From the NCBI GenBank assembly GCA_002928515.1, contig PERI01000007.1, forward strand, positions 1 through 64,000: a DNA stretch of 64,000 nucleotides. The letters run 5' to 3'. The notes beneath the pieces were generated by a model. The model saw only the letters and a list, made by a program, of their open reading frames with translations, had not been told where the DNA came from and made no database searches. Below are positions 1-64,000 of the stretch, piece by piece. How positions within the stretch are numbered: position 1 is the first letter of the stretch; every line of letters begins with the position of its first letter. The position numbers and the translations under genes were made by a program. The DNA is from Hyphomicrobium sp. GTDB lineage: Bacteria; Pseudomonadota; Alphaproteobacteria; Rhizobiales; Hyphomicrobiaceae.

Positions 1-77
1 AAATCAGCGGTGGCGGCTGATGATAATGCGACCAAGCCAATCGCTGCGGCGCTTACTTGGCTGGCACGACTTCTCAT
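1..77 (-). CDS. start of an exported protein, cut by the window edge
   Basis: Reading leftward from an ATG at 77-75 gives 25 codons to the window edge without a stop. They encode a textbook export signal: a basic start (Met-Arg-Ser-Arg), a hydrophobic run rich in Ala, Ile, Leu and Val, and a small-residue end (Ala-Ala-Thr-Ala) before Asp-Phe, which looks like a signal peptidase I site. A purine-rich AGGG lies upstream. The mature protein is outside the window, so its function is unknown. It diverges from the Septu-like genes to its right; whether it belongs to the mobile element or to its flank cannot be decided here. Confidence 0.55.
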   Translation of the reverse strand, partial: MRSRASQVSAAAIGLVALSSAATAD

Positions 78-633
78 GAGAAATTTCCCTACTTAAAATC
101 CTATGTAGTAAATCGTACTATGAGCTTTTTCATTTGGGTACTGTGCTTGTAATGATTTCTGCCAGTTGTGGCTTGTACGACACTGCAACGATTGATTGAT
201 TTTATTTTGAACGCCTCGCGAATGGCGCGTGAGACTTCGTTGGGAACATGCTCAGCAATGCACCTGCAATCGCTCTACAATCGTAATATTCGACAATGAA
301 TTATTTCGGGTAGTATTGGCCAAGCAGTACTGCGAGGTAGGGGAGCTGCGGTTGCTATGCGTGGTCTAACCATGTCAAATTGATCATGATTAGCAGATGT
401 CTACTCTAAAGCAGATCATTCCCTAGTGCGGACTTCACGAAGTTCGAAGCGACGCGATGCTCTTTGGCGTCGAACCATTAAGCAGATTTCCGCGGTGATG
501 TCGTTGTGCCCTCAACAAATCCGTTCCGCTCAGTACACTTGTGTGGATAGTTCGTTTATGACTAGCCATTTCTTGGCAATGTGATCTCGTCTCGGTAGAG
601 CATTCTACAAGTATTCAGGCCACGGGCGCAAAT
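78..633. other. AT-rich intergenic region upstream of the Septu-like genes
   Basis: About 550 bases between two divergent genes. No convincing reading frame, tRNA or repeat was found. It must hold the promoters for the exported protein to the left and for the defence pair to the right, but no clear -35/-10 pair can be named. No reverse-transcriptase gene or retron-like inverted repeat is present, which argues against a retron-linked form of the system. No copy of the attachment core seen at 9959-9972 was found here. Confidence 0.5.
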
Positions 634-2160
634 ATGAAGTTCTTCCGGGTCGATTCCATCAAATTCAAGAAGCCGGAGCCGAATTCGTGCTTTTTTGTAA
701 ATGACAACTGGGATGACTTCGGTTTCAAAACCAGCTTCGGCGTAATCTTGTGTGATGACCAAGGCTTGCTTCACGACCTGGGCAGCCTGAAAGCTATTCC
801 TCGCGATTGGGCGAATGGTCGCGTGCCTGTGCCCGATGAGTTCAAAAAGCTCGGACGTGAATGGTGCACTCTTGGAGTTGATCGAGATTACTACGTCAAG
901 CTAACCGATATTAAAGAAGACGTTCGCAAAAACTATCTCAAATCAGTTCGAGACTGCGTTTACGATCATACGATATATGAATCATTTAAGAACCAGCAGG
1001 CAATGAAGACATCTTTGTTGCGCGGAGTGCACGAGAAAGATGTCCTAATAACCTTTCCTAGAGTACTGTCTGGCATTGCCAGACGCTCTTCTTTCAAATT
1101 TAATTACGATTTCCACAGTGGTGCGAACAACAAACTTCATAGCTGCAAATTTGAAGTTGATCCGAGATCAAAGCCGCCGACCAACATACATGTTTTAATT
1201 GGTAGGAATGGAGTTGGAAAAACGCGCCTTTTGGCAGGAATGGCCGACGCACTAACGGCAAACAAGGCAACTTCGATCGGAATCCCGGGAAGCTTTAATT
1301 TCGACGAGGCTCATGAGAGGCAGTTTTTAAATCTCATCGTTGTTGCCTACAGCGCCTTTGATAAATTTGACCCTATTCCAATCAAGGTTCGCGAAGGTAA
1401 AGCTGCCATTCCTTACTGTTACATCGGTATCAAAGCACACTCTGCACGAGATGATGTTCTCGACACCCCGTCTGTAACTACCCTTAAAAATAGCGATGAT
1501 TTTAGCCTGGAGTTCAAGACATCTTTGACCGTTGTTCAACGCGATAGCGGCAAGAGAGAGCGATGGCTTAAGGCTCTCAACATTTTATGTTCCGATCCGG
1601 GCATCGCCGAATTCCAAGAACGAGTCGATGATAGCAAAACTGGTTGGGAGGATTTGGCCCAAAGTGTCGAACAGTTTGCTCTTGCAAGTTCTGGGCACAA
1701 GATCGTCCTACTTTCTTTAACACGTCTGGTAGAGCACGTCAGTGATCGTTCGATTGTTTTGCTGGACGAGCCAGAAACACATTTACACCCTCCTCTACTC
1801 GGCTCGTTTATTCGAGCTATATCAGAGCTGCTGATCTCGCAGAATGGAGTGGCGATCGTAGCAACACATTCGCCAGTAGTCCTCCAAGAGGTTCCTTCGA
1901 AATGCGTACTAGTAGTCACGCGCTCTGGCGGTGAGATGTCCATTTCGCGTCCGGACGTAGAGACTTTTGCTGAAAATGTGGGGAGTTTGACCCGAAAGGT
2001 TTTCGGTTTGGAGGTAACTCAAAGCGGATTTTATCGACTTTTAAAACAAGCCGCAGAAGGCCAATCTTTCGAGGAGATAATCAAAGAATTTGATGAACAG
2101 ATTGGAGGAGAGGGTCGTGCTCTAGCTCGTGTCTTTGCGGGCAAAAGGGAAAAAAAATGA
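634..2160 (+). CDS. ptuA: Septu-like defence ATPase (PtuA-like)
   Basis: 508-residue SMC/ABC-like ATPase, the predicted sensor and scaffold of a two-gene Septu-type anti-phage system. The P-loop GRNGVGKT is at residues 190-197. The Walker B motif LLDEPETHLHP has Asp378 and Glu379, and the H-loop region VATHSP follows near 410. This is the OLD/PtuA type of ATPase arm. About 185 residues lie before the P-loop, longer than a bare ATPase head, and this N-terminal part (Trp/Tyr and charge rich) was not recognised. The stop overlaps the ATG of the HNH gene by four bases, so the two are translationally coupled. Codon use is AT-richer than the chromosome to the right, consistent with transfer. Other OLD-like ATPases share the core, so the call rests on the HNH partner. 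The start ATG has only a weak ribosome site. Confidence 0.8.
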   Translation: MKFFRVDSIKFKKPEPNSCFFVNDNWDDFGFKTSFGVILCDDQGLLHDLGSLKAIPRDWANGRVPVPDEFKKLGREWCTLGVDRDYYVKLTDIKEDVRKNYLKSVRDCVYDHTIYESFKNQQAMKTSLLRGVHEKDVLITFPRVLSGIARRSSFKFNYDFHSGANNKLHSCKFEVDPRSKPPTNIHVLIGRNGVGKTRLLAGMADALTANKATSIGIPGSFNFDEAHERQFLNLIVVAYSAFDKFDPIPIKVREGKAAIPYCYIGIKAHSARDDVLDTPSVTTLKNSDDFSLEFKTSLTVVQRDSGKRERWLKALNILCSDPGIAEFQERVDDSKTGWEDLAQSVEQFALASSGHKIVLLSLTRLVEHVSDRSIVLLDEPETHLHPPLLGSFIRAISELLISQNGVAIVATHSPVVLQEVPSKCVLVVTRSGGEMSISRPDVETFAENVGSLTRKVFGLEVTQSGFYRLLKQAAEGQSFEEIIKEFDEQIGGEGRALARVFAGKREKK

Positions 2161-2993
2161 GACACCTTCCACAACCAAACATCGGGCATCGAGAGCTTTT
2201 TATCCGATGTGCTCGACAAACAGCCGCGCAAAACGCACGACAGTCGTTGCTAGCAATGGTGGACCGCATTGTGGCAGCGGGCGAAAGGTATAACACTGCG
2301 GCCGGCGCAAATGAATTTTATGCCGTAGCAAGTATACAGATGGACGATAATGAAAAGAATATTATTCAGGAACTCTATGATCGGCGAATGGCAAGCGTCA
2401 GTGGAAGTGGTCGCTCATCATATGATTTAATTCGAGCCTCTTCTGCAATTTGTCCTTACTGCTCGTTCGGAGAGGTTTGCGAAATAGATCACTTTCTCCC
2501 CAAAAAGGCTTTTCCAGATTTAAACGTCCTTCCCATCAACCTTCTTCCCATCTGTCATCACTGCAATCACCTCAAGCTCGATGCCAAACCTCTTAATGAG
2601 GAACAAACGTTACTGCACCCGTACTTCGATGTTCTTCCTCATACACAACGTTGGCTTTTTGCGACCCTCACAATTGAATTCGAAGGACCAGTTCTCAACT
2701 ATTTTGTGCAGCTTGATGAAGCTACACATGGCTTACTATCTCGTAGACTTCAATTTCACTTCAACCAGCTTAGATTGAGTAGTCGTTTCAGTGTAAGATC
2801 GGCGACCGTTCTCGCAGAACTGGAAGCTGATATCGAAATGCATCTTGAGAGACTTGGTGCTGACGGAATTACCGATCATTTTAACTCTATGGCGCTCCGA
2901 AGTTTCAAATTGCACGGCAATACATTTGAGGGAGCTGCTTATTTTGCGGCCGCGCAATCGCTTCAATACTGCCAAGGCGCATGGAGAAATTGA
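2157..2993 (+). CDS. ptuB: Septu-like HNH nuclease (PtuB-like)
   Basis: 278-residue HNH endonuclease, predicted effector that cleaves nucleic acid when PtuA signals infection. The zinc-binding and catalytic core is visible: Cys99-x2-Cys102, Asp111-His112 followed by Phe-Leu-Pro-Lys, and Cys133-His-His-Cys136-Asn137-His138. The DHFLPK type of start to the HNH fold and the gene order ATPase then HNH match Septu PtuA/PtuB. The C-terminal half (about 150-278) has no motif I can name. It overlaps the upstream ATPase by ATGA. No third gene follows in the same direction, so this is the simple two-gene arrangement. Retron Ec78-type systems use the same pair, but no reverse transcriptase is nearby. 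Confidence 0.82.
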   Translation: MRHLPQPNIGHRELFIRCARQTAAQNARQSLLAMVDRIVAAGERYNTAAGANEFYAVASIQMDDNEKNIIQELYDRRMASVSGSGRSSYDLIRASSAICPYCSFGEVCEIDHFLPKKAFPDLNVLPINLLPICHHCNHLKLDAKPLNEEQTLLHPYFDVLPHTQRWLFATLTIEFEGPVLNYFVQLDEATHGLLSRRLQFHFNQLRLSSRFSVRSATVLAELEADIEMHLERLGADGITDHFNSMALRSFKLHGNTFEGAAYFAAAQSLQYCQGAWRN

Positions 2994-3115
2994 CCCGCGC
3001 AACTCAAATTGATCTCTCTAACTGTCAACTAGGGGATTATTTTATTTTTTATAACCTTTAGCTTAGGTTTCGCATTTGGCTTCGAACCGCCCTCAACGTC
3101 GCCGCCGTTCCCTAA

Positions 3116-3337
3116 AAGGATTTCGAGGAACAGGTCGAAAGCGAAAACCCGACATCGCTCACGGCTCTTGCGCATCAAGGCGCCAAGTGTAGATCGAAGA
3201 CTATCCCAAAAGAAGATCATCTTGAAGGCAGGACGCCCGAGCAGTTCAACGATGCGATGCACATGGCTGCAATGAGCCAACGGGGGCAGCCGCCAAGGAA
3301 CCAAGCGACTGCCCCCTATCCCGGAGCTGCCCAGTAA
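3116..3337 (+). pseudogene. 3' remnant of a broken coding sequence
   Basis: An open frame of about 73 codons ending in TAA at 3335-3337 has an in-frame stop at 3113-3115 just before it and no plausible start. The peptide has a natural composition (many Glu, Gln, Ala and Ser, with a GRTPEQFNDAMHMAA segment and a Pro/Ala-rich end), unlike the low-quality reading of the opposite strand. It looks like the C-terminal end of a larger protein truncated when the defence genes were inserted upstream. Phage terminase or mobilization proteins are candidates by feel only; I do not recognise it. Confidence 0.35.
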
Positions 3338-3360
3338 GCGCTCGCAAGAATGAAAGAAAG

Positions 3361-3456
3361 GGGCCGGATCGGTGCACTTCGATCCGGCCCAACGCACCGG
3401 CCTACAGCCGTGTGGTGCGTTCTACGAGGGTAACGAAAGGGACTAAGCACCCTCGT
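3361..3456. repeat. three tandem perfect stem-loops
   Basis: Hairpin 1 pairs 3361-3371 with 3380-3390 (11 bp, 8-base loop). Hairpin 2 pairs AACGCACC at 3391-3398 with GGTGCGTT at 3414-3421 and has a nested GGC/GCC stem inside. Hairpin 3 pairs ACGAGGGT at 3424-3431 with ACCCTCGT at 3449-3456. The first two abut directly. None is followed by a clear run of T on either strand, so simple intrinsic termination is not convincing. They sit just beyond the 3' end of the five-gene minus-strand operon. They could be a non-coding RNA, an RNA-processing signal or a protein-binding DNA site. Confidence 0.6.
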
Positions 3457-3494
3457 GCAAGCGCGGCCGCGTAGGCGTGCCGCGCAAGTCAGTT

Positions 3495-4163
3495 TCAGTA
3501 ATCGAACGGTCCGCCAAGTGAATCGGTTTTGTCACCACCGCTCGCGACTTCGGTATTGAATTTCTGCACTGCCTTAGACCACGACGACCGCGATCCGCTA
3601 CCGCCACCGGCGCTCATTGGTACGGGATCGCAGCCAAACGATGCGCCCGCGTTTCGCTGTTGCTCAAGCGAAGGCATGACGGCTTGCTCAGGCTCTTTTG
3701 GCGCGCTCGCGAGTAACGTGACCGCAGTCGCAAGATCGATATCAGAGCCGCAGGCAACATAGGCAGCGAAGCGCTCGCGGCCTTCCGCTTGAGGCGACCG
3801 AATGATCGCTGAAATTCGGGCGTTCTCAATCATAAGCTCTGGTGAAAGCAGACCAGCGCGAAGATCAAAATATTTGTGGCCGTGCGGGATAGAAATCTCT
3901 TTGTCCGTTGCCATAGTGGACAAAAATTTGATGGCGACGTCCGCAGCCATGTCGGTTTCTAAAGCAAGGCAACAGGACTGCCGAAAGCGTCCTGCCGTCG
4001 CGTGCGCGGTCAGGATCGAAAGAACGCGCGCGCGATACTCTGCGACCGGATTTTTCGGTTGAGAGGTCGAAGCGCTTTTGGATGCCGGACGCTTCGCTTG
4101 AACGGTCGAAGCGGGCTTGGGTTGTGTGCGTCTTGGATATTGCGTGATGGAATAGCTGGTCAT
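3495..4163 (-). CDS. unknown protein with duplicated phage-protease-tail-like motif
   Basis: 222 residues, last gene of a five-gene minus-strand operon. After a basic, Lys/Pro/Ser-rich start (1-40) come two related units at about 44-88 and 114-157. Each has the pattern Arg-x-x-x-Ile-Leu, then Ala-x-Gly-Arg, then an acidic Asp-x-Ala-x-Ala-x-x-x-Leu helix. This pattern resembles the C-terminal tail often seen on phage S49/ClpP-type head-maturation proteases, but no protease domain is present. A Gly/Ser-rich linker (about 185-192) precedes a short C-terminal end. The start overlaps the upstream stop by ATGA and has an AGG/GGA ribosome site. Function unknown; a phage-structure or capsid-interference role is inference only. 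Confidence 0.6.
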   Translation of the reverse strand: MTSYSITQYPRRTQPKPASTVQAKRPASKSASTSQPKNPVAEYRARVLSILTAHATAGRFRQSCCLALETDMAADVAIKFLSTMATDKEISIPHGHKYFDLRAGLLSPELMIENARISAIIRSPQAEGRERFAAYVACGSDIDLATAVTLLASAPKEPEQAVMPSLEQQRNAGASFGCDPVPMSAGGGSGSRSSWSKAVQKFNTEVASGGDKTDSLGGPFDY

Positions 4164-4696
4164 CGTCCTGCCTCTTGAACTAACGATTGAAGATGCGCGT
4201 CGGTTGCCAGAACGAGCGCAGGCGGTGCGTCAGCGCGGCGAATGATTTCGTGGCCATTGCGTTCGATAACGCGCGCAAGGACTTCTTCGTGCGCCTGCGC
4301 TTGATAGAGTTCGCGATCCACTTCGGCCAACGCCTTTGCCCGCTCTTCATGGGTCATCGATGGGTTGGTCCGATAAAACCCGTCAATGCGGTCGATGATG
4401 ACCTCGCGAATTTTGTCACGACCGACGAGCACGAGAAACGCAAGCAATGCGTCCGGCGATTTAGCTAACTCAACGCTGGGATTTGGCGACGGGCGGACTA
4501 GGCTGCCAATCGAAAAGGAATATCGGTTCGCGCTCTCAACCTCATACCGGTCAAGCGACGTGTCGATTGCAGCAATGGCCGTTTCGCGGTCAAGCGCAGC
4601 ATCGATGATCTGTTGCCGACGATCTGTCAGGCGAACAATATCATCGCGAATAATATTGATATCGGCCGTTTTTGGAGCTGCTTTGGAAAGCCGCAT
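4160..4696 (-). CDS. unknown helical protein, operon gene 4
   Basis: 178 residues counted from the ATG at 4696, chosen because it forms a TAATG start-stop overlap with the upstream gene; a longer reading from 4729 would overlap that gene by 34 bases. The sequence is largely helical and charged (Asp, Glu, Arg, Ala) with no membrane segment or signal peptide. There is no motif I recognise. Its stop overlaps the start of the next gene. Tight packing with its neighbours implies co-translation and a shared complex or pathway. Confidence 0.6.
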   Translation of the reverse strand: MRLSKAAPKTADINIIRDDIVRLTDRRQQIIDAALDRETAIAAIDTSLDRYEVESANRYSFSIGSLVRPSPNPSVELAKSPDALLAFLVLVGRDKIREVIIDRIDGFYRTNPSMTHEERAKALAEVDRELYQAQAHEEVLARVIERNGHEIIRRADAPPALVLATDAHLQSLVQEAGR

Positions 4697-5124
4697 TAGA
4701 ACACCTCTGGCAAGAGCGAGGGCGGGCAAACTAAGCCTTGGTTGACAGCATACTCACGACAGCGCCGCGCGAGCGCCGCGCTCGCATTGCGCGCGCTGAT
4801 CGCATCATTCGCGCGACCTTCGATGTCTGCGATCTCCGCTGTCAGTCCAGCGATGAGCTGCTTGGCAGCGACGGCCTCTTTCAGAACATGAAAGTATTTT
4901 TCGTTGGTCTTGGGATCGATAGGCGTGCCCTCAAGGGCAGCCTTGACCTCATCATCAAACTTGTCGTCGATAGCGTGGGCAGACCGCAAAAAGCTGTATC
5001 GGCGGTCCGCTTCATCACGGCGCTTGCGAAGCTCAAAGGATTGATCGTGCAATCCCGAAATTGTCGCTGCCCGTGTCATAGAAAGGCGTTCGAGCGATAA
5101 AATTCTTGAGGGTTCCAGCTTCAT
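4696..5124 (-). CDS. unknown coiled-coil protein, operon gene 3
   Basis: 142 residues from an ATG at 5124 preceded by GGAG seven bases upstream; a longer in-frame reading to 5286 would run into the preceding gene. Composition suggests two long helices: about 20-50, rich in Arg, Asp and Glu, and about 80-125, with Ala, Glu and Lys heptad-like spacing. Likely a soluble coiled-coil protein. Two such small coiled-coil products in a row (this and the next) recall the accessory genes near terminase and portal genes in alphaproteobacterial prophages, but that is inference. Confidence 0.6.
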   Translation of the reverse strand: MKLEPSRILSLERLSMTRAATISGLHDQSFELRKRRDEADRRYSFLRSAHAIDDKFDDEVKAALEGTPIDPKTNEKYFHVLKEAVAAKQLIAGLTAEIADIEGRANDAISARNASAALARRCREYAVNQGLVCPPSLLPEVF

Positions 5125-5167
5125 CGAGTGCTCCTTTGATCGCTGTATCGACCAGAGGCACTGACAT

Positions 5168-5728
5168 TCAAAGGCCCTCTTGAATGGCAATCGGCAAAAC
5201 TCGAAAGATTTGTCGAGCGCCAAGCGGCTCGACGAAGCCAAGATTGGCGAGCTGCCAATAAGCAGACCATTCGCCGGGCGGTGCATGTTCTAATTGTTGA
5301 TGGCGAGGCAAGATGTCAGAACAGTATCGTTCCCACTTCGCCGCGATCATGCGCGAAGCCGTATGTCGTGACTGCCCGGCACAATCATCGCGCGCGATGA
5401 TGCGCAGGATCGCATCACGCGTCGCGAGACGGGTGCTTTCGCTGACTGATAGCCCGCCATGCCGCCTTGCTTGGATCGCCGCGTCAAGCGAGCCTTGGCA
5501 GCCGTTGAGGGCCCATGCCTCAAGACGCCTGCCCAGCTCGCGAAGATCGGGACGAATGTCATTACGAAGTCGCCAACCAGCATCAAGCGCTGCTGTTGCT
5601 AGACCAACGCCGGACAGCTCGACATGCTCGTCGGGATTAGGTGTGACGTCGCAAGAATAAATTGCGTCGATATCGAGATTGCGCAGCGCCCATATCGGTC
5701 TTGGTAGATCATCGGCCTGATTAGACAT
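5168..5728 (-). CDS. unknown protein, operon gene 2
   Basis: 186 residues, start ATG at 5728 lying inside the last codons of the preceding gene (8-base overlap). Soluble, rich in Ala, Arg and Leu, with a central basic segment and several conserved-looking Trp residues (about positions 13, 52, 72). No signal peptide, membrane helix or known motif was recognised. The opposite strand also has an open frame here, but the overlap pattern and ribosome sites support the minus-strand gene. Confidence 0.6.
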   Translation of the reverse strand: MSNQADDLPRPIWALRNLDIDAIYSCDVTPNPDEHVELSGVGLATAALDAGWRLRNDIRPDLRELGRRLEAWALNGCQGSLDAAIQARRHGGLSVSESTRLATRDAILRIIARDDCAGQSRHTASRMIAAKWERYCSDILPRHQQLEHAPPGEWSAYWQLANLGFVEPLGARQIFRVLPIAIQEGL

Positions 5729-5930
5729 TGCGGCGACGCCCGCGTCTCACGCGCGGGCTCGCCTGCAACCCGTCATTCGAGTGAGTCAGAGCTGCCTGAA
5801 CGTCAAAGGTTGCAAAAAACGCTTGTGTCTCTGCCTCGCTTAGCGCCGGGCCGTCGATATCGACGTTGTCGAGCTTGGCCAGTGCTTCGGCCGAAAGTCG
5901 TTTCAGTGGTGAGGGTTTGTATGAACTCAT
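5721..5930 (-). CDS. small unknown protein, first gene of the operon
   Basis: 69 residues, led by a strong AAGGAG ribosome site five bases before the ATG, which makes this the likely head of the five-gene operon running to 3495. The first half is amphipathic and acidic (Leu-Asp-Asn-Val-Asp-Ile-Asp-Gly-Pro). The C-terminus is very basic (Arg-Arg-Gly-Arg-Arg-Arg), suggesting contact with nucleic acid or an acidic partner. No family recognised. Confidence 0.6.
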   Translation of the reverse strand: MSSYKPSPLKRLSAEALAKLDNVDIDGPALSEAETQAFFATFDVQAALTHSNDGLQASPRVRRGRRRNV

Positions 5931-6232
5931 GCGAACTCCTTTGAATGTTAAAGCTGAAAAAGCCGATGGGACGAAGGCGGAACTCGGTTTCGGGATTGGG
6001 CCTAAATTTCAGCTAAGCCATTGCATTGCATTACGTTTTTGAAAAGAGAAAAAACACTCGAATCGCGGGGGGCTGCGTGACCGCACTACGTCCAGCCGTT
6101 GGAAGGAACCTATGGGCAGGGGGGGTAGCTCACTCGTCACAGCACTCAGCCTCATCCCCTCCGACACATGGCAAGCGCCGCGCCCGCAGGCGCGCGAGTG
6201 CGATGCCATGCAGCCATTGTGTTGTGTGATCA
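5931..6232. other. intergenic region upstream of the five-gene operon
   Basis: About 300 bases between the five-gene operon and the small 80-residue gene. Several short frames on both strands are open but have poor composition and no ribosome sites. The operon promoter is expected here, but I cannot name a convincing -35/-10 pair or any repeat. Confidence 0.4.
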
Positions 6233-6475
6233 TCATCGCGATTGCGCCTTGCCACGATCAGCGTGTCGTTGAGCAACAGCATCAACCTCAGCACGCAATT
6301 GCTGACATGCCTTGACGCGCACTGATTTGGGGAGGCGGGCGAGTGCTTGATCGGCACGTTTGGCATACCGACGCCAGACACTGTCGCTAGGCGAGCGTTG
6401 GATCATCGTCGCGATCAGGACAGGATCGAAGTCGCGATGATTTGACAATGAAAGGACAGTGATCCGATCACTCAT
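6233..6475 (-). CDS. small basic unknown protein
   Basis: 80 residues from the ATG at 6475, preceded by AAGGA eight bases upstream; a second ATG two codons earlier is too close to that site. The protein is basic and Ala/Arg-rich, with a segment SVWRRYAKRADQALARLPKS typical of a DNA-binding or helix-rich small phage protein. It lies directly beside the hexamer repeat array, which could include its promoter. Function unknown. Confidence 0.5.
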   Translation of the reverse strand: MSDRITVLSLSNHRDFDPVLIATMIQRSPSDSVWRRYAKRADQALARLPKSVRVKACQQLRAEVDAVAQRHADRGKAQSR

Positions 6476-6548
6476 TTTCATATTCCTTTGAGGCTTAGCC
6501 GCTTGCGCTCGGGCGGTACGCGCCCGGCGCTTTGCGGCATGGTTGAGG

Positions 6549-6734
6549 GGGACATTTAAGCTCATCTGCATTTCTCTCAAATTAGGTCGGGCAATAGGGG
6601 ACAGGGACATAAGGGACATTACCCCCCTAAAGGGGGGCTAAATGTCCCCCTTAAATGTCCCCTGCTGTCCACCCATTTTTGCCGGGGACATATATTCAAA
6701 ATGTCCCTCATTTGTCCCCATGTGTCCCTGTCCC
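6549..6734. repeat. hexamer iteron array with central GC palindrome (candidate origin)
   Basis: The hexamer GGGACA, or its complement TGTCCC, occurs eleven times in 186 bases. GGGACA starts at 6549, 6598, 6604, 6613 and 6685. TGTCCC starts at 6643, 6656, 6702, 6713, 6723 and 6729. A one-mismatch copy, TGTCCA, is at 6666. The palindrome CCCCCCTAAAGGGGGG at 6622-6637 divides two arms of opposite orientation, so the centre is a large imperfect inverted repeat. The array follows, and partly overlaps, the end of the RepA-like ATPase gene. Repeated short sites beside a replication ATPase are the layout of iteron origins in plasmids and P4-like satellites. An operator for the flanking genes is the alternative. 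Confidence 0.7.
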
Positions 6735-7766
6735 CCTGATCGATATCGTGTCGTCATCAAATTGAATTTTTGGATCGCGCTGAAGTTTTTCGACAATGCG
6801 AGAAATTGCTTTTTTGATCGTGTCGGCTTTTCTGCCTTCATCTGCGAAAGCACTTCTAAGTAGCTGGCGGAGCCGTTCCGCACCAATCGAGCCATCGTTC
6901 CGCTCAATCAGGTCGAGCGCAAGGCTGAGGTCTTTGCTTGGCTTGCTGCGCTGTGTGGAATTGATAGTCGTGCCGCTGTTGCAACCGACGGCAATGACGA
7001 CATCACCGCCATCGTCCCGCGTCGAGTCAGGTACGGCAATGACTTTGAAGTCTGCGAAGTGGCCAACTTCGAGGAAATTTGATTTTACGATTGATAACGA
7101 ATGGCACGACTTCGCCTGCGTGATACGAAGTTCGCAATCTGCGTCAGCAACGACGGCGCTTGATCCGCGAGCGCTTCCGGCGCCATTTTTCGTCAGGTGG
7201 TGGAGTAAAAGAATCGCCACTTGAGGATGGGCATCGCGAATGGTGCGCAGTGCCGATCTTACGGCTGCTGAATCACGCGATGAGTTTTCGTCGAGACTGC
7301 CCGTTGATGCGTGCAGAGTGTCGATGACCAAAAGATCAGTGCCGCCAAATTTTGTTGCAGCTCGCGCTATTTCATCTGCACTCTTGATCAGATCGAACGG
7401 CCTCGTCGTCAGAATGATCGCATCATCGCGCGTGCAATCGAGTGCCTGCAATCGTGCGTTTATCGATGACGCCCGTTCGGCGGCCGCGTACAAAACGCGG
7501 CCCCGTTCGACATGATGGCCTAGAAAATTCTCGCCTTTTGCTACAGAAGCGGCAAGGCGACACGCAAGAACGGATTTTCCGCCGCCTGGACCTGCTGTTA
7601 GTAGGATGACATCGCCCCGGCCGATGAGCCCGGCTACAAGCTCGGAGCGCGGTGCAAAGGCACGCTGATCACCGACGCGCACAAAAAATTCAAGAGGCTC
7701 CTGATGGCTATACGGAGACGCCTTTGGCGTTCCCGCAACGGCAAGCTTTTTCAACGCTGCTGACAT
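6708..7766 (-). CDS. RepA-like AAA ATPase (replicative helicase family)
   Basis: 352-residue RecA-fold ATPase of the AAA_25/RepA hexameric helicase type, expected to unwind or load on the element's own origin. Walker A GPGGGKS is at residues 59-65. Glu97 lies in YAAAERA, the expected position of the catalytic glutamate. Walker B LLVIDT ends in Asp149. A Ser/Gly-rich strand and LLLHH follow near 185, as in this family. The C-terminal 80 residues look like a helical or winged-helix tail. Its last codons lie inside the hexamer array. The start at 7766 has only a distant GGAG; another ATG overlaps in a different frame. Upstream is the AlpA-like gene. No separate primase gene was seen nearby. Confidence 0.75.
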   Translation of the reverse strand: MSAALKKLAVAGTPKASPYSHQEPLEFFVRVGDQRAFAPRSELVAGLIGRGDVILLTAGPGGGKSVLACRLAASVAKGENFLGHHVERGRVLYAAAERASSINARLQALDCTRDDAIILTTRPFDLIKSADEIARAATKFGGTDLLVIDTLHASTGSLDENSSRDSAAVRSALRTIRDAHPQVAILLLHHLTKNGAGSARGSSAVVADADCELRITQAKSCHSLSIVKSNFLEVGHFADFKVIAVPDSTRDDGGDVVIAVGCNSGTTINSTQRSKPSKDLSLALDLIERNDGSIGAERLRQLLRSAFADEGRKADTIKKAISRIVEKLQRDPKIQFDDDTISIRGTGTHGDK

Positions 7767-7839
7767 TCATCGCACTCACGTTTTTCTCCTGCCGTGGAAT
7801 CAAGAGGGCTGATGGAAGCGCCATCAATGGCGCGATGGA

Positions 7840-8046
7840 TTAAGCGGCTTCGCGACGCGCATCGGCGATGCGGCGCTCGATAAGCTGATCAATTTCGTCG
7901 CTTGGGAAAAGCGTTCTGCGGCCGAACTTGACGCGCGTCAGACCTTCCTCGCGAACAAGGCGCCAAACATAGGTTCGGCCGACGCCGAGACGCGCGGCAA
8001 CGTCGCGATCACTAAGCAGGCTTTTCGGTTTTAATTCGTTTCGCAT
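7840..8046 (-). CDS. AlpA/excisionase-like helix-turn-helix protein
   Basis: 68 residues from the ATG at 8046, with GAGG five bases upstream. A MerR/AlpA-type winged helix-turn-helix covers about residues 10-31 (Leu-Ser-Asp-Arg-Asp-Val-Ala-Ala-Arg-Leu-Gly-Val-Gly-Arg-Thr-Tyr-Val-Trp), followed by Val-Lys-Phe-Gly-Arg-Arg and a short C-terminal helix. Proteins of this size beside an integrase act as excisionase or as activator of integrase and replication genes in P4-like satellites. Both roles fit here, between the integrase and the RepA-like gene. Confidence 0.75.
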   Translation of the reverse strand: MRNELKPKSLLSDRDVAARLGVGRTYVWRLVREEGLTRVKFGRRTLFPSDEIDQLIERRIADARREAA

Positions 8047-8241
8047 TACGACCTCACGCACGAGAATTGGAATCGGCGCTAACCACCGACGCGCATTAGA
8101 GAGCACGAAACAAAACGGTCATGAACTTCATTGTGGCAGTTATTGTGGTGGCAAACGCAACCGGCACAAGATGTAGTACTGGTGGCAACACTTGCGCAGG
8201 GCATTGCGAGCGCGCGATTAAGCGCGCTCGCGTCTGCAAAT

Positions 8242-8580
8242 TTAGTTGTGCTGCTGCCAATTTTGCGGTGGTCGAACATCTTGGTAAGTCAGCTCGACTG
8301 GGCCGAATTTGTTGAGCCCATGTAATTCGGCAACTGCAACATTGCCGAGGGCTTTGGGACGCTGCGCCTCTGCGATGGCCGCGTCGATATAGATTGCGAC
8401 CACGCCGCCTGAGAACCAGCTCGTGAGCATCGTCACAACCGCCGCGCGGTCTGTAAGATCGATGTGGTTCTTTTTTAGGATTTCGCCCATAAAATTCGCG
8501 ATAGCGCCGCGCCAATCGGCAGATTTTTCTGCGGACAATACCTCGTGCCTTTCGCCATAAACTTTGAAACCTTCCAGCAT
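8242..8580 (-). CDS. unknown small protein beside the integrase
   Basis: 112 residues. The ATG at 8580 is preceded by GGAGG seven bases upstream, a strong site that selects this frame over a competing 167-codon frame. The protein is soluble with a central hydrophobic stretch around residues 48-65 (Val-Val-Thr-Met-Leu...Val-Val-Ala-Ile-Tyr), too interrupted for a sure membrane helix. No family recognised. It lies between the integrase and the AlpA-like gene in the early module. Confidence 0.55.
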   Translation of the reverse strand: MLEGFKVYGERHEVLSAEKSADWRGAIANFMGEILKKNHIDLTDRAAVVTMLTSWFSGGVVAIYIDAAIAEAQRPKALGNVAVAELHGLNKFGPVELTYQDVRPPQNWQQHN

Positions 8581-8619
8581 CTTTTACGCCTCCACTCACA
8601 CAGCCCGCATGATTACGGG

Positions 8620-9798
8620 TTACCGCCGCGCCACTTCACCGACGCAAAACTGGCACCACTGATCTAATAGCTGACGTCGCTTTTCGAGGTGGCTTGTCCT
8701 TAAATAGGCTCTCCGAACTTTGTTGCGGTCGGTATGAGCTAGGCACGCCTCGACGACCTCATTCGGAACATCGGTCAGTTCGGCTGCCCAATCACTAAAA
8801 GCGGATCGAAAGCCGTGTACGGTCACGGCACAGCCCATGATCTTGATGACTTTGGTCATCGTCATGTCGGACAAACGCGCGCCGAGTTTGAAGCCGGGGA
8901 AAAGCAAATCGCTAGCGCCCGCGTCGGCCATGTGAGGTAAGGATCGCAGCTCTTTCAAAATTTGCAGCGCTCTGCTCGACAGCGGCACTTCGTGTTGTCG
9001 TCCTGCTTTCATCCTTTCCGCTGGTATGACCCAAAGCCCGGCTTTCTCGTCGATCTCATCCCAGGTCGCGCCGCGCGTTTCGCCGCTACGCGCGACCGTG
9101 AGCACGGTCCATTCGACAGCAAGACGGACAACCGCGCTTGTGCGCTCGAAAGAACGCAGGCTGGTCATGAACTGAGGCAGGTCGGCAAACGGCAGGGCCG
9201 CGAAATGCTTGACCTCAGCCGTCTGCCTTGGAAGGCCAGCGGATAATGATCGAGGGCCTTCGGTTTCGCGAATGCCAGCGGAATGCGCCCAATCGCAGAC
9301 CGCGACGATCCGCTGTCGGACGCGCCGGGCTGTTTCCGGGCGTTGGTTCCAGATTGGTAGTAATACGCCACGAATGCTCGCAGCATCGAGATTTGCAATC
9401 GGTGCAGAGCCGATCTTTGCGAACGCAAACCGTTCAAGAGTGCTGATCCACTGCGCAGCATGTTTTTGATTTCGCCACGAATGCTCGCGCTCTTTGTGGA
9501 CCATCCGCGCGGCTTCTTCGAACGTCATCCCAATGAAGTTTTGACGCTTGCGCTCGGTTTGCGGGTCTAGCCCATCGCGAACCATGCGGCGGATTTCATC
9601 GGCCTTATCGCGCGCCTCTGCCAACGTCACGTTGGCGGCTGATCCACAGCCGAACTCACGCCGACGACCGGCGACCTGAATTCGTAGCGTCCACTTTTTT
9701 GACCCATCGGCGCTGATGACTAAGCGCAGTCCGTCGCCGTCATCGTATTTGCCGGGCCGCTTTTCGCTTTTGACTTTGAGTGCTGTTAGCTTGCCCAA
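8620..9798 (-). CDS. int: P4-type tyrosine integrase
   Basis: Site-specific recombinase expected to insert and excise this element at a tRNA-Ser 3' end. The N-terminal arm-binding domain of the DUF4102 type is visible (DDGDGLRL, then KKWTLRI), followed by a SAM-like core-binding domain and the catalytic domain. Catalytic residues, numbered from the start used here, are about Arg237 (ARSGE), His328-x-x-Arg331 (HGFR), His355 and Tyr365. I chose the TTG at 9798 because GGAG stands six bases upstream; a longer TTG start at 9849 lacks a site. It appears intact. It reads away from the attachment core at 9959-9972. Confidence 0.88.
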   Translation of the reverse strand: MGKLTALKVKSEKRPGKYDDGDGLRLVISADGSKKWTLRIQVAGRRREFGCGSAANVTLAEARDKADEIRRMVRDGLDPQTERKRQNFIGMTFEEAARMVHKEREHSWRNQKHAAQWISTLERFAFAKIGSAPIANLDAASIRGVLLPIWNQRPETARRVRQRIVAVCDWAHSAGIRETEGPRSLSAGLPRQTAEVKHFAALPFADLPQFMTSLRSFERTSAVVRLAVEWTVLTVARSGETRGATWDEIDEKAGLWVIPAERMKAGRQHEVPLSSRALQILKELRSLPHMADAGASDLLFPGFKLGARLSDMTMTKVIKIMGCAVTVHGFRSAFSDWAAELTDVPNEVVEACLAHTDRNKVRRAYLRTSHLEKRRQLLDQWCQFCVGEVARR

Positions 9799-9810
9799 TG
9801 CTGTCTCCGC

Positions 9811-9832
9811 CCCCCACTTGGTCCCCCACTTG
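9811..9832. repeat. tandem 10-mer at the integrase start
   Basis: CCCCCACTTG occurs twice, at 9811-9820 and 9823-9832, one copy every 12 bp. The pair lies just upstream of the integrase GGAG site and TTG start used here, so a protein bound to it could block transcription or translation of the integrase. An arm-type integrase site or an autorepression operator is plausible; neither can be shown from sequence alone. Confidence 0.45.
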
Positions 9833-9908
9833 AGCGCGAATTTGGGCAAACGTCAACGGACGGTCAAGAACACGAAGTTTCAAAAAAAGGACATTTTGCA
9901 AGGGTTTT

Positions 9909-9944
9909 GTTCGCTTTTTCGAACGTCAGAGAACGTGTGCGAAC
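9909..9944. promoter_or_regulatory. GAAC motifs at helical spacing near the attachment core
   Basis: GTTC at 9909-9912 is followed by GAAC at 9921-9924, 9931-9934 and 9941-9944, the last three exactly 10 bp apart, one DNA turn. They sit between the integrase gene and the tRNA-like attachment core, where integrase arm sites or excisionase sites usually lie. The alphaproteobacterial LexA box is GTTC-N7-GTTC; here the spacer is N6, so a LexA site is not claimed. Confidence 0.4.
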
Positions 9945-9958
9945 TATGGTCTGGCAGA

Positions 9959-9972
9959 CACCCCCTCCGCCA
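9959..9972 (+). other. probable attachment site core (tRNA-Ser 3' end match)
   Basis: The 14 bases CACCCCCTCCGCCA match the acceptor-stem 3' strand plus CCA of bacterial tRNA-Ser genes. No tRNA body precedes them, so this is a 3' fragment such as an integrase leaves at one end of an inserted element. P4-type integrases act at tRNA 3' ends, which supports the call. The polarity implies the intact tRNA gene lies on the plus strand at the other end of the element, left of this window. No second copy was found inside the window. Confidence 0.55.
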
Positions 9973-10174
9973 TACATTCTGAATTTTGCTTAGATCACTG
10001 ACGCAGAATTGAGTGAAACCAACTAATACTTCGTTCCAGCGAAAACACATATCAGTGTGACACCCCTACACAAGATTGCATCTGCACATCACATGCTTGC
10101 CGATATTTCACTTGCCGCACGGCCCCCAAATCAGATTGCATGATGTGGCCGACAGCATCAGTCGTGCCGCGTAG

Positions 10175-10312
10175 TTGTTGCTCCCGGATATACGGGTTCA
10201 ACCTCTCCCCCGAGGTTGTCATCGGTGATGGCAGAACACAGCCGTCCCCATAGTGGTTCTGTCAGAGCGATAAGCTCAAAAGAGAGCGGCCAAAAGTGCC
10301 GCTCTCTTTTTG
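10175..10312 (+). ncRNA. probable structured small RNA with intrinsic terminator
   Basis: Four stem-loops follow each other. CCCG/CGGG is at 10183-10196. A perfect 7-bp stem CAACCTC/GAGGTTG at 10199-10218 has a TCCCCC loop. GCAGAAC pairs with GTTCTGT over 10231-10262. A 10-bp GC-rich terminator is followed by T-rich sequence. No open frame fits. The C-rich loop could pair with purine-rich ribosome sites, as in anti-Shine-Dalgarno small RNAs. The 5' end and promoter were not identified. It does not match 4.5S, tmRNA or RNase P RNA as far as I can recall their cores. Confidence 0.55.
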
Positions 10313-10315
10313 TTT
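10277..10315 (+). terminator. strong intrinsic terminator
   Basis: AGAGAGCGGC at 10281-10290 pairs perfectly with GCCGCTCTCT at 10298-10307 around a seven-base loop and is followed by TTTTTGTTTA. On the plus strand it ends the small RNA candidate. The A-rich flank on the left would also give some termination on the minus strand. Confidence 0.85.
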
Positions 10316-10493
10316 ATTGGCATGACCCTGAGTCATCTTCCGCTTTTACCCGCGCAGTGCCGACTTAAAGGTTGTAGACCGCACAACTGGTGTTGCCGGA
10401 CAGGTACGGCATTGTCCGGCTATGTAGGCTAAAAATCCAATCAATGACGTCTATGTTCACCGACGCAGACTGAGTTTGAGTGGAGCCAATCCA

Positions 10494-12284
10494 ATGCCCG
10501 ATCGCGCCGAGCCAAGTCTTATCAGCAAAGTGATCGACTATATCCTCGGACGTAATACGCTGATCGGTATTGCATCTTTCATGCTGCTTATCATCTCGGG
10601 CTACGCGACTTGGCACGGCATGCGCGATTTCATCGTCGGCGTGTCCACGACCCAGTCAACACCTGAGGGGGCACTGTCAATCTCCAACGATGCGCTCGTT
10701 ATTGGCGTTGTCGTCGCGCTGACATTTTTAATGTGGCTGACGCTGCGCGAAACATTCGGTGCCAAACGCCGCCTCCGAGAGCGATTAATCACCTTCCCGC
10801 TCTACGTTTTCCTCGCGATCTGGTCGATCGGCTTTGGCTATGGTTTCTGGTGGAGCTTGATCTCTGGCGAAGAAGCAACCCGCACAGGACTTGCCGGTTT
10901 GCAGGAAGACGCCCGCGATGCCAGCGCCGTCGTGGCAGCAAGGCTCGACGCCGTCAAAGGCCAACTCGACAATGTCGTGACATGGTCAGAAAGCCAGATG
11001 TCGCGCGAAGAAACCAGCGGCGGAAGTTGCGGCACCTCATCGGGCGCTGGTCGCGGACCGCTTTACAACGCACGCCGCAGCGTTCGAGATTCCGTCAGCA
11101 CGCTTCGCGATGGCATGACCCGCTCATGGTTCGAGCCAGTCCAAGCCGATGTCGAACAGCTGCGCCAAGCTGCAGCCGTATTGGGCGGCGCGACATTGGA
11201 AGAGCGTCAACGCAATTTTGAAAATCGTGCATCAGAAATTCGCGGCCTCGCCCGCAACATTGCAGCGCGCAGCAATCAACTGGGACTTTCAACGGCAGCG
11301 GAAATGCGCGCTCTGGCTAATTCTGTTTCGACCGCGCCCGGCAAGAGTGGATTTTCATGCTTTGACCCAACTCTCGCTGAGCGCCTGCGAGAAGCCGCCT
11401 CGCAAGCAGAACAGCCGGCCGAATTGAAACTACGCGAAGCCGTCTTCAACGAAGGCCCCGCAGGTGTTGCCAACGCCGTCAAAAATCTCTGGCAGAATAT
11501 CGGCGCCTATTCATCGAGCTTGATCGGATACGTCTTCTCCGGCGGACAAGTTGCAACGGGGCGCACCGATGGCGGTGAACCCATTACCGGCCGCGATCTC
11601 ATTGCTTTGCTTGCGACTCTAGGCATCGACTTAGGTTTGTTGGCCTTAGCGATCCTCAACCCACCTCGCGAGCCACCTTCCATCCGCCCTTCTGGCGCTT
11701 TGACACGTCAAATACGCAGCGCTATCGACACCGCAATCAATCGCGCTCCGGGTGCCGATCTCGAATGGGTGCGCCGACATTTCGTGCATCACAACAAGGC
11801 ATCTTACCTTGTCATCCCCAACCTCTACAGTTGCGATCCCAACGATAAAGACGAGTCTGCAAAAGCCATGGCCGTCAACCAAATGGCCGGTGTATTGAGC
11901 GATTTGGAATTGGTGAGATGGCCAAAGGGCGGCAAATCCTGGCTATTCCAAAAAAATGAATTGAAATCTCTCAAAGACGAAGAGTCTGTTGCCAGCGATA
12001 CGGACCTCACCGCCATTCGAAAAAAATGGGCCGAGGAACAAGGCTTCAATGCTGAAGAGGCCAAAGAGTATGCCGAAAAACGCGCTGTACGAAATCACGG
12101 TCTATTCTCTAAAGCCGAAAGAGCACTTCAAATCGCAGGCTGGAGCGAGCGCGCGCGCAACGACATTGAAATTTTCAGACTGGTCGATACCGAAGGGTTG
12201 ACCCCGCTACTCATGGTATTGAACGAGCCCGGCACGCCGTCTGAAAACCTTGCCAGCGACCCTGAGGAAAGCGCCAAAGCTTAA
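10494..12284 (+). CDS. unknown multi-pass membrane protein with long coiled region
   Basis: 596 residues from the ATG at 10494, with GGAG eight bases upstream; a TTG six codons earlier is open but overlaps this site. Three membrane helices lie near the start (about 25-45, 70-90 and 100-125). A long Ala/Glu/Arg-rich helical region follows (about 135-330), with Cys residues in a short Gly/Ser-rich loop. A fourth helix is near 370-390, then a charged soluble C-terminal part. The middle probably forms an extracytoplasmic coiled domain. No known domain was recognised. It is the first gene outside the mobile element. Confidence 0.7.
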   Translation: MPDRAEPSLISKVIDYILGRNTLIGIASFMLLIISGYATWHGMRDFIVGVSTTQSTPEGALSISNDALVIGVVVALTFLMWLTLRETFGAKRRLRERLITFPLYVFLAIWSIGFGYGFWWSLISGEEATRTGLAGLQEDARDASAVVAARLDAVKGQLDNVVTWSESQMSREETSGGSCGTSSGAGRGPLYNARRSVRDSVSTLRDGMTRSWFEPVQADVEQLRQAAAVLGGATLEERQRNFENRASEIRGLARNIAARSNQLGLSTAAEMRALANSVSTAPGKSGFSCFDPTLAERLREAASQAEQPAELKLREAVFNEGPAGVANAVKNLWQNIGAYSSSLIGYVFSGGQVATGRTDGGEPITGRDLIALLATLGIDLGLLALAILNPPREPPSIRPSGALTRQIRSAIDTAINRAPGADLEWVRRHFVHHNKASYLVIPNLYSCDPNDKDESAKAMAVNQMAGVLSDLELVRWPKGGKSWLFQKNELKSLKDEESVASDTDLTAIRKKWAEEQGFNAEEAKEYAEKRAVRNHGLFSKAERALQIAGWSERARNDIEIFRLVDTEGLTPLLMVLNEPGTPSENLASDPEESAKA

Positions 12285-12619
12285 AGAGCAAGCTGGCACA
12301 CCTTGCTCCGCGATAGAATTCGATAGTGCTGTGACGTGAATTGGCGGTATCCACGTCCTTAGCGGTAAATATGAATCCGCATTAACCATTAAACATATTA
12401 ATTTTTTAACTCATGGCTCGTCATCAATCGGGCTAATCTTGTTCCTTATAATATTTCGTGCAGATTTTGCCGCGCTTCCTGCACGCGGAAAATTAATCCG
12501 TTTGCTGGATTAATCTATGAAGGCTTGGTCACGCGTGATCTGAAGCGCAGCAGAGTTGCCAACTGAGTGCGGTGATCACGAGCAATGTTGAAGTGTGCGT
12601 TTCAGTGTTGGAATGATAG
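12285..12619. other. intergenic region with TTAA cluster
   Basis: About 335 bases, AT-rich in the middle. TTAA occurs at 12382, 12389, 12398 and 12406, the first as TTAACCAT, which matches a CtrA half site; no pair has the N7 spacing of the full box. No terminator or RNA gene was recognised. Confidence 0.35.
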
Positions 12620-13702
12620 ATGACGTTTCCAACGGTCGATACGAGATATATCGAGACTTTCAAAGATCAAACTCAAAGGTCCGAGCCTCTGAGCGCAAAG
12701 GCGCATTCAGAATCGTTGCATTGGTTCGATGCCGATCCCGGCGAGCTTCCAGTTTTTCTTGTGCGTGCTGAAGCGAACTATGTGACTCCATCGCAATCTC
12801 AGGAATTCGTTTCTGATAGCGAACATGATTTAAAAAATGAACATCAGAATTGGCGATGGGCATTCGCATCAGATCGCATCTGGCCTGCCGTAACCCACGC
12901 TCTACCGACTCTTTGCATAGCCAGCGCAATTCTCGCCATTCCGGCTTTGATATTCGCGTTTGCGCCGGCAGACAGCACGCGCAATACCCGAAACACGATC
13001 GAAACGGACAGATTGCACTTTGCCTCACATATGCCCGCGCTGGCCGTAGCAAGTGCCTTCGCATCCGAAGGTGCGCACAATGAATTGCCCACCGATAAAA
13101 GACGCACGGCCAACGAAACAGTCGTCGCTCGGCAAGAAACGTCACCCGAACTTCGCGTGCAGCCAACGCTGGTCCGGCAATCCGATAGAATGACCAGCGC
13201 CGACGATATCGCGGTTTCGCTCCCAGCTTGGGGCGGTGATACCTTCTATTCCAGCATGGCCTCGGTTGCTCGAGATGGCAGTTCGGCAATCCCCGTCAAC
13301 ATCACAATGGCATCGGAACCAGACGTAATCGTCGCCGCCGTTGAGAGCACGAAGCCGCTTGATTCTGAGACCAATGAGCCGCTTGAGTTCGCAAATCCCA
13401 AGTTGGTGCAAGCTGCCATGGAAGATGTCAGCGCAAGCATCACACCTTCAAAAAAGTCACGGCGTGCTCGCAGGAAAAAGGCAAAATCTGTAACTGTGCC
13501 GTTAACACAAGAGGCCGCTACACAAGAAGCAACCACGGCACCGTTCTTCGCCACTGTTAAATTACCGCCTCTATTTGGCGGTGAGGCACCAAAGCCAAAA
13601 GCCACGCCTTCGCCTGAGCCGGCAATCGTAACGCCCCAAGCATCGAGCAATACGAGTTGGGCGCCGACGTCGATGAACGACATTTTCTTGAATTTCCAGT
13701 AA
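12620..13702 (+). CDS. unknown single-pass membrane protein
   Basis: 360 residues. The N-terminal 90 are hydrophilic, one clear membrane helix lies at about 93-115 (Leu/Ile/Ala-rich), and the rest is a low-complexity Ser/Thr/Ala/Pro region with one strongly basic patch (Lys-Lys-Ser-Arg-Arg-Ala-Arg-Arg-Lys-Lys) around 278. No enzymatic motif. The topology resembles anchored envelope or division-associated proteins with disordered tails, but no family can be named. The ribosome site is weak (TTGGA). Confidence 0.6.
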   Translation: MTFPTVDTRYIETFKDQTQRSEPLSAKAHSESLHWFDADPGELPVFLVRAEANYVTPSQSQEFVSDSEHDLKNEHQNWRWAFASDRIWPAVTHALPTLCIASAILAIPALIFAFAPADSTRNTRNTIETDRLHFASHMPALAVASAFASEGAHNELPTDKRRTANETVVARQETSPELRVQPTLVRQSDRMTSADDIAVSLPAWGGDTFYSSMASVARDGSSAIPVNITMASEPDVIVAAVESTKPLDSETNEPLEFANPKLVQAAMEDVSASITPSKKSRRARRKKAKSVTVPLTQEAATQEATTAPFFATVKLPPLFGGEAPKPKATPSPEPAIVTPQASSNTSWAPTSMNDIFLNFQ

Positions 13703-13926
13703 TTCAAAGCTTGGACAGCCTAGCTTGATCCTCGTCCGCGCCCAAAATCCAGTCATAATTAAAATTTCATCCGCTACACCATGTCTGCTAGCGATCCACA
13801 GCCTTGCCGTTTAGATGTTGTATAAATAGATCCAGGCTTCGCGAAATCTAGACACTTGGCACGCCGCACCGCTGTATCCATCCAGAAGAACAGCCGCAGC
13901 GCCACACTTTGAGTACCCTTACACTG

Positions 13927-15840
13927 ATGACCTTCCCAACGACCCATCCAGCGCTCGCGCGTGCCCTCTCCGCTCGGGACTATGCCGTACCCACGTCGGT
14001 CCAGTTAGCGGTACTCGAAGCCAACAACGCAGGCCGTGATCTCTTGGTATCGGCGCAGACCGGCTCGGGCAAAACCGTCGCGTTCGGACTGGCGATGGCA
14101 AGCACACTTCTAGGCAGCGCCGATAATTTTGAGCGCGCCTCAGAACCGCTGGCGTTGATTATCGCGCCAACGCGCGAACTGGCTTTGCAAGTCCAACGCG
14201 AACTAGCCTGGCTGTATGCTGAAACCTCGGCTCGTGTCATTGCATGCGTCGGTGGCATGGACGCACGCGCCGAAGCGCGCCTCCTCAATGCCGGGGCGCA
14301 TATCGTCGTCGGGACACCAGGCAGATTGCGCGATCACATCGAACGCAAACGTCTTGATTTAGCAAAACTCAAAACCATCGTTCTCGATGAAGCCGATGAA
14401 ATGCTCGACCTCGGCTTTCGTGAAGATCTCGAATTTATTCTCGATGCCACGCCGGCCGGACGACAGACCCTGCTTTTTTCAGCGACCATGCCGCGTGAAA
14501 TCGAAACGCTGGCGCGTCGCTATCAACGCGACGCCGTGCGCATTGAAACCCTGAGACGCGATGAGCAGCACGCCGACATCGAATATCGCGCCATTAGAGT
14601 AGCGCCCAACGATATCGAAAATGCCGTCGTTAACGTGCTGCGCTTTCATGAGGCGCGTGCCACTCTCGTGTTCTGCTCCACCCGTGAAGCCGTCAAGCGG
14701 ATGCATGCGCGCTTATTCGAACGTGGGTTTTCTGCCGTGGCGCTGTCCGGAGAATTGACCCAACACGAACGCTCTCAAGCTTTGCAGGCATTGCGCGACG
14801 GTCGCGCCAGAGTTCTCGTCGCCACCGACGTCGCCGCGCGCGGCTTGGATTTACCAGACCTCGCACTCGTCATTCACGCTGATCTTCCCAACGATCGCGA
14901 AACGTTGCTGCATCGCTCTGGACGCACCGGCCGAGCGGGCAAAAAAGGTCTTTGCACACTCATTGTGCCCTACAACCGGCGCCGCAAAGCCGAAACGCTC
15001 TTGGGAGCTGCGAAAGTCAAAGTTACATGGGGCGCCGCACCGACAGCCGACGAAATCCGTGCCCGCGATCAAGAAAGATTCCTGGCTGACGCGATTTTTA
15101 CCGAAGCGCCAATCGATGACGATGTCGCCCTCGCCCGCACTCTGCAGACAGCGCGCACGGCGGATGAGATTGCTCTAGCGCTCGTCCGCATACACCGAGC
15201 AAGGCTGCCAGCACCCGAGGATTTACCGGAAGATACTGGCCCACCGCCGCGTCGAGATGATCGTCCGCGCGAAAAGGCACCGTGGAAATCAGAGCGAGAT
15301 GAACGTGGCCCAAGACCGCCACGAGCCCCGCGCGAAGATGGTCGGGAAATGGTCTGGTTTCGATTGAACATCGGTCGCGAGCGCAATGCAGATCCGCGTT
15401 GGCTGTTGCCGTTGATCTGCCGTGCTGGCAACGTCACGAAAGCAGATATCGGCGCGATTAAGATTTTCGATCGCGATACGCGTTTTCAAATCGTGGCTGA
15501 TCTGGCCGATCAGTTCGCATTAAGCGCAAAAAGTAACCCTCAAAAGGATGGCCATATTTCGCGCGTTGGTCCACACTCCGACGCTGATAATTTAGCTGTC
15601 TCAGAAGCGATCAAAAATATCCCGGCGCCAGAAGCGCGCCAAAAATTATCATTCAAACCCAATGACGCGACAAAACATAAATCAGGCAAACCGTCTTGGC
15701 GCGAACGAGATAAATCGAAGTCAAACGGTGCGCGGACAATGGATAAGCCAAGCACAACGACAAGCTCAGAGCATCCGAAAACAAAAGCAAAATTTGCACA
15801 CAAAAAGAAGCACCGTGCAGGCCCTGTGACGGCACGTTAA
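13927..15840 (+). CDS. DEAD-box ATP-dependent RNA helicase
   Basis: 637 residues. The core has the Q motif (PTSVQ), Walker A AQTGSGKT near 43-50, PTRELA, the DEAD box near 154-157 with DEADEMLDLGF, SAT in motif III, and ARGLDLP and HRSGRTGRAG in the second RecA domain. A C-terminal region around 475-540 resembles the DbpA RNA-binding domain, and the last 100 residues are very basic. DbpA/CsdA-type helicases remodel ribosomal RNA or cold-stress mRNA. The ATG at 13927 was preferred; a TTG six codons upstream is possible and neither has a good ribosome site. It heads a cluster with a GIY-YIG protein and a flavoprotein. Confidence 0.9.
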   Translation: MTFPTTHPALARALSARDYAVPTSVQLAVLEANNAGRDLLVSAQTGSGKTVAFGLAMASTLLGSADNFERASEPLALIIAPTRELALQVQRELAWLYAETSARVIACVGGMDARAEARLLNAGAHIVVGTPGRLRDHIERKRLDLAKLKTIVLDEADEMLDLGFREDLEFILDATPAGRQTLLFSATMPREIETLARRYQRDAVRIETLRRDEQHADIEYRAIRVAPNDIENAVVNVLRFHEARATLVFCSTREAVKRMHARLFERGFSAVALSGELTQHERSQALQALRDGRARVLVATDVAARGLDLPDLALVIHADLPNDRETLLHRSGRTGRAGKKGLCTLIVPYNRRRKAETLLGAAKVKVTWGAAPTADEIRARDQERFLADAIFTEAPIDDDVALARTLQTARTADEIALALVRIHRARLPAPEDLPEDTGPPPRRDDRPREKAPWKSERDERGPRPPRAPREDGREMVWFRLNIGRERNADPRWLLPLICRAGNVTKADIGAIKIFDRDTRFQIVADLADQFALSAKSNPQKDGHISRVGPHSDADNLAVSEAIKNIPAPEARQKLSFKPNDATKHKSGKPSWRERDKSKSNGARTMDKPSTTTSSEHPKTKAKFAHKKKHRAGPVTAR

Positions 15841-15868
15841 TGCGGCCGATATCCTGAAGTTGAATGCG

Positions 15869-16162
15869 ATGTCGGCAACAACATATTGGGTCTATATCGT
15901 CGCCTGCCGAGACGGAACATATTACACAGGGGTCGCCACCGATGTTGCGCGTCGGCTGTTAGAACACAATGGCACGCGCGGTAAACCCAACAAAGGTGCG
16001 CGATACACGGCATCTCGTCGTCCCGTATCGCTGGTCTATGCTGCTCCATTTCCAAACCGCTCTGACGCTTTGAAAGAAGAAATTCGCATCAAACAGATGA
16101 CGAGATCGCAAAAGCTCCAATTGATCTCAAAGACGGCAGTCGAGCAACATGATCCATCATGA
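15869..16162 (+). CDS. GIY-YIG domain protein
   Basis: 97 residues of the YhbQ/UvrC-N type. The family signature appears as WVYIV then YYTGVA, followed by Arg-Arg-Leu-x-x-His-Asn, the usual Gly-Ala-Arg-Tyr-Thr-Ala and a late Glu (about 72, KEEIRIKQM). Stand-alone GIY-YIG proteins of this size are putative structure-specific nucleases of unproven role. The ATG at 15869 was chosen; a TTG at 15860 is the alternative. Its stop overlaps the next start (ATGA). Confidence 0.85.
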   Translation: MSATTYWVYIVACRDGTYYTGVATDVARRLLEHNGTRGKPNKGARYTASRRPVSLVYAAPFPNRSDALKEEIRIKQMTRSQKLQLISKTAVEQHDPS

Positions 16163-17346
16163 CCTATGACAGCAAAATATTTGATGTGATCGTTCTGGGT
16201 GCGGGTGCCGCCGGTTTGATGTGTGCCCTAACAGCCGCCCAACGCGGCCGTTCCGTGCTAATCCTCGAACATACCAATAAAGTTGGCGCAAAAATTCTGA
16301 TTTCCGGCGGTGGTCGCTGTAACTTCACAAATCTGAATATTGAACCAAAAAAATTCATCTCCAATAATCAGCATTTTTGCACGTCTGCGTTAAGCCGCTA
16401 TACCCAGCATGACTTTATCGCGCTCGTTCAGCGTCACGGCATCGCCTATCACGAAAAGACGCTTGGCCAATTGTTCTGTGATGGCTCGGCCCGCGCGATT
16501 GTCGCCATGCTCATGGCCGAATGCGCTCACGGCAATGTCGATATTAGAACCGATCACAGCGTCACGCAGGTCACGCGCACCGATCATTTCAGCGTGGAAA
16601 CCAACGCGGCCTCCTTCCAGTCGAAAAACATAGTACTGGCAACCGGAGGTCTATCGATTCCCAAAATGGGCGCGACAGGGTTGAGCTATGATATAGCGCG
16701 CCACTTTGGTTTGCGTATTACGCCAACACGTCCCGGTCTGGTGCCCATGACACTTGATCCTAAAGACTCCGAACTAGGGACTGATCTATCTGGTGTCGCG
16801 TGCGAAGCCATAACATCTCTCAGCAAAACGCGCTTTCGTGAGAATATTTTATTCACCCATCGTGGATTATCCGGACCTGCAATTTTGCAGATCTCATCGT
16901 ACTGGCATGAAGGGCAAACGATTATGCTCAATCTGGCACCCGACATAGATATTGCAGACAAGTTTCTGAAAAGAAAAAAATCTAATCCTAAACTTTTGCC
17001 GCAAACTGTCCTCTCCGAAATCCTACCGGCACGTCTCGCACAAGCTTTGACGACAGCCCATCTCACAGCGACCGAACTTGCGAATATTCCAGATCGCGCT
17101 CTTGTCGAGTTCAGCAATAAGATGAAATCATGGCCCGTCATTCCCTCCGGCACAGAAGGCTATGCGAAAGCCGAAGTGACAGTGGGTGGCATCGATACCA
17201 ACGATCTGTCATCGAAAACTATGCAGGCTCGTCATGTCCCTGGCCTTTACGCAATCGGCGAAGCCGTCGATGTGACGGGTTGGCTGGGCGGATATAATTT
17301 TCAATGGGCATGGTCGAGCGGATGGGCTGCAGGCCAAGCCGTGTGA
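16159..17346 (+). CDS. BaiN/HI0933-family flavoprotein oxidoreductase
   Basis: 395 residues. A dinucleotide-binding Rossmann start (VLGAGAAGLMCA near 12-23), then the family mark SGGGRCNFTN near 50-60 and a C-terminal FAD-contacting segment WLGGYNFQWAWSSG place it in the YhiN/HI0933 family. These proteins bind FAD; the BaiN member reduces bile-acid intermediates, but the role in alphaproteobacteria is not known. It is translationally coupled to the GIY-YIG gene. Confidence 0.85.
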   Translation: MTYDSKIFDVIVLGAGAAGLMCALTAAQRGRSVLILEHTNKVGAKILISGGGRCNFTNLNIEPKKFISNNQHFCTSALSRYTQHDFIALVQRHGIAYHEKTLGQLFCDGSARAIVAMLMAECAHGNVDIRTDHSVTQVTRTDHFSVETNAASFQSKNIVLATGGLSIPKMGATGLSYDIARHFGLRITPTRPGLVPMTLDPKDSELGTDLSGVACEAITSLSKTRFRENILFTHRGLSGPAILQISSYWHEGQTIMLNLAPDIDIADKFLKRKKSNPKLLPQTVLSEILPARLAQALTTAHLTATELANIPDRALVEFSNKMKSWPVIPSGTEGYAKAEVTVGGIDTNDLSSKTMQARHVPGLYAIGEAVDVTGWLGGYNFQWAWSSGWAAGQAV

Positions 17347-17586
17347 TCGGATAAATTTTGCAAAATTAATTGGCGCCCTTTCAAGCGAACTTCAGTGTCC
17401 CATTAACCGTGTATCAGAACGCAACACTGCGCGAAGACGTCGACATAAATGTCCATATCTGTACCGAGATATGGCACATCCTCTGCGCACGACATTTGCA
17501 AGCTGGTATGAGCCGTTAAAAAGTCGAGTACACGGCTCAACCCGCGCCGGCCTATTCAACAGGTCACATTAGAGCAATCACGTAAG

Positions 17587-18936
17587 TTGCATATGTCAAA
17601 TTTAACGCAGCGACGAACTTGGACGATGCGCGATGTTCTGGATCGATTGCGCGATCATGCCGGAACGGATGCAGCACGCCACCAAATGGATGCAGCATTT
17701 GCCTTCGCTATTCGCGTCGTCTCAGCCGTTATTGCATTCGGATCGCAAGTATTTCTTGCTCGCGTTTTGGGAACTTATGAGTTTGGTGTTTTCACTTACG
17801 TTTGGCTGTGGGTTGTCATTTTAGGAACGCTTGCACCACTTGGCTCATCGACATCGGTCGTCCGCTTCCTTCCAGAATTTCGAGTAAATCTGGATTGGGC
17901 GAGATATCGTGGCTTTTTGAATTGGGGCCAAACAACATCGCTAGCGGCCGCATCCGCAGTGTCTGCAATCGGCATGCTTGCGTTGTATAGCTTTCAAGAT
18001 TCTATATCTGCGGTCTATTTCATTCCAGCAGTTCTTGCACTCGCCACCTTGCCAGCGTTCGCTCTCACGGAATTTTATGATGGTGTCGGACGCGCAGAAT
18101 CCTGGATCGATCTAGCACTTGGCCCACCCTACATTGTGCGGCCCATTCTACTGTTGATAATCATGGTTGTGGCTTTAGCACTCGGAGCTGATGCCACTGC
18201 AGAAACTGCGATGTGGAGTGCCATCATCGCAACGTATGCGACTGTCGCTATACAGTACTATCTGCAAACGCACCGATTGAAGAACACACCGCTGACCCAA
18301 CATTCAGACCAAGATCGCAAATCCTGGATCAATGTTTCGCTTCCCTTATTCGTGCTCGATGGGCTGACCTTGGTGATGCTCAATATCGATCTCATGCTTT
18401 TGAATTTCTTCATCACACCTGATCAGCTCGGTATTTATTTCGCAGCTTCACGCCTAATGGCCCTCGTCTGCTTTGTGCACTTTGCCGTCTCTGCCGTGTC
18501 TATGCCGCGTTTTGCAGCGGTATACATATCCGGCAACAGCAACGAACTCTCAAAGCTCATGACCAACATGCGTCATCTCACGTTCTGGCCATCGTTCGTC
18601 GGAACAGCAATTGTTCTTGTCTTAGGACAGCCACTCCTCACGCTGTTTGGCCCAAGCTTCATTGATGCCTACAGCATGCTGTTTGTCTTCGCTGTGGGCC
18701 ATTTGGCCAAAGCTGCGGCTGGACCAGTGCAAGCATTGTTATCTGTCGCGGGGGCACAACGGCAAGCCGTAAAAATTCTCGTCGCGACATGCCTGCTAGC
18801 GCTTGTGCTGAATATTTTACTCATACCGAAATTTGGCGCGATGGGTGCTGCAATGGCCATGTCCGCAGCATTCGTTGTTGAAGCCATCCTTGGCACGCTC
18901 ATTGCTCTGAAACTGTATCAGAAGACACATCCATAA
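17587..18936 (+). CDS. polysaccharide flippase (Wzx/MOP family)
   Basis: 449 residues with about 12-14 membrane helices spread over the whole length, of the oligosaccharide flippase / lipopolysaccharide biosynthesis type. After a soluble start of about 35 residues, a first helix pair carries Gly-Ser-Gln-Val-Phe-Leu-Ala-Arg-Val-Leu-Gly, the usual first-helix signature of these transporters. It would move a lipid-linked sugar across the inner membrane. It heads a same-strand cluster with a CelD-like acetyltransferase and a JmjC-like protein. A shorter start (Met3 or Met16) cannot be excluded. Confidence 0.85.
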   Translation: MHMSNLTQRRTWTMRDVLDRLRDHAGTDAARHQMDAAFAFAIRVVSAVIAFGSQVFLARVLGTYEFGVFTYVWLWVVILGTLAPLGSSTSVVRFLPEFRVNLDWARYRGFLNWGQTTSLAAASAVSAIGMLALYSFQDSISAVYFIPAVLALATLPAFALTEFYDGVGRAESWIDLALGPPYIVRPILLLIIMVVALALGADATAETAMWSAIIATYATVAIQYYLQTHRLKNTPLTQHSDQDRKSWINVSLPLFVLDGLTLVMLNIDLMLLNFFITPDQLGIYFAASRLMALVCFVHFAVSAVSMPRFAAVYISGNSNELSKLMTNMRHLTFWPSFVGTAIVLVLGQPLLTLFGPSFIDAYSMLFVFAVGHLAKAAAGPVQALLSVAGAQRQAVKILVATCLLALVLNILLIPKFGAMGAAMAMSAAFVVEAILGTLIALKLYQKTHP

Positions 18937-18981
18937 CGGATTGACTTCATATCCAGGTAACGTCCGGAGCCACAAGTTTCA

Positions 18982-20193
18982 ATGTCACGTGCTGAACAAT
19001 TTGCCGACAACGCAATAGTCGAGCACGTATTCGGCCATGCTCATTTCAATGAAGGAAATTCTCAGCACCAAGTCGAAAGCTGCGGCAAGGCCGAAGTCTC
19101 TCGTATTGAAGCGCACGCCGCACAATTAGACCGCGATCCACTAACACCCATCATGTTTTGTGGGTCTCGTTGGGGCACATCGGTGGTTCAGCATTTATCA
19201 CCATCACATCGATCGTTAGACGCAAAACTCATATCGAACGATCACCGCCCTTCCGGGTTGTTTCTCCTGACATCACAACTCTGGCGCTGGGGCATACCAA
19301 TACCATTGAATAAGAGCGCCGAAACACACCTCACGTTTGACGGCACGCCTCTTCTCGATCGCACCCAGGGCGCCGCAGCGTTTGCAAGCCTACTCAGGTC
19401 GCGTCACGCCCTAGCGCCACTCCTATTAAAAATGATTTCTGCTGATGGCCCATTTTTAGGGGCAGTACGCACTGCGTGTCATGCAACCGGAGCCCGATTT
19501 GAGATCACTCAATCCTATGAACGGGCATCTCTAGTCTGTGAAATCTCGTTTACAGAATGGTTCGAAGCCGCTTTTTCCCGTAAGCGTCGCAAGGAATATC
19601 GCAGGCTTCGCACAAGGTTGAGCGAACGCGGAAATTTGCAAACGATCTCTTTTCAATCGGGAGATAACCTTACGAGCTGGATCGACGACTTTCTAAAACT
19701 GGAGAGATCGAGCTGGAAAGGTGCGCGTGGCACCGCAATGTCCCAAAATACCGATCAAGAGCGTGCGTTGCGTCAGGCCCTCAGCACCCTAGCTCAACGC
19801 AATGAACTTTTTTTCTGGCGGCTCGATCTCAGCGGAGAGCCGGTTTCCATGCTTTTTGCCATGTCGCGAGGCAATCGCGCATGGCTTGGAAAAATCGCAC
19901 ACGACGGACGTTACGAACAATACTCTCCCGGCGCGCTCATCATTCTTGACGCAACAGAAAGCTTTTTGAGCTCCCCACATATTAAAATCGTGGACTCGTG
20001 CGCCCGTCCCAATCATCCGTTGATCGACAACATTTGGCGCGATCGTCTTGCGTTTGCCGACATTCTGATTGCCCCACCCGGTATGCCGTCAACATTATTT
20101 TCAGCGCTAGTCTGGGCCGAGAAAAATCGGCTGCGCGCTCGCCAAACTCTCAAATCCTTATGGCTATTTATTAATGGAAGGTCTGAATCATGA
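18982..20193 (+). CDS. CelD/BcsL-type GNAT acetyltransferase
   Basis: 403 residues. The C-terminal half shows the CelD/BcsL pattern: a basic RKRRKEYRRLRTRL segment near 205, Leu-Glu-x-Ser-Ser-Trp-Lys-Gly near 235, and the acceptor-side strand with Pro-Gly-Ala-Leu-Ile near 310-320. Members transfer acyl groups in exopolysaccharide and cellulose production. The 46-base gap after the flippase and the 4-base overlap with the next gene support one operon for modifying a surface glycan. The first 60 residues are poorly conserved-looking. Confidence 0.8.
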   Translation: MSRAEQFADNAIVEHVFGHAHFNEGNSQHQVESCGKAEVSRIEAHAAQLDRDPLTPIMFCGSRWGTSVVQHLSPSHRSLDAKLISNDHRPSGLFLLTSQLWRWGIPIPLNKSAETHLTFDGTPLLDRTQGAAAFASLLRSRHALAPLLLKMISADGPFLGAVRTACHATGARFEITQSYERASLVCEISFTEWFEAAFSRKRRKEYRRLRTRLSERGNLQTISFQSGDNLTSWIDDFLKLERSSWKGARGTAMSQNTDQERALRQALSTLAQRNELFFWRLDLSGEPVSMLFAMSRGNRAWLGKIAHDGRYEQYSPGALIILDATESFLSSPHIKIVDSCARPNHPLIDNIWRDRLAFADILIAPPGMPSTLFSALVWAEKNRLRARQTLKSLWLFINGRSES

Positions 20194-21119
20194 GCCTTGT
20201 CACCCTCAATCCTGTCGTCGCCCGCGATAAATTCTTTACCGCGCCGTTCTCAATTCAACATGCTCTCAGCGATCATTCCATGTTCGAATTGAGCCAACTC
20301 GTCAGCCTGGCTCAATCGATGCCGCGCGACAAAGTCGAATTCAATTCTGGAAAACTTGCACCTGGTACCAAGCCCGAAGACGTGCCGCAAATCGACATGC
20401 CTGTTGCCGACATCATTCGCCATATTGAAGATACCAACGCCTGGATGGTGCTGAAGAATGTCGAACAAGTCCCAGAATATCGCCAAATACTTAAAAGCTT
20501 CCTGGACGACGCCGCACGTCAAGCAGGCGTTGATCCGTCGCTGTTTAGCGATCTGCAAGGCTTCATCTTCATTTCATCGGCAAATTCCGTAACGCCATTT
20601 CATATCGACGCAGAAGAAAACATTCTCATCCAAATCAAGGGCGACAAATACATTCATATTTTTGATAATCAGGACCGCACACTGATTTCAGAGTGCGACA
20701 TGGAGTTATCGCCATCCAAACATCGCAATCAGTATTATGAGTCAGGGTTCGAGCAACGCGCCACGATTTACACCATGAAAGAAAGTGATGGCGTGCGTCT
20801 TCCTTACATGTGGCCACACTGGGTTCGCACGGGAGATCGTTATTCGATTTCTATGGCGATGACCTGGAAGACACCTGAGGTTTTGAAGCTCAATAAAATT
20901 CGCCTGATGAACGGCACGCTGCGCCGCTTCGGTCTCCCGCAGTCGGCCCCAGGCGTATCACCCATGCGAGATGCAGCCAAAGTTGTACTGCATGATGCCA
21001 TTGGCCTCGTCATCAATCCGATTAGAAAATCGGAAACCATGCGCAAGCTGTTGCGCGGAGCGATCTACGGCCGAGCTGCAAACTACTATTATGGTGCGAG
21101 CAAGCGACAACCAACTTAG
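20190..21119 (+). CDS. JmjC/cupin-like Fe(II) oxygenase-type protein
   Basis: 309 residues. A double-stranded beta-helix core is suggested by PFHIDAEEN (His138, Asp140) and PHWV (His210), the His-x-Asp...His facial triad that holds Fe(II) in JmjC/cupin_8 proteins; Lys and Arg suited to 2-oxoglutarate follow. Substrate unknown. It overlaps the acetyltransferase gene by ATGA, so the pair is likely co-translated and may modify the same glycan or its carrier protein. Confidence 0.75.
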   Translation: MSLVTLNPVVARDKFFTAPFSIQHALSDHSMFELSQLVSLAQSMPRDKVEFNSGKLAPGTKPEDVPQIDMPVADIIRHIEDTNAWMVLKNVEQVPEYRQILKSFLDDAARQAGVDPSLFSDLQGFIFISSANSVTPFHIDAEENILIQIKGDKYIHIFDNQDRTLISECDMELSPSKHRNQYYESGFEQRATIYTMKESDGVRLPYMWPHWVRTGDRYSISMAMTWKTPEVLKLNKIRLMNGTLRRFGLPQSAPGVSPMRDAAKVVLHDAIGLVINPIRKSETMRKLLRGAIYGRAANYYYGASKRQPT

Positions 21120-21153
21120 TCATGATTGCTTGGACTGACCGCATACTCATTCG

Positions 21154-21900
21154 CTAAGCGACATTGGTATGTTTGGCGATCCGGCGCGAAACAGAGTAGC
21201 GCCGGTAAAACGCCGATTGGGCAATCAACCGTAAGATTGTCACGCCCGCCTTCGCCGATCCAACCAACGTTCCAGAGATTTTGGACACGCCCACGCGCGG
21301 ACGATAACTAACCGGCACTTCCATACATCTCAATCTGTGAACGGCAGCCTTCAATTGCATCTCAACGGTCCAGCCATATCGACGATCGCGCATATCGAGC
21401 AATTGCAAGGCGCGCGTTGATATCGCTCGAAATGGCCCGAGATCGCTCCATGTGGTGCCCCATATCAGGCGCAACAAATGGCAAGCGAGCCAATTTCCAA
21501 ATCTCTGGTGCGGGGTCAGAGCTCCGACAGAGCAGCGGCCGCGCACGCGCGAGCCAATGACCAATTCAGCTTGACCTGAAACAATGGGCTCAACGAGCGT
21601 GCCCATCTCGCTGGCGTCGTCGCTAAAATCGCCATCGAGGAAAACAACCACGTCACAGTCGTGGAGTGAGGCTATACCTTTAAGACAAGCCGCACCGTAG
21701 CCACGCTCACGCTCTGACACGACACGCGCACCGCAATCGGCCGCGACCCGCGCGGTATCGTCAGTAGAACCATTATCGACGACTATGATCTCATCGACCC
21801 AGTGCGGTATCGATGCAATCACGCGACCGATGGCGAGTTCTTCGTTGAGTGCCGGGATGATGACACTGACGCGCTGACTACGGATCAAACAACGCTCCAA
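21154..21900 (-). CDS. family 2 glycosyltransferase (polyprenyl-phosphate type)
   Basis: 248 residues of the DPM1/GT2 group: SVIIPALNEE near 12, the VVDNGSTDD nucleotide-sugar loop near 40, ERGYGAACLKG near 65 and the metal site LDGDFSDD near 90. Such enzymes load a sugar onto a polyprenyl phosphate. The next minus-strand enzyme upstream in the window, a GT87 protein at 22289-23725, would use such lipid-linked sugars. There is no C-terminal membrane domain. Confidence 0.85.
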   Translation of the reverse strand: MERCLIRSQRVSVIIPALNEELAIGRVIASIPHWVDEIIVVDNGSTDDTARVAADCGARVVSERERGYGAACLKGIASLHDCDVVVFLDGDFSDDASEMGTLVEPIVSGQAELVIGSRVRGRCSVGALTPHQRFGNWLACHLLRLIWGTTWSDLGPFRAISTRALQLLDMRDRRYGWTVEMQLKAAVHRLRCMEVPVSYRPRVGVSKISGTLVGSAKAGVTILRLIAQSAFYRRYSVSRRIAKHTNVA

Positions 21901-22063
21901 AGCTCTGTATTAAATATCAAGCAACAAACCAATTTTTTACTTCGTCCTACCACTACGTTTCGTTACATGAATTGGCTTCATGTAAGCATCACTTTGAATT
22001 GGTTGGCAGGCATCGCGCGCATTGGTGAATGATGATGCAGCAAGTCAACTTCGGAGCTGCCCA

Positions 22064-22246
22064 ATGAAATATTTGATCGTCGCCATGGCAACTGGACTAA
22101 TTGCTACGTTGGCTCACGACGCCCATGCCCAAGGATCTGGCACTGGCACGATATACCCAACGCCAACCTGCGAAAAAGGCTTCAAGTACGATTCAAGCTC
22201 GCAAAGATGCGTTCCAATTCGCAAGCTCCCACGCGGCTCACATTAA
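22064..22246 (+). CDS. small exported protein with one Cys pair
   Basis: 60 residues from an ATG at 22064 with GGAG nine bases upstream. A signal peptide (Lys-Tyr start, Leu/Ile/Ala core, Ala-His-Ala end) leaves a mature peptide of about 38 residues. It contains Cys-Glu-Lys-Gly-Phe-x10-ish-Arg-Cys, like the short Cys-x-x-Gly-(Phe/Tyr) modules of rhizobial exported peptides. Function unknown. It sits alone between two minus-strand glycosyltransferase genes. Confidence 0.65.
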   Translation: MKYLIVAMATGLIATLAHDAHAQGSGTGTIYPTPTCEKGFKYDSSSQRCVPIRKLPRGSH

Positions 22247-22288
22247 AGCGCCTGACAGAACTTCCCATATTCACGAGCTGATGTGCTG

Positions 22289-23725
22289 TTAAGGCACCAT
22301 CGCATGTGCAGGCGCTCGGTAACGGGTCGAGCGCCAGACGTCACGCAAGAGCAGCGTCCAGATCGGAATCCAAATTAGCCAGACTAAATAAGAACGAATA
22401 GGCGATGGCATGCCCAGAGCGTGAAAATGAAATGACGCGTAATACAGCGGCACAAAAGCTGTGACAGATAACAGGCCGAGCGCTGGATAAAATACCGCCA
22501 ACGGCAAGACCCAAGTCATGTACCAAGGAAATTGAGCGGGGCTTAGCAGAACAAGCGCTCCGCACATGAATGCGCATCGGGTAAGCAAATCAATCGCATC
22601 GTTCCAGGGCCGCCACGCCAACACAACACTGAAACCTGCAAGTCCAACCGCAATTGCGGCGCGCAAGATCGACCCGGCATTCAATTCATCAAAACCAAAA
22701 TTCTCTAACAACTGCTCAAGCACCGTAACAAGCGCAGGAAACAGAGCACTATTGGTTTGCCAAACGCTGACGTAGGCAACAAACCCTGACGTATCATCAA
22801 GACCGCCAAGATAAACAGGCAATGTCAGCGCCGCGCATCCGACGGCTAGAATCATACAACACAGAAGCAATTGTCGTGGCGCATAAAGCAAAGGCCGCAA
22901 CAGTATCGGAGCCAACAACAATGGCCACACTTTCACACCAACAGCAAAGCCTAGAGCAAGCGTTGCGGGAACAAATCGCTGACGAAATGCCAGCAGCACA
23001 GCACCCAACACGAAGGGTATGAGAACCGCTTCCATGTGTGCCGAGTTCATCAGTTCTTTGATGACGAGCGGGTTCCACCAGTAAAGCGTAACCCACAGCG
23101 GTGATCGGCCTGCGCTTTGCAATAGCATCAGCAGCAACGCGAGTGTTGCAAGCTCACCGGCCAGACACACCAGCCGCCACCCGGTCAAACTCCAGGGTGC
23201 AATCATGTGCGCCAATGCAAATGCACCCTGCGCAACGGGCGGATAAATCGTCTTGAGATTGGGATGATTGACCGACGCTAAAACCGCCCCACCATCGCGC
23301 GCCAAGCTGCCGAGTGCGCTCTCATCGCCGTTGACGCTTTGAGCCAAAGCCTGCGCTTCTGATGGCGACTGCGCATAGGGATTGAGACCGTTTGCCGTGA
23401 CCGCGCCGTCCCAGAGATAACGTTGAAAATCATCCTCAAGAATGGGCGTCGAGGCAAATAGGATGACACGCGCGGCAAGGCCAGACACAGCGATCACGAC
23501 CAGCAACATGTGCATCGATGATGGGTCAGTCGGTGCGAGAGAAATGGCGTGCTTTAAGTCCAGCGCATAGATCAGCCCAGCAAAGAACAGGGCAGCCGCA
23601 AGCCACAGCACGCGCCCGTCGGCGAAATTAGCGTCAGCGCCAAAAGCGCCGGATGACACGGACAAGCCAACTGCAAAAGCGATCACCACGGCTGAACGCA
23701 AGAGCCAACCGGTCAACAGACGCAT
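22289..23725 (-). CDS. GT87-type (GT-C) membrane glycosyltransferase
   Basis: About 478 residues with 10-12 membrane helices and an early extracytoplasmic acidic pair (LEDDFQRYLWDG near 110), the catalytic-loop pattern of GT-C enzymes that take sugar from polyprenyl-phosphate donors (DUF2029, mannosyltransferase type). The motif NPY follows soon after. The ATG at 23725 is preferred; a TTG at 23755 extends it by ten residues. It could use the donor made by the nearby GT2 enzyme. Confidence 0.8.
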   Translation of the reverse strand: MRLLTGWLLRSAVVIAFAVGLSVSSGAFGADANFADGRVLWLAAALFFAGLIYALDLKHAISLAPTDPSSMHMLLVVIAVSGLAARVILFASTPILEDDFQRYLWDGAVTANGLNPYAQSPSEAQALAQSVNGDESALGSLARDGGAVLASVNHPNLKTIYPPVAQGAFALAHMIAPWSLTGWRLVCLAGELATLALLLMLLQSAGRSPLWVTLYWWNPLVIKELMNSAHMEAVLIPFVLGAVLLAFRQRFVPATLALGFAVGVKVWPLLLAPILLRPLLYAPRQLLLCCMILAVGCAALTLPVYLGGLDDTSGFVAYVSVWQTNSALFPALVTVLEQLLENFGFDELNAGSILRAAIAVGLAGFSVVLAWRPWNDAIDLLTRCAFMCGALVLLSPAQFPWYMTWVLPLAVFYPALGLLSVTAFVPLYYASFHFHALGMPSPIRSYLVWLIWIPIWTLLLRDVWRSTRYRAPAHAMVP

Positions 23726-23945
23726 AGCTTGATGATGCGTGAGCAATACAGACAATCCTGGTGCAACCCATCACGGGTTCGACGTTACAAGCACCAACTA
23801 CGTACCAACTGGCCGATCGTTTCATCGCGAGCTGAACGCGACGCCGAGCATCACAGAATATCGGGACCCAAAAGCAAATGGCGCACCCAAGTGCGCCATT
23901 GAAATTCTCGACTAGCACCCGCAGCTCATCGGCCGCGCCATCACA

Positions 23946-24323
23946 TTAGAATTTGTGCTTAACCGAACCGCGAATGGTCAAATCCTCGGGCTGATTTTCA
24001 ACGGGGCTCTGCGCTTCCGGCTGTTTGTCTTCAGCCACGCCGTAAAGTAGCTCTAGGCCAAAATCCATCTTCGGCAGCACACCGAGCTTGCCAATGCCAG
24101 GAATGACGATGTCCGTGCCTGACTCAGCAGATTTCGCAGCCGTCGTTGTATCCTGCACGCCCGACTGCGGCGCACCGGCAGGAGCTGATTGTTGAGGCGC
24201 AGCAGACGGCGCAACCGGCATTTGCTGCTCATCGAGCGCGAATGACGCCGTACTCGCCAAAACGACGAGCGCTGCCCCAGCGCTCAGAATTTCAAGAAGT
24301 CTCTTCACAACAACCCCGCACAT
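23946..24323 (-). CDS. exported protein of unknown function
   Basis: About 125 residues. A hydrophobic signal peptide ends near Ala-Ser-Phe-Ala, then a Pro/Ala/Gln-rich linker and a short structured end with Gly-Leu-Glu-Leu-Leu-Tyr-Gly. It closes with Gly-Ser-Val-Lys-His-Lys-Phe. The C-terminal Phe preceded by alternating residues resembles the last strand of an outer-membrane protein, but the protein is too short for a barrel. Start uncertain: ATG at 24344 or 24323, or a GTG slightly downstream. Confidence 0.6.
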   Translation of the reverse strand: MCGVVVKRLLEILSAGAALVVLASTASFALDEQQMPVAPSAAPQQSAPAGAPQSGVQDTTTAAKSAESGTDIVIPGIGKLGVLPKMDFGLELLYGVAEDKQPEAQSPVENQPEDLTIRGSVKHKF

Positions 24324-24531
24324 GCCACGCACAGCACGCTTCATACCTACTCATGCGACTTCGATTCAGGAGTTTCAATGATGAACCGGCAGGGTTAACG
24401 ATATCCAACGCGTTTCTCACAATACCTGTGTTCGCCGCGCCATGTTGCTCTGCGGCAACATCCTGCAACAGCCAGCTTTTTGCCAAATTCTTTGGCACGC
24501 TCAAATGCAGCCAATACAGCATATGAGAACG

Positions 24532-24559
24532 AAAAAGGGCCAACCCATCGGGTTGACCC
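24532..24559 (-). terminator. porin transcription terminator
   Basis: Read on the minus strand, GGGTCAACCC pairs with GGGTTGGCCC around a three-base loop, followed by TTTTTCG. It lies about 40 bases past the porin stop codon, as expected for a highly expressed porin gene. Confidence 0.8.
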
Positions 24560-24596
24560 TTCTCAAAGCGCAGACGGGAATTCTGCGGTTTAAATT

Positions 24597-25955
24597 TTAA
24601 AAGCGTATGATTGCGCCACCCATGACCACATCGAGATCTTCAAATTCTGCAGAAGCCTCTTCGGTAGTAACCTCACCCTCGTAGTGGCGATAGGTCAAGT
24701 AAATGTGCATCGCAGCAGCATCAACGCCCTGAATGACACCTACAGCATAACCTTCAATTTCAGAGCCAAGAATGAAGTCGCCGCCAAAAGTGCCAACATC
24801 GTCGAAATCACGATCCTGGAAACCACCATCAGCTCTATGGTATTGTCCAAAGATTGTCGTTTTACCAAGAGCATTCCACTTCTGCTCAATACCTGCCTCT
24901 ATTGCATAAAACGATGAGGTGTCATCGCCATCAAGACCCTCGCCATCAGCAAAATTGCTAACAAGGTTGTCCTTGACTTGACCCGCGCCAAAGTTCGCAT
25001 ATAGCCCCGTTGGTGAGTGCATAACCGAAATAGAACCGCCTACGTATTCGCAGTCTGCATCGGCGTTTTTACCTGGAGCCCCGCCAGTGATTGCGCAATC
25101 GTAGCCGCCGCCATCACCACTGTTATCACCATCGGTGTTCTCGCCATAAGCTATACCAGCCGCGATCTTAATGCTGTTGAACTCACCCTTATAGCGCAAT
25201 CCCACTTCTCTTGTATCGTCCTCACCCCAGCTCACCGTACCCGTGAAACCAAAAATTTCCGGTGTGTCGTAACGAACAAGGTTATAACGTGCGCCTTCAC
25301 CGGCTTGGCTACCGCTGCCACCAGCACCAATCAAGTTGCGCCATTCAATTCCAACTTGATCATTGCCAATAACAGGACGAATACCGCCACCCGTATCTTG
25401 CAAGTCAGAATATTTCAAAACGTCTTTAGTTGCAGCCAAGTTGATTTCAGTGACGCCTTCGTTGGCGCCGCCCGTCAAACCAACCCACACGCGACCATAC
25501 GACTTGCTATCGATGAACCAAGTGCTGTGCCGAATATCGAGGCCGTTATCGTCTTCTTGCGCATTATCATTATCCTGGTCGAAGCGACCTGAGTGCGCAG
25601 CGCGAACACCAATCTCAAGAAGATAGCCAGCCTTCCAACCGTCTGTAATCTTTGCATCACCTTTGAAGCGGAAACGCGTACGAGCGTTATCGTTCGTATA
25701 AACACCAGCGTTGCTCTCATCACCGTTATCGAACCAAAGAATCGCCTGGTTCACATGGCCCGACACTTCGAGCGAAACCTTACGGTTGCCCTTGCGAGCC
25801 GTCGTGGCTTCAAGTTCAGCAATACGCTCTTCGAGATCAGCGCAGCAATCGCCGCCCAAATCTGCTGCGCTAGCAGGTGCAGCAGCACCGGCAAACAAAC
25901 CAAGGGCTGCCAGCATTGCAAGCTGTGCGCTACCCAATTTCAAAAACGAAGCCAT
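24597..25955 (-). CDS. major outer-membrane porin (Rhizobiales type)
   Basis: 452 residues. A signal peptide ends at Ala-Ser-Ala-Ala. Then come the Cys-Cys and short coiled segment (ADLEERIAELEATTARKGNR) typical of Rhizobiales porins, where it helps trimer formation, and KVSLEVSGHVN, the first barrel strand. The body is rich in Asp, Gly and Tyr with alternating strands, and it ends in Phe, the outer-membrane assembly signal. A diffusion channel for small solutes is expected. A dedicated terminator follows. The upstream region contains a CCCATG/CATGGG palindrome. This gene is one of the better taxonomic clues. Confidence 0.92.
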   Translation of the reverse strand: MASFLKLGSAQLAMLAALGLFAGAAAPASAADLGGDCCADLEERIAELEATTARKGNRKVSLEVSGHVNQAILWFDNGDESNAGVYTNDNARTRFRFKGDAKITDGWKAGYLLEIGVRAAHSGRFDQDNDNAQEDDNGLDIRHSTWFIDSKSYGRVWVGLTGGANEGVTEINLAATKDVLKYSDLQDTGGGIRPVIGNDQVGIEWRNLIGAGGSGSQAGEGARYNLVRYDTPEIFGFTGTVSWGEDDTREVGLRYKGEFNSIKIAAGIAYGENTDGDNSGDGGGYDCAITGGAPGKNADADCEYVGGSISVMHSPTGLYANFGAGQVKDNLVSNFADGEGLDGDDTSSFYAIEAGIEQKWNALGKTTIFGQYHRADGGFQDRDFDDVGTFGGDFILGSEIEGYAVGVIQGVDAAAMHIYLTYRHYEGEVTTEEASAEFEDLDVVMGGAIIRF

Positions 25956-26255
25956 GACGCCCCTCTAAATTACCAATTTCCCCAACCGTCGCTGCGCGCT
26001 TCCCCAGCGCACAGTTTCCATGTTCGTGCTGACCATTCCGATTGTTTCAGAATCCTCAGAAGCCCATGCTTAATCATGGGTTAACGCCCATTTTTATCAA
26101 CTGTGTGACAGTCGCGCAAAAAACGCGTTGCTCTGGAGCAACAGGTGGTCCAATCGAAGCTAACTGTGGTTCAATCATCACGTCATATGACAGCAGCACG
26201 ATCAGGTGCATGGTTTTGTGACGGTTTGGCCGTCAAAATCAGCATTCGGAACCAT
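25956..26255. other. divergent intergenic region, porin / ubiH-type gene
   Basis: About 300 bases between the porin (minus) and the hydroxylase (plus). CCCATG at 26063-26068 and CATGGG at 26075-26080 form a 6-bp palindrome with a 6-base centre, next to GTTAACGCCC. This could be an operator for the porin. No promoter elements could be fixed. An open extension of the hydroxylase frame to 26145 has poor composition and is not considered coding. Confidence 0.4.
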
Positions 26256-27491
26256 ATGTTGGACCCTGACCCATCCCATTTCGATGTCGCCGTAATAGGG
26301 GCTGGACCTTCCGGCCTTGTTACTGGATTGGCGTGTGCAGCTCTGGGGCTCAAAACAACAATTGTCGGACCGGTCTCCAATCCGCAGGACGGACGCAGCG
26401 CCGCTCTGTTTCAAGGCTCCATACAGCTTTTGAAAAATCTCAATGCTTGGGACGCACTCACATCGCACGCCGCCCCATTGAAAGCCATTCGACTTGTCGA
26501 TGCCACTGGCGCGCTCATCCGAGCCCCGGAGGTCACGTTTCACGCGCATGAAATCGGCTGGGATGCCTTCGGCTATGCCGTGCCCAATGGCGCACTCACA
26601 TCGGCTCTAGAGACTGCAATCGCTACATCCGCGATCTCGAGACTGACAACGCAAGCGGTCACAGCCTTCGATCTTACTGGCGGCAAAGCTCAAATCACGA
26701 CAAGCGAGGACCAAAAAGTCTCCGCTCAACTCATCGCCGCCGCCGATGGTCGATCATCCCCAAGCCGAGCAGCCGCAGATATTGATTGCGCGACATGGGA
26801 TTACGACCAAGCCGCCGTGGTCACAACCTTCGAACACAGTCGCACCCATGGCGCGATCTCGACGGAGTTTCATCGCCGCCCTGGGCCACTCACTGTGGTG
26901 CCCGGTCCAGCAAACACGTCCAGCCTTGTGTGGGTAGAAACACCAGACGAAGCGCAAGCTATTGCGACGCTTTCAGATCAGGCTTTCGCTGCTGCACTGC
27001 AAAAACATTTGGGCGGATTACTGGGCAACCTCACGCAGTTCAGCCCACGCCGCGTATTTCCTTTGGCAGGTCAAACCGCCAAAACACTCGGCAAAAATCG
27101 TGTCGCGCTGATCGGCGAAGCAGGCCACGTCATGCCACCCATTGGCGCCCAAGGGCTCAATCTCAGTTTCCGGGATGCAGCGGTCCTCGCAACGCTTGCC
27201 GCAGAAGTGCATTCGACCTCAGAGGATATTGGCACCCAAGCGTTGTTATCGCGCTACGATGCAGCTCGGCGCGCCGACGTGACGGGCCGGATTTGGACGA
27301 TTGATCTACTCAATAAATCGCTGCTGTCAGACCTGCTGCCGGTGCATCTGATGCGCGGTGCGGGCCTGGTCGCCATGCAGTCACTTGGCCCCCTAAGACG
27401 CCGATTGATGCAGGAAGGGATGAGCCCAGACTACGCCCTCCCCTCTCTAATGCGCGAACCAAGTGAAACAGTCGGTTCAGTTCAACATTAG
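26256..27491 (+). CDS. UbiH/UbiF-family flavin hydroxylase
   Basis: 411 residues from the ATG at 26256, with GGAA just upstream. FAD Rossmann motif DVAVIGAGPSGLVTG near 9-23, the mid-protein ADGRSSPSR near 165, and the second FAD motif GEAGHVMPPIGAQGLNLSFRD near 290-310 are all present. It is a ubiquinone-biosynthesis-type aromatic ring monooxygenase; which ring position it acts on cannot be read from sequence. Its stop overlaps the 3' end of the convergent Cys-rich protein gene by four bases. Confidence 0.88.
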   Translation: MLDPDPSHFDVAVIGAGPSGLVTGLACAALGLKTTIVGPVSNPQDGRSAALFQGSIQLLKNLNAWDALTSHAAPLKAIRLVDATGALIRAPEVTFHAHEIGWDAFGYAVPNGALTSALETAIATSAISRLTTQAVTAFDLTGGKAQITTSEDQKVSAQLIAAADGRSSPSRAAADIDCATWDYDQAAVVTTFEHSRTHGAISTEFHRRPGPLTVVPGPANTSSLVWVETPDEAQAIATLSDQAFAAALQKHLGGLLGNLTQFSPRRVFPLAGQTAKTLGKNRVALIGEAGHVMPPIGAQGLNLSFRDAAVLATLAAEVHSTSEDIGTQALLSRYDAARRADVTGRIWTIDLLNKSLLSDLLPVHLMRGAGLVAMQSLGPLRRRLMQEGMSPDYALPSLMREPSETVGSVQH

Positions 27492-27790
27492 CGCGAAGCT
27501 GTCTGAGCCTTGGCGCGACGTGCGGCTACTTCCGCAGCCGACACTTCACCGGCATTAACAAGCGCGTTCACGCAGTTCTTCGACAAGCCTGAGCCCACCG
27601 ATCGCATGCACTGGCGAACTTCCTTGCTCCCCGGACTGTGTGCGCTGCAATGCTTGTAGTAATCGCTGGCACAAGCCAGCTTCACGCCTAGGCTCAGGGC
27701 CGAAGCATTGCTGGCCAACACCGTCATGCCCACCAAGGCAATGACGGAAGCGAGGACTTTGCGTGTTGTCTGCGAAGCAAGCTGTGTCAT
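27488..27790 (-). CDS. Cys-rich exported protein, copy 1
   Basis: 100 residues from an ATG with AGGAG nine bases upstream. A signal peptide ends near Ala-Ser-Ala-Leu, then one Cys-rich unit Cys-x7-Cys-x12-Cys-x11-Cys with His-Cys and Pro-Gly-Ser-Lys-Glu-Val-Arg-Gln-Cys, the layout of the GLG1-type cysteine-rich repeat, probably two disulfides in the periplasm. It differs from the copy at 29032-29334 at six of 100 positions. About 95 bases upstream are conserved too, so the whole transcription unit was duplicated. Confidence 0.8.
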   Translation of the reverse strand: MTQLASQTTRKVLASVIALVGMTVLASNASALSLGVKLACASDYYKHCSAHSPGSKEVRQCMRSVGSGLSKNCVNALVNAGEVSAAEVAARRAKAQTASR

Positions 27791-28082
27791 GTGATGTCTC
27801 CTGGTGCGGTGGACGCGTTTCATCGTCTGTCGCATCAGGAGTACCTAAGGTTCGCATGAACTGCTGTTCCCAGAGGAACCGATGATCCCTTTTCGTGGTG
27901 ACGGTCGTTGCTGGCATTTGCCGCACATTGCAAAAACCAAATGAAAACAGATTGTTGGTGTGATTTCGTGGTGGATATTCATAGTGAGGAACACGCCCTG
28001 CGCTTGACGGTCAGGCAGCCGGGCAGGCAAGACCGAACACCATGACTCGCGTGACATAACCGACAAAGGCTCACAAACCGGC

Positions 28083-29000
28083 ATGAAGCCCGTATCGCCG
28101 CTGCGCGACCTCCAATTTCGCCTTGAATATGCGTTTCTTCGTTTTGTCGTCGCAACCGTACGCCTCGTGCCGCTGAACTTTGCGACGCGAACGTCGGCTT
28201 GGACCTGGCGACGTCTTGCACCGATCCTCAATCCGAGACGTCATCAACGCGCGCTCGATAACCTCGCGATTGCATTCCCGGAAAAGAGCTATGATGAGCG
28301 CAAGCAGATCGCGAAAGCACATTGGGAAAATCTGGGTCGCGTCATGGCCGAGACGATGCGCCTCGACCAGATCATCGCCGACCCCTCGCGCATCACCATT
28401 GCCAATGAAAAGGTCTTCGCGCGGTATTCCGGTAAGCTCGGTCCCATTGTCGGCGCATCGCTGCACATGGGCAATTGGGAACTGGCCATATGGCCACTCA
28501 CAATATCCGGTGCATCACCTGCCGCCGTCTATCGCAGCGTTAACAACCCCTACGTCGATCAGTACATTCGACACCAAAGACACGACCTTTATCCTGGCGG
28601 CCTCTTCGGGCGTGGCCAAGTCGATGGCGATCACGGCGAAAGCCAAAAAACCGCCCGCGCAATTATGGATTATGTCCGCAGAGGCGGGCGTCTCGGCGTC
28701 GTCTGCGATCTATACGACCGCACCGGATTACCTGCACCATTCTTTGGTAAACCAGCACCGACCGTGACGATCCCGGCCATGATTGCCCGTCGAACCGGCG
28801 CACGCATTTGGATGTCGCGCTGCACGCGTATCGGCAACGAAAGTCGCTTCGAGATTGAATTGAAAGAATTGCGCGTGCCACGCACGGCCAATCAAGCGGA
28901 AGATGTGCGCTGGGCCACCGTCGAAATGACCAAGCAGTTCGAGGCTTGGGTCCGGGAAACTCCGGAGCAATGGATGTGGTCGAACCGGCGGTGGAGCTAA
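28083..29000 (+). CDS. LpxL/HtrB-type acyltransferase
   Basis: 305 residues. A membrane-anchoring start, then His-Met-Gly-Asn-Trp-Glu (the H-x4-E catalytic motif) near 128-133, the Arg-rich GRLGVVCDLYDRTG region near 200-212 and PAPFFGKPAPTV near 215-227 identify the lipid A / lysophospholipid acyltransferase family. It would transfer an acyl chain to lipid A or a related lipid at the inner membrane. It lies between the two copies of the Cys-rich gene, on the opposite strand. Confidence 0.87.
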   Translation: MKPVSPLRDLQFRLEYAFLRFVVATVRLVPLNFATRTSAWTWRRLAPILNPRRHQRALDNLAIAFPEKSYDERKQIAKAHWENLGRVMAETMRLDQIIADPSRITIANEKVFARYSGKLGPIVGASLHMGNWELAIWPLTISGASPAAVYRSVNNPYVDQYIRHQRHDLYPGGLFGRGQVDGDHGESQKTARAIMDYVRRGGRLGVVCDLYDRTGLPAPFFGKPAPTVTIPAMIARRTGARIWMSRCTRIGNESRFEIELKELRVPRTANQAEDVRWATVEMTKQFEAWVRETPEQWMWSNRRWS

Positions 29001-29031
29001 ACCCCACCGCTCACGATCTTTGAAAGCCCGA

Positions 29032-29334
29032 TTAGCGCGAAGCTGTCTGAGCCTTGGCGCGACGTGCAGCCACTTCCGCAGCCGACACTTCACCGGCATT
29101 TACAAGCGCATTCACGCAGCTCTTTGACAATCCTGAGCCAACCGAACGCATACACTGGCGCACTTCCTTGCTGCCCGGGCTGTGGGCACTGCAATGCTTG
29201 TAGTAATCATTGGCACAAGCCAGCTTTACACCCAGGCTCAAAGCCGAAGCATGGCTGGCCAACACCGTCACGCCCGCCAAGGCAATGACGGAAGCGAGGA
29301 CTTTGCGTGTCGTCTGCGAAGCAACCTGTGTCAT
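29032..29334 (-). CDS. Cys-rich exported protein, copy 2
   Basis: 100 residues, second copy of the gene at 27488-27790 and in the same orientation, 1544 bases further right. The signal peptide, four cysteines and C-terminal Ala/Arg-rich tail are all kept; the six changes (for example Val20 to Ala, Asn28 to His, Asn72 to Ser) are mostly mild. Intact frame, signal peptide and ribosome site suggest both copies are functional. The pair and the acyltransferase between them form a direct-repeat unit that could recombine and delete the acyltransferase. Confidence 0.8.
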   Translation of the reverse strand: MTQVASQTTRKVLASVIALAGVTVLASHASALSLGVKLACANDYYKHCSAHSPGSKEVRQCMRSVGSGLSKSCVNALVNAGEVSAAEVAARRAKAQTASR

Positions 29335-29530
29335 GTCATGTCTCCTGGTGCTGTGGACGCGTTTCAGTGTCTGTCGCATCAGGAGTACCTAAGGTTCGCG
29401 AGCACCGCTGTTCCCAGCGGAACCGATGTCGACAAGGTTAAGGGTGGGCTAAAAAGCCTAATGCATCGGGCCTAGATTCGGTGCTTCAAGTCGTGAATAG
29501 TTAAGACGTAATCTCCCCACAGGTCCCCAC

Positions 29531-31090
29531 GTGCTCCAATTAAAAAATCTCATCCTTGCCGGATTGGCGTTGTTCGCCATTGCTCTCGCTGGGTGGAAAC
29601 TCGTCGACACCACGTCCGGTCTCGATGTCACGCGCGCGGCTGTCGGGCAAACCCCCGTGACGATCTTTCGAAAGTCCGACGTCGCTTCGGCGCCAGTCGT
29701 CGTCATTGCGCACGGATTTGCCGGCTCGCAGCAATTGATGCAGCCGTTCGCCGTCACGCTCGCCAACAACGGCTACATCGCTGTCACGTTCGACTTCCTG
29801 GGCCACGGGCGTCATCCGTTGCCGCTCGGCGGCAGCATTATCGAAGTCGATGGCGCGACACTGGCTCTCGTCGATCAACTAGCCGCGGTAACGACATACG
29901 CGCGCACGCTAGTATCGCCAGATCCGTATGGAAAAGTCCCTGGATTGGCCGTGCTCGGACATTCGATGGCCTCAGACATTGTCGTGCGGCACGCGCAGGC
30001 AAACCCTGATGTCAAAGCCACCGTGGCCGTCTCGATGTTCTCGCCGGTCGTCACGCCTGATACGCCGCGCAATCTTCTCGTCGTCGTCGGTGATTTAGAA
30101 CCTGAGGCTTTGAAGGCGGAAGCACGCCGCGTCGTGACCATGGTGTCTTCATCAGATCCTAAACCGCAAACAACTTACGGAGATTTCTCAAATGGCACCG
30201 CACGCCGCTATGCTTTGGCATCCGGCGTCGAGCATGTCAGTGTGTTGTACAGTCAGAACGCCTTACGCGAAGCTGTGCAGTGGCTCGATCAAACATTCGA
30301 ACGCACAACAAACGCGAATGCTAAGAATATCTTTGTCGATACACGTGGGCCATGGCTCGGGCTTTTGTTCACCGGACTGATTGCTTTGGCCAGACCTTTG
30401 TCGATGGTCTTGCCGCGCGGTGCAAACGCTCCGATAGGCAGTGGATTACCGTGGCGACAATTATTACCCGTCGTCATCGGCCCTACGCTTCTTACTCCAC
30501 TCCTGCTTTGGAAAATGCCGACTGATTTTCTACCGATCTTGGTCGGCGATTACCTCGCCGTGCATTTTGCTGTTTATGGCGTCTTAACAGCGATCGGTCT
30601 TTGGTGGGTCCGACGAAAAAATGCAGGATCTGGTACATCCGCGAAAACCAATGTGAACGCGTTGCTCGTGGCCACCGCAGCCGTCGCGGCATACAGCATC
30701 GTCGTCATCGGCCTACCACTGGATGAATACGTCACATCGTTTGTGCCGGTTGCCCAACGACAGACATTAGTCATCGCGATGTTGCTCGGCATGCTGCCGT
30801 TTTTCATCGCAGACGAGTGGCTGACGCGGGGCGCAGATGCACCAAAAGGTGCCTACGCATTTACAAAGTTGATGTTTCTGATGTCGCTCGCCATCGCCGT
30901 CGCGCTCAACCTCGAAAAGTTATTCTTTCTCATTATTATCGTGCCGGTCATCGTGATCTTTTTCATTGTCTATGGACTGTTCAGCGCGTGGGCGTATCGC
31001 CAGACGCATCATCCGCTCGTCGGCGCGTTGGCCAATGCGCTATCGTTCGCCTGGGCGATTGCCGTGACGTTCCCAGTGCTGGCGCGTTAG
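29531..31090 (+). CDS. membrane-linked alpha/beta hydrolase
   Basis: 519 residues from a GTG. One helix at the start anchors the protein. An alpha/beta-hydrolase domain spans about 50-265: VVVIAHGFAGS holds the oxyanion region, LGHSMASD near 141 the nucleophile Ser, and GVEHVSVLY near 235-243 the catalytic His. The C-terminal 230 residues hold about seven membrane helices. Fusion of a hydrolase to a polytopic membrane domain is not a classical lipase form; a lipid or acyl-chain substrate is inferred. It meets the next gene tail to tail. Confidence 0.75.
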   Translation: MLQLKNLILAGLALFAIALAGWKLVDTTSGLDVTRAAVGQTPVTIFRKSDVASAPVVVIAHGFAGSQQLMQPFAVTLANNGYIAVTFDFLGHGRHPLPLGGSIIEVDGATLALVDQLAAVTTYARTLVSPDPYGKVPGLAVLGHSMASDIVVRHAQANPDVKATVAVSMFSPVVTPDTPRNLLVVVGDLEPEALKAEARRVVTMVSSSDPKPQTTYGDFSNGTARRYALASGVEHVSVLYSQNALREAVQWLDQTFERTTNANAKNIFVDTRGPWLGLLFTGLIALARPLSMVLPRGANAPIGSGLPWRQLLPVVIGPTLLTPLLLWKMPTDFLPILVGDYLAVHFAVYGVLTAIGLWWVRRKNAGSGTSAKTNVNALLVATAAVAAYSIVVIGLPLDEYVTSFVPVAQRQTLVIAMLLGMLPFFIADEWLTRGADAPKGAYAFTKLMFLMSLAIAVALNLEKLFFLIIIVPVIVIFFIVYGLFSAWAYRQTHHPLVGALANALSFAWAIAVTFPVLAR

Positions 31091-31096
31091 CGCGAT

Positions 31097-32239
31097 TTAT
31101 ATCTGACGATTATTGGCCGGTGCCGGCACGTTCGACACACTCATAGAATTGCCACGCCAATTGAAATTGTTCGCACGCAACCCTTCAATCCAAAGCAGTG
31201 GCAACAGGAGATCGCGTGCCATCCACGCCAATGGCGATACCCGGCTCATATGCCAACCGGCGGCCCATGCCAACGCCGCTTCCGTACCGAACCAAACGAA
31301 ACCAAGACCAGCGCATGCAAGTAGTGGATCGATGTCGTGAGCCCATGCCGCGTACGTACCAGCGAGCACAGGCAGCAGGCTGCCGGTCAATAATTCTGGC
31401 ACGTAGTAGATAGCGAATGTCGCGCGACGCAGCCGTGCCCACCGCACTTGGCGGTCCCAAACCTGCTTGCCGTAACGCACACCCAACGGCTGCTCGAACG
31501 GGCGATCGACAAGCCGAACGCGACGCCCGCCTTGACGAACAATTTTTGTTGCCGCTGCGTCTTCGGCAATTTCAGCACCCAAGGCTTCGATACCGCCGGC
31601 CGCGTTCAGATCATCGCGACGCCAAAGCATAGATTTGCCCTGGGCAAATCCAAAACCAATCGTATCTGCCGCATACTGCCAGCGTGCCTGATAGGTATTG
31701 AGAAATGCACATTCAAGTTCCGCCCAAAAACCATGCGGACGACTGGCAAGCGGTGGCGAACACACAAGACCCGTATCGGGTCGAAAATTCGCCAACAACT
31801 CATCTATGTAGGTTTCAGGAATGAGCACATTGCTATCCGCCAAGACGATCCATTCCGTGCGCGCGGCATTCCAACCTTTAATGATATTATTGAGCTTGGG
31901 ATTTCGCGTTGTCTGATCGTCGCCGATCAGAAGCTTGGCTTTGATATGAGGATGAGCGGTAATCAAGCCGCGCACGTAGGGTACTGCTGCATCGTGTTCG
32001 CTGGCTGAGCAAAAAATGATCTCAAAATCTGGATAGTCGATGGCAAAAGTCGAACGCAGTGTGAGCTCATCATAATGATCGAGGCCGCACACGGGCCGAA
32101 TGATGGTGACAGCTCCGGCGTGAGGCCTTCGCGTTGCGCGCTCGGCCCGTTTTGAACGCCAGTAAGTTAAAGCAGCCGTCAACAGATGTAGGAACGTAGC
32201 TGCAGCGCAAAAAATGAAGGCTGCTGTTGCAATGTCCAT
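31097..32239 (-). CDS. GT21-type glycosyltransferase (ceramide glucosyltransferase / HpnI-like)
   Basis: 380 residues from an ATG at 32239 (GGAG upstream). One membrane helix at the start, then IIRPVCGLDHYDE near 45, IIFCSASEHD, ADSNV (Asp-x-Ser/Asn near 130) and the processive-type motif RQVRWARLRRATF near 270 define GT21. Two or three helices close the protein. Bacterial members make glucosylceramide, or in hopanoid producers HpnI adds GlcNAc to hopanoids. No hopanoid or ceramide gene is visible next to it, so the acceptor stays open. Confidence 0.8.
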   Translation of the reverse strand: MDIATAAFIFCAAATFLHLLTAALTYWRSKRAERATRRPHAGAVTIIRPVCGLDHYDELTLRSTFAIDYPDFEIIFCSASEHDAAVPYVRGLITAHPHIKAKLLIGDDQTTRNPKLNNIIKGWNAARTEWIVLADSNVLIPETYIDELLANFRPDTGLVCSPPLASRPHGFWAELECAFLNTYQARWQYAADTIGFGFAQGKSMLWRRDDLNAAGGIEALGAEIAEDAAATKIVRQGGRRVRLVDRPFEQPLGVRYGKQVWDRQVRWARLRRATFAIYYVPELLTGSLLPVLAGTYAAWAHDIDPLLACAGLGFVWFGTEAALAWAAGWHMSRVSPLAWMARDLLLPLLWIEGLRANNFNWRGNSMSVSNVPAPANNRQI

Positions 32240-32618
32240 CGGGCAAGCATCTCCATATCGACATCTTCGCTCGTCACAGGACTCGGTGTCAAACGGACGA
32301 CACTTGCGTAACAGTTTCATGAATGGAGGCGCGAACTAAGAAATCGTGGCCACTTTCAAAATCGGGGTATGTCCACGGCCAGCAAAACGATTAGTGCACA
32401 ATTGATCACCGTGTCGGACACACGCCGACAGCCTACAAAAGCAACCGTTCCTGGATCGTATGACGTCCAAAGGCCACGTCAGTCCGATAAAATCTATCAG
32501 TCGTCCACACCTACAGCCCTCACGGCGTTGACAAATTTGAGGGCGCGTGGCCCATGTCGGGACGTGTTGCAGCGGCAAATGACCGCCATCACTGTTACGG
32601 GCAGGCAGGGAGAAAGCT
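32240..32618. other. intergenic region
   Basis: About 380 bases. It contains a consensus -35 hexamer TTGACA at 32527-32532 but no matching -10 at normal spacing. A GGGAG ribosome site for the next gene is at its right end. No RNA gene, repeat or frame with good composition was seen. Confidence 0.4.
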
Positions 32619-32963
32619 ATGATTGGGTCGTCTTCGAAATTTGGATGGGTGCTGGTCGCATCGGCACTGGTCCTTTCGCTAAGTGCCGAGACAAGCGATG
32701 CGCAACGTTGGAATACCCGCGACCGCTGCTATCCGGCAGTTGAAGGCATCGGCCGAGCAACAGGCGCCTTCGGTCTTGGCACCTCACGTGCCCGCGCAGC
32801 AGCCCGTGCCGATTGGGAAAACGCCGCGGCACGCTCGTACGGGCCAAGCGCATCGCGACTACGCTTCGCGCAAAACATTCAGTGGGATTGCAAACGGCTT
32901 GCCGTTCTACGCGCCAAATGCGTCGTCGTGGCAAAACCATGTGGCGCACGTATTCGTGGCTAG
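32619..32963 (+). CDS. exported protein of unknown function
   Basis: 114 residues, ATG preceded by GGGAG at seven bases. A signal peptide (Leu-Val-Ala-Ser-Ala-Leu-Val-Leu-Ser-Leu) ends near Ser-Asp-Ala-Gln. The mature part has Cys at Arg-Cys-Tyr, Asp-Cys-Lys, Lys-Cys and Pro-Cys, four cysteines that could form two periplasmic disulfides. It also has a helical Ala/Arg segment containing Trp-Glu-Asn-Ala-Ala. The opposite strand is open as well, but the signal peptide and ribosome site favour this strand. Confidence 0.6.
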   Translation: MIGSSSKFGWVLVASALVLSLSAETSDAQRWNTRDRCYPAVEGIGRATGAFGLGTSRARAAARADWENAAARSYGPSASRLRFAQNIQWDCKRLAVLRAKCVVVAKPCGARIRG

Positions 32964-33243
32964 TTGCGATACGCTTGAGCGATCCCATGCCTGTGACCGA
33001 AAGCGTTGCAGACATCCCATGCCCAGCCCAGACGATTTTGGAGACACCAACAATCGTCTGGGAGCTACGCAGTAAAGTCAAAATTGAACTGAGCCATTGA
33101 TGCCATGCACTTGAAGCCATGGCTTTTGATGCCTGACCTGAGTAGGCGCAGTGCTCTCAGCATGACTGATCGTTGACAGCACAGCCTTGGCACTTATGTT
33201 GCGCGCGACACTTCATTCGCGCACTCGTAAGGAACACTGCCCA

Positions 33244-34299
33244 ATGGCTTCCACTCGCACTCCCGCCAAGCACTTCCAGCCCCTCGCCATTGGCGCACCA
33301 GAACCTTATCGCAGCCTACCCGTCAAACTTGAGCGCATGATCCATTTCGTGCCGCCGCACAACGACAAGATCCGCTCAAAAATTAAAGACATCTCGAGCC
33401 AGGTGGATGTCGTTCTCGGCAATCTCGAAGACGCCGTGCCGCTCGACCAGAAAGAGAATGCGCGCAAAGGCTTTATTCAAATGGCGCGTGACACCGATTT
33501 TGGAAACACCGGGCTTTGGACGCGTATCAATTGTTTGAACTCACCTTGGATGCTGGACGATGTGATCGAGATTGTCTCAAACGTTGGCAATAAACTCGAT
33601 GTCGTCATGTTGCCAAAAGTCGAAGGCCCGTGGGACATTCATTATCTCGATCAACTCCTGGCGCAACTCGAAGCCAAACACAGCGTTGCAAAACCAATCC
33701 TCATTCACGCCATTTTAGAAACCGCCGAAGGCGTGAATAACGTCGAAGCCATCGCTGCTGCATCGCCGCGCATGCATGGCATGAGCCTTGGCCCAGCCGA
33801 CCTCGCCGCGTCACGCGGCATGAAAACAACCCGTGTCGGTGGCGGTCATCCTGATTATGGGGTGTTGGCAGACGCAGATGCCAACGCAACAACCACGCGG
33901 AGTTTCTATCAGCAAGACTTGTGGCACTACACGGTCGGTAAAATGGTCGATGCCTGTCTCGCCTACGGCTTGAAACCGTTCTACGGCCCATTCGGAGATT
34001 TTTCCGATGGCGCCGCGTGCGAAGCTCAGTTCCGCAATGCCTACCTTCAAGGATGTCTCGGCGCTTGGTCGCTCCACCCCAGCCAAATCGATATTGCCAA
34101 GCGTGTCTTCTCGCCAGATGCAAAGGAAGTCTTCTTTGCCAAACGCATTTTAGACGCCATGCCCGATGGCACCGGTGCCGTGATGATCGACGGTAAGATG
34201 CAAGACGACGCAACCTGGAAACAGGCCAAAGTTATTGTCGATTTGGCGCGTTTGGTTGCGACTAAAGACCCCGAGCGCGCAGCCGAGTTTGATTTATAA
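33244..34299 (+). CDS. mcl: malyl-CoA lyase (CitE/HpcH family)
   Basis: 351 residues from an ATG at 33244 with GGAA upstream. HpcH/HpaI aldolase fold: [15 protein letters not shown] near 57-71 holds metal and substrate contacts, PKVEGPWD near 120, [10 protein letters not shown] near 155 with the catalytic Glu, and MSLGPADLA near 180. Length and the [11 protein letters not shown] segment match malyl-CoA/(S)-citramalyl-CoA lyase rather than short citrate lyase subunits. It splits malyl-CoA to glyoxylate and acetyl-CoA, as in the serine cycle, ethylmalonyl-CoA pathway or 3-hydroxypropionate routes; no other gene of these is in the window. Confidence 0.85.
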
Positions 34300-34306
34300 T
34301 TTGGCT

Positions 34307-34693
34307 ATGGAAATGAATAAAAGCGAGCGTTATGCCCAGACGGATACCAAACTGACGATGAAACCGACCATGAAAGAAGCGAAATTTGCCATCGGTGCCG
34401 TCGTGCGGCACCGATTGTTTCCGTTTCGCGGCCTAATCTTCGATATCGATCCAGTTTTTGCCAATACCGAGGCGTGGTGGCTGGCTATTCCCGAAGATAT
34501 TCGCCCGAGCAAAGACCAGCCATTTTATCATCTGTATGCCGAAAATTCAGAAAGCACGTATTTGGCTTACGTATCGGAGCAAAATTTACTGCCCGATGAC
34601 AATCCAACACCTTTGCGCCATCCGGATATTGCGGATGAATTTTTGCGCGACCGCAAGGGCAAGTATAAGCTGCGCCACCCTGCCCCAAATTGA
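34307..34693 (+). CDS. hspQ: heat shock protein HspQ
   Basis: 128 residues. The family signature is clear: AKFAIGAVVRHRLFPFRG, then IFDIDPVFANTEAWW and the YHLYAENSESTYLAYVSEQNL segment (each shown in short pieces). HspQ binds hemimethylated DNA and acts as a specificity factor for the Lon protease in E. coli. Tandem ATGs at 34307 and 34313 and an inner one at 34370 make the exact start uncertain; the shortest would match the core domain. It follows mcl by 7 bases and may be co-transcribed. Confidence 0.9.
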   Translation: MEMNKSERYAQTDTKLTMKPTMKEAKFAIGAVVRHRLFPFRGLIFDIDPVFANTEAWWLAIPEDIRPSKDQPFYHLYAENSESTYLAYVSEQNLLPDDNPTPLRHPDIADEFLRDRKGKYKLRHPAPN

Positions 34694-34727
34694 ATGAACC
34701 TATTCGCACGTGCATGACCAGAAATAA

Positions 34728-34760
34728 AAATGCCGCCTCGGATCATCCGAAGCGGCATTT
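34728..34760. terminator. intrinsic terminator between hspQ and ialB-family gene
   Basis: AAATGCCGC at 34728-34736 pairs with GCGGCATTT at 34752-34760 with further TCGG/CCGA pairing inside. The T-rich side after the stem (TTTCTTGTTT) fits the plus strand, and A-rich sequence before it gives a T run on the minus strand, so it probably works for both convergent genes. Confidence 0.8.
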
Positions 34761-34787
34761 CTTGTTTCGTAAATAATGACCTGAACT

Positions 34788-35708
34788 TTATGGAGCCTTG
34801 GGCGCCGCGGCAGCAGCAGGAGCTGCAGCTTTCGGAGCGGCAGCCGCGGCAGGTTTGGCGCCCGTCGAACCGGTCGCACCAGCCGTGTTGCTCATATTAC
34901 GGTTCTGTTCAGCTATCAGCCTCTGACGATCGGCAATTTGTTTCATCAGAGAGCTACGCGCGGCAGCATACTTCTTATTGTCCACCGGCTGACCTTTCAC
35001 GGCCTCGACGTAACCATCGAGTGGCACCGGGAAGCCAACGGGCTGTGCACCCGCATTCATGGCCAGAACCATGATGCCGCCGCCAGCAGCCATTTGGTCG
35101 AGAATTTCTTTGGTGGCTTCGGTCTCAGCCGTGCATCCGGCAGGATGACACAGAGAGTATTTCAGTTCGATCGGCTTGAGGCTCTTCTCATCGATCTTTT
35201 CCTGCTTGGCAGCGGCAGCCCACTGCTCTTTCGTGTAAACAGCAGCGCGAATGCCTGGCGGAAGCGCCATGCCCAACGGCACCATGATCATCAGCGATTG
35301 CTTATCTTGGCCTTCGACCTGACGGATAGCAGCGGACACGAGCACCATGCCCGTATTGCCATCGAGACGTTCGTGATGCGTCAGGCAAAGGCTCTTTTCT
35401 TCTTTCACCTCTTTGCCGTCTTTATCTTTTTTGACGACCGGTGCCTTCTCACACAGCTTAACCCATGCACTCTTGGCAGCATCTGCAGCAGCACCGCCAG
35501 CCGCAGGTGCCGCGGCAGCCGGTTTCGCAGCAGGTGCTGCCGCTGGCTTTGCAGCCGGTGCAGCCGCTGGCTTAGCCGGGGCTGCTGGAATTTTCACTTC
35601 GTTTTCAGCGGGCTCTTGAGCCAGCGCTGGTCCAGTCAAGGCAACGACCGCGAATGCAACGGCCGAAACCAGCGACTTGCCGCTTGCGCGCAATTCTGCG
35701 TGTCTCAT
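34788..35708 (-). CDS. invasion-associated locus B (IalB) family protein
   Basis: 306 residues from an ATG at 35708 (AAGGA upstream). A signal peptide is followed by a Pro/Ala/Lys linker of repeated AAPAAKP units (about 40-85). The IalB domain (about 90-260) has Cys pairs at SLCL and LCHPAGC and the MIMVPLGMALPPGIR segment. The end is again Ala/Pro-rich. IalB proteins are exported proteins of Rhizobiales; Bartonella IalB aids invasion, while the role in free-living species is unknown. The longer frame to 35870 lacks a signal peptide in the right place. Confidence 0.85.
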   Translation of the reverse strand: MRHAELRASGKSLVSAVAFAVVALTGPALAQEPAENEVKIPAAPAKPAAAPAAKPAAAPAAKPAAAAPAAGGAAADAAKSAWVKLCEKAPVVKKDKDGKEVKEEKSLCLTHHERLDGNTGMVLVSAAIRQVEGQDKQSLMIMVPLGMALPPGIRAAVYTKEQWAAAAKQEKIDEKSLKPIELKYSLCHPAGCTAETEATKEILDQMAAGGGIMVLAMNAGAQPVGFPVPLDGYVEAVKGQPVDNKKYAAARSSLMKQIADRQRLIAEQNRNMSNTAGATGSTGAKPAAAAAPKAAAPAAAAAPKAP

Positions 35709-36114
35709 GAAGTTCAATATCCTTCGAAATTGCGAGCCGGTTATGCCAGCCCAACCCCTCTCACTGCCCATGCACCGCACAACCCAAAATACACGGTTCA
35801 CATGGGTTCTGACGCATTCCGCGTCGTCCGGGTGCGAGTAAAGCTCGGAATGCGGCAATCCCGTGGCCACAATTACAGGGTACCGTGGGCAGATGCTGTG
35901 AATTCAGCTCTCGTTGCCGTATGGCCACTGTGACAAGCTGGCGTGAAGCAAAGGCAATCAAGCGCATCGGATATCGCAACGGCTCTTAAGTCTGTTTGTA
36001 AGAGCCCGCGCGGCTCAAGCTTAACTGTGATGAAGGCCACTCATGAGGCCTAAGCCACATGTTGGTGATTTCTGCTATGTATCAAATGCGACTATGATAA
36101 TTCGTGGAACTGCA
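35709..36114. other. divergent intergenic region
   Basis: About 400 bases between the ialB-family gene and the solute-binding protein gene. A GAGCCCGCGCGGCTC palindrome near 36003-36017 and an AGGCC inverted repeat near 36035-36050 are the only structures seen. No promoter can be assigned with confidence. Open frames on both strands here have poor composition. Confidence 0.4.
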
Positions 36115-37914
36115 ATGCCCTACTTTCTTGCCCATGGGTTCCTAGCCCTCCTATGGCTGACATTGGCCGCCACTTTTGCCCACGCAGAACCAAAACCGGG
36201 TGTTGCACTGCATGGCACCCCAAAACTAGCGGCTGACTTTCCCCATCTCCCCTATGTCAATCCGAATGCACCCAAGGGCGGGCGGGCAACATTTGCCGTC
36301 CTTGGTTCTTACGACAGTTTGAACCCATTGATCGTCAAAGGCGTGCCGGTTTCAGGAGTACGCGAATTCTCAGTTGAGAGTTTGATGGCGCGCGGTCTGG
36401 ACGAACCGTTCACATTGTATGGCTTGTTAGCGTCCACAATCGACATTGCCGAAGACGGCCTGTCAGTAGCCTTCGAGCTCAATCCCAAAGCCGCGTTCTC
36501 GGATCGCTCATCCGTGACAATCGATGATGTGATTTCATCCTACGAACTTTTAAAAACCAAAGGCCGACCCAACCATCGCACCTATTTTGCCAAAGTCACG
36601 GCTGCGGAAAAAGTAGGTGAGCGCGGCGTGCGCTTTACATTTCAAGACGCCAACGATCGCGAATTACCCTTTATCCTTGGATTGATGCCAGTCTTCGCCA
36701 AGGCTTCAACATCACCAGAGACATTCGATCAAACCACAATGTCACCGCTCGTCGGCTCAGGACCATATATTGTTGGCAACATAGATGCAGGCCGTTCTCT
36801 GACCTGGAAACGTGATCCCGACTATTGGGCGCGCGATCTGCCGATTGCGCGCGGTCGCTTCAATTTCGATGAAATTCGCTTCGAATACTATCGCGATGGT
36901 TCGGTCATGCTTGAGGCCTTCAAGAGCGGCGCAGTTGATTTAAGATTGGAGGAGGACCCAGGACGCTGGGCCGACGCCTACGACATTCCTGCCCTCGCAC
37001 AAGGCAAAGTTCTAAAAAAAGAATTCGATATTGGGCTACCAGCAGGCATGACCGGACTGGTGTTCAATACCCGTCGCGATGTGTTTTCTGACGTTCGTGT
37101 TCGACGTGCGCTGACGACCTTGCTCGATTTTGAATGGATCAATCGTTCACTCTACAATGGTCTTTTCAAACGCACACAAAGTTATTTCGAGCGATCCTAT
37201 CTGTCGTCCTCAGGCAAGCCAGCGGATGACACGGAGCGATCCCTGCTTGCAAATTATCCAGACAGTGTTCGGCCAGAAATTATGGCAGGCACGTTCACGT
37301 TTCCCGCCAGCGATGGGACCGGTCAAAATCGCGCCAATCAAAAGGCTGCATTTGAATTGCTGCGCGCCAGCGGTTACGAACTGAAATCAGGCAAATTGAT
37401 AAATGCAACGACGGGACAACAGTTGGCCTTTGAAATTCTTGCCAACAACAATGCCCAAGAAGCATTGCTTCTCAGCTTCGCCCGCAATCTCGAACCGCTC
37501 GGTATCGCCGCCCGCGTCCGTGTCGTGGACAGCGCCCAATACCAAGGCCGATTGGCGAGCTACGACTACGATATGATTCAAAACACTTGGGCATCATCAT
37601 TATCGCCGGGCAATGAGCAGCTGTTTCGCTGGTCGGCGGCAACGCGCGATGCCAAAGGCTCTTATAATTTTGCTGGCGTTGCCAACGAGGCCGCTGATGC
37701 GATGATCCAAGCCATGTTGAGCGCAAAAACGGAGCTGGAATTTGTCTCGGCCGTGCGTGCGCTCGATCGCGTACTCTTGTCCAATGATTATGCCATTCCG
37801 CTGTTTCATGTTCCCAAGCAATGGGTCGCGCACTGGGCGCGCATGAAGCATCCCGAACGCATTCCGGTTTCCGGCTATGCCATCGATACCTGGTGGATCG
37901 AGGAACATAAATGA
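36115..37914 (+). CDS. YejA-type peptide-binding protein (ABC transporter, family 5)
   Basis: 599 residues from an ATG at 36115 whose first 23 residues form a signal peptide ending Phe-Ala-His-Ala. Family 5 solute-binding features: HGTPKLAADFPHLPYVNPNAP near 30, GGRATF, ESLMARGLDEPFTLYGLLA near 100 and the WDRDPDYWARDLP-like segment (WKRDPDYWARDLP) near 237. This matches YejA, which binds oligopeptides for the YejBEF importer. No permease or ATPase gene follows; the next gene is an acyl-CoA synthetase overlapping by ATGA. Confidence 0.85.
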   Translation: MPYFLAHGFLALLWLTLAATFAHAEPKPGVALHGTPKLAADFPHLPYVNPNAPKGGRATFAVLGSYDSLNPLIVKGVPVSGVREFSVESLMARGLDEPFTLYGLLASTIDIAEDGLSVAFELNPKAAFSDRSSVTIDDVISSYELLKTKGRPNHRTYFAKVTAAEKVGERGVRFTFQDANDRELPFILGLMPVFAKASTSPETFDQTTMSPLVGSGPYIVGNIDAGRSLTWKRDPDYWARDLPIARGRFNFDEIRFEYYRDGSVMLEAFKSGAVDLRLEEDPGRWADAYDIPALAQGKVLKKEFDIGLPAGMTGLVFNTRRDVFSDVRVRRALTTLLDFEWINRSLYNGLFKRTQSYFERSYLSSSGKPADDTERSLLANYPDSVRPEIMAGTFTFPASDGTGQNRANQKAAFELLRASGYELKSGKLINATTGQQLAFEILANNNAQEALLLSFARNLEPLGIAARVRVVDSAQYQGRLASYDYDMIQNTWASSLSPGNEQLFRWSAATRDAKGSYNFAGVANEAADAMIQAMLSAKTELEFVSAVRALDRVLLSNDYAIPLFHVPKQWVAHWARMKHPERIPVSGYAIDTWWIEEHK

Positions 37915-39470
37915 CCTCTGCCCTCAATATAGTCGCGTCAAACGCGCCATTTAATCTCGCGCGCCATTGTTTACAGGCGCATGCGAACGCAACGCCCGAC
38001 AAACCCGCGCTCGAAGTGTTCGCAAATCTATCAGACGCTGTGCCGTCTGAGGTCTGGACGTACGCATCTCTAGAAGACGCAGTACTGCGCGTCGCTGGTG
38101 GATTATCGGCACTTGGCTTTGAACCTGGGACGCGCTTGCTCATCCGGCTCGACAATACGAGTTCCTACCCCATCGTTTATCTCGGCGCGATGGCAGCAGG
38201 CTTGATCGCCATACCGACTTCGAGCCAACTCACGCCATCAGAATCAGGCTTTCTCCAGAGTGACAGCGGCGCAGAGGTCGTAGCCCTCAGTCAAAGTCTG
38301 GCGGATCAAGAAGTGCCATCCAGCGTGCGCGTGCTCAGCGAAAGCGAGTTGCGCCAGATGATGCGCGACGGCCCACGTGGTGCCTACGCAGCAACGCGCG
38401 CTAACGATCCGGCCTATCTCGTTTACACATCCGGTACGACAGCGCGACCGAAAGGCGTCGTCCATGCCCATCGTGTCGTGTTGGGGCGTCAGCCTATGTA
38501 TCACGGCTGGTACGCCATCACACCCAACGACCGTGTGCTGCACGCAGGCGCATTTAATTGGACCTACACACTTGGCACAGGATTGATCGACCCATGGTCC
38601 AATGGCGCAACGAGTTTGATTTACACCGGAGAAAAATCTCCAGAACTTTGGCCTGAACTGATCCGTAAAATCGGCGCTACTCTTTTCGCCACCGTACCAA
38701 GTCTATTTCGTCAAATTTTGAAATACGCCACTCCCGGTGCAATCGATGTCGGCCGATTGCGCCACGGATTGATTGCCGGAGAGCGCCCACCAGAAGATTT
38801 ATTCGAGACATGGTACGCGCGAACCGGCACACATCTGCACGAAGCGCTCGGCATGAGCGAGATCTCGACCTACATTTCGACTAGTCCGACCATTCCTCGC
38901 AAACCCGGAACCACAGGCAAAGCACAAGCTGGCCGCCGCGTGGCTATTCTACCCGTAGAAGTGGGCACAGACTCACTATCACCCGGTCAAGAAGGTTTGA
39001 TCGCCGTGCATCGCACCGATCCGGGTTTGATGTTGAGCTATTGGCAACGCCCCGAGGAAGACGCCGAAGTCACGCGCGGTGATTGGTTCATCGGCGGCGA
39101 TATTGGTGTCATGGATGACGACGGATACATCACGCACCTGGGCCGCGCCAACGACGTCATGAAAGCGCTTGGCTATCGGATCTCGCCACAAGAGATAGAA
39201 GCTGTATTGGCGCAATGTCCCGGCGTAGGCGAGGTTGCATGCGCTGAAGTTCAAGTTCGCAGCGATGTTTCGGTGGTCGGCGCATTTGTAATTCGCGCGC
39301 CTGGATCGCGTGTCAGCGCCGACAACATTGCGGCGTTCGCAGCCGAACGATTGGCCGCCTATAAATGCCCGCGCGAAATCATTTTCGTCGATCACTTCCC
39401 ACGCACGGCAAATGGCAAGATCAAACGTAACGCGCTCATGGCCGCGCGCGAAACAACGCCTACGTCGTAA
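37911..39470 (+). CDS. AMP-forming acyl-CoA synthetase
   Basis: 519 residues of the ANL superfamily: P-loop YTSGTTARPKGVVH near 165-178, the adenine-binding ALGMSEISTY near 305, WFIGGDIGVMDDDGY near 389 and GRANDVMKALGYRISPQEIE near 408, and the C-terminal catalytic Lys in TANGKIKRN near 508. It activates a carboxylic acid to its CoA thioester. The substrate is not readable from sequence; the family includes acetate-, benzoate- and fatty acid-type enzymes. It is translationally coupled to the solute-binding protein gene. Confidence 0.87.
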   Translation: MTSALNIVASNAPFNLARHCLQAHANATPDKPALEVFANLSDAVPSEVWTYASLEDAVLRVAGGLSALGFEPGTRLLIRLDNTSSYPIVYLGAMAAGLIAIPTSSQLTPSESGFLQSDSGAEVVALSQSLADQEVPSSVRVLSESELRQMMRDGPRGAYAATRANDPAYLVYTSGTTARPKGVVHAHRVVLGRQPMYHGWYAITPNDRVLHAGAFNWTYTLGTGLIDPWSNGATSLIYTGEKSPELWPELIRKIGATLFATVPSLFRQILKYATPGAIDVGRLRHGLIAGERPPEDLFETWYARTGTHLHEALGMSEISTYISTSPTIPRKPGTTGKAQAGRRVAILPVEVGTDSLSPGQEGLIAVHRTDPGLMLSYWQRPEEDAEVTRGDWFIGGDIGVMDDDGYITHLGRANDVMKALGYRISPQEIEAVLAQCPGVGEVACAEVQVRSDVSVVGAFVIRAPGSRVSADNIAAFAAERLAAYKCPREIIFVDHFPRTANGKIKRNALMAARETTPTS

Positions 39471-39472
39471 CG

Positions 39473-42400
39473 TCACGCAGCCTTCTTCGCCAGACTAGCC
39501 AGATCGGCGAATTTCTGTACGAGGCTGCGCACGCCTTTCAAGCGCTGCTCCGGCAAATACCAATCGGCCCGGAACACGAGGCGCTGATCGGGCTGCACCT
39601 TCAATGTGCCGCGCGACTGCTGCACAAATCCGATCAAGCCTTCCGGGTTGGCAAAGGTATTCTTGTACAGCGTGATGACGCCACCTTTCGGTCCGGCATC
39701 GACCTTGGCGATGCTGGCGATGCGGCACAGCCCCTTAATCTCCATAACGTCAAGCAGATGCGTCACTTCCGGCGGCAATTCCCCGAAACGATCGACGAGT
39801 TCGGCCGCAAACGCGTCGATGTCAGATCGTTTTTCTAGCGAGGACAAGCGACGGTAAAGACCAAGTCGCAATTGGAGATCGGCAACGTAGCTTTCGGGAA
39901 TCATGATTGACGTGCCGAGCTGGATTTCCGGGCTCCACTTGTCGGCAGCTTCCAGATCGCCGCCCTTCATGGCCGCAACCGCTTCTTCCAACATCGCCTG
40001 ATAAAGCTCGAAACCAACTTCTCGGATGTGCCCCGATTGCTCCTCACCTAACAGATTACCAGCGCCCCGAATGTCGAGATCGTGCGAAGCGAGTGAGAAG
40101 CCAGCACCCAGCGTATCGAGCGATTGCAAAACTTTGAGACGCTTTTCTGCACCCTCAGTCAGCTTTTGGCCCGGCGGAGTCGTAATGTAAGCGTAAGCGC
40201 GCGTCTTGGAACGGCCCACGCGTCCGCGCAACTGATAGAGCTGCGCCAAACCGAACATATCCGCACGATGCACAATCAGAGTGTTAGCATTCGGCACGTC
40301 GAGACCGCTTTCGACAATCGCCGTCGAAAGCAGAATGTCGTATTTGCCTTCGTAGAACGCCGTCATCACGTCTTCGAGTTCGGTCGGCGTCATCTGCCCT
40401 GTGGCGCGCGCAAACGTCAGCTCCGGTACGGCTTCGCGTAAAAACTCCGCCACATCGTCAAGATCGGAAATACGCGGCGCCACATAGAACGTCTGTCCGC
40501 CACGAAAACGTTCGCGACGCAGCGCATCTTTCAAAATCACCGGATCGAAGGGCGAAATGTAGGTGCGCACCGCTAAGCGGTCGATCGGCGGCGTAGTGAT
40601 GAGTGAGAGTTCACGCACGCCCGTCAGCGCCAATTGCAATGTGCGCGGGATCGGCGTCGCCGACAACGTCAACACGTGCACGTCTTCGCGCATCCTCTTC
40701 AAGCGCTCTTTGTGATTGACGCCGAAGTGCTGTTCCTCGTCGATAATGAGCAAACCAAGGCGCGCAAATTCGATCTGCTTGCCCAGCAACGCATGCGTGC
40801 CAACGACGATATCGACGGCGCCAGATTTCAAACCTTGCTTCACCTCGGCGAGGTCTTTAGCCGCCACCATGCGCGACGCCTGCGCGACATTGACCGGCAG
40901 ACCCTGGAAGCGCTCCTTAAATGAGCGATAATGTTGGCGCGCAAGCAACGTAGTCGGCACAACGACAGCAACCTGCAAACCATTTAATGCGGCAACGAAG
41001 GCCGCGCGCATCGCCACTTCCGTTTTGCCAAAGCCGACATCGCCGCACACTAGGCGATCCATCGGCCTACCGGACCCGAGGTCTGCAATCACCGTGTCGA
41101 TGCTCGCGGCCTGGTCCTCGGTTTCCTCATAAGGGAACCGGGCCACAAACTCATCAAAAGCGTGAGCCGGTGGGAAGATCGGCGGCGCTTCTCGCAACGC
41201 GCGCAAGGCTGCAATCTTGATAAGTTCATTGGCAATTTCACGCAGACGCTTTTTCAAACGTGCCTTACGCGATTGCCACGCAACACCACCCAATCGATCG
41301 AGTTGGCCGTCAGAGTCATCAGCGCCGTAGCGCGTCAGCAATTCAATGTTTTCGACTGGCAGAAAGAGTTTATCGCCGCCCGCATAATGCAATTCGAGGC
41401 AGTCATGCGGTGCCCCGAGCGCCGTAATGGTTTGCAACCCGGCGAAACGACCGATGCCATGATCGGCGTGCACGACGAGATCGCCAACCGACAGGCTGGT
41501 TGCTTCGGTCAGAACGTCGGTCGCCTTGCGCTGCCGCTTGCGTTGGCGCACGAGGCGGTCACCAAGGATGTCCTGTTCAGCGATGACCGCGAGGTCTGGC
41601 GTCTCGAACCCCTCTTCAAGACCGAGCACTGCGAATGCCGTGGCACCCGGCGGCAAAGCAAGAACCTCGGCAAAGTTTTCAACTTTGCGGGCGTCTTTCA
41701 ATCCGTGATCTGCAACGAGACCGATCAATCGTTCGCGCGCACCGGCTGTCCACGCGGCAACGATGACGCGGCGCGGTTCATCGAGAACGCGGCGCACATG
41801 TCCAACGACGGCATCGAACACATTTGTATCGGGGTTAGCGCGTTCCGGCGCGAATGACCGCCCGCGACGGCCACGCATCGCATAAACGCCACTTGATGAT
41901 GGATCGTCGAATGGCGTCAGGCGTGACAGTGGGCGCTTCGAGAGTGCCGCATTCCAGGCCTTACCATCCAGAAACATGCGGTCAGGCGGAACAGGCTTAT
42001 AGGGCGGCGCACCGAAACGTTGACCTTCGAGACTGTCCACACGCGCTTCGTAATGTTCTTGGATTTGCTGAAAGCGCTGTTCAATCGCTTCTTCGGCGCG
42101 ATGATCGAAACTGACGCCTGCCCCCGGTACATAGTCAAACAGCGTTTCAAGTTCAGGATGAAACAACGGCAACCAATGTTCCTGGCCTTGATACCGCCGA
42201 CCATTGCTGACCGATTCATAGAGCGGATCATCGCCCGTATTGCCGCCGAATAAGGCGACATAGCCTTTGCGAAAAAGCGCCGTCGCTGCATCACCGAATG
42301 CCACTTCGCTGACCGGCATCAGGGCAAATTTCTGAACCGGCTTTTGCGAACGCTGCGTTTCAGCATCAAACGATTTGATCGTCTCCAACGTGTCGCCGAA

Positions 42401-42958
42401 AAAATCCAGCCGGATGGGATTGATGCGCCCGGGCGGAAACAGATCGAGGATACCGCCACGTTGTGCAAATTCACCCGGCTCCATGACGCTGCTGGCACGC
42501 TGGAAACCGTATGCGCCAAGCCGCGTGATCAGCTCCGACATATCCAAGCGCTGTCCGGGCGCAATTGGCTTGAATGCTGAGCGTATAAACGCCCGCGGCG
42601 GTACGCGCTGAAGTGCGGCATTCACCGTCGTGATCACAACGGTTGCATCCTTGCGCGTGCCGATTACGAGCTTCCCCAGCCCCGTGATACGCCGCGATAC
42701 AATTTCCGCATTGGGGCTAGTGCGGTCGTACGGCACCGTATCCCACGCCGGAATAGCGATCACTTTGATGTCGGGTGCGAAAAACGCGAGTGCCGTGACC
42801 AACTGTTCGAGGCGTCGGTCGTCACGGGCGATATGAAGGTGCAAACCGGGTTGATCGGCCGTGCGCGCAGCCTTCGTCAGATCGGCAATAACGCGCGCGT
42901 CAAAGCCTTCCGGAACACCCGAAAAGATTGCGCCATGGGATTTGCTTTCAACACTCAT
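39473..42958 (-). CDS. mfd: transcription-repair coupling factor Mfd
   Basis: 1161 residues, normal length. UvrB-homology start, RNA polymerase-interaction module with ADHGIGRFAGL near 495, Walker A GDVGFGKTEVAM near 640, DEEQHFG in motif II, SATPIPRTL in motif III, QLRGRVGRS in motif VI and a C-terminal D7 domain. It frees stalled RNA polymerase and recruits UvrA to damage. The start is one base after the sdhE stop, so the two are co-transcribed. It lies tail to tail with the acyl-CoA synthetase gene. Confidence 0.96.
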   Translation of the reverse strand: MSVESKSHGAIFSGVPEGFDARVIADLTKAARTADQPGLHLHIARDDRRLEQLVTALAFFAPDIKVIAIPAWDTVPYDRTSPNAEIVSRRITGLGKLVIGTRKDATVVITTVNAALQRVPPRAFIRSAFKPIAPGQRLDMSELITRLGAYGFQRASSVMEPGEFAQRGGILDLFPPGRINPIRLDFFGDTLETIKSFDAETQRSQKPVQKFALMPVSEVAFGDAATALFRKGYVALFGGNTGDDPLYESVSNGRRYQGQEHWLPLFHPELETLFDYVPGAGVSFDHRAEEAIEQRFQQIQEHYEARVDSLEGQRFGAPPYKPVPPDRMFLDGKAWNAALSKRPLSRLTPFDDPSSSGVYAMRGRRGRSFAPERANPDTNVFDAVVGHVRRVLDEPRRVIVAAWTAGARERLIGLVADHGLKDARKVENFAEVLALPPGATAFAVLGLEEGFETPDLAVIAEQDILGDRLVRQRKRQRKATDVLTEATSLSVGDLVVHADHGIGRFAGLQTITALGAPHDCLELHYAGGDKLFLPVENIELLTRYGADDSDGQLDRLGGVAWQSRKARLKKRLREIANELIKIAALRALREAPPIFPPAHAFDEFVARFPYEETEDQAASIDTVIADLGSGRPMDRLVCGDVGFGKTEVAMRAAFVAALNGLQVAVVVPTTLLARQHYRSFKERFQGLPVNVAQASRMVAAKDLAEVKQGLKSGAVDIVVGTHALLGKQIEFARLGLLIIDEEQHFGVNHKERLKRMREDVHVLTLSATPIPRTLQLALTGVRELSLITTPPIDRLAVRTYISPFDPVILKDALRRERFRGGQTFYVAPRISDLDDVAEFLREAVPELTFARATGQMTPTELEDVMTAFYEGKYDILLSTAIVESGLDVPNANTLIVHRADMFGLAQLYQLRGRVGRSKTRAYAYITTPPGQKLTEGAEKRLKVLQSLDTLGAGFSLASHDLDIRGAGNLLGEEQSGHIREVGFELYQAMLEEAVAAMKGGDLEAADKWSPEIQLGTSIMIPESYVADLQLRLGLYRRLSSLEKRSDIDAFAAELVDRFGELPPEVTHLLDVMEIKGLCRIASIAKVDAGPKGGVITLYKNTFANPEGLIGFVQQSRGTLKVQPDQRLVFRADWYLPEQRLKGVRSLVQKFADLASLAKKAA

Positions 42959-42959
42959 G

Positions 42960-43253
42960 TTAGCCTGTCACATCGCCAGAGGTGTTGAGCGTATCGAGAC
43001 CATGGAAGGCGCGGATCTCGCCAACCAAATTGGCAAAAGCGCTGCCAGAAATCGCCTCCTTACCGAAAATCCAGTTCTGGAGTGTGGGGTCGGCCACGGC
43101 TAGAAACTGCTCGAAAGTGGCCAGCCGCTCGCCCTCCATCAACGGCAAGTGCGCCGTCGCAAAACGACCGATCAGCGCATCCAGTTCTTTAGTGCCGCGA
43201 TGCGTGGCACGAAAGGCGGCGCGGCGACGGCGAACATCGAGATCATCGGTCAT
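42960..43253 (-). CDS. sdhE: SdhE-family FAD assembly factor
   Basis: 97 residues with the SdhE/Sdh5 mark Arg-Gly-Thr-Lys-Glu-Leu-Asp near 20 and a Trp in NWIFGK near 68. SdhE helps attach FAD covalently to succinate dehydrogenase SdhA. It is the first gene of an sdhE-mfd unit, an arrangement common in Hyphomicrobiales, and is divergent from recG. Confidence 0.9.
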   Translation of the reverse strand: MTDDLDVRRRRAAFRATHRGTKELDALIGRFATAHLPLMEGERLATFEQFLAVADPTLQNWIFGKEAISGSAFANLVGEIRAFHGLDTLNTSGDVTG

Positions 43254-43475
43254 AAGGCTTCACGTCTGTGAACATCTACGATAGGTAAAGCGGCGCTTCA
43301 TTGACCGGTGCATGGCATACGCTTGACGCGCATCCGCACAGCCGCCACGATCATTTGCAACGCGCGAAGGGCTTCCTATAGCGCCCGCACATCGATCCGC
43401 ATAGCGCGAGGACAGATGCGTATTGCCGCGACCACTGACCCTGCCATTGCTGCGTATCATTCAACTTAGGTAGCT

Positions 43476-45590
43476 ATGCGTCCGGCCTCCCTCAATCCAT
43501 TGTTTGCGCCAGCCCAGTCTTTGACCGGCATCGGTCCTAGGCTCGCTCTTTTACTGAAAAAGTGCCTGATCCTGCCGCCCGGCGTCAGCGAACCGCGTGT
43601 GGTCGATTTGCTCTGGCATTTGCCGACCGGAGTAATCGACCGGCGGGCGGAGCCATCCACGCGCGATGCGGTGCCTGGCACGATTGCGACGCTTCTGGTG
43701 CGCGTGCTGAAGCATAAGCCGCCGCCTCGCGGCAACAACAAAGTTCCTTATAAAGTCACCTGCGAAGATGACACGGGCCGGATCGATCTTGTGTTCTTCC
43801 GCGTCGAACGCGCGTTCGTCGAACGTCAGTTGCCGGAAGGCGAGATGCGTTATGTGTCGGGTCGCGTCGAACGGTACGGCGAAACGCTTCAGATGGCCCA
43901 TCCCGACTACATCATCGCACCGGAAGCCCGCGACGAGTTGCCGATGCTTGAGCCGGTCTATCCGCTGACCGCCGGGCTCTCGGGCAAAATCCTCTTGAAG
44001 GCTGCGCGACAAGCCGTCGATCGCGTCCCCGATTTCGCCGAATGGCAAGATGCGGCGTGGTTGAAGGCGCGCGGATGGGTGGATTTCAAAACGTCATTGC
44101 ATCGTCTGCATCGACCTGTTGATGCGCAAGACGTCTCTAACGGAAGCGCACCGTGGCAGCGGCTGGCATACGACGAACTGCTGGCCGGGCAGTTGGCACT
44201 TGGCTTGGTACGCCAAACCGTGCGCGCGCAAACGGGTCGGCGCATTTCGGGTGACGGCCACGTACGTGCGCGCATCGCCGATGCCTTGCCTTTTACACTC
44301 ACCGGGTCGCAGCGCACAGCTTTGAAAGAGATCGCTGAAGATCTCGAAGCGCCGCATCGCATGTTGCGCTTACTGCAAGGCGACGTCGGCTCAGGCAAAA
44401 CGGTTGTCGCATTGATGGCCATGGCGATTGCCATTGAGGCTGGAGCCCAAGGCGCGCTCATGGCTCCGACCGAGGTGCTTGCGCGCCAGCATTTGGAAAC
44501 GATGGCACCGTTAGCCGACAGCGCTGGCATCACAGTCGCACTTCTTACCGGGCGCGAAAAAGGCAAAACGCGCGAGGCTATCCTCGCTCGACTAGCCAGT
44601 GGCGACATCGATATTCTGATCGGCACGCACGCATTGTTCCAAGCCGATGTTATATTTCATGATCTCGCTGTCGCCGTGATCGACGAACAACATCGTTTCG
44701 GCGTGCATCAGCGCCTGGCATTGCAAGCCAAAGGCAGCAATGGCGGAACCAATGTTCTGGTTATGACGGCGACACCCATCCCACGAACGTTGTTGATGAC
44801 GCATTATGGTGATTTGGAAGTCTCTAAACTCACAGAGAAGCCGGCCGGTCGCAAACCGATCGTGACCCGCAAAGTCCCGCTCGAAGCACTGGAAAAATTG
44901 ATCGACCGCATTCGCGCACAACTGGCGGAAGGCGCGCAAGTCTATTGGGTTTGTCCGTTGATCGAAAGTTCTGACGTGTCCGATCTCGCCGCCGCAGAAG
45001 AACGCCACGCCCATTTGCAGCAGACATTCGGTGAAACGGTCGGGCTCTTGCATGGCGCTTTGCCCGCCAAAGAAAAAGACGAGACAATGGCGGCTTTCTC
45101 TGAAGGCCGCCTGAAAATTCTGGTCGCGACCACCGTGATCGAAGTCGGCGTCAATGTGCCCAATGCGAATATCATGGTGATCGAGCACGCCGAACGCTTT
45201 GGTCTTGCGCAGTTGCATCAGTTGCGCGGTCGTGTCGGCCGTGGGACGCGCGAAAGTTTCTGCATGTTGCTTTACAAAGCGCCCCTTGGCGAAACCTCCG
45301 AGCAGCGCCTATCGATGATGGAAGCCACCGAAGACGGTTTCAAAATCGCAGAGAAAGATTTGGAATTGCGCGGCGGCGGCGAAATGATGGGCGCACGGCA
45401 AAGCGGTGCCCCAGGCTTTCGTGTCGCAGAAGTGCCCGGATTTGATATGCTGCTGGCCGCTGCTCACGATGACGCGACCATGATTTTGTCTGCCGACCCA
45501 GACCTCGTAGGCCCGCGCGGGCAGGCGCTGAGATCGCTGCTGTATCTGTTCGAATGCGATGAGGCCGTGCGCTTATTCCGCGCTGCGTGA
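43476..45590 (+). CDS. recG: ATP-dependent DNA helicase RecG
   Basis: 704 residues. N-terminal wedge/OB domain (YVSGRVERYGETLQMAHPD near 125), Walker A GDVGSGKTVVAL near 303, DEQHRFG in motif II, TATPIPRTL in motif III, QLRGRVGRG in motif VI and the C-terminal domain. It drives fork regression and branch migration at stalled forks. Its 3' end overlaps the 3' end of the DUF502 gene by 18 bases. Confidence 0.96.
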   Translation: MRPASLNPLFAPAQSLTGIGPRLALLLKKCLILPPGVSEPRVVDLLWHLPTGVIDRRAEPSTRDAVPGTIATLLVRVLKHKPPPRGNNKVPYKVTCEDDTGRIDLVFFRVERAFVERQLPEGEMRYVSGRVERYGETLQMAHPDYIIAPEARDELPMLEPVYPLTAGLSGKILLKAARQAVDRVPDFAEWQDAAWLKARGWVDFKTSLHRLHRPVDAQDVSNGSAPWQRLAYDELLAGQLALGLVRQTVRAQTGRRISGDGHVRARIADALPFTLTGSQRTALKEIAEDLEAPHRMLRLLQGDVGSGKTVVALMAMAIAIEAGAQGALMAPTEVLARQHLETMAPLADSAGITVALLTGREKGKTREAILARLASGDIDILIGTHALFQADVIFHDLAVAVIDEQHRFGVHQRLALQAKGSNGGTNVLVMTATPIPRTLLMTHYGDLEVSKLTEKPAGRKPIVTRKVPLEALEKLIDRIRAQLAEGAQVYWVCPLIESSDVSDLAAAEERHAHLQQTFGETVGLLHGALPAKEKDETMAAFSEGRLKILVATTVIEVGVNVPNANIMVIEHAERFGLAQLHQLRGRVGRGTRESFCMLLYKAPLGETSEQRLSMMEATEDGFKIAEKDLELRGGGEMMGARQSGAPGFRVAEVPGFDMLLAAAHDDATMILSADPDLVGPRGQALRSLLYLFECDEAVRLFRAA

Positions 45591-46409
45591 TGGATCAGAA
45601 GGCGCAACGCTGCCAGCCGCCAATTGACTGAGCTCGCGCAATTTGGCTTGCGTCTCCGGCATGACAATCCCACCGGACAAGACGATTTTTGCTGCCTCTT
45701 CGACCGACATCGACAAGAACGTCACGGCGCGGCGCGGCACGAAGCAGATGAAACCGGTTGGCGGCACGATGCCGGTCGGCATAAACACCGACAACAAATC
45801 ACTTTCACCGCCGGGCTTCACCTCAGAAATTTCCCCGGCGGTTTCCCCCGTCACAAACACCAGCGACCACAATCCCTTCGAAGGAAATTCTATCAAGCCA
45901 ACTTTTTGGAAACTCTGGTTAGGACCGGCCGTAGAAATCACACTTTCAAAGATTTGCTTGATGGCGCCATAGACGTTGCGCACGATGGGCGTGCGCGACA
46001 TCATCAACTCGCCCGTCGATACCAAACTTCGGCCCAACAAGTTGGCCGCCAGCGCACCGATCAACGTCAACCCAACAATAGCAATGACAAGCCCAAGCCC
46101 CGGCAATGGAAACGGCAAATAGGTGTCCGGGTTGTAGGTCGTTGGCAGGAGCGGCTTGATCCAAGCATCGATCCAGTGGATCAGCCCCCACATGATATAA
46201 ACGGTGATCGTGACAGGCCCGACAATCACAAGCCCTGTCAAAAACGCATTGCGCAGGCGCGCGCCGAAATGCCAATCCGTTTGTCCATCGTCACTGGCAA
46301 GACGCTTCAAGCCCGCCGTCAATTGCGCAGGCGATAGACCGTTGCTTGGGGTCCTTACATTGGACCCGCCGACTTCGGGTAACTGTGGTGCATGTGGCGG
46401 CGTGGTCAT
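45573..46409 (-). CDS. DUF502 membrane protein
   Basis: 278 residues from the ATG at 46409; a longer frame to 46475 is open. Two membrane helices at about 54-75 and 96-118 enclose a short loop, then a soluble domain with SRTPIVRNVYGAIKQIFE near 137, the main DUF502 mark. Function not established; members are often encoded beside recG in alphaproteobacteria, as here. Confidence 0.88.
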   Translation of the reverse strand: MTTPPHAPQLPEVGGSNVRTPSNGLSPAQLTAGLKRLASDDGQTDWHFGARLRNAFLTGLVIVGPVTITVYIMWGLIHWIDAWIKPLLPTTYNPDTYLPFPLPGLGLVIAIVGLTLIGALAANLLGRSLVSTGELMMSRTPIVRNVYGAIKQIFESVISTAGPNQSFQKVGLIEFPSKGLWSLVFVTGETAGEISEVKPGGESDLLSVFMPTGIVPPTGFICFVPRRAVTFLSMSVEEAAKIVLSGGIVMPETQAKLRELSQLAAGSVAPSDPSRSAE

Positions 46410-46453
46410 GACAATCTCAAGGGTCGCGACGTCAAAAAAGTTCCGCGCAACCC

Positions 46454-47884
46454 CTAGTTTGTCACGACCAGACAATCGAAGCCACTGGTTCGCAGCTTAT
46501 TGCAAATACCGCGCGATTCCTCGGCGTTGGGATAGCCACCGACGCGAACCCGATAAAACGTACCCATGGTCCCGATCACGGCTTCATCGACCGTTGGCGA
46601 GCGGCTGTTGAAATCTGCCGCATGTGCCTGAGCCAATTGCTGAGCCAAAGACTCGGCCTCTGGCCGCGAACGAACCGCTGCAATATGCAGTTTATACTTA
46701 CCGCCTTTGACCGCTGGCTTTGGCGCAGGCGCTTTGGCAACGCTTGTGACGGGTTGAGCCTTTGACACGGGCGGCGCAGCAGAAGTCGATGCTGTCGTCA
46801 AAGATGATGGATTGTCAGGTGATGTCCAAGGCGCAGCAGGTGCCGGTGCAGCGGCTGTGACGGTGGCAGGCGCGGACGATGACGAACTGCCGCCGCCGAA
46901 CATATTCGAGAAGAAACCTGAAACGCTGCTTGCAACCGACGACGATGCTGCGGGCGCAGAACTGGGTTCAGTCGGTAATGCGGATAAAGCAGGCGCTTCA
47001 GCCGAGCCTGATGCAGGTGCAGCCGTCGTCTCCCAAGCGGATGCTGAAGTTGCCGCCAATGCGGTTTGCTGCGGCGCAGGCGCTGCTTGAGGAACCGGTG
47101 CGGCAGCTTTGGCAGCCTCATCATTACGCACCAGCGTTGCGACTGCCGCAGAATCGAGCCCACCGGAATCGACGGGAGCGGCAGCAAGTTTGCGTGCGCG
47201 TGCTGCCTCTTGGGCTTTCTCGCTGTCCGGCTGCTGGCGCGTGACCTGTTGAGTGGGCTCACTCGACCATGCAGATGTTGCAGCTTCCCCCGACGGTGCA
47301 GACGCGGCTGGTTGAATTGGAGCTTGCGTCTGCGCTTTGGCCTCAGCCTTCGTCACAGGTCTTGGTGCGTCAGGCCCTTTATTCGGATCAGCGGCCACAA
47401 CGGAATCTGGGACGGCGGGTCCATCGCCAAGACCGGCCATTTTGTAAGCGTCGGCGCGCTCAGCCATCGCGGCTTGTCGGTCGCTCTCGATCAGACCGTT
47501 CTTGAGCCACAACGCGCTCGTTAAATCGGAAATCGCCAGACCGGGTTTATTCTGGCGTTTGTACGCCAAGCCACGCGTATAGAGCGCGCGCGCCATGTCA
47601 CCGCTTGCCAGCCCACCGCCGCGCAAGGCCGTCGAAAGCTGATCGACGGCGGGTTGATATTTTCCAGACTGAAAAGATTTAAGACCCCCATCGTAAGCGC
47701 GTGAGGCCGCCTCTTTAGCGGCTTGCTTTTCAGCCGCGGGGCTGGGCGGCTCGGCTGACTTCTTCTGTTGGGCGACAGCAAAAGAGCCCGGCAACGCGAG
47801 CGCGAATAGACCTGCAAGAGCGACAGCACATACGCCCCGGCTGATCTGGTCCAAATCTATCTGGCCCCAAGCTATCCGGCTCAT
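46454..47884 (-). CDS. TPR and SPOR-domain exported protein
   Basis: 476 residues from an ATG at 47884 with GGGGA upstream. Signal peptide (Leu-Ala-Gly-Leu-Phe-Ala-Leu-Ala-Leu), TPR-like helices near 50-125 (SRAYDGGLKSFQSGKYQPAV and RALYTRGLAYKRQNK), a long Ala/Pro/Ser-rich linker, and a C-terminal SPOR domain of about 75 residues (YKLHIAAVRSRPEAESLAQQL, then YRVRVGGYPNAEESRGICNKL in shorter pieces). SPOR domains bind denuded peptidoglycan at division sites, so a cell-wall or division role is likely. Confidence 0.82.
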   Translation of the reverse strand: MSRIAWGQIDLDQISRGVCAVALAGLFALALPGSFAVAQQKKSAEPPSPAAEKQAAKEAASRAYDGGLKSFQSGKYQPAVDQLSTALRGGGLASGDMARALYTRGLAYKRQNKPGLAISDLTSALWLKNGLIESDRQAAMAERADAYKMAGLGDGPAVPDSVVAADPNKGPDAPRPVTKAEAKAQTQAPIQPAASAPSGEAATSAWSSEPTQQVTRQQPDSEKAQEAARARKLAAAPVDSGGLDSAAVATLVRNDEAAKAAAPVPQAAPAPQQTALAATSASAWETTAAPASGSAEAPALSALPTEPSSAPAASSSVASSVSGFFSNMFGGGSSSSSAPATVTAAAPAPAAPWTSPDNPSSLTTASTSAAPPVSKAQPVTSVAKAPAPKPAVKGGKYKLHIAAVRSRPEAESLAQQLAQAHAADFNSRSPTVDEAVIGTMGTFYRVRVGGYPNAEESRGICNKLRTSGFDCLVVTN

Positions 47885-48003
47885 GAAACGTCCCCTTCCC
47901 CGATGGTACCGTATTGAGAACACCGCACCTTTCGAAGTCACATGTAGGTCAAACAGCCGAAGGAGGCAAATTCAGGGCTTAAGACGCACCGATGTTGTCC
48001 CCG

Positions 48004-49824
48004 TCATTCCACTGTGACGGATTTAGCAAGATTGCGTGGCTGATCCACGTCAGTGCCCATAACAACGGCTGTATGATAGGCCAAAAGCTGTGTCGGCACA
48101 GCGTACAGAAGCGGCGTCGTAAACGCTGAGACGGTCGGCATCTGGATGTGGGCTGCAAGTTTACAACCGACCGAATCGGCAGGCGCATCGGATATCAGGA
48201 TGATCTGTCCGCCGCGCGCCGCGACTTCCTGCATATTCGATAAGGTCTTTTCAAATAGGTCGTCTTGTGGCGCGACGACGATGACCGGCACACGCTCGTC
48301 GATGAGAGCAATGGGGCCATGCTTGAGTTCACCGGCGGCATAGCCCTCGGCATGAATGTAGGAAATTTCTTTCAGCTTCAAAGCGCCTTCGAGCGCGATC
48401 GGGAAGCTGGTGCCGCGACCCAGATACAGCACGTCCGTTGCTTTCGACAACTCCTGAGCGATGTCGATGAATGGCTGTTCGTTGCGGATGATCGAAGAAA
48501 TATGGCGTGGGATCTCCATCAACGCGGCCACCAATTCCATTTCCTGCTGAGGAGTAATCGTGGCCCGCGCGCGGGCAATGGCAATCGCCAAACACGCCAG
48601 CACCGACAGTTGACACGTAAAAGCTTTGGTCGAGGCAACGCCAATCTCGGGCCCTGCCAGTGTCGGTAACGCAGCGTGAGATTCACGCGCAATGGTCGAG
48701 GTACGCACATTCACGATCGACGCGATGCGCTGGCCGTTGACTTTGCAATAGCGCAGCGTCGCCAACGTGTCTGCGGTTTCACCCGACTGCGAAACGAAAA
48801 CAGCGAGGCCATCTTGCGGCAAGGGCGTTTCGCGATAGCGCATTTCGGAGGCAACATCGATTTCGACCGCCACGCGTGCCGTGCGCTCGATCCAATATTT
48901 CGCGACAAGACCGGCGTAGTAGGCGGTGCCGCACGCCGAAATCGTCACGCGATTGATTTTGGCCAAATCGATCCCGAGATCTGGGAAATTGACGCGGCCT
49001 TCGACCATATCGATATAGTTGGCGAGCGTGTGCGAAATGACTTCCGGTTGCTCGTGTATTTCCTTCGCCATGAAATGGCGATGATTGCCCTTATCGACTA
49101 GCAATGAGCTGGCAACAGACTTGATAACCGGACGCTCGACACGCGCATTACTGCGGTCGAAAATTTCGACGCCGGCGCGACGCAACACGGCCCAATCGCC
49201 TTCTTCGAGATATGTGATCGCATCTGTGAAGGGTGCCAACGCAATGGCATCCGACCCCAAATACATTTCACCCGAGCCATAACCAATCGCCAATGGTGAG
49301 CCTTGCCGTGCGGCGATCATAAGATCGTCGTTGCCAGCGAAAATGATTCCAAGCGCAAACGCGCCTTGCAGATGTGTGAGGGCTTCCCGCACGGCGTCGA
49401 TGGGCGACAGACCGCGCTTCATTTCATCGGTAATCAGATGCACAACGGCTTCGGTATCGGTTTCTGTTTCAAACCGATGGCCTTTGGCTTCAAGCGCCAA
49501 GCGCAGTTCTCGAAAATTCTCGATGATGCCGTTATGAACCACCGAAACATTGGCGGTCATGTGTGGATGCGCGTTGCGCTCGGTCGGGCGGCCGTGGGTC
49601 GCCCAGCGCGTGTGTCCAATACCGGTGCGACCTGCGAGCGGTTCGCTCAGCAGCCGACTTTCAAGATTGCGTAATTTGCCTTCGGCACGACGACGTTCCA
49701 ACGCGCCATGCTCGACGGTGGCGATACCAGCAGAATCGTAACCGCGATATTCAAGCCGCCGCAGCGCATCGACCAGATTGGTCGCAACGGCCGATTTGCC
49801 CAGAATTCCGACGATGCCGCACAT
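48004..49824 (-). CDS. glmS: glucosamine-fructose-6-phosphate aminotransferase
   Basis: 606 residues. Begins Met-Cys-Gly-Ile-Val-Gly, so Cys2 becomes the N-terminal nucleophile of the glutaminase domain after Met removal. GHTRWATHG near 73-81 and two SIS domains (SQSGETADTLA near 345, LYLGRGTSFPIALEGALK near 470) follow. It ends PRNLAKSVTVE, the conserved tail. It makes glucosamine-6-phosphate, the first committed step to UDP-GlcNAc. GlmU lies 176 bases upstream on the same strand. Confidence 0.96.
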   Translation of the reverse strand: MCGIVGILGKSAVATNLVDALRRLEYRGYDSAGIATVEHGALERRRAEGKLRNLESRLLSEPLAGRTGIGHTRWATHGRPTERNAHPHMTANVSVVHNGIIENFRELRLALEAKGHRFETETDTEAVVHLITDEMKRGLSPIDAVREALTHLQGAFALGIIFAGNDDLMIAARQGSPLAIGYGSGEMYLGSDAIALAPFTDAITYLEEGDWAVLRRAGVEIFDRSNARVERPVIKSVASSLLVDKGNHRHFMAKEIHEQPEVISHTLANYIDMVEGRVNFPDLGIDLAKINRVTISACGTAYYAGLVAKYWIERTARVAVEIDVASEMRYRETPLPQDGLAVFVSQSGETADTLATLRYCKVNGQRIASIVNVRTSTIARESHAALPTLAGPEIGVASTKAFTCQLSVLACLAIAIARARATITPQQEMELVAALMEIPRHISSIIRNEQPFIDIAQELSKATDVLYLGRGTSFPIALEGALKLKEISYIHAEGYAAGELKHGPIALIDERVPVIVVAPQDDLFEKTLSNMQEVAARGGQIILISDAPADSVGCKLAAHIQMPTVSAFTTPLLYAVPTQLLAYHTAVVMGTDVDQPRNLAKSVTVE

Positions 49825-50000
49825 AGACGTTGATCCTTTAAGAATCGCTCAAGCTGTTAACGATTGACCGGACCGCCAGCCGATCTCAAGTCAAACACTG
49901 TTTCGTTTCGTCTCAAATGACGGCGATACCGCTCCATGAAGCGTCCAAATCCGAGAATGGTGGATGCTATGCAAAGGTCATGCAGAGTTTTCGGGCACCG

Positions 50001-51356
50001 TTAAGACTTCGCTTTGCGGCGCGACATCATGATCCGGAATTTCTCCGCCCAGCCGGGCCGTTCTTCTTGTTCGCAACGTTCTAATGCCAGAGCTCCAGGA
50101 CTAACATCCTTGGTGATCACGCTCCCTGAGCCAACGTAGGCACCGGCGCCGATTTTAACCGGGGCGACCAGCGAAGAATTCGATCCGATGAAGGCACCCT
50201 CGCCAATCGTTGTGCGATGCTTGGTAAAGCCATCGTAGTTGCAGAAAATTGTGCCCGCCCCGATGTTGGCACCCGCACCCACGCTACCGTCCCCGACATA
50301 AGCGAGGTGATTGGCTTTGGACCCTGAAGCCATGTCTGAATTTTTGACTTCGACGAAATTGCCGACGTGCACGTTGGTGCCGAGCTTGGCACCAGGTCGC
50401 AATCTGGCAAATGGCCCAACGCGCGCACCTGCGGAGATGTGTGCTCCAACGATGTAGCAGTTGGCCAGAATTTCGACGCCATCTTCGATTGTGACGCCGG
50501 GACCGATGAACACATTCGGTTCGATGATAACGTCACAACCGATTTTGGTATCGTACGACAACCACACAGTATCTGGCGCGATCATCGTGACACCATCGCG
50601 CATCAAAGCTGCCCGCTGACGCGTCTGCCAAATAGATTCAGCCGTTGCCAGTTGATCGCGCGCGTTAACACCGAGCACTTCGTTTTCGTCGCACGCAACC
50701 ACAACGCAGCGCAGCCCATCTTCGCGCGCCAGCGCAACCGCATCTGTCAGATAAAATTCACCCTTAGCGTTATCATTCCCGATACGCGACAGAAGCTCTG
50801 CCAGTCGCGGAACACGAAACGCGATCACCCCCGAATTGCACAGATCGATCTGGCGTTCATCATCACTGGCATCTTTGTGTTCGCGAATAGCTTGCAGATC
50901 GCCACGACTGTCCGTGAGTAATCGTCCGTAGCCGGTAGGATCTTTGGCGCGGAAGCCCAGCACGGCAACATGAGCGCCAGCATCGAGCGCTGCTGTCAGA
51001 TAGGTGAGAGTCTCGGGCTGCAGCAATGGCGTGTCGCCATAAAGGATCATCACATCGCCACTGTGATTTTGCAGCGCCTCGCGCGCTGCGAGCACGGCAT
51101 CCGCGGTCCCACGCTGATAGTGTTGCACAAAAATTTGAGCGGACGGCACATGCGCAACGGCCTCGGTGGCAACGGCATCCATGTCGGGCCCCACAACGAC
51201 CGCAACCGAGCGCGTCTCTGACTGTCCCGAAAGTGCCAGCACATGACCCAACATCGAGCGGCCAGCAATTTTATGCATGACCTTTGGCAAAGCGGAATTC
51301 ATGCGCGTGCCTTTGCCAGCAGCAAGCACGATCATCAGCAGTGGCGCATGACCCAT
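50001..51356 (-). CDS. glmU: bifunctional UDP-GlcNAc synthase GlmU
   Basis: 451 residues from the ATG at 51356 (a longer frame to 51446 is open). Pyrophosphorylase domain: VLAAGKGTRMNSALPKVMH near 9-27 and YGDTPLL near 101. Left-handed beta-helix acetyltransferase domain from about 250: repeats such as GCDVIIEPNVFIGPGV and GSGSVITKDV. It acetylates glucosamine-1-phosphate and uridylylates it. Together with glmS it covers most of the UDP-GlcNAc route. Confidence 0.95.
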   Translation of the reverse strand: MGHAPLLMIVLAAGKGTRMNSALPKVMHKIAGRSMLGHVLALSGQSETRSVAVVVGPDMDAVATEAVAHVPSAQIFVQHYQRGTADAVLAAREALQNHSGDVMILYGDTPLLQPETLTYLTAALDAGAHVAVLGFRAKDPTGYGRLLTDSRGDLQAIREHKDASDDERQIDLCNSGVIAFRVPRLAELLSRIGNDNAKGEFYLTDAVALAREDGLRCVVVACDENEVLGVNARDQLATAESIWQTRQRAALMRDGVTMIAPDTVWLSYDTKIGCDVIIEPNVFIGPGVTIEDGVEILANCYIVGAHISAGARVGPFARLRPGAKLGTNVHVGNFVEVKNSDMASGSKANHLAYVGDGSVGAGANIGAGTIFCNYDGFTKHRTTIGEGAFIGSNSSLVAPVKIGAGAYVGSGSVITKDVSPGALALERCEQEERPGWAEKFRIMMSRRKAKS

Positions 51357-51766
51357 GTCAGAACCCTTGGTGCAACCTTGCGTGGCAAGGCCAATTGTCT
51401 TTGTCGTCTCACGCGCGAGGCATCTGGAGACCTTTTGCGGCGACACTCAAATATAGCGATGGATGCCATAGCGCCCCGCCAAACCCTCAGCAAGCTCGGC
51501 GCAAAAACCTCAACACCACATCTCAGGACTTAGCCTCGTTTCCCAAAAATCTGATTAACAATCTGATATGTATCGGCGTTTTGGATTGTTGCCAGCTTGG
51601 CGCTATCCACAGGTTCGATCAACTCGGTGGCGATGTGACGTTGCGGACCGCAGGGGACTCACGCACGCTTCGGGGTGGTGGCGTTATCCTTAGAAGTGCC
51701 ACTGAAAACAGTCTGAACAGCTCTTGTTTTTTCATAACCAAGTGGTTGATTTTGGAACAGGACCCG
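51357..51766. other. divergent intergenic region, glmU / SPOR gene
   Basis: About 410 bases. An open plus-strand extension of the next gene to 51284 overlaps glmU and has poor composition, so it is not counted as coding. One near-DnaA box CTATCCACA is at 51603-51611. No terminator or RNA gene was recognised. Confidence 0.4.
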
Positions 51767-52594
51767 ATGCGCAAACCCGTCACTGAAACGCCAATCAAAA
51801 AACCGTCGATGTTCACACCCTACGTGCTGGTGTGGACGATGTTTGGCGCCCTATCCGTTGGCTATTTATCGGTTCTAGCGACATCTCCTCAATGGCTTGA
51901 TGGCTTAACACCATCGTTTGCGTCGGCAGGTTCGAACACCAACGCCGATCAAGACCTCACGTTGCAACTGACCGCAGATTTAACGCACGTCCGCGATAGC
52001 GTAACCCAGATACAGCTCGACTTGGCACGCTTGAGAACCGACGTCGATCAGATGGGTAGCCGCGATAGCAATTTTGCTGCCCAACTCGCAGCCTTGGAAC
52101 AACGCATCGTCGCAGCCCCAACGGGCACCCAACAGGTCGAGGTCCAAGCGCCAACGGCAGAGCCAACACCTGCACCATCGGCTGCACCCAAGCAGCCAAA
52201 GCTGCTCAATGCGGAAAAGCCGGCACCTGTGAAAAGCCAGCAGTCTGATATTGAAACCGGAAGCGTCGGCAAAACGGCGGCAGCTCCGGTTGGCGATGCG
52301 GTGTCGGCACCGCCGCCCGTCAAACCGGCCTCGAAACCAGTTGGTGTATATTTGTCTTCGGGAGCGTCTCTGGATAGTTTGCGCTTGAACTGGAGCGTAC
52401 TGACAGACCGAAACGGGGCGTCCTTGAAAGGACTACAACCGCGCTACACGAAGTCCGGCGATGCCAATGCGCCAAACTATGATCTGTTGGCAGGCCCCGT
52501 AAAATCACGCACGGAGGCCGAGCGCGTGTGTCAGGAATTGGCTGCTCAAGACGTAACATGCAGAGTTACAATTTTTGGCGGTAACGCGCTGTAA
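51767..52594 (+). CDS. single-pass SPOR-domain protein
   Basis: 275 residues from an ATG at 51767 with GGAACAGGA upstream. Cytoplasmic start, one membrane helix near 20-40, a coiled helix near 65-115 (Leu/Gln/Arg-rich, DLARLRTDVDQM), an Ala/Pro linker and a C-terminal segment (about 190-270) that resembles a SPOR-type domain: GVYLSSG, then YDLLAGPVKSRTEAERVCQEL and CRVTIFGG. A division-site or envelope role is plausible. Confidence 0.72.
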   Translation: MRKPVTETPIKKPSMFTPYVLVWTMFGALSVGYLSVLATSPQWLDGLTPSFASAGSNTNADQDLTLQLTADLTHVRDSVTQIQLDLARLRTDVDQMGSRDSNFAAQLAALEQRIVAAPTGTQQVEVQAPTAEPTPAPSAAPKQPKLLNAEKPAPVKSQQSDIETGSVGKTAAAPVGDAVSAPPPVKPASKPVGVYLSSGASLDSLRLNWSVLTDRNGASLKGLQPRYTKSGDANAPNYDLLAGPVKSRTEAERVCQELAAQDVTCRVTIFGGNAL

Positions 52595-52613
52595 TCTGTG
52601 ATGCGACGACTGA

Positions 52614-53360
52614 CTAGTATTCGGCTGCTTCAAGCACGTTGCACGCGTCGATTTCGCGATTTTGATAGCCGATAAGATACCAACGGGTGCGCTGTTCTGA
52701 CGTGCCATGGGTAAATTGCGCAGGATCGATCAATTGACCAGTGCCACTCGACCGCGCTTTGTCGTCGCCGATGGCATCCAGAGCTCCTAAAATCCCCGCA
52801 CGCACGCTTTCATCTTTGGCATAAGCCGGACTATTGCCAGCCCAAACGCCTGCCAAACAATCGGCTTCCAATTCAAATCGTATGACCAGTTCGCGCTGCA
52901 AATGCGGGCTTTCGCGCATCAAACCCGATAGCACACGGAAGCGTCCAAGGATTTTTTGTACGTGATGGCCAAGTTCATGGGCCACTAAGAATGCATAGCC
53001 TTCGTCGGCAGCACTGCCCAATCGTGACGATAAGCGATCCATTTCCGCGAGCGAAACGAACACCGTATTATTGCCCGAACAATACACAGGTCCGGTGCCG
53101 ACGTAGAGGCCGTAGCAGTGCGAAGGCCGCACAGCGGCCACGAAATTGATTTGCGGCAAATCGCTTTCGTAAAGACGCGTGCCGAGAATCTCGTTCCAAG
53201 TCGTTGTCGCATCGTGCCAGGCATTGGCAATCAAAGTTCGCATGCGCATTTCGCGCGCAAGCATATCGGCATCGGTATGTTGAACCGAAACAGGCACGCC
53301 TTGAGCTGACACACGATGGGCTGCAAAACTCATAGCGCCGACAAGCGCGACGCAAGCCAT
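52614..53360 (-). CDS. neutral zinc metallopeptidase, second tandem copy
   Basis: 248 residues from the ATG at 53360; the open frame runs further up into the preceding gene but no good earlier start exists. A hydrophobic export signal (Ala-Cys-Val-Ala-Leu-Val-Gly-Ala-Met) is followed by a protease domain with HELGHH near 130 and the third-ligand region ELEADCLAGVWA, as in the YpfJ/KPN_02809 family. It lacks the Gly-rich linker and N-terminal helix of its neighbour, with which it shares the domain and orientation, so it is a diverged paralogue. Confidence 0.75.
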   Translation of the reverse strand: MACVALVGAMSFAAHRVSAQGVPVSVQHTDADMLAREMRMRTLIANAWHDATTTWNEILGTRLYESDLPQINFVAAVRPSHCYGLYVGTGPVYCSGNNTVFVSLAEMDRLSSRLGSAADEGYAFLVAHELGHHVQKILGRFRVLSGLMRESPHLQRELVIRFELEADCLAGVWAGNSPAYAKDESVRAGILGALDAIGDDKARSSGTGQLIDPAQFTHGTSEQRTRWYLIGYQNREIDACNVLEAAEY

Positions 53361-53494
53361 AAGAACTGTGACAGAGTATCTGCCTGTCGCCTTACATCGC
53401 AGCGTCGCGCGGTTCAGATCACTGCTCCCATAGATGTGAGCGCATTGAGTTTGCTCATGTTGACAGTTGCGACTGTCCAAAGTACCTACAGCAA

Positions 53495-54466
53495 TCAAAG
53501 CCGAGATGCGTTGAAGGTATCGCAAACTTGAATACGACCGGCTTCCAATCCAGTTTTGAACCAACGCACACGCTGCTCTGCCGATCCGTGTGTAAAGGCA
53601 TCCGGCACAACACGACCTGTCATCTTCTTCTGGATCATATCGTCGCCGATTTGTGTGGCGGCGTTCAAAGCTTCTTCGATGTCGCCGGGCTGTAAGCGGT
53701 TTTTGGTTTGATCGTTGATATTGGCCCACACGCCAGCAAGACAATCGGCTTGCAATTCCATGCGCACCTGAATCTGATTAGCCTCAACTTCATCGGCTTG
53801 GCTCTTCATCCGTTGAACGCGCTCGGCTATGCCCAGCAAAGTTTGCACGTGATGACCAACTTCATGCGCGATCACGTAAGCCTGAGCGAAGTCACCGTTG
53901 ATATTGAATTTGCGACGCATCTCATCGAAGAATGACAGGTCTATGTAAACTTTGCGGTCGAGCGGGCAATAAAACGGTCCCATCTGCGCTTGGCCAGCAC
54001 CGCACGCTGTGCGCGTATAGCCAGAAAACAAAACCAACGGCGCATCTTCATATTTGAGATTGGCACTGGCAAACACGCGGCGCCAGACATCTTCGGTGTC
54101 CGCCAAAACACGGCCGACGAATTTCTTGTTCTCGTCATCACTCGCCGATTGGCGGGTTTCGCCTGGAAGCCCCGGGATATTCGTCGGCGTGCGATCGGCT
54201 GTGACCGGACGTTCGCTACGGGGCAGCTGAGGCATGTTCACTTGACCGCCGCTGCCACCCCCACCCAGCAAGACATCGAGCGGATTGATACCCATGAACA
54301 ACATGAGCGCGCCGATGATGAGCAAGCTTGTGATGCTCATGCCGCCGCTGCCGCCAATCGGAATGCGAAAGCCGCCATTACCGCCACCGGGAAAACGGAA
54401 CCCGCCGCCCTGTCCACGCCGATCTTCAACGTTTTTGCTTTCGCGATCATTTTCGTCGTAACGCAT
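53495..54466 (-). CDS. neutral zinc metallopeptidase (YpfJ/KPN_02809 family)
   Basis: 323 residues. A Gly/Arg-rich start (about 10-40) and one membrane helix near 45-65 anchor a protease domain outside the cytoplasm. HEVGHH near 205 gives two zinc ligands and the active Glu; ELQADCLAGVWA near 236 supplies the third. Cys residues bracket the domain. Substrate unknown. It is separated from the second copy by about 130 bases, with no gene between. Confidence 0.85.
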   Translation of the reverse strand: MRYDENDRESKNVEDRRGQGGGFRFPGGGNGGFRIPIGGSGGMSITSLLIIGALMLFMGINPLDVLLGGGGSGGQVNMPQLPRSERPVTADRTPTNIPGLPGETRQSASDDENKKFVGRVLADTEDVWRRVFASANLKYEDAPLVLFSGYTRTACGAGQAQMGPFYCPLDRKVYIDLSFFDEMRRKFNINGDFAQAYVIAHEVGHHVQTLLGIAERVQRMKSQADEVEANQIQVRMELQADCLAGVWANINDQTKNRLQPGDIEEALNAATQIGDDMIQKKMTGRVVPDAFTHGSAEQRVRWFKTGLEAGRIQVCDTFNASRL

Positions 54467-54619
54467 GACGGCCCTTCGATGGTTCTGCTCGTTGGTGTGT
54501 CCGCTGGCAGCGAACGAAGCTAGTCTGGCATAAGCTGCCGCTTGAGACGACTAAATCCCCGTTCATACTGCACGCCGCCTCCGCCAAAACAAGTATTCTG
54601 TCTTGGTCTGCGAACCGGA

Positions 54620-56050
54620 TTATTCACGCGCGGGCTCGATTTTCTTTTTTGCCTTTGTGACACCGGGCAACGCGAGCAGATCCGGAACGGAAGCCAGACC
54701 CTTGGCTTTAGCCGCCGTCCGCAGCAAGCCTCTGACAGACCGCGATGCTGCAACAAAGCCGTCTTGCGCATAAGCTTCGTGATTGCGTTCGATGTCACCC
54801 GGCTCATAGCGATAGTTGACCATCAGGCCATGGGCCTCGCGCAATCCCTTTTCTGAAATGTCACCCAACCAGTTGATGCGCTCAAGTCGCGCCCCATTTC
54901 CAAGATGGAAACGCGCCACAGGATCGACCGGACGTGCATCGGCCGACTTAGCAACCAGGAAGTAATGGGCAGCCAGCGCAAGCAATGTTGCTTTTAAGGC
55001 CTCCATTTCAAGCGGCGCACGATCGTCAGTCTCAATCCAACGCGGATCGCGCAAAGCTTTTAAAAGATTTTTGTCTTCGGCAGAAACTGGTGATGGATGT
55101 GACTCATCGGCCAGCGTGCGATCGAGCCAGCGCGCAAATGTCGGCACCGGAGATAACGTGACAAATGTCTTCAGGCTCGGCACGTCTTTGAGCAGGTCTT
55201 CGACCACCTGCTTGAGCAGGAAATTCCCAAACGAAATGCCACGCAAGCCGTCCTGACAATTCGAGATCGAATAGAACACCGCTGTGGTCGGTGGCGCGGC
55301 GTTAGAGCCTGCGCGCGCACTCAGCACAGGCGCAATGGCATCAGGAATATCTTGCATCAACGCCACTTCGACGAAGATCAGCGGCTCATCGACGAGCGCC
55401 GGATGAAAAAATGCAAAACAACGTCGGTCCTGCGGATCGAGACGACGGCGCAGATCGTCCCAACCTTTGATCTCATGGACTGCTTCATAGGCGATGATTT
55501 TTTCTAGGATTGCGGCTGGCGTTTGCCAATCGATGCGACGCAGCACCAGGAAGCCGCGGTTGAACCATGACGTCAGAAGCTTTTCCAAATCAGCATCGAG
55601 CGAAGCAATTCCGGGTTCACCTTTCGGCAGACGTAGAAGTTCACGCCTCAGCGCAACGATCTCGGCAGTGGCTCCCGGAGCCAAATTGAGGCGCCGAAAA
55701 AATTCTCGGCGCGGGCTTTCGGAGATTTTCTGCAACTGCGTGAGCGTCGCCTCGGATGGTGTCGATAAGTATGCCTCAGCGGCACGCGCAACCTCAGCCG
55801 CATTCGGCTGCAATTCGTCAGCGAGGTAGCGATAAAACCCGCGCCGCTCATCGGCACTGGCCTTTCTGAGTTCGTTCAACAATTGACGGGCAATCGCAAC
55901 GCCAGACGCTTCCCCGCGCCCCGACATCAAAGCCCGCGCCAGCACATCAAGCGACTCCTCCTCGCCCGGACCAAAAAGCGCCTTGGGCAAAAGCGCGCGA
56001 CTTTGTTCCGCGACCGTGTTCATCAGTTCTTGCAGAAACGAAACGTTCAA
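54620..56050 (-). CDS. mcd: malonyl-CoA decarboxylase
   Basis: 476 residues of the MCD family: helical N-terminal part (1-150), then the GNAT-like catalytic part with FFHPALVDEPLIFVEVAL near 215-232, NCQDGLRGISFGNFLL near 260-275 (Ser of the active site region) and ARFHLGNGARLERINW near 385-400 (His). It converts malonyl-CoA to acetyl-CoA, either for malonate use or to control fatty acid synthesis. No other malonate gene is adjacent. A CtrA-type box lies about 46 bases upstream of the start. Confidence 0.9.
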   Translation of the reverse strand: MNVSFLQELMNTVAEQSRALLPKALFGPGEEESLDVLARALMSGRGEASGVAIARQLLNELRKASADERRGFYRYLADELQPNAAEVARAAEAYLSTPSEATLTQLQKISESPRREFFRRLNLAPGATAEIVALRRELLRLPKGEPGIASLDADLEKLLTSWFNRGFLVLRRIDWQTPAAILEKIIAYEAVHEIKGWDDLRRRLDPQDRRCFAFFHPALVDEPLIFVEVALMQDIPDAIAPVLSARAGSNAAPPTTAVFYSISNCQDGLRGISFGNFLLKQVVEDLLKDVPSLKTFVTLSPVPTFARWLDRTLADESHPSPVSAEDKNLLKALRDPRWIETDDRAPLEMEALKATLLALAAHYFLVAKSADARPVDPVARFHLGNGARLERINWLGDISEKGLREAHGLMVNYRYEPGDIERNHEAYAQDGFVAASRSVRGLLRTAAKAKGLASVPDLLALPGVTKAKKKIEPARE

Positions 56051-56095
56051 CCCGTCGTCCTCCCAAAGTGTACGACCGCCAACCTCGCGACGGCG

Positions 56096-56112
56096 TTAAC
56101 CTTTTGTTAACC
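56096..56112. promoter_or_regulatory. consensus CtrA-type binding site
   Basis: TTAACCTTTTGTTAACC contains TTAA-N7-TTAA exactly, followed by CC, as in the consensus bound by the alphaproteobacterial cell-cycle regulator CtrA. It sits in the divergent promoter region, 46 bases from the malonyl-CoA decarboxylase start and 48 from the start of the C39-like gene. One match could be chance in an AT-poor genome, but the full 17-base fit is good. Confidence 0.5.
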
Positions 56113-56159
56113 GGTGCGGCGCAGCCTGACATGCAAAATCTACATCGAGCATCTCAGCC

Positions 56160-56657
56160 ATGAACGAAGCGAATATGTCGGCCCGGCTGACCTCGGGCCT
56201 AGAGAGCGTCAAGAATGATACTGGACGCGTGGCTTTTTGCGGGCCCTATGTATTGTCCGCGATCACCGGATTTGGCGTGTCGAAAATCGAAGACGTGATC
56301 CGGCAAGGTCGAGATTTACCGCCCGGGCGACGCCCCGTCGTGCGCGGCACATATGCGGACGAGGTCGAAGCGGCCCTCGCCCATTTTGGCTATCGCATGG
56401 AACTGAAGGAAACGTTTCTGCACAAAGCCCGTAAGGAACGGCCATCGGTTTGGACCTGGATGCAAAAGCCCCGCAATGCTTGGGCTTATTACATACTGGC
56501 TATTCATAAAGGCAAAGAAGGCCACTGGATTCTCGTGAAGGGTGTCAAAATGTGCGACACCTTTACGGAAGGCAAGTGGACCTTCGTTGTCGATGGACCC
56601 CATCGCGGCTGCCGCATTATGGAAGTTTTCGAGGTTCGCAAAGCCATTGACGGCTGA
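56160..56657 (+). CDS. small C39-like (papain-fold) protein, function unknown
   Basis: 165 residues, soluble, no signal peptide. Cys27 in VAFCGPYVLSAITG opens a helix the way the catalytic Cys of papain-like and C39 peptidases does. His122 in EGHWILVKG and Asp145 in VVDGPHRG follow in the order and spacing of a Cys-His-Asp triad. I do not recognise the family. It could be a protease, transpeptidase or acyl-transfer enzyme. A second ATG at 56175 is possible. A CtrA-type box is just upstream. Confidence 0.6.
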   Translation: MNEANMSARLTSGLESVKNDTGRVAFCGPYVLSAITGFGVSKIEDVIRQGRDLPPGRRPVVRGTYADEVEAALAHFGYRMELKETFLHKARKERPSVWTWMQKPRNAWAYYILAIHKGKEGHWILVKGVKMCDTFTEGKWTFVVDGPHRGCRIMEVFEVRKAIDG

Positions 56658-56832
56658 TGAATTGCAACTAAACAAATCAAAAATTAATTCATAGTTCGAT
56701 CAAAAAAACACCTTGTTGACCAAGCTGCTAAACTTAATGGCGAAACTAGGCTCGGACGCCTTTTCCTCGTCAATAATGCCTGTTAAGATTATCGCTGTCC
56801 GGGGGATGGACACAACGCAACTAGGATTTGTG

Positions 56833-57117
56833 ATGATGAACAAGATTTCCGCTTTCGGAATGGCGGCCCTTATGGCTGCCACAGTGATTATTCCTGCCAC
56901 CACGCAAGATGCAGAAGCTGGCCGCCGCGGCCGTGCTCTCGCTGCAGGCGCCGTACTTGGCCTTGCTGGCGCTGCTATTATTGCCAACTCCAATCGCGCG
57001 TATGCTGGCGATCGGTATGAGCGTCGCGGTGGCTATCGTAGCCAATGCCGTCGCTGGGCTTATCGTTGCGACCGCGGCAATGACTACGCGTGCGACAAGT
57101 ACGAGTATCACTGCTAA
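56833..57117 (+). CDS. small exported Cys/Tyr/Arg-rich protein
   Basis: 94 residues from tandem ATGs at 56833 and 56836, with AGGA upstream; the longer frame to 56713 has poor composition. Signal peptide, then an Ala/Gly/Leu-rich helix near 37-51 and a basic tail with four cysteines (Cys-Arg-Arg-Trp-Ala-Tyr-Arg-Cys, then Asp-Tyr-Ala-Cys and a final His-Cys). This resembles rhizobial BA14K-like or glycine-rich exported proteins, of unknown role. A clear terminator follows at 57151. Confidence 0.7.
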   Translation: MMNKISAFGMAALMAATVIIPATTQDAEAGRRGRALAAGAVLGLAGAAIIANSNRAYAGDRYERRGGYRSQCRRWAYRCDRGNDYACDKYEYHC

Positions 57118-57150
57118 TCACATCGCCGATTTCGGCATTCGTTTTTGAGA

Positions 57151-57195
57151 GTCCAGCGCAACGGATCGTCATCCGGGTGCTGGGCTTTTGTTTTT
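57151..57195 (+). terminator. intrinsic terminator
   Basis: GTCCAGC pairs with GCTGGGC, extended by CGGAT/ATCCG in the same stem around a short loop, and TTTTGTTTTTG follows. It ends the small exported protein gene just upstream. Confidence 0.75.
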
Positions 57196-57288
57196 GCCTA
57201 GTTTTTGATCATTAAACTCTATGACGATAATTGGAACTTTTGCTCCGCATATCGCGTTTTCTCCGCATAACATTTGATCGGGGACGCC

Positions 57289-58131
57289 ATGCTTATTCAC
57301 GTTGGATACGATATCAGCCTGCAAGTCCCAGGCCCGACACCCATCAATTTGCTGATGGACGTGCACCCCAGCCGTGCAAAAGACGTGATGTTCGATGCGC
57401 CTTTGGAAATCCCCGGCGTGCCGGTACTACGAACGCATGATGCATTTGGAAATGTCATGCGTCGGATTGTGGCTCCAGCTGGCGTAACCCGATTGAGTTA
57501 TCGCGCGGTCGTAAAAGATACCGGTCGCGCTGATCAACAGCCACTCAACGCGTGCGAAGTACCTGTTGCAGAGCTTCCAACAGAGTGTTTGCAGTTCCTG
57601 TCGGCGAGCCGTTATTGCGAGACAGATGAGCTCTCAGCATTGGCTTGGAATTTGTTTGGTAGCGTGCAGCCTGGCTACCATCGCGTGAAAGCGATTTGTG
57701 ATTTCGTGCACAACCACATTCGCTTCGACTACCAGAACGCGCGTTCGACACGAACAGCCTTCGGAGCATATAACGAAGGCACCGGCGTATGTCGTGACTT
57801 TGCCCATATGGCCATTGCGCTTACACGCTGTCTCAATATTCCAGCGCGATATGTCAACGGCTACCTCGGTGATATTGGCGTCCCGAAAGATCCAGCACCC
57901 ATGGATTTCAGCGCTTGGTTCGAAGCCTACATCGGCGATCAATGGGTAACGTTCGATGCCCGCCATAATAAACCACGCATCGGCCGTATCGTCATTGCGC
58001 GCGGACGCGATGCCGCCGACGTCGCCATGGTAACGTCATTCGGTCAGCATTATCTGGCAGAATTCAATGTCGTCGCCGAAGACGTCACGCCAATGACGCA
58101 ACCGCTCACAAAGCAAGCCGTGGCTGCATAG
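57289..58131 (+). CDS. transglutaminase-like protein
   Basis: 280 residues from an ATG at 57289 after GGGGA. An N-terminal beta-rich part (bacterial transglutaminase N type) leads to the core: Cys168 in GTGVCRDFAHMAIAL and Asp223 in FDARHN. At the usual catalytic His position (His-Ala-Trp-x-Glu in the family) the sequence reads Phe-Ser-Ala-Trp-Phe-Glu, Ser208 replacing His. His226 is close by. Either a subfamily with altered catalysis or a non-catalytic member. Substrate unknown; many such proteins act as cytosolic peptidases. Confidence 0.82.
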   Translation: MLIHVGYDISLQVPGPTPINLLMDVHPSRAKDVMFDAPLEIPGVPVLRTHDAFGNVMRRIVAPAGVTRLSYRAVVKDTGRADQQPLNACEVPVAELPTECLQFLSASRYCETDELSALAWNLFGSVQPGYHRVKAICDFVHNHIRFDYQNARSTRTAFGAYNEGTGVCRDFAHMAIALTRCLNIPARYVNGYLGDIGVPKDPAPMDFSAWFEAYIGDQWVTFDARHNKPRIGRIVIARGRDAADVAMVTSFGQHYLAEFNVVAEDVTPMTQPLTKQAVAA

Positions 58132-58160
58132 ACGTCAAAAAATTGAATTAAATATTCGCA

Positions 58161-58730
58161 CTAGTCCTTGGCGCGTTCGACGTAAGATCCGTCAGCCGTC
58201 ATGACGACAACGCGCGTACCAGTGCCGATGTGCGGCGGCACCATGACGCGCGCGCCGTTCGAAAGCTTGGCAGGCTTATAAGACGACGATGCGGTCTGAC
58301 CTTTGACGACAGGGTCGGCTTCGACGATCTCAAAGGTCACGCGCTGCGGAAGCTCGACCGAGATCGGGTTGCCTTCGTGCAGTGACACCAGACATGTCAT
58401 ACCTTCTTGCAGCCACACGCCACTGTCGCCCACGACATCCTTGGGAACCAAAATTTGGTCGAATGTTTCGGGCTGCATGAAGTTGTAGCCCATGTCGTCT
58501 TCATAAAGATAATTGTAGTCCTTCTCGTCGAGATAAGCGCGTTCGACTTGATCGGTCGTGCGATAGCGTTCGACGAGCTTGACACCGTCGGCGATGCGCC
58601 GCAGCTCTAAGTGCGTGACAGGCGTGCCCTTGCCAGGATGAATGTTTTCAGCCGACATCACCACCGCCAGCCGTCCGTCGAGATCGAGCACGTTGCCTTT
58701 GCGCACCGAGCTTGCAATAATCTTTACCAC
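58161..58730 (-). CDS. efp: elongation factor P
   Basis: 189 residues, full length. Lys34 sits in HPGKGTP at the tip of domain I, the place modified by beta-lysine in species with EpmA and EpmB, both of which are encoded just to the right. Domains II and III follow, ending Gly-Ser-Tyr-Val-Glu-Arg-Ala-Lys-Asp. EF-P rescues ribosomes stalled at polyproline; several proteins in this window (IalB, S8 protease, SPOR proteins) are proline-rich. It diverges from epmA. Confidence 0.96.
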
Positions 58731-58895
58731 GTCATGTCTCCGTTCATCACATCAAGCTTTGCATGAAGCGTTCTGGGCCCGCCTTCTGAGGCGGCCGCGA
58801 ACGAGCCAATTCCATAGGATTCTGCGGGTGTCTTACCCGCTTCCGCTCAAACCGCCAAGTGTGGCGTTCCAGCCGTCATTTCAGGCCTAGTTTCA

Positions 58896-59960
58896 ATGTC
58901 TCAGCCCTCACCCTGGTGGACGCCATCTCGACACGAGGATCGACGTGCGCGGCTGCATGCCCGAGCGCGCATGAAAAGCGCGGTGCGGGCTTGGTTTGAA
59001 GCACAAGGCTTTGTTGAGGTGGAAACCGGTTGCCTGCAAGTTTCGCCAGGCAACGAAACGCACTTGCACGCTTTTAAAACAGAGCGGATCGGAACCGATC
59101 AGAAACGTCGCGAACTTTATCTGCATACATCGCCGGAATTTGCCATGAAGAAGCTGCTGGCAGCAGGCGAGGAGAAAATTTTTAACTTTGCGCCGGTGTT
59201 TCGCAATCGCGAGGACGGCCCGCTGCACGCCAACGAATTCACGATGCTCGAATGGTATCGTGTCGGCGCACCCTATGAGCAGCTATGGACCGACTGCACA
59301 GGGATTTTGAAAATTGCAGCCGACGTGACGCAGCAAACTGAATGGAGCTTCAGAGGCAAAGTCTGCGATGTGACGAAAAACTATGACTGGCTCACCCTGG
59401 ACCAAGCCTTTTTCCAATTCGCAGAAATTCCCCTACACGAAACAATCACAGAACGCGGCGTCGATCGCGATGCGCTCGCACGAATGGCGCAGGCTAAAAA
59501 TGTCCGCGTCGCAGACGACGACACATGGTCCGATATTTTCAGTCGCGTACTGGTGCAAGCCATCGAGACGAATCTCGGCCAGTCTCGCCCAGAAATCCTC
59601 TGCCAGTATCCGCTGCATGAAGCAGCGCTAGCGCGACCGCACCCAGACGTGCCGTTTGTAGCTGAACGCTTCGAGTTGTATGTCTGCGGCGTTGAACTCG
59701 CGAACGGGTTCGGCGAATTGAATGATGCAGCCGAGCAGCGCCGCAGGTTCGAAACCGAAATGACTGACAAGCAGCGCATCTATGGCGAACGCTATCCCAT
59801 TGATGAGGATTTTTTGGCAGCGCTCGCGCTTATGCCTCCAGCCTCTGGTTGCGCCTTGGGGTTCGACCGCCTGGTCATGTTGGCGACGGGCGCTGAGCGT
59901 GTAGATCAGGTGATCTGGACACCTATGTCCATATCGGACACGCAGGAGACTAAAGCATGA
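58896..59960 (+). CDS. epmA: EF-P lysine ligase EpmA (PoxA/GenX)
   Basis: 354 residues, a class II lysyl-tRNA synthetase-like core without the anticodon-binding domain. Motif 2 is FRNREDGPLHANEFTMLEWY near 107-126 and motif 3 is GCALGFDRLVML near 325-336. It joins (R)-beta-lysine to Lys34 of EF-P. Its stop overlaps the next gene by ATGA. Placement beside efp and epmB gives the assignment over a true lysyl-tRNA synthetase. Confidence 0.94.
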   Translation: MSQPSPWWTPSRHEDRRARLHARARMKSAVRAWFEAQGFVEVETGCLQVSPGNETHLHAFKTERIGTDQKRRELYLHTSPEFAMKKLLAAGEEKIFNFAPVFRNREDGPLHANEFTMLEWYRVGAPYEQLWTDCTGILKIAADVTQQTEWSFRGKVCDVTKNYDWLTLDQAFFQFAEIPLHETITERGVDRDALARMAQAKNVRVADDDTWSDIFSRVLVQAIETNLGQSRPEILCQYPLHEAALARPHPDVPFVAERFELYVCGVELANGFGELNDAAEQRRRFETEMTDKQRIYGERYPIDEDFLAALALMPPASGCALGFDRLVMLATGAERVDQVIWTPMSISDTQETKA

Positions 59961-60430
59961 CACAAGAAACGCACAGCGGCGGATGCCAATGCGGCGCTAT
60001 TCGTTTTCTCGTCGATGGTGTGTTAGGCGAAGCCTCGATCTGCCATTGCCGCATGTGTCAGAAAGCTTTCGGCGCTTTCTATGCGCCACTCGTCTCGACG
60101 CGCGGAGCAACCCTGACATGGACGCGAGGCAAACCGAATTATTTCCAGTCCTCGAAAGTCGTGCAACGCGGATTTTGCGCCGATTGCGGAACACCGCTCA
60201 CCTATGAAGCGCCCGACGGTGTGGCGCTGGCCATTGGCGCATTCGATGCCCCACAGACGATTGCACCCAAAATTCAATTCGGCATCGAAGCCAAGCTCGA
60301 CTACGTGGACACACTTTCAACGCTGCCTGAGCGCCATACATTGTCCGACACAGCCGCCGCGCCATTCCTCGTCGATCTCACATCCCATCAGCATCCCGAT
60401 CACGACACGTCAGAATGGCCACCGCGATGA
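59957..60430 (+). CDS. GFA-family zinc protein
   Basis: 157 residues of the glutathione-dependent formaldehyde-activating / centromere protein V fold. Zinc cysteines appear as GGCQCGA near 10-16 and CHCRMCQKAFGA near 33-44, with FCADCGTPL near 73-81. Proteins of this family bind glutathione or other small thiol adducts, and most are uncharacterised. It lies between epmA and epmB with 4-base overlaps on both sides, so it is co-translated with EF-P modification enzymes, an unexpected partner. Confidence 0.85.
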   Translation: MTQETHSGGCQCGAIRFLVDGVLGEASICHCRMCQKAFGAFYAPLVSTRGATLTWTRGKPNYFQSSKVVQRGFCADCGTPLTYEAPDGVALAIGAFDAPQTIAPKIQFGIEAKLDYVDTLSTLPERHTLSDTAAAPFLVDLTSHQHPDHDTSEWPPR

Positions 60431-61482
60431 CACGCGCCTTGGCACCCCTAAAATCGGCGCGCGACTTGGTCGATGCCGGATTGGTTGTCGCGGAACGGGA
60501 ACCAGCCATCGCAGCCGTTGGTCAAAAATATGCCATCGCCATAACGCCTCACATCGCACAGCTCATCGATGTGACGGACGCGTCCGACGCTATCGCTCGT
60601 CAATTCATTCCCGATCCGCGCGAATTGCGCGTGCACGAGAGCGAGATTGCAGACCCGATTGGCGATGATGCGATGAGCCCTGTCACAGGTATCGTGCATC
60701 GTTACGCCGACCGGGTTCTGTTGAAAATTGCCAGCGTCTGTTCCGTTTATTGTCGGTTTTGCTTTCGACGCGAAATGGTCGGACCGGAGCTGGGTGAAAC
60801 GCTGACCGCGCGAGAACTGAAACACGCACTCGACTACATCGCAGCAACACCGGAAATTTGGGAAGTGATCCTGACGGGCGGCGATCCGTTCGTGCTGTCT
60901 GCCCGCCGCGTGCGCGACGTAACGACCGCGCTCGGCAATATTCCCCACGTCAAAATTTTGCGCTGGCATACGCGTGTGCCTGTTGTCGATCCGCACCGCG
61001 TCACGGACGACCTCGTCGCAGCCTTGACGTCATCGGACAAAACCGTGTTCGTCGGTCTGCACGTCAATCACGCGCGTGAGTTGAACGCCGATGCCCTTGC
61101 CGCCATTTCCAAACTCGTCGATGCCGGCATTCCGCTGGTCAGTCAAACCGTGCTGCTTAAGGGCGTGAACGATAGCGCCGATGCGCTCGAAGCACTGCTA
61201 CGCGGGCTAACGGCGGCGCGCGTGACGCCCTACTATCTGCACCACGGTGATCTGGCACCAGGCACCAGCCATTTCCGCACAACGATTGCGCAAGGCTTAG
61301 CAATCATGGAAGAACTTCGTCGTCGCTTATCGGGATTGGCGATGCCGGAGTATGTGCTCGATATCCCAGGCGCCCATGGAAAAGTAGCTTTGACGAGTGC
61401 GGCCGTCACCCGTGTCGGCGATGGCCATTATGAAATCCGCGACCGATTTGGAACTGTACATCGCTATCGCGATTGTGTGTGA
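60427..61482 (+). CDS. epmB: EF-P (R)-beta-lysylation protein EpmB
   Basis: 351 residues from the ATG that overlaps the upstream stop. Radical SAM Cys-x3-Cys-x2-Cys at Cys105, Cys109 and Cys112 (CSVYCRFC), then LTGGDPF near 154 for SAM binding and a pyridoxal-phosphate type core as in lysine 2,3-aminomutase. It turns (S)-alpha-lysine into (R)-beta-lysine for EpmA. Short length, lacking the aminomutase C-terminal extension, matches EpmB. Confidence 0.93.
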   Translation: MTRALAPLKSARDLVDAGLVVAEREPAIAAVGQKYAIAITPHIAQLIDVTDASDAIARQFIPDPRELRVHESEIADPIGDDAMSPVTGIVHRYADRVLLKIASVCSVYCRFCFRREMVGPELGETLTARELKHALDYIAATPEIWEVILTGGDPFVLSARRVRDVTTALGNIPHVKILRWHTRVPVVDPHRVTDDLVAALTSSDKTVFVGLHVNHARELNADALAAISKLVDAGIPLVSQTVLLKGVNDSADALEALLRGLTAARVTPYYLHHGDLAPGTSHFRTTIAQGLAIMEELRRRLSGLAMPEYVLDIPGAHGKVALTSAAVTRVGDGHYEIRDRFGTVHRYRDCV

Positions 61483-61499
61483 GCGCACGCGACCTGTTA

Positions 61500-63083
61500 T
61501 CAATTTTCCAACGCTGCAGCCGCATCGACAATGCCAGCACCCATTTCGTTCGACGTTGTACGACCGACTTTGCGCGCACTCTCTTTGAGCCTTTTACGAA
61601 TGTCGTCGGGCGATAACTTCGGATCGCGTTCAAGCATCAAAGCGGCGACACCTGAGACGTGAGCCGCAGCCATCGACGTACCTGACGAGATATCGTAGGC
61701 ACCGTTGGGAGCGGCCGCAATGATATCGACGCCGGGTGCGGCAACCGCGATGTAATCGCCGCGATTGGATTGCGCAAAAAGCGCGTCGCTTGTGTCGGTT
61801 GCGGTGACGGCGATGACTTTGGGATGCGCGCCTGGGTAAGCAGGTTTGGCCGATGGCCCGCCGTTGCCCGCAGCCGCAATCACGACGATGCCTTGCGCCA
61901 CCGCAGCGTCAATCGCTTGACCGAGCAGCGGATCGAGCGGACCGGCAAAGCTCATGTTGATAACGCGCGCGCCACTGGCGACCGACCAATCCATAGCTTT
62001 CAATAACGCCATTGTATGCGAGCGCGCAGCACCTGTGCCGGTGGTCGCAAATGCGCGCACGGCCAACATGTTTGAAGCTGGCGCAACGCTGGTCAACGCT
62101 TCCCGCGCACCAACAATGCCGGCAATCGCCGTGCCGTGTAGCTCAGGTTCGGGCTTGGTTTCGCCCAGCGCATCGAATGTGTCGGACACAGCGCCTGCAA
62201 GTGCAGGATGACGCGTGTCCATCGCCGTGTCGATGATGGCGACTTTCACGCGCACACCACGGGCGATTTTGTGTGCTTCGCTCAGTTGCAGTTTATCTGG
62301 CGCATACTGCGGTACCGGCAACGGGCGAGCCGCACCCTGGCTCGCAATGAATTCGTTATTAGGTTGTACGGTCTCGACGCGTGCATCGCCTGAAAGCTGT
62401 TGCAGCACGTCGGCTGTCGAGCGCGCATCGGGAATACGAAAACGCACAACGCGCACACCCAGCAGGCTCGATGTGTAAAGCGTTTGCCCATCGAGGCCAA
62501 ACGCCTGCGAGAGTTCGTTGACGGTGTTCGCGTCCGACCCGGCTTGCAGCGTCACCAACACTTCCCGGTCGCGCGCTTGCGGCGTGATCGCGCCGACGAT
62601 AGCAGGTGCGCTGCCTTGCGGACGCGGTGTCGGTGTCGGCGTAAAACGTTGCCCGGGCGGAATGACGACAACGCGACGACGCGGCGGTGGGTCGTCCGAT
62701 GTATCTGAAGTTTGCGGATCGTTTTGCGGGACAGGACGATCAGGAAGATCGGTGCGATCAGGCGGACTTTTGTCGTCTTCATCGCTGCTATCGCCACGCG
62801 GTGGCCACTTGGGCAAACGGCGCAGGATGTCGAGCACCGTGACCGCATCGGGCAGACCGACGGAACTGCCGTCGCTTGATGGTGGCCGAGGATCGCGATC
62901 TTTCGGATCGTCCTTCGGCGGTGTGTTGGGTGTGTCCGGATTTGAATTCGACGATGGCTCGCGTGGACCATCGTTACGCGATTGCGCGAAGGCAGGCGCG
63001 GCAAACAACAACGCACCACTTGCAACCAAAATCACGAAGCGACGGCATGCCATCATGGTGGACCTCATCGGCATTGTCATCAT
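61500..63083 (-). CDS. exported subtilisin-like (S8) serine protease
   Basis: 527 residues. Signal peptide ends near Ala-Phe-Ala-Gln. A Pro/Asp/Ser/Arg-rich disordered stretch (about 35-165) leads to an I9-like propeptide area (170-240) and the S8 catalytic domain: Asp in VAIIDTAMD near 280, His in ELHGTAIAGI near 310, and Ser in SSGTSMAAAHVSG near 470. It is probably a self-processed periplasmic or surface protease. The start overlaps the anti-sigma stop by four bases, so the ECF regulon and the protease form one operon. Several start codons are possible among the first ten residues. Confidence 0.9.
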   Translation of the reverse strand: MMTMPMRSTMMACRRFVILVASGALLFAAPAFAQSRNDGPREPSSNSNPDTPNTPPKDDPKDRDPRPPSSDGSSVGLPDAVTVLDILRRLPKWPPRGDSSDEDDKSPPDRTDLPDRPVPQNDPQTSDTSDDPPPRRRVVVIPPGQRFTPTPTPRPQGSAPAIVGAITPQARDREVLVTLQAGSDANTVNELSQAFGLDGQTLYTSSLLGVRVVRFRIPDARSTADVLQQLSGDARVETVQPNNEFIASQGAARPLPVPQYAPDKLQLSEAHKIARGVRVKVAIIDTAMDTRHPALAGAVSDTFDALGETKPEPELHGTAIAGIVGAREALTSVAPASNMLAVRAFATTGTGAARSHTMALLKAMDWSVASGARVINMSFAGPLDPLLGQAIDAAVAQGIVVIAAAGNGGPSAKPAYPGAHPKVIAVTATDTSDALFAQSNRGDYIAVAAPGVDIIAAAPNGAYDISSGTSMAAAHVSGVAALMLERDPKLSPDDIRKRLKESARKVGRTTSNEMGAGIVDAAAALEN

Positions 63084-63805
63084 GGCACGCTCGGCGCAAG
63101 CGATGCAAACGACACGAGGTCGGTGCGCGCTTTGAGTTTGGCCAAAATATCTTGCGAGGCCTGCTCAGAAAGAGCCTCACCGCTCACACGCACCCGGAAT
63201 AAGCCGCCCGCTTTCGGGCCTTCGACAATCGTGTAGCCGTTATCCGCGAGAAACGCCGACAAGGTTCCCGCAGGCGCGGCAGGCTGAAACGCAACAAGCG
63301 CAAACGTGCCGCTTTGCAAAGCCGCACTTGGACCCGACGCCGTGATATAGCCGTTCGCGTCTGAACCACTCGTCACAAGGGCACCGATCGAGGCGGCTTG
63401 CACGGCAATCGCGAGCGCAGCGGCAACGCCCGCGTAAGCAAGCTGCCGCGGCGTGAAGCCACCGAGACAATCGCCGATCTGATCGAACAACGATGTTTTC
63501 ACTGCATAGAGGCGCGCACGCGGTTCGGCTGCGATGCTGGCATGAAGTTTGGCAAGCGAGCGGTCGAGCACCGCGCGCGACGGATGAATGTCCTGATTGG
63601 CAGAAAACACCGTGTCCGCTTCCTCACGCGCTAAAGCGATGTGGTCGCGAACCTCGGGATGCAAAGCAGCATAGGCATCGACACGCGCTTTATCCGTCGC
63701 ACTGATTTTGCCAGAGACATACCATGGCAGAAGCGCTGCGATCTCGTCGGCCTCAGACAGGATTTCGTTATCGTGGTTCATGGCGTTGCTCATGGTCATG
63801 GCCAT
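63080..63805 (-). CDS. anti-sigma factor, membrane protein
   Basis: 241 residues, GAGG ribosome site six bases before the ATG. Cytosolic anti-sigma-like domain (LPWYVSGKISATDKARVDAY near 30-49, no zinc ligands), a single membrane helix near 125-145 (Leu-Ala-Tyr-Ala-Gly-Val-Ala-Ala-Ala-Leu-Ala) and a periplasmic domain of about 90 residues ending near Leu-Ala-Pro-Ser. It would hold the ECF factor of the upstream gene inactive until an envelope signal. Overlaps both neighbours. Confidence 0.82.
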   Translation of the reverse strand: MAMTMSNAMNHDNEILSEADEIAALLPWYVSGKISATDKARVDAYAALHPEVRDHIALAREEADTVFSANQDIHPSRAVLDRSLAKLHASIAAEPRARLYAVKTSLFDQIGDCLGGFTPRQLAYAGVAAALAIAVQAASIGALVTSGSDANGYITASGPSAALQSGTFALVAFQPAAPAGTLSAFLADNGYTIVEGPKAGGLFRVRVSGEALSEQASQDILAKLKARTDLVSFASLAPSVP

Positions 63806-64000
63806 CCTCTGTCGATGCCACGTTGCTGCAAAAGTTCGGATAACTTTTTGCGGGCATAAAACATGCGTGTTTTGACCGTCGCTTCCGGGATGCCGAGAAT
63901 TTCAGCGACATCCGAAACAGACTGTTCCTGGTAATAAACCAGATCGAGAATTTCGCGGTGCTCAGGTGACAGGCCTTGCATGGCAGCCCGCATGTGCGCA
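63796..64000 (-). CDS. ECF-type sigma-70 family factor, C-terminal part
   Basis: The frame enters from the right edge; only the region 4 part is inside the window. LSPEHREILDLVYYQEQSV leads to a helix-turn-helix, EILGIPEATVKTRMFYARKKL, that binds the -35 element. The Met at 63993 is internal. The stop overlaps the anti-sigma start, giving a sigma / anti-sigma / protease operon. Confidence 0.88.
   Translation of the reverse strand, partial: AHMRAAMQGLSPEHREILDLVYYQEQSVSDVAEILGIPEATVKTRMFYARKKLSELLQQRGIDRGWP

Follow-up and report, generated by a model that had tools for sequence, protein, structure and literature searches.

The origins of PICIs are described as lying directly 3' of the rep gene, with two sets of iterons flanking an AT-rich region, and the Gram-negative PICIs as being transcribed in one direction, those of E. 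coli encoding int and alpA (PMC6092414). The origin of RSF1010 (IncQ) joins the RepA helicase to iterons and to the ssiA and ssiB hairpins (PMC4434180; PMC4234260). In satellite phage P4 the helicase itself, protein alpha, is reported to bind the origin repeats through a winged helix, and pRN1, whose replication protein carries a winged helix at its C-terminus, depends for its replication on a stem-loop lying directly 3' of that protein's gene (PMC4234260). The RepA origins of mycobacterial prophages appear different (PMC7157519).

The locus considered here lies in a window of 64,000 nucleotides from Hyphomicrobium sp., the whole stretch of DNA that was analysed. In it, an array of GGGACA/TGTCCC hexamers surrounds a palindrome at the end of a gene for a RepA-like helicase homologue (Table 1). 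Judged from sequence, the array is very probably where an integrated, satellite-like mobile element starts its replication (ori), with the overlapped helicase as the initiator. As in the published outline of the PICIs, int, an AlpA-like gene, the helicase, the candidate origin and small genes lie in one direction, two sets of iterons flank a centre, and the array adjoins the 3' end of the replication gene. However, the centre here is a GC-rich perfect hairpin with a four-base AT heart, whereas that of the described PICI origins is AT-rich, and the putative initiator here has a predicted RSF1010-RepA/RecA fold. RSF1010 RepA is the closest solved structure to the helicase, and its origin also has iterons and short hairpins, oriV being compared by its description. 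In RSF1010, however, iteron binding and priming at the hairpins fall to other proteins, RepC and RepB' respectively, while here the helicase has a predicted winged helix of its own. A helicase with a winged helix beside origin repeats also recalls P4 as it has been described, the winged helix being predicted here and its binding putative. P4 alpha is an SF3-type helicase, and to our knowledge the P4 origin is not built round a hairpin of the CC-TTTA-GG type. The likeness to pRN1 and Bordetella phage BIP-1 lies in the stem-loop 3' of the replication gene and in the winged helix, but these have an SF3 helicase and a stem-loop of about 100 bases, and no iteron structure was found for them (PMC4234260). 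By analogy, the candidate origin would work like those of PICIs, P4 and RSF1010, and it is assigned to none of them.

Table 1. Features in and around the hexamer array, with positions in the window.
Feature	Position	Strand	Remarks
PtuA/PDC-M01A ATPase	634..2160	+	defence-like cargo, gene 1
PDC-M01B protein	2157..2993	+	defence-like cargo, gene 2
Four small frames (222, 189, 196 and 186 aa)	3495..5728	-	no informative Pfam match; two with weak PHROGs matches
ORF, 128 aa	6233..6619	-	no informative family match; a single Pfam hit below threshold
Iteron array	6549..6734	.	11 exact GGGACA/TGTCCC copies, 10 of 11 facing inward toward the palindrome
GGGACA copies (starts)	6549, 6598, 6604, 6613, 6685	+	
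Perfect palindrome CCCCCC-TAAA-GGGGGG	6622..6637	.	CCCCCC-TTTA-GGGGGG read with the helicase gene; hairpin core
TGTCCC copies (starts)	6643, 6656, 6702, 6713, 6723, 6729	-	
RepA-like AAA_25 hexameric-helicase homologue	6708..7766	-	352 aa; predicted C-terminal winged helix, residues 278-343
AlpA/excisionase-type helix-turn-helix protein	7840..8106	-	HTH_17, phrog_66, TIGR01764
ORF, 112 aa	8242..8580	-	no family match
Tyrosine integrase	8620..9849	-	Arm-DNA-bind_3, Phage_int_M, Phage_integrase

An earlier note on this DNA had described eleven exact copies of one hexamer in 186 bases, arranged in two opposed arms around a perfect GC palindrome and placed directly at the 3' end of a RepA-like ATPase gene. 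Each part of this description was confirmed. All four copies of the left arm are on the (+) strand and six of the seven in the right arm on the (-) strand, the copy at 6685 being the sole exception, and the palindrome is exact. Three iterons (6713, 6723 and 6729) lie inside the last codons of the ATPase coding sequence and the copy at 6702 just past its stop. On the other side, the first possible start of the 128-aa ORF falls within the array, and its true start may be further downstream. As single-stranded DNA, positions 6596-6663 fold at -20.1 kcal/mol (z -3.9), a value equalled by 2 of 200 shuffles.

The exceptional feature of GGGACA is its clustering, since the 21 copies in the 64-kb window against 20.0 expected indicate no overall enrichment. 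Over a stretch of 510 bases spanning the gene end, the commonest hexamer occurs 11 times, while the best hexamer of shuffled sequences averages 3.4 copies and none of 200 dinucleotide shuffles reached 11. Same-direction GGGACA pairs no more than 30 bases apart occur at eight places in the 2.92-Mb genome, six of them in the array and two as isolated pairs, and GGGACA...TGTCCC pairs at the same spacing, searched in the inward orientation, occur in the array only. The expectation that the hexamer would be less frequent elsewhere in the genome was thus borne out for clusters, no second one comparable to the array being found by these two pair searches, but not for the total in the window.

The best solved-structure matches of the helicase model are to RSF1010 RepA, namely 1nlf and 1g8y (E 6e-11 and 1e-10; TM 0.64 and 0.66, respectively, by target length). 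On this model the protein has the RepA fold of hexameric helicases, and formation of a hexamer is predicted. The C-terminal winged helix is predicted at a pLDDT of about 84-92, and the chain ends in GTGTHGDK. No primase domain was recognised in the window helicase by a family profile search, and in relatives the same helicase is preceded by a Toprim, Prim-Pol or DnaB-N domain or by none that was recognised (six proteins). A short-exact-peptide search of genome contigs and of viral contigs returned no close relatives of the window helicase, which says little because the search requires short exact peptides. Plasmids gave five distant matches.

Relatives at the level of the order were found by the helicase alone, with a match of E 1e-10 or better in 30 of 397 genomes, the window's own included; the six other genomes of the same genus in this search gave no helicase match. 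One locus (L008) was dropped for too little DNA past the gene, leaving 29. The commonest hexamer from -60 to +450 of the gene end, compared with 200 dinucleotide shuffles at p 0.01, formed a significant array past the helicase gene in 18 of the 29 loci, the window's included, against one of 29 control windows inside the same genes. The other 11 were negative (L006, L009, L012, L014, L018, L020, L023 and L024-L027), L006 failing on its commonest hexamer and yet having GGGACA copies around a hairpin of this kind. The hairpin core of the window also recurs beside related helicases. An inverted repeat of at least five pairs centred on CC-[AT]3-6-GG followed the helicase gene in 13 of the 29 loci and was present in 2 of 142 windows taken elsewhere in these loci. 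Array and core hairpin stood together in 10 of the 29, of which two (L004 and L016) are doubtful on account of missing iterons on one side and of a hairpin built of two iterons.

The hexamer itself is not conserved. At least four GGGACA copies within 250 bases were present only in L001, L006, L010, L011 and L017 among the 30 order loci, and in L010 they lie at the 5' end of the gene, with GAGACA at its 3' end instead. One uniform hexamer was therefore rejected, since GGGACA clusters in 5 of 30 loci and other lineages use other hexamers. Thus, of the suggestion that the array would be kept beside homologues of this ATPase, the layout stood, in that inward iterons, a central hairpin and the helicase 3' end recur together, while the letters of the iteron vary by lineage. 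The further proposal of an iteron-type origin beside a RepA-like ATPase is favoured by the comparison, given the structural match to RSF1010 RepA and the frequency of arrays past the gene relative to the controls.

The same layout is present in viral contigs. Among 429 relatives of one viral helicase, 80 were kept. A C4+/G4+ palindrome lay past the gene in 25 of the 73 loci with enough DNA (L290, whose match was cut, being left out) against 20 of 728 control windows. The CC-[AT]-GG hairpin lay past the helicase in 49 of 72 loci against 8 of 713 control windows, the count omitting L286, L289, L290, L301, L311, L332, L354 and L360 as cut or too short. Many of these loci are near-duplicates, so that the counts overstate the number of independent events. 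The hairpin centres seen were TTTA, TATA or TTAA, with TTTA in 34 and TATA in 10 of the 49.

Two scans used DNA only. In viral contigs, the hexamer together with a C5...G5 palindrome was matched in at least 120 loci, and among the matches listed 14 of 120 packed at least seven hexamers into 200 bases. For 11 of these 14 listed loci the distance of the palindrome from a helicase frame's 3' end was -33 to +366 bases; by eye the 11 represent about seven lineages, and six of the 14 are close kin. Of the remaining 106 loci listed, three (L134, L136 and L047) had a helicase end within -100 to +600, with other hexamers present in L134 and L136. The 16-base palindrome alone was also matched in at least 120 loci, and 121 loci were analysed (L161 repeats L051). 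Among those listed, 53 of the 121 had the palindrome at -100 to +600 from a helicase 3' end, against 6.8 expected from random places in the same loci, and with a helicase match of E 1e-6 or better the figure was 45 against 5.4. The other 68 listed include contig edges and phages without a helicase detected that near. In four AT-rich phage contigs (L169, L170, L208 and L264), CCCCCC-TTTA-GGGGGG stands some 600 bases away from helicase matches that are no more than weak; this may be the same hairpin served by a different initiator.

Among named phages, 11 of 19 had an array directly past the helicase gene, some of them being close kin: Salicola CGphi29 (GGGACA), Idiomarinaceae 1N2-2 (GGTACA), Alteromonas PB15 and XX1924 (GGTTCA), Rhizobium 16-3 and RHph_X2_25 (CGTGAC), RHph_Y3_1 (TGGGAA), Roseobacter CRP-823 and CRP-811 (CTACAA), ct3Oc712 (GTCCCA) and BcepGomr (AAAATA). 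The array test was negative in Mae-JY30, ctyzp037, Acadian, Wilde, Caulobacter RW, ct76p945, Wolbachia WO (p 0.015) and Vibrio 1.210.O, these eight including both actinobacteriophages tried. The hairpin in its strict form was present in 5 of the first 11 named phages and in 6 of 790 windows. In Vibrio phage 1.210.O (L371:46138-46340), six CGGACA/TGTCCG copies surround a CCCCC-TATATATA-GGGGG palindrome about 0.85-1.05 kb and one gene beyond the helicase, indicating that the origin-like site is separable from the gene. In only three of seven phages did cumulative GC skew reach its minimum 2.5 kb or less from the array, and GC skew was dropped as an origin marker.

The orientation of the iterons and their link to the helicase tail were followed in larger sets. 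In 71 loci chosen beforehand for an array or a hairpin, 66 had the hairpin and 60 of these also a hexamer at least five times, the hexamer picked in L293 being no true iteron. The helicase-proximal arm held 257 inward and 110 outward copies and the far arm 133 inward and 5 outward, figures that are flattering to the far arm because its majority defined the orientation. Iteron classes could be compared with the protein after 63 of 72 viral loci had been sorted into seven classes. The tail of the helicase (the last 96 reference columns) had a mean identity of 0.80 within classes and 0.52 between them, against 0.89 and 0.81 for the core. For pairs with a core identity of 0.6-0.8, the tail was 0.60 identical within classes (78 pairs) and 0.42 between (895 pairs). 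Similar tails despite different iterons were found for the GGGAAC/GGTAAC (0.81) and CGGACC/CGTACC classes. A tail that specifies the iteron would fit these identities, imperfectly and in a comparison uncorrected for phylogeny.

Based on these comparisons, a course of initiation can be proposed. The element would first be excised by its integrase and excisionase, as the integrase and excisionase-like genes suggest. Helicase subunits would then bind the GGGACA iterons through the C-terminal winged helix, to which both the fold and the divergence of the tail between iteron classes point. The two inward arms would position two helicase assemblies, one on each side of the C6-TTTA-G6 palindrome, and the palindrome would melt or extrude as a hairpin, exposing single strands for the loading of two hexamers. 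From its symmetry, such paired loading would start two forks. Priming is assigned to a host primase such as DnaG because no primase domain was recognised in the window helicase, and single-stranded initiation by that host enzyme may occur. A primase-specific hairpin in the sense of RSF1010 is less likely, since the differing N-terminal domains of the relatives argue against such a site; that the layout accompanies all of them suggests a role in helicase loading and not one type of primase.

The position of the palindrome just past the helicase gene and its richness in GC are also those of an intrinsic terminator, in this case of the helicase operon, with the hexamers binding an unrelated regulator. 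However, when the 66 hairpins were examined for a T-rich stretch behind them (at least six T in nine), the coding strand gave no case and the opposite strand a single one, which makes these hairpins unlike intrinsic terminators. Iterons moreover flank both sides, and a terminator has no need of a recurring TTTA or TATA centre, so that this explanation is very improbable. A site of partition (centromere-like) or incompatibility, or an array for control of copy number, is a distinct proposal in which the array is not the start site itself. Iteron arrays can act in control or partition besides initiation, and sites of either kind would have a similar layout. The element proteins scanned gave no match to a ParA or ParB family, though, and iterons that face inward on a hairpin where a helicase gene ends have the form expected of an origin. 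While such a site in place of an origin is very improbable, a control role may exist alongside initiation.

It is very improbable that the array serves in packaging, as a cos or pac site to which a small terminase binds and which lets the satellite borrow the capsids of a helper. Large-terminase domains do occur a few kb from the helicase in three of the six order-level stretches fetched (L391, L392 and L396), and the excisionase-like protein has a weak PHROGs match to a terminase small subunit (E 9e-5). Nevertheless, the neighbour that recurs is the helicase, and the element proteins scanned (634-9849) include none that could be confidently assigned to a terminase or capsid family. In the annotation of phage 16-3, cos, attP and the repressor operators all lie outside the array, with cos at the genome end about 3.5 kb away.

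The earlier note could match the hexamer and cruciform design to no described origin. The general plan resembles that of the PICI origins as published (PMC6092414). In the open-access literature, subscription papers being mostly outside this scope, no account was found that combines a RepA-fold helicase bearing a winged helix with variable iterons and a near-constant CC-TTTA-GG hairpin, and neither the letters of the palindrome nor a tie of GGGACA to a phage replication origin was found in the open-access literature searched. The combination of hairpin and helicase could therefore be a class of its own, although its general plan is already published. The chances are about even that these loci represent a widespread, undescribed class of origin, in which a RepA-like helicase that loads itself and has an interchangeable winged-helix tail would be paired with lineage-specific inward hexamers, two of its rings loading symmetrically at a near-constant CC-TTTA-GG hairpin. 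The hairpin would be kept while N-terminal priming domains and iterons are swapped, giving a portable replication cassette of changeable specificity.

Many environmental phages and satellites lack a known replication start. If the proposal is correct, the origins of phages and islands with a RepA-like winged-helix helicase could often be read from sequence, as hexamers that face inward on a CC-TTTA-GG hairpin shortly beyond the helicase gene, which for satellites would help to predict which elements replicate by themselves. Phage 16-3, with its mapped cos, attP and operators, is an annotated phage suited to testing the idea. The question is also raised of how a RecA-fold ring might load at a symmetric hairpin without a separate loader.

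The order of the surrounding genes resembles that of Gram-negative PICIs (PMC6092414). The integrase, the AlpA-like gene, the helicase and the four small frames share one strand, with the array between them, and the defence-like genes lie on the other, forming a candidate two-gene defence system that resembles Septu. The element proteins scanned gave no match to a primase or RepC-like family, several of the small frames being without any match. The 222-aa protein (3495-4163) has weak PHROGs matches (E 1e-8 to 1e-3) over residues 110-174, including head maturation protease and scaffold families, and it might be a capsid-related satellite gene or reflect an effect of composition. Because the contig begins at window position 1, the left end of the element and its att sites are outside view, and a direct-repeat search found no convincing att pair. 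A block of about 190 bases (~10123-10315) is conserved at 76-86% in 16 of 21 other genomes of the genus and, with no Rfam match at the gathering score, is perhaps an unlisted small RNA. The sequence flanking this block in one relative was not found in this genome, in searches without a positive control, so that the block did not place the integration site.

A tblastn search (1e-4) of the fetched loci with the element proteins of the window gave no match beyond integrase and helicase. In one order-level genome (L395), an integrase 40% identical to that of the window accompanies a stand-alone RepA-like helicase, CGGACA iterons and a CACCCC-TAAA-GGGGTG hairpin, and this locus is a candidate for a second integrative element of similar plan.
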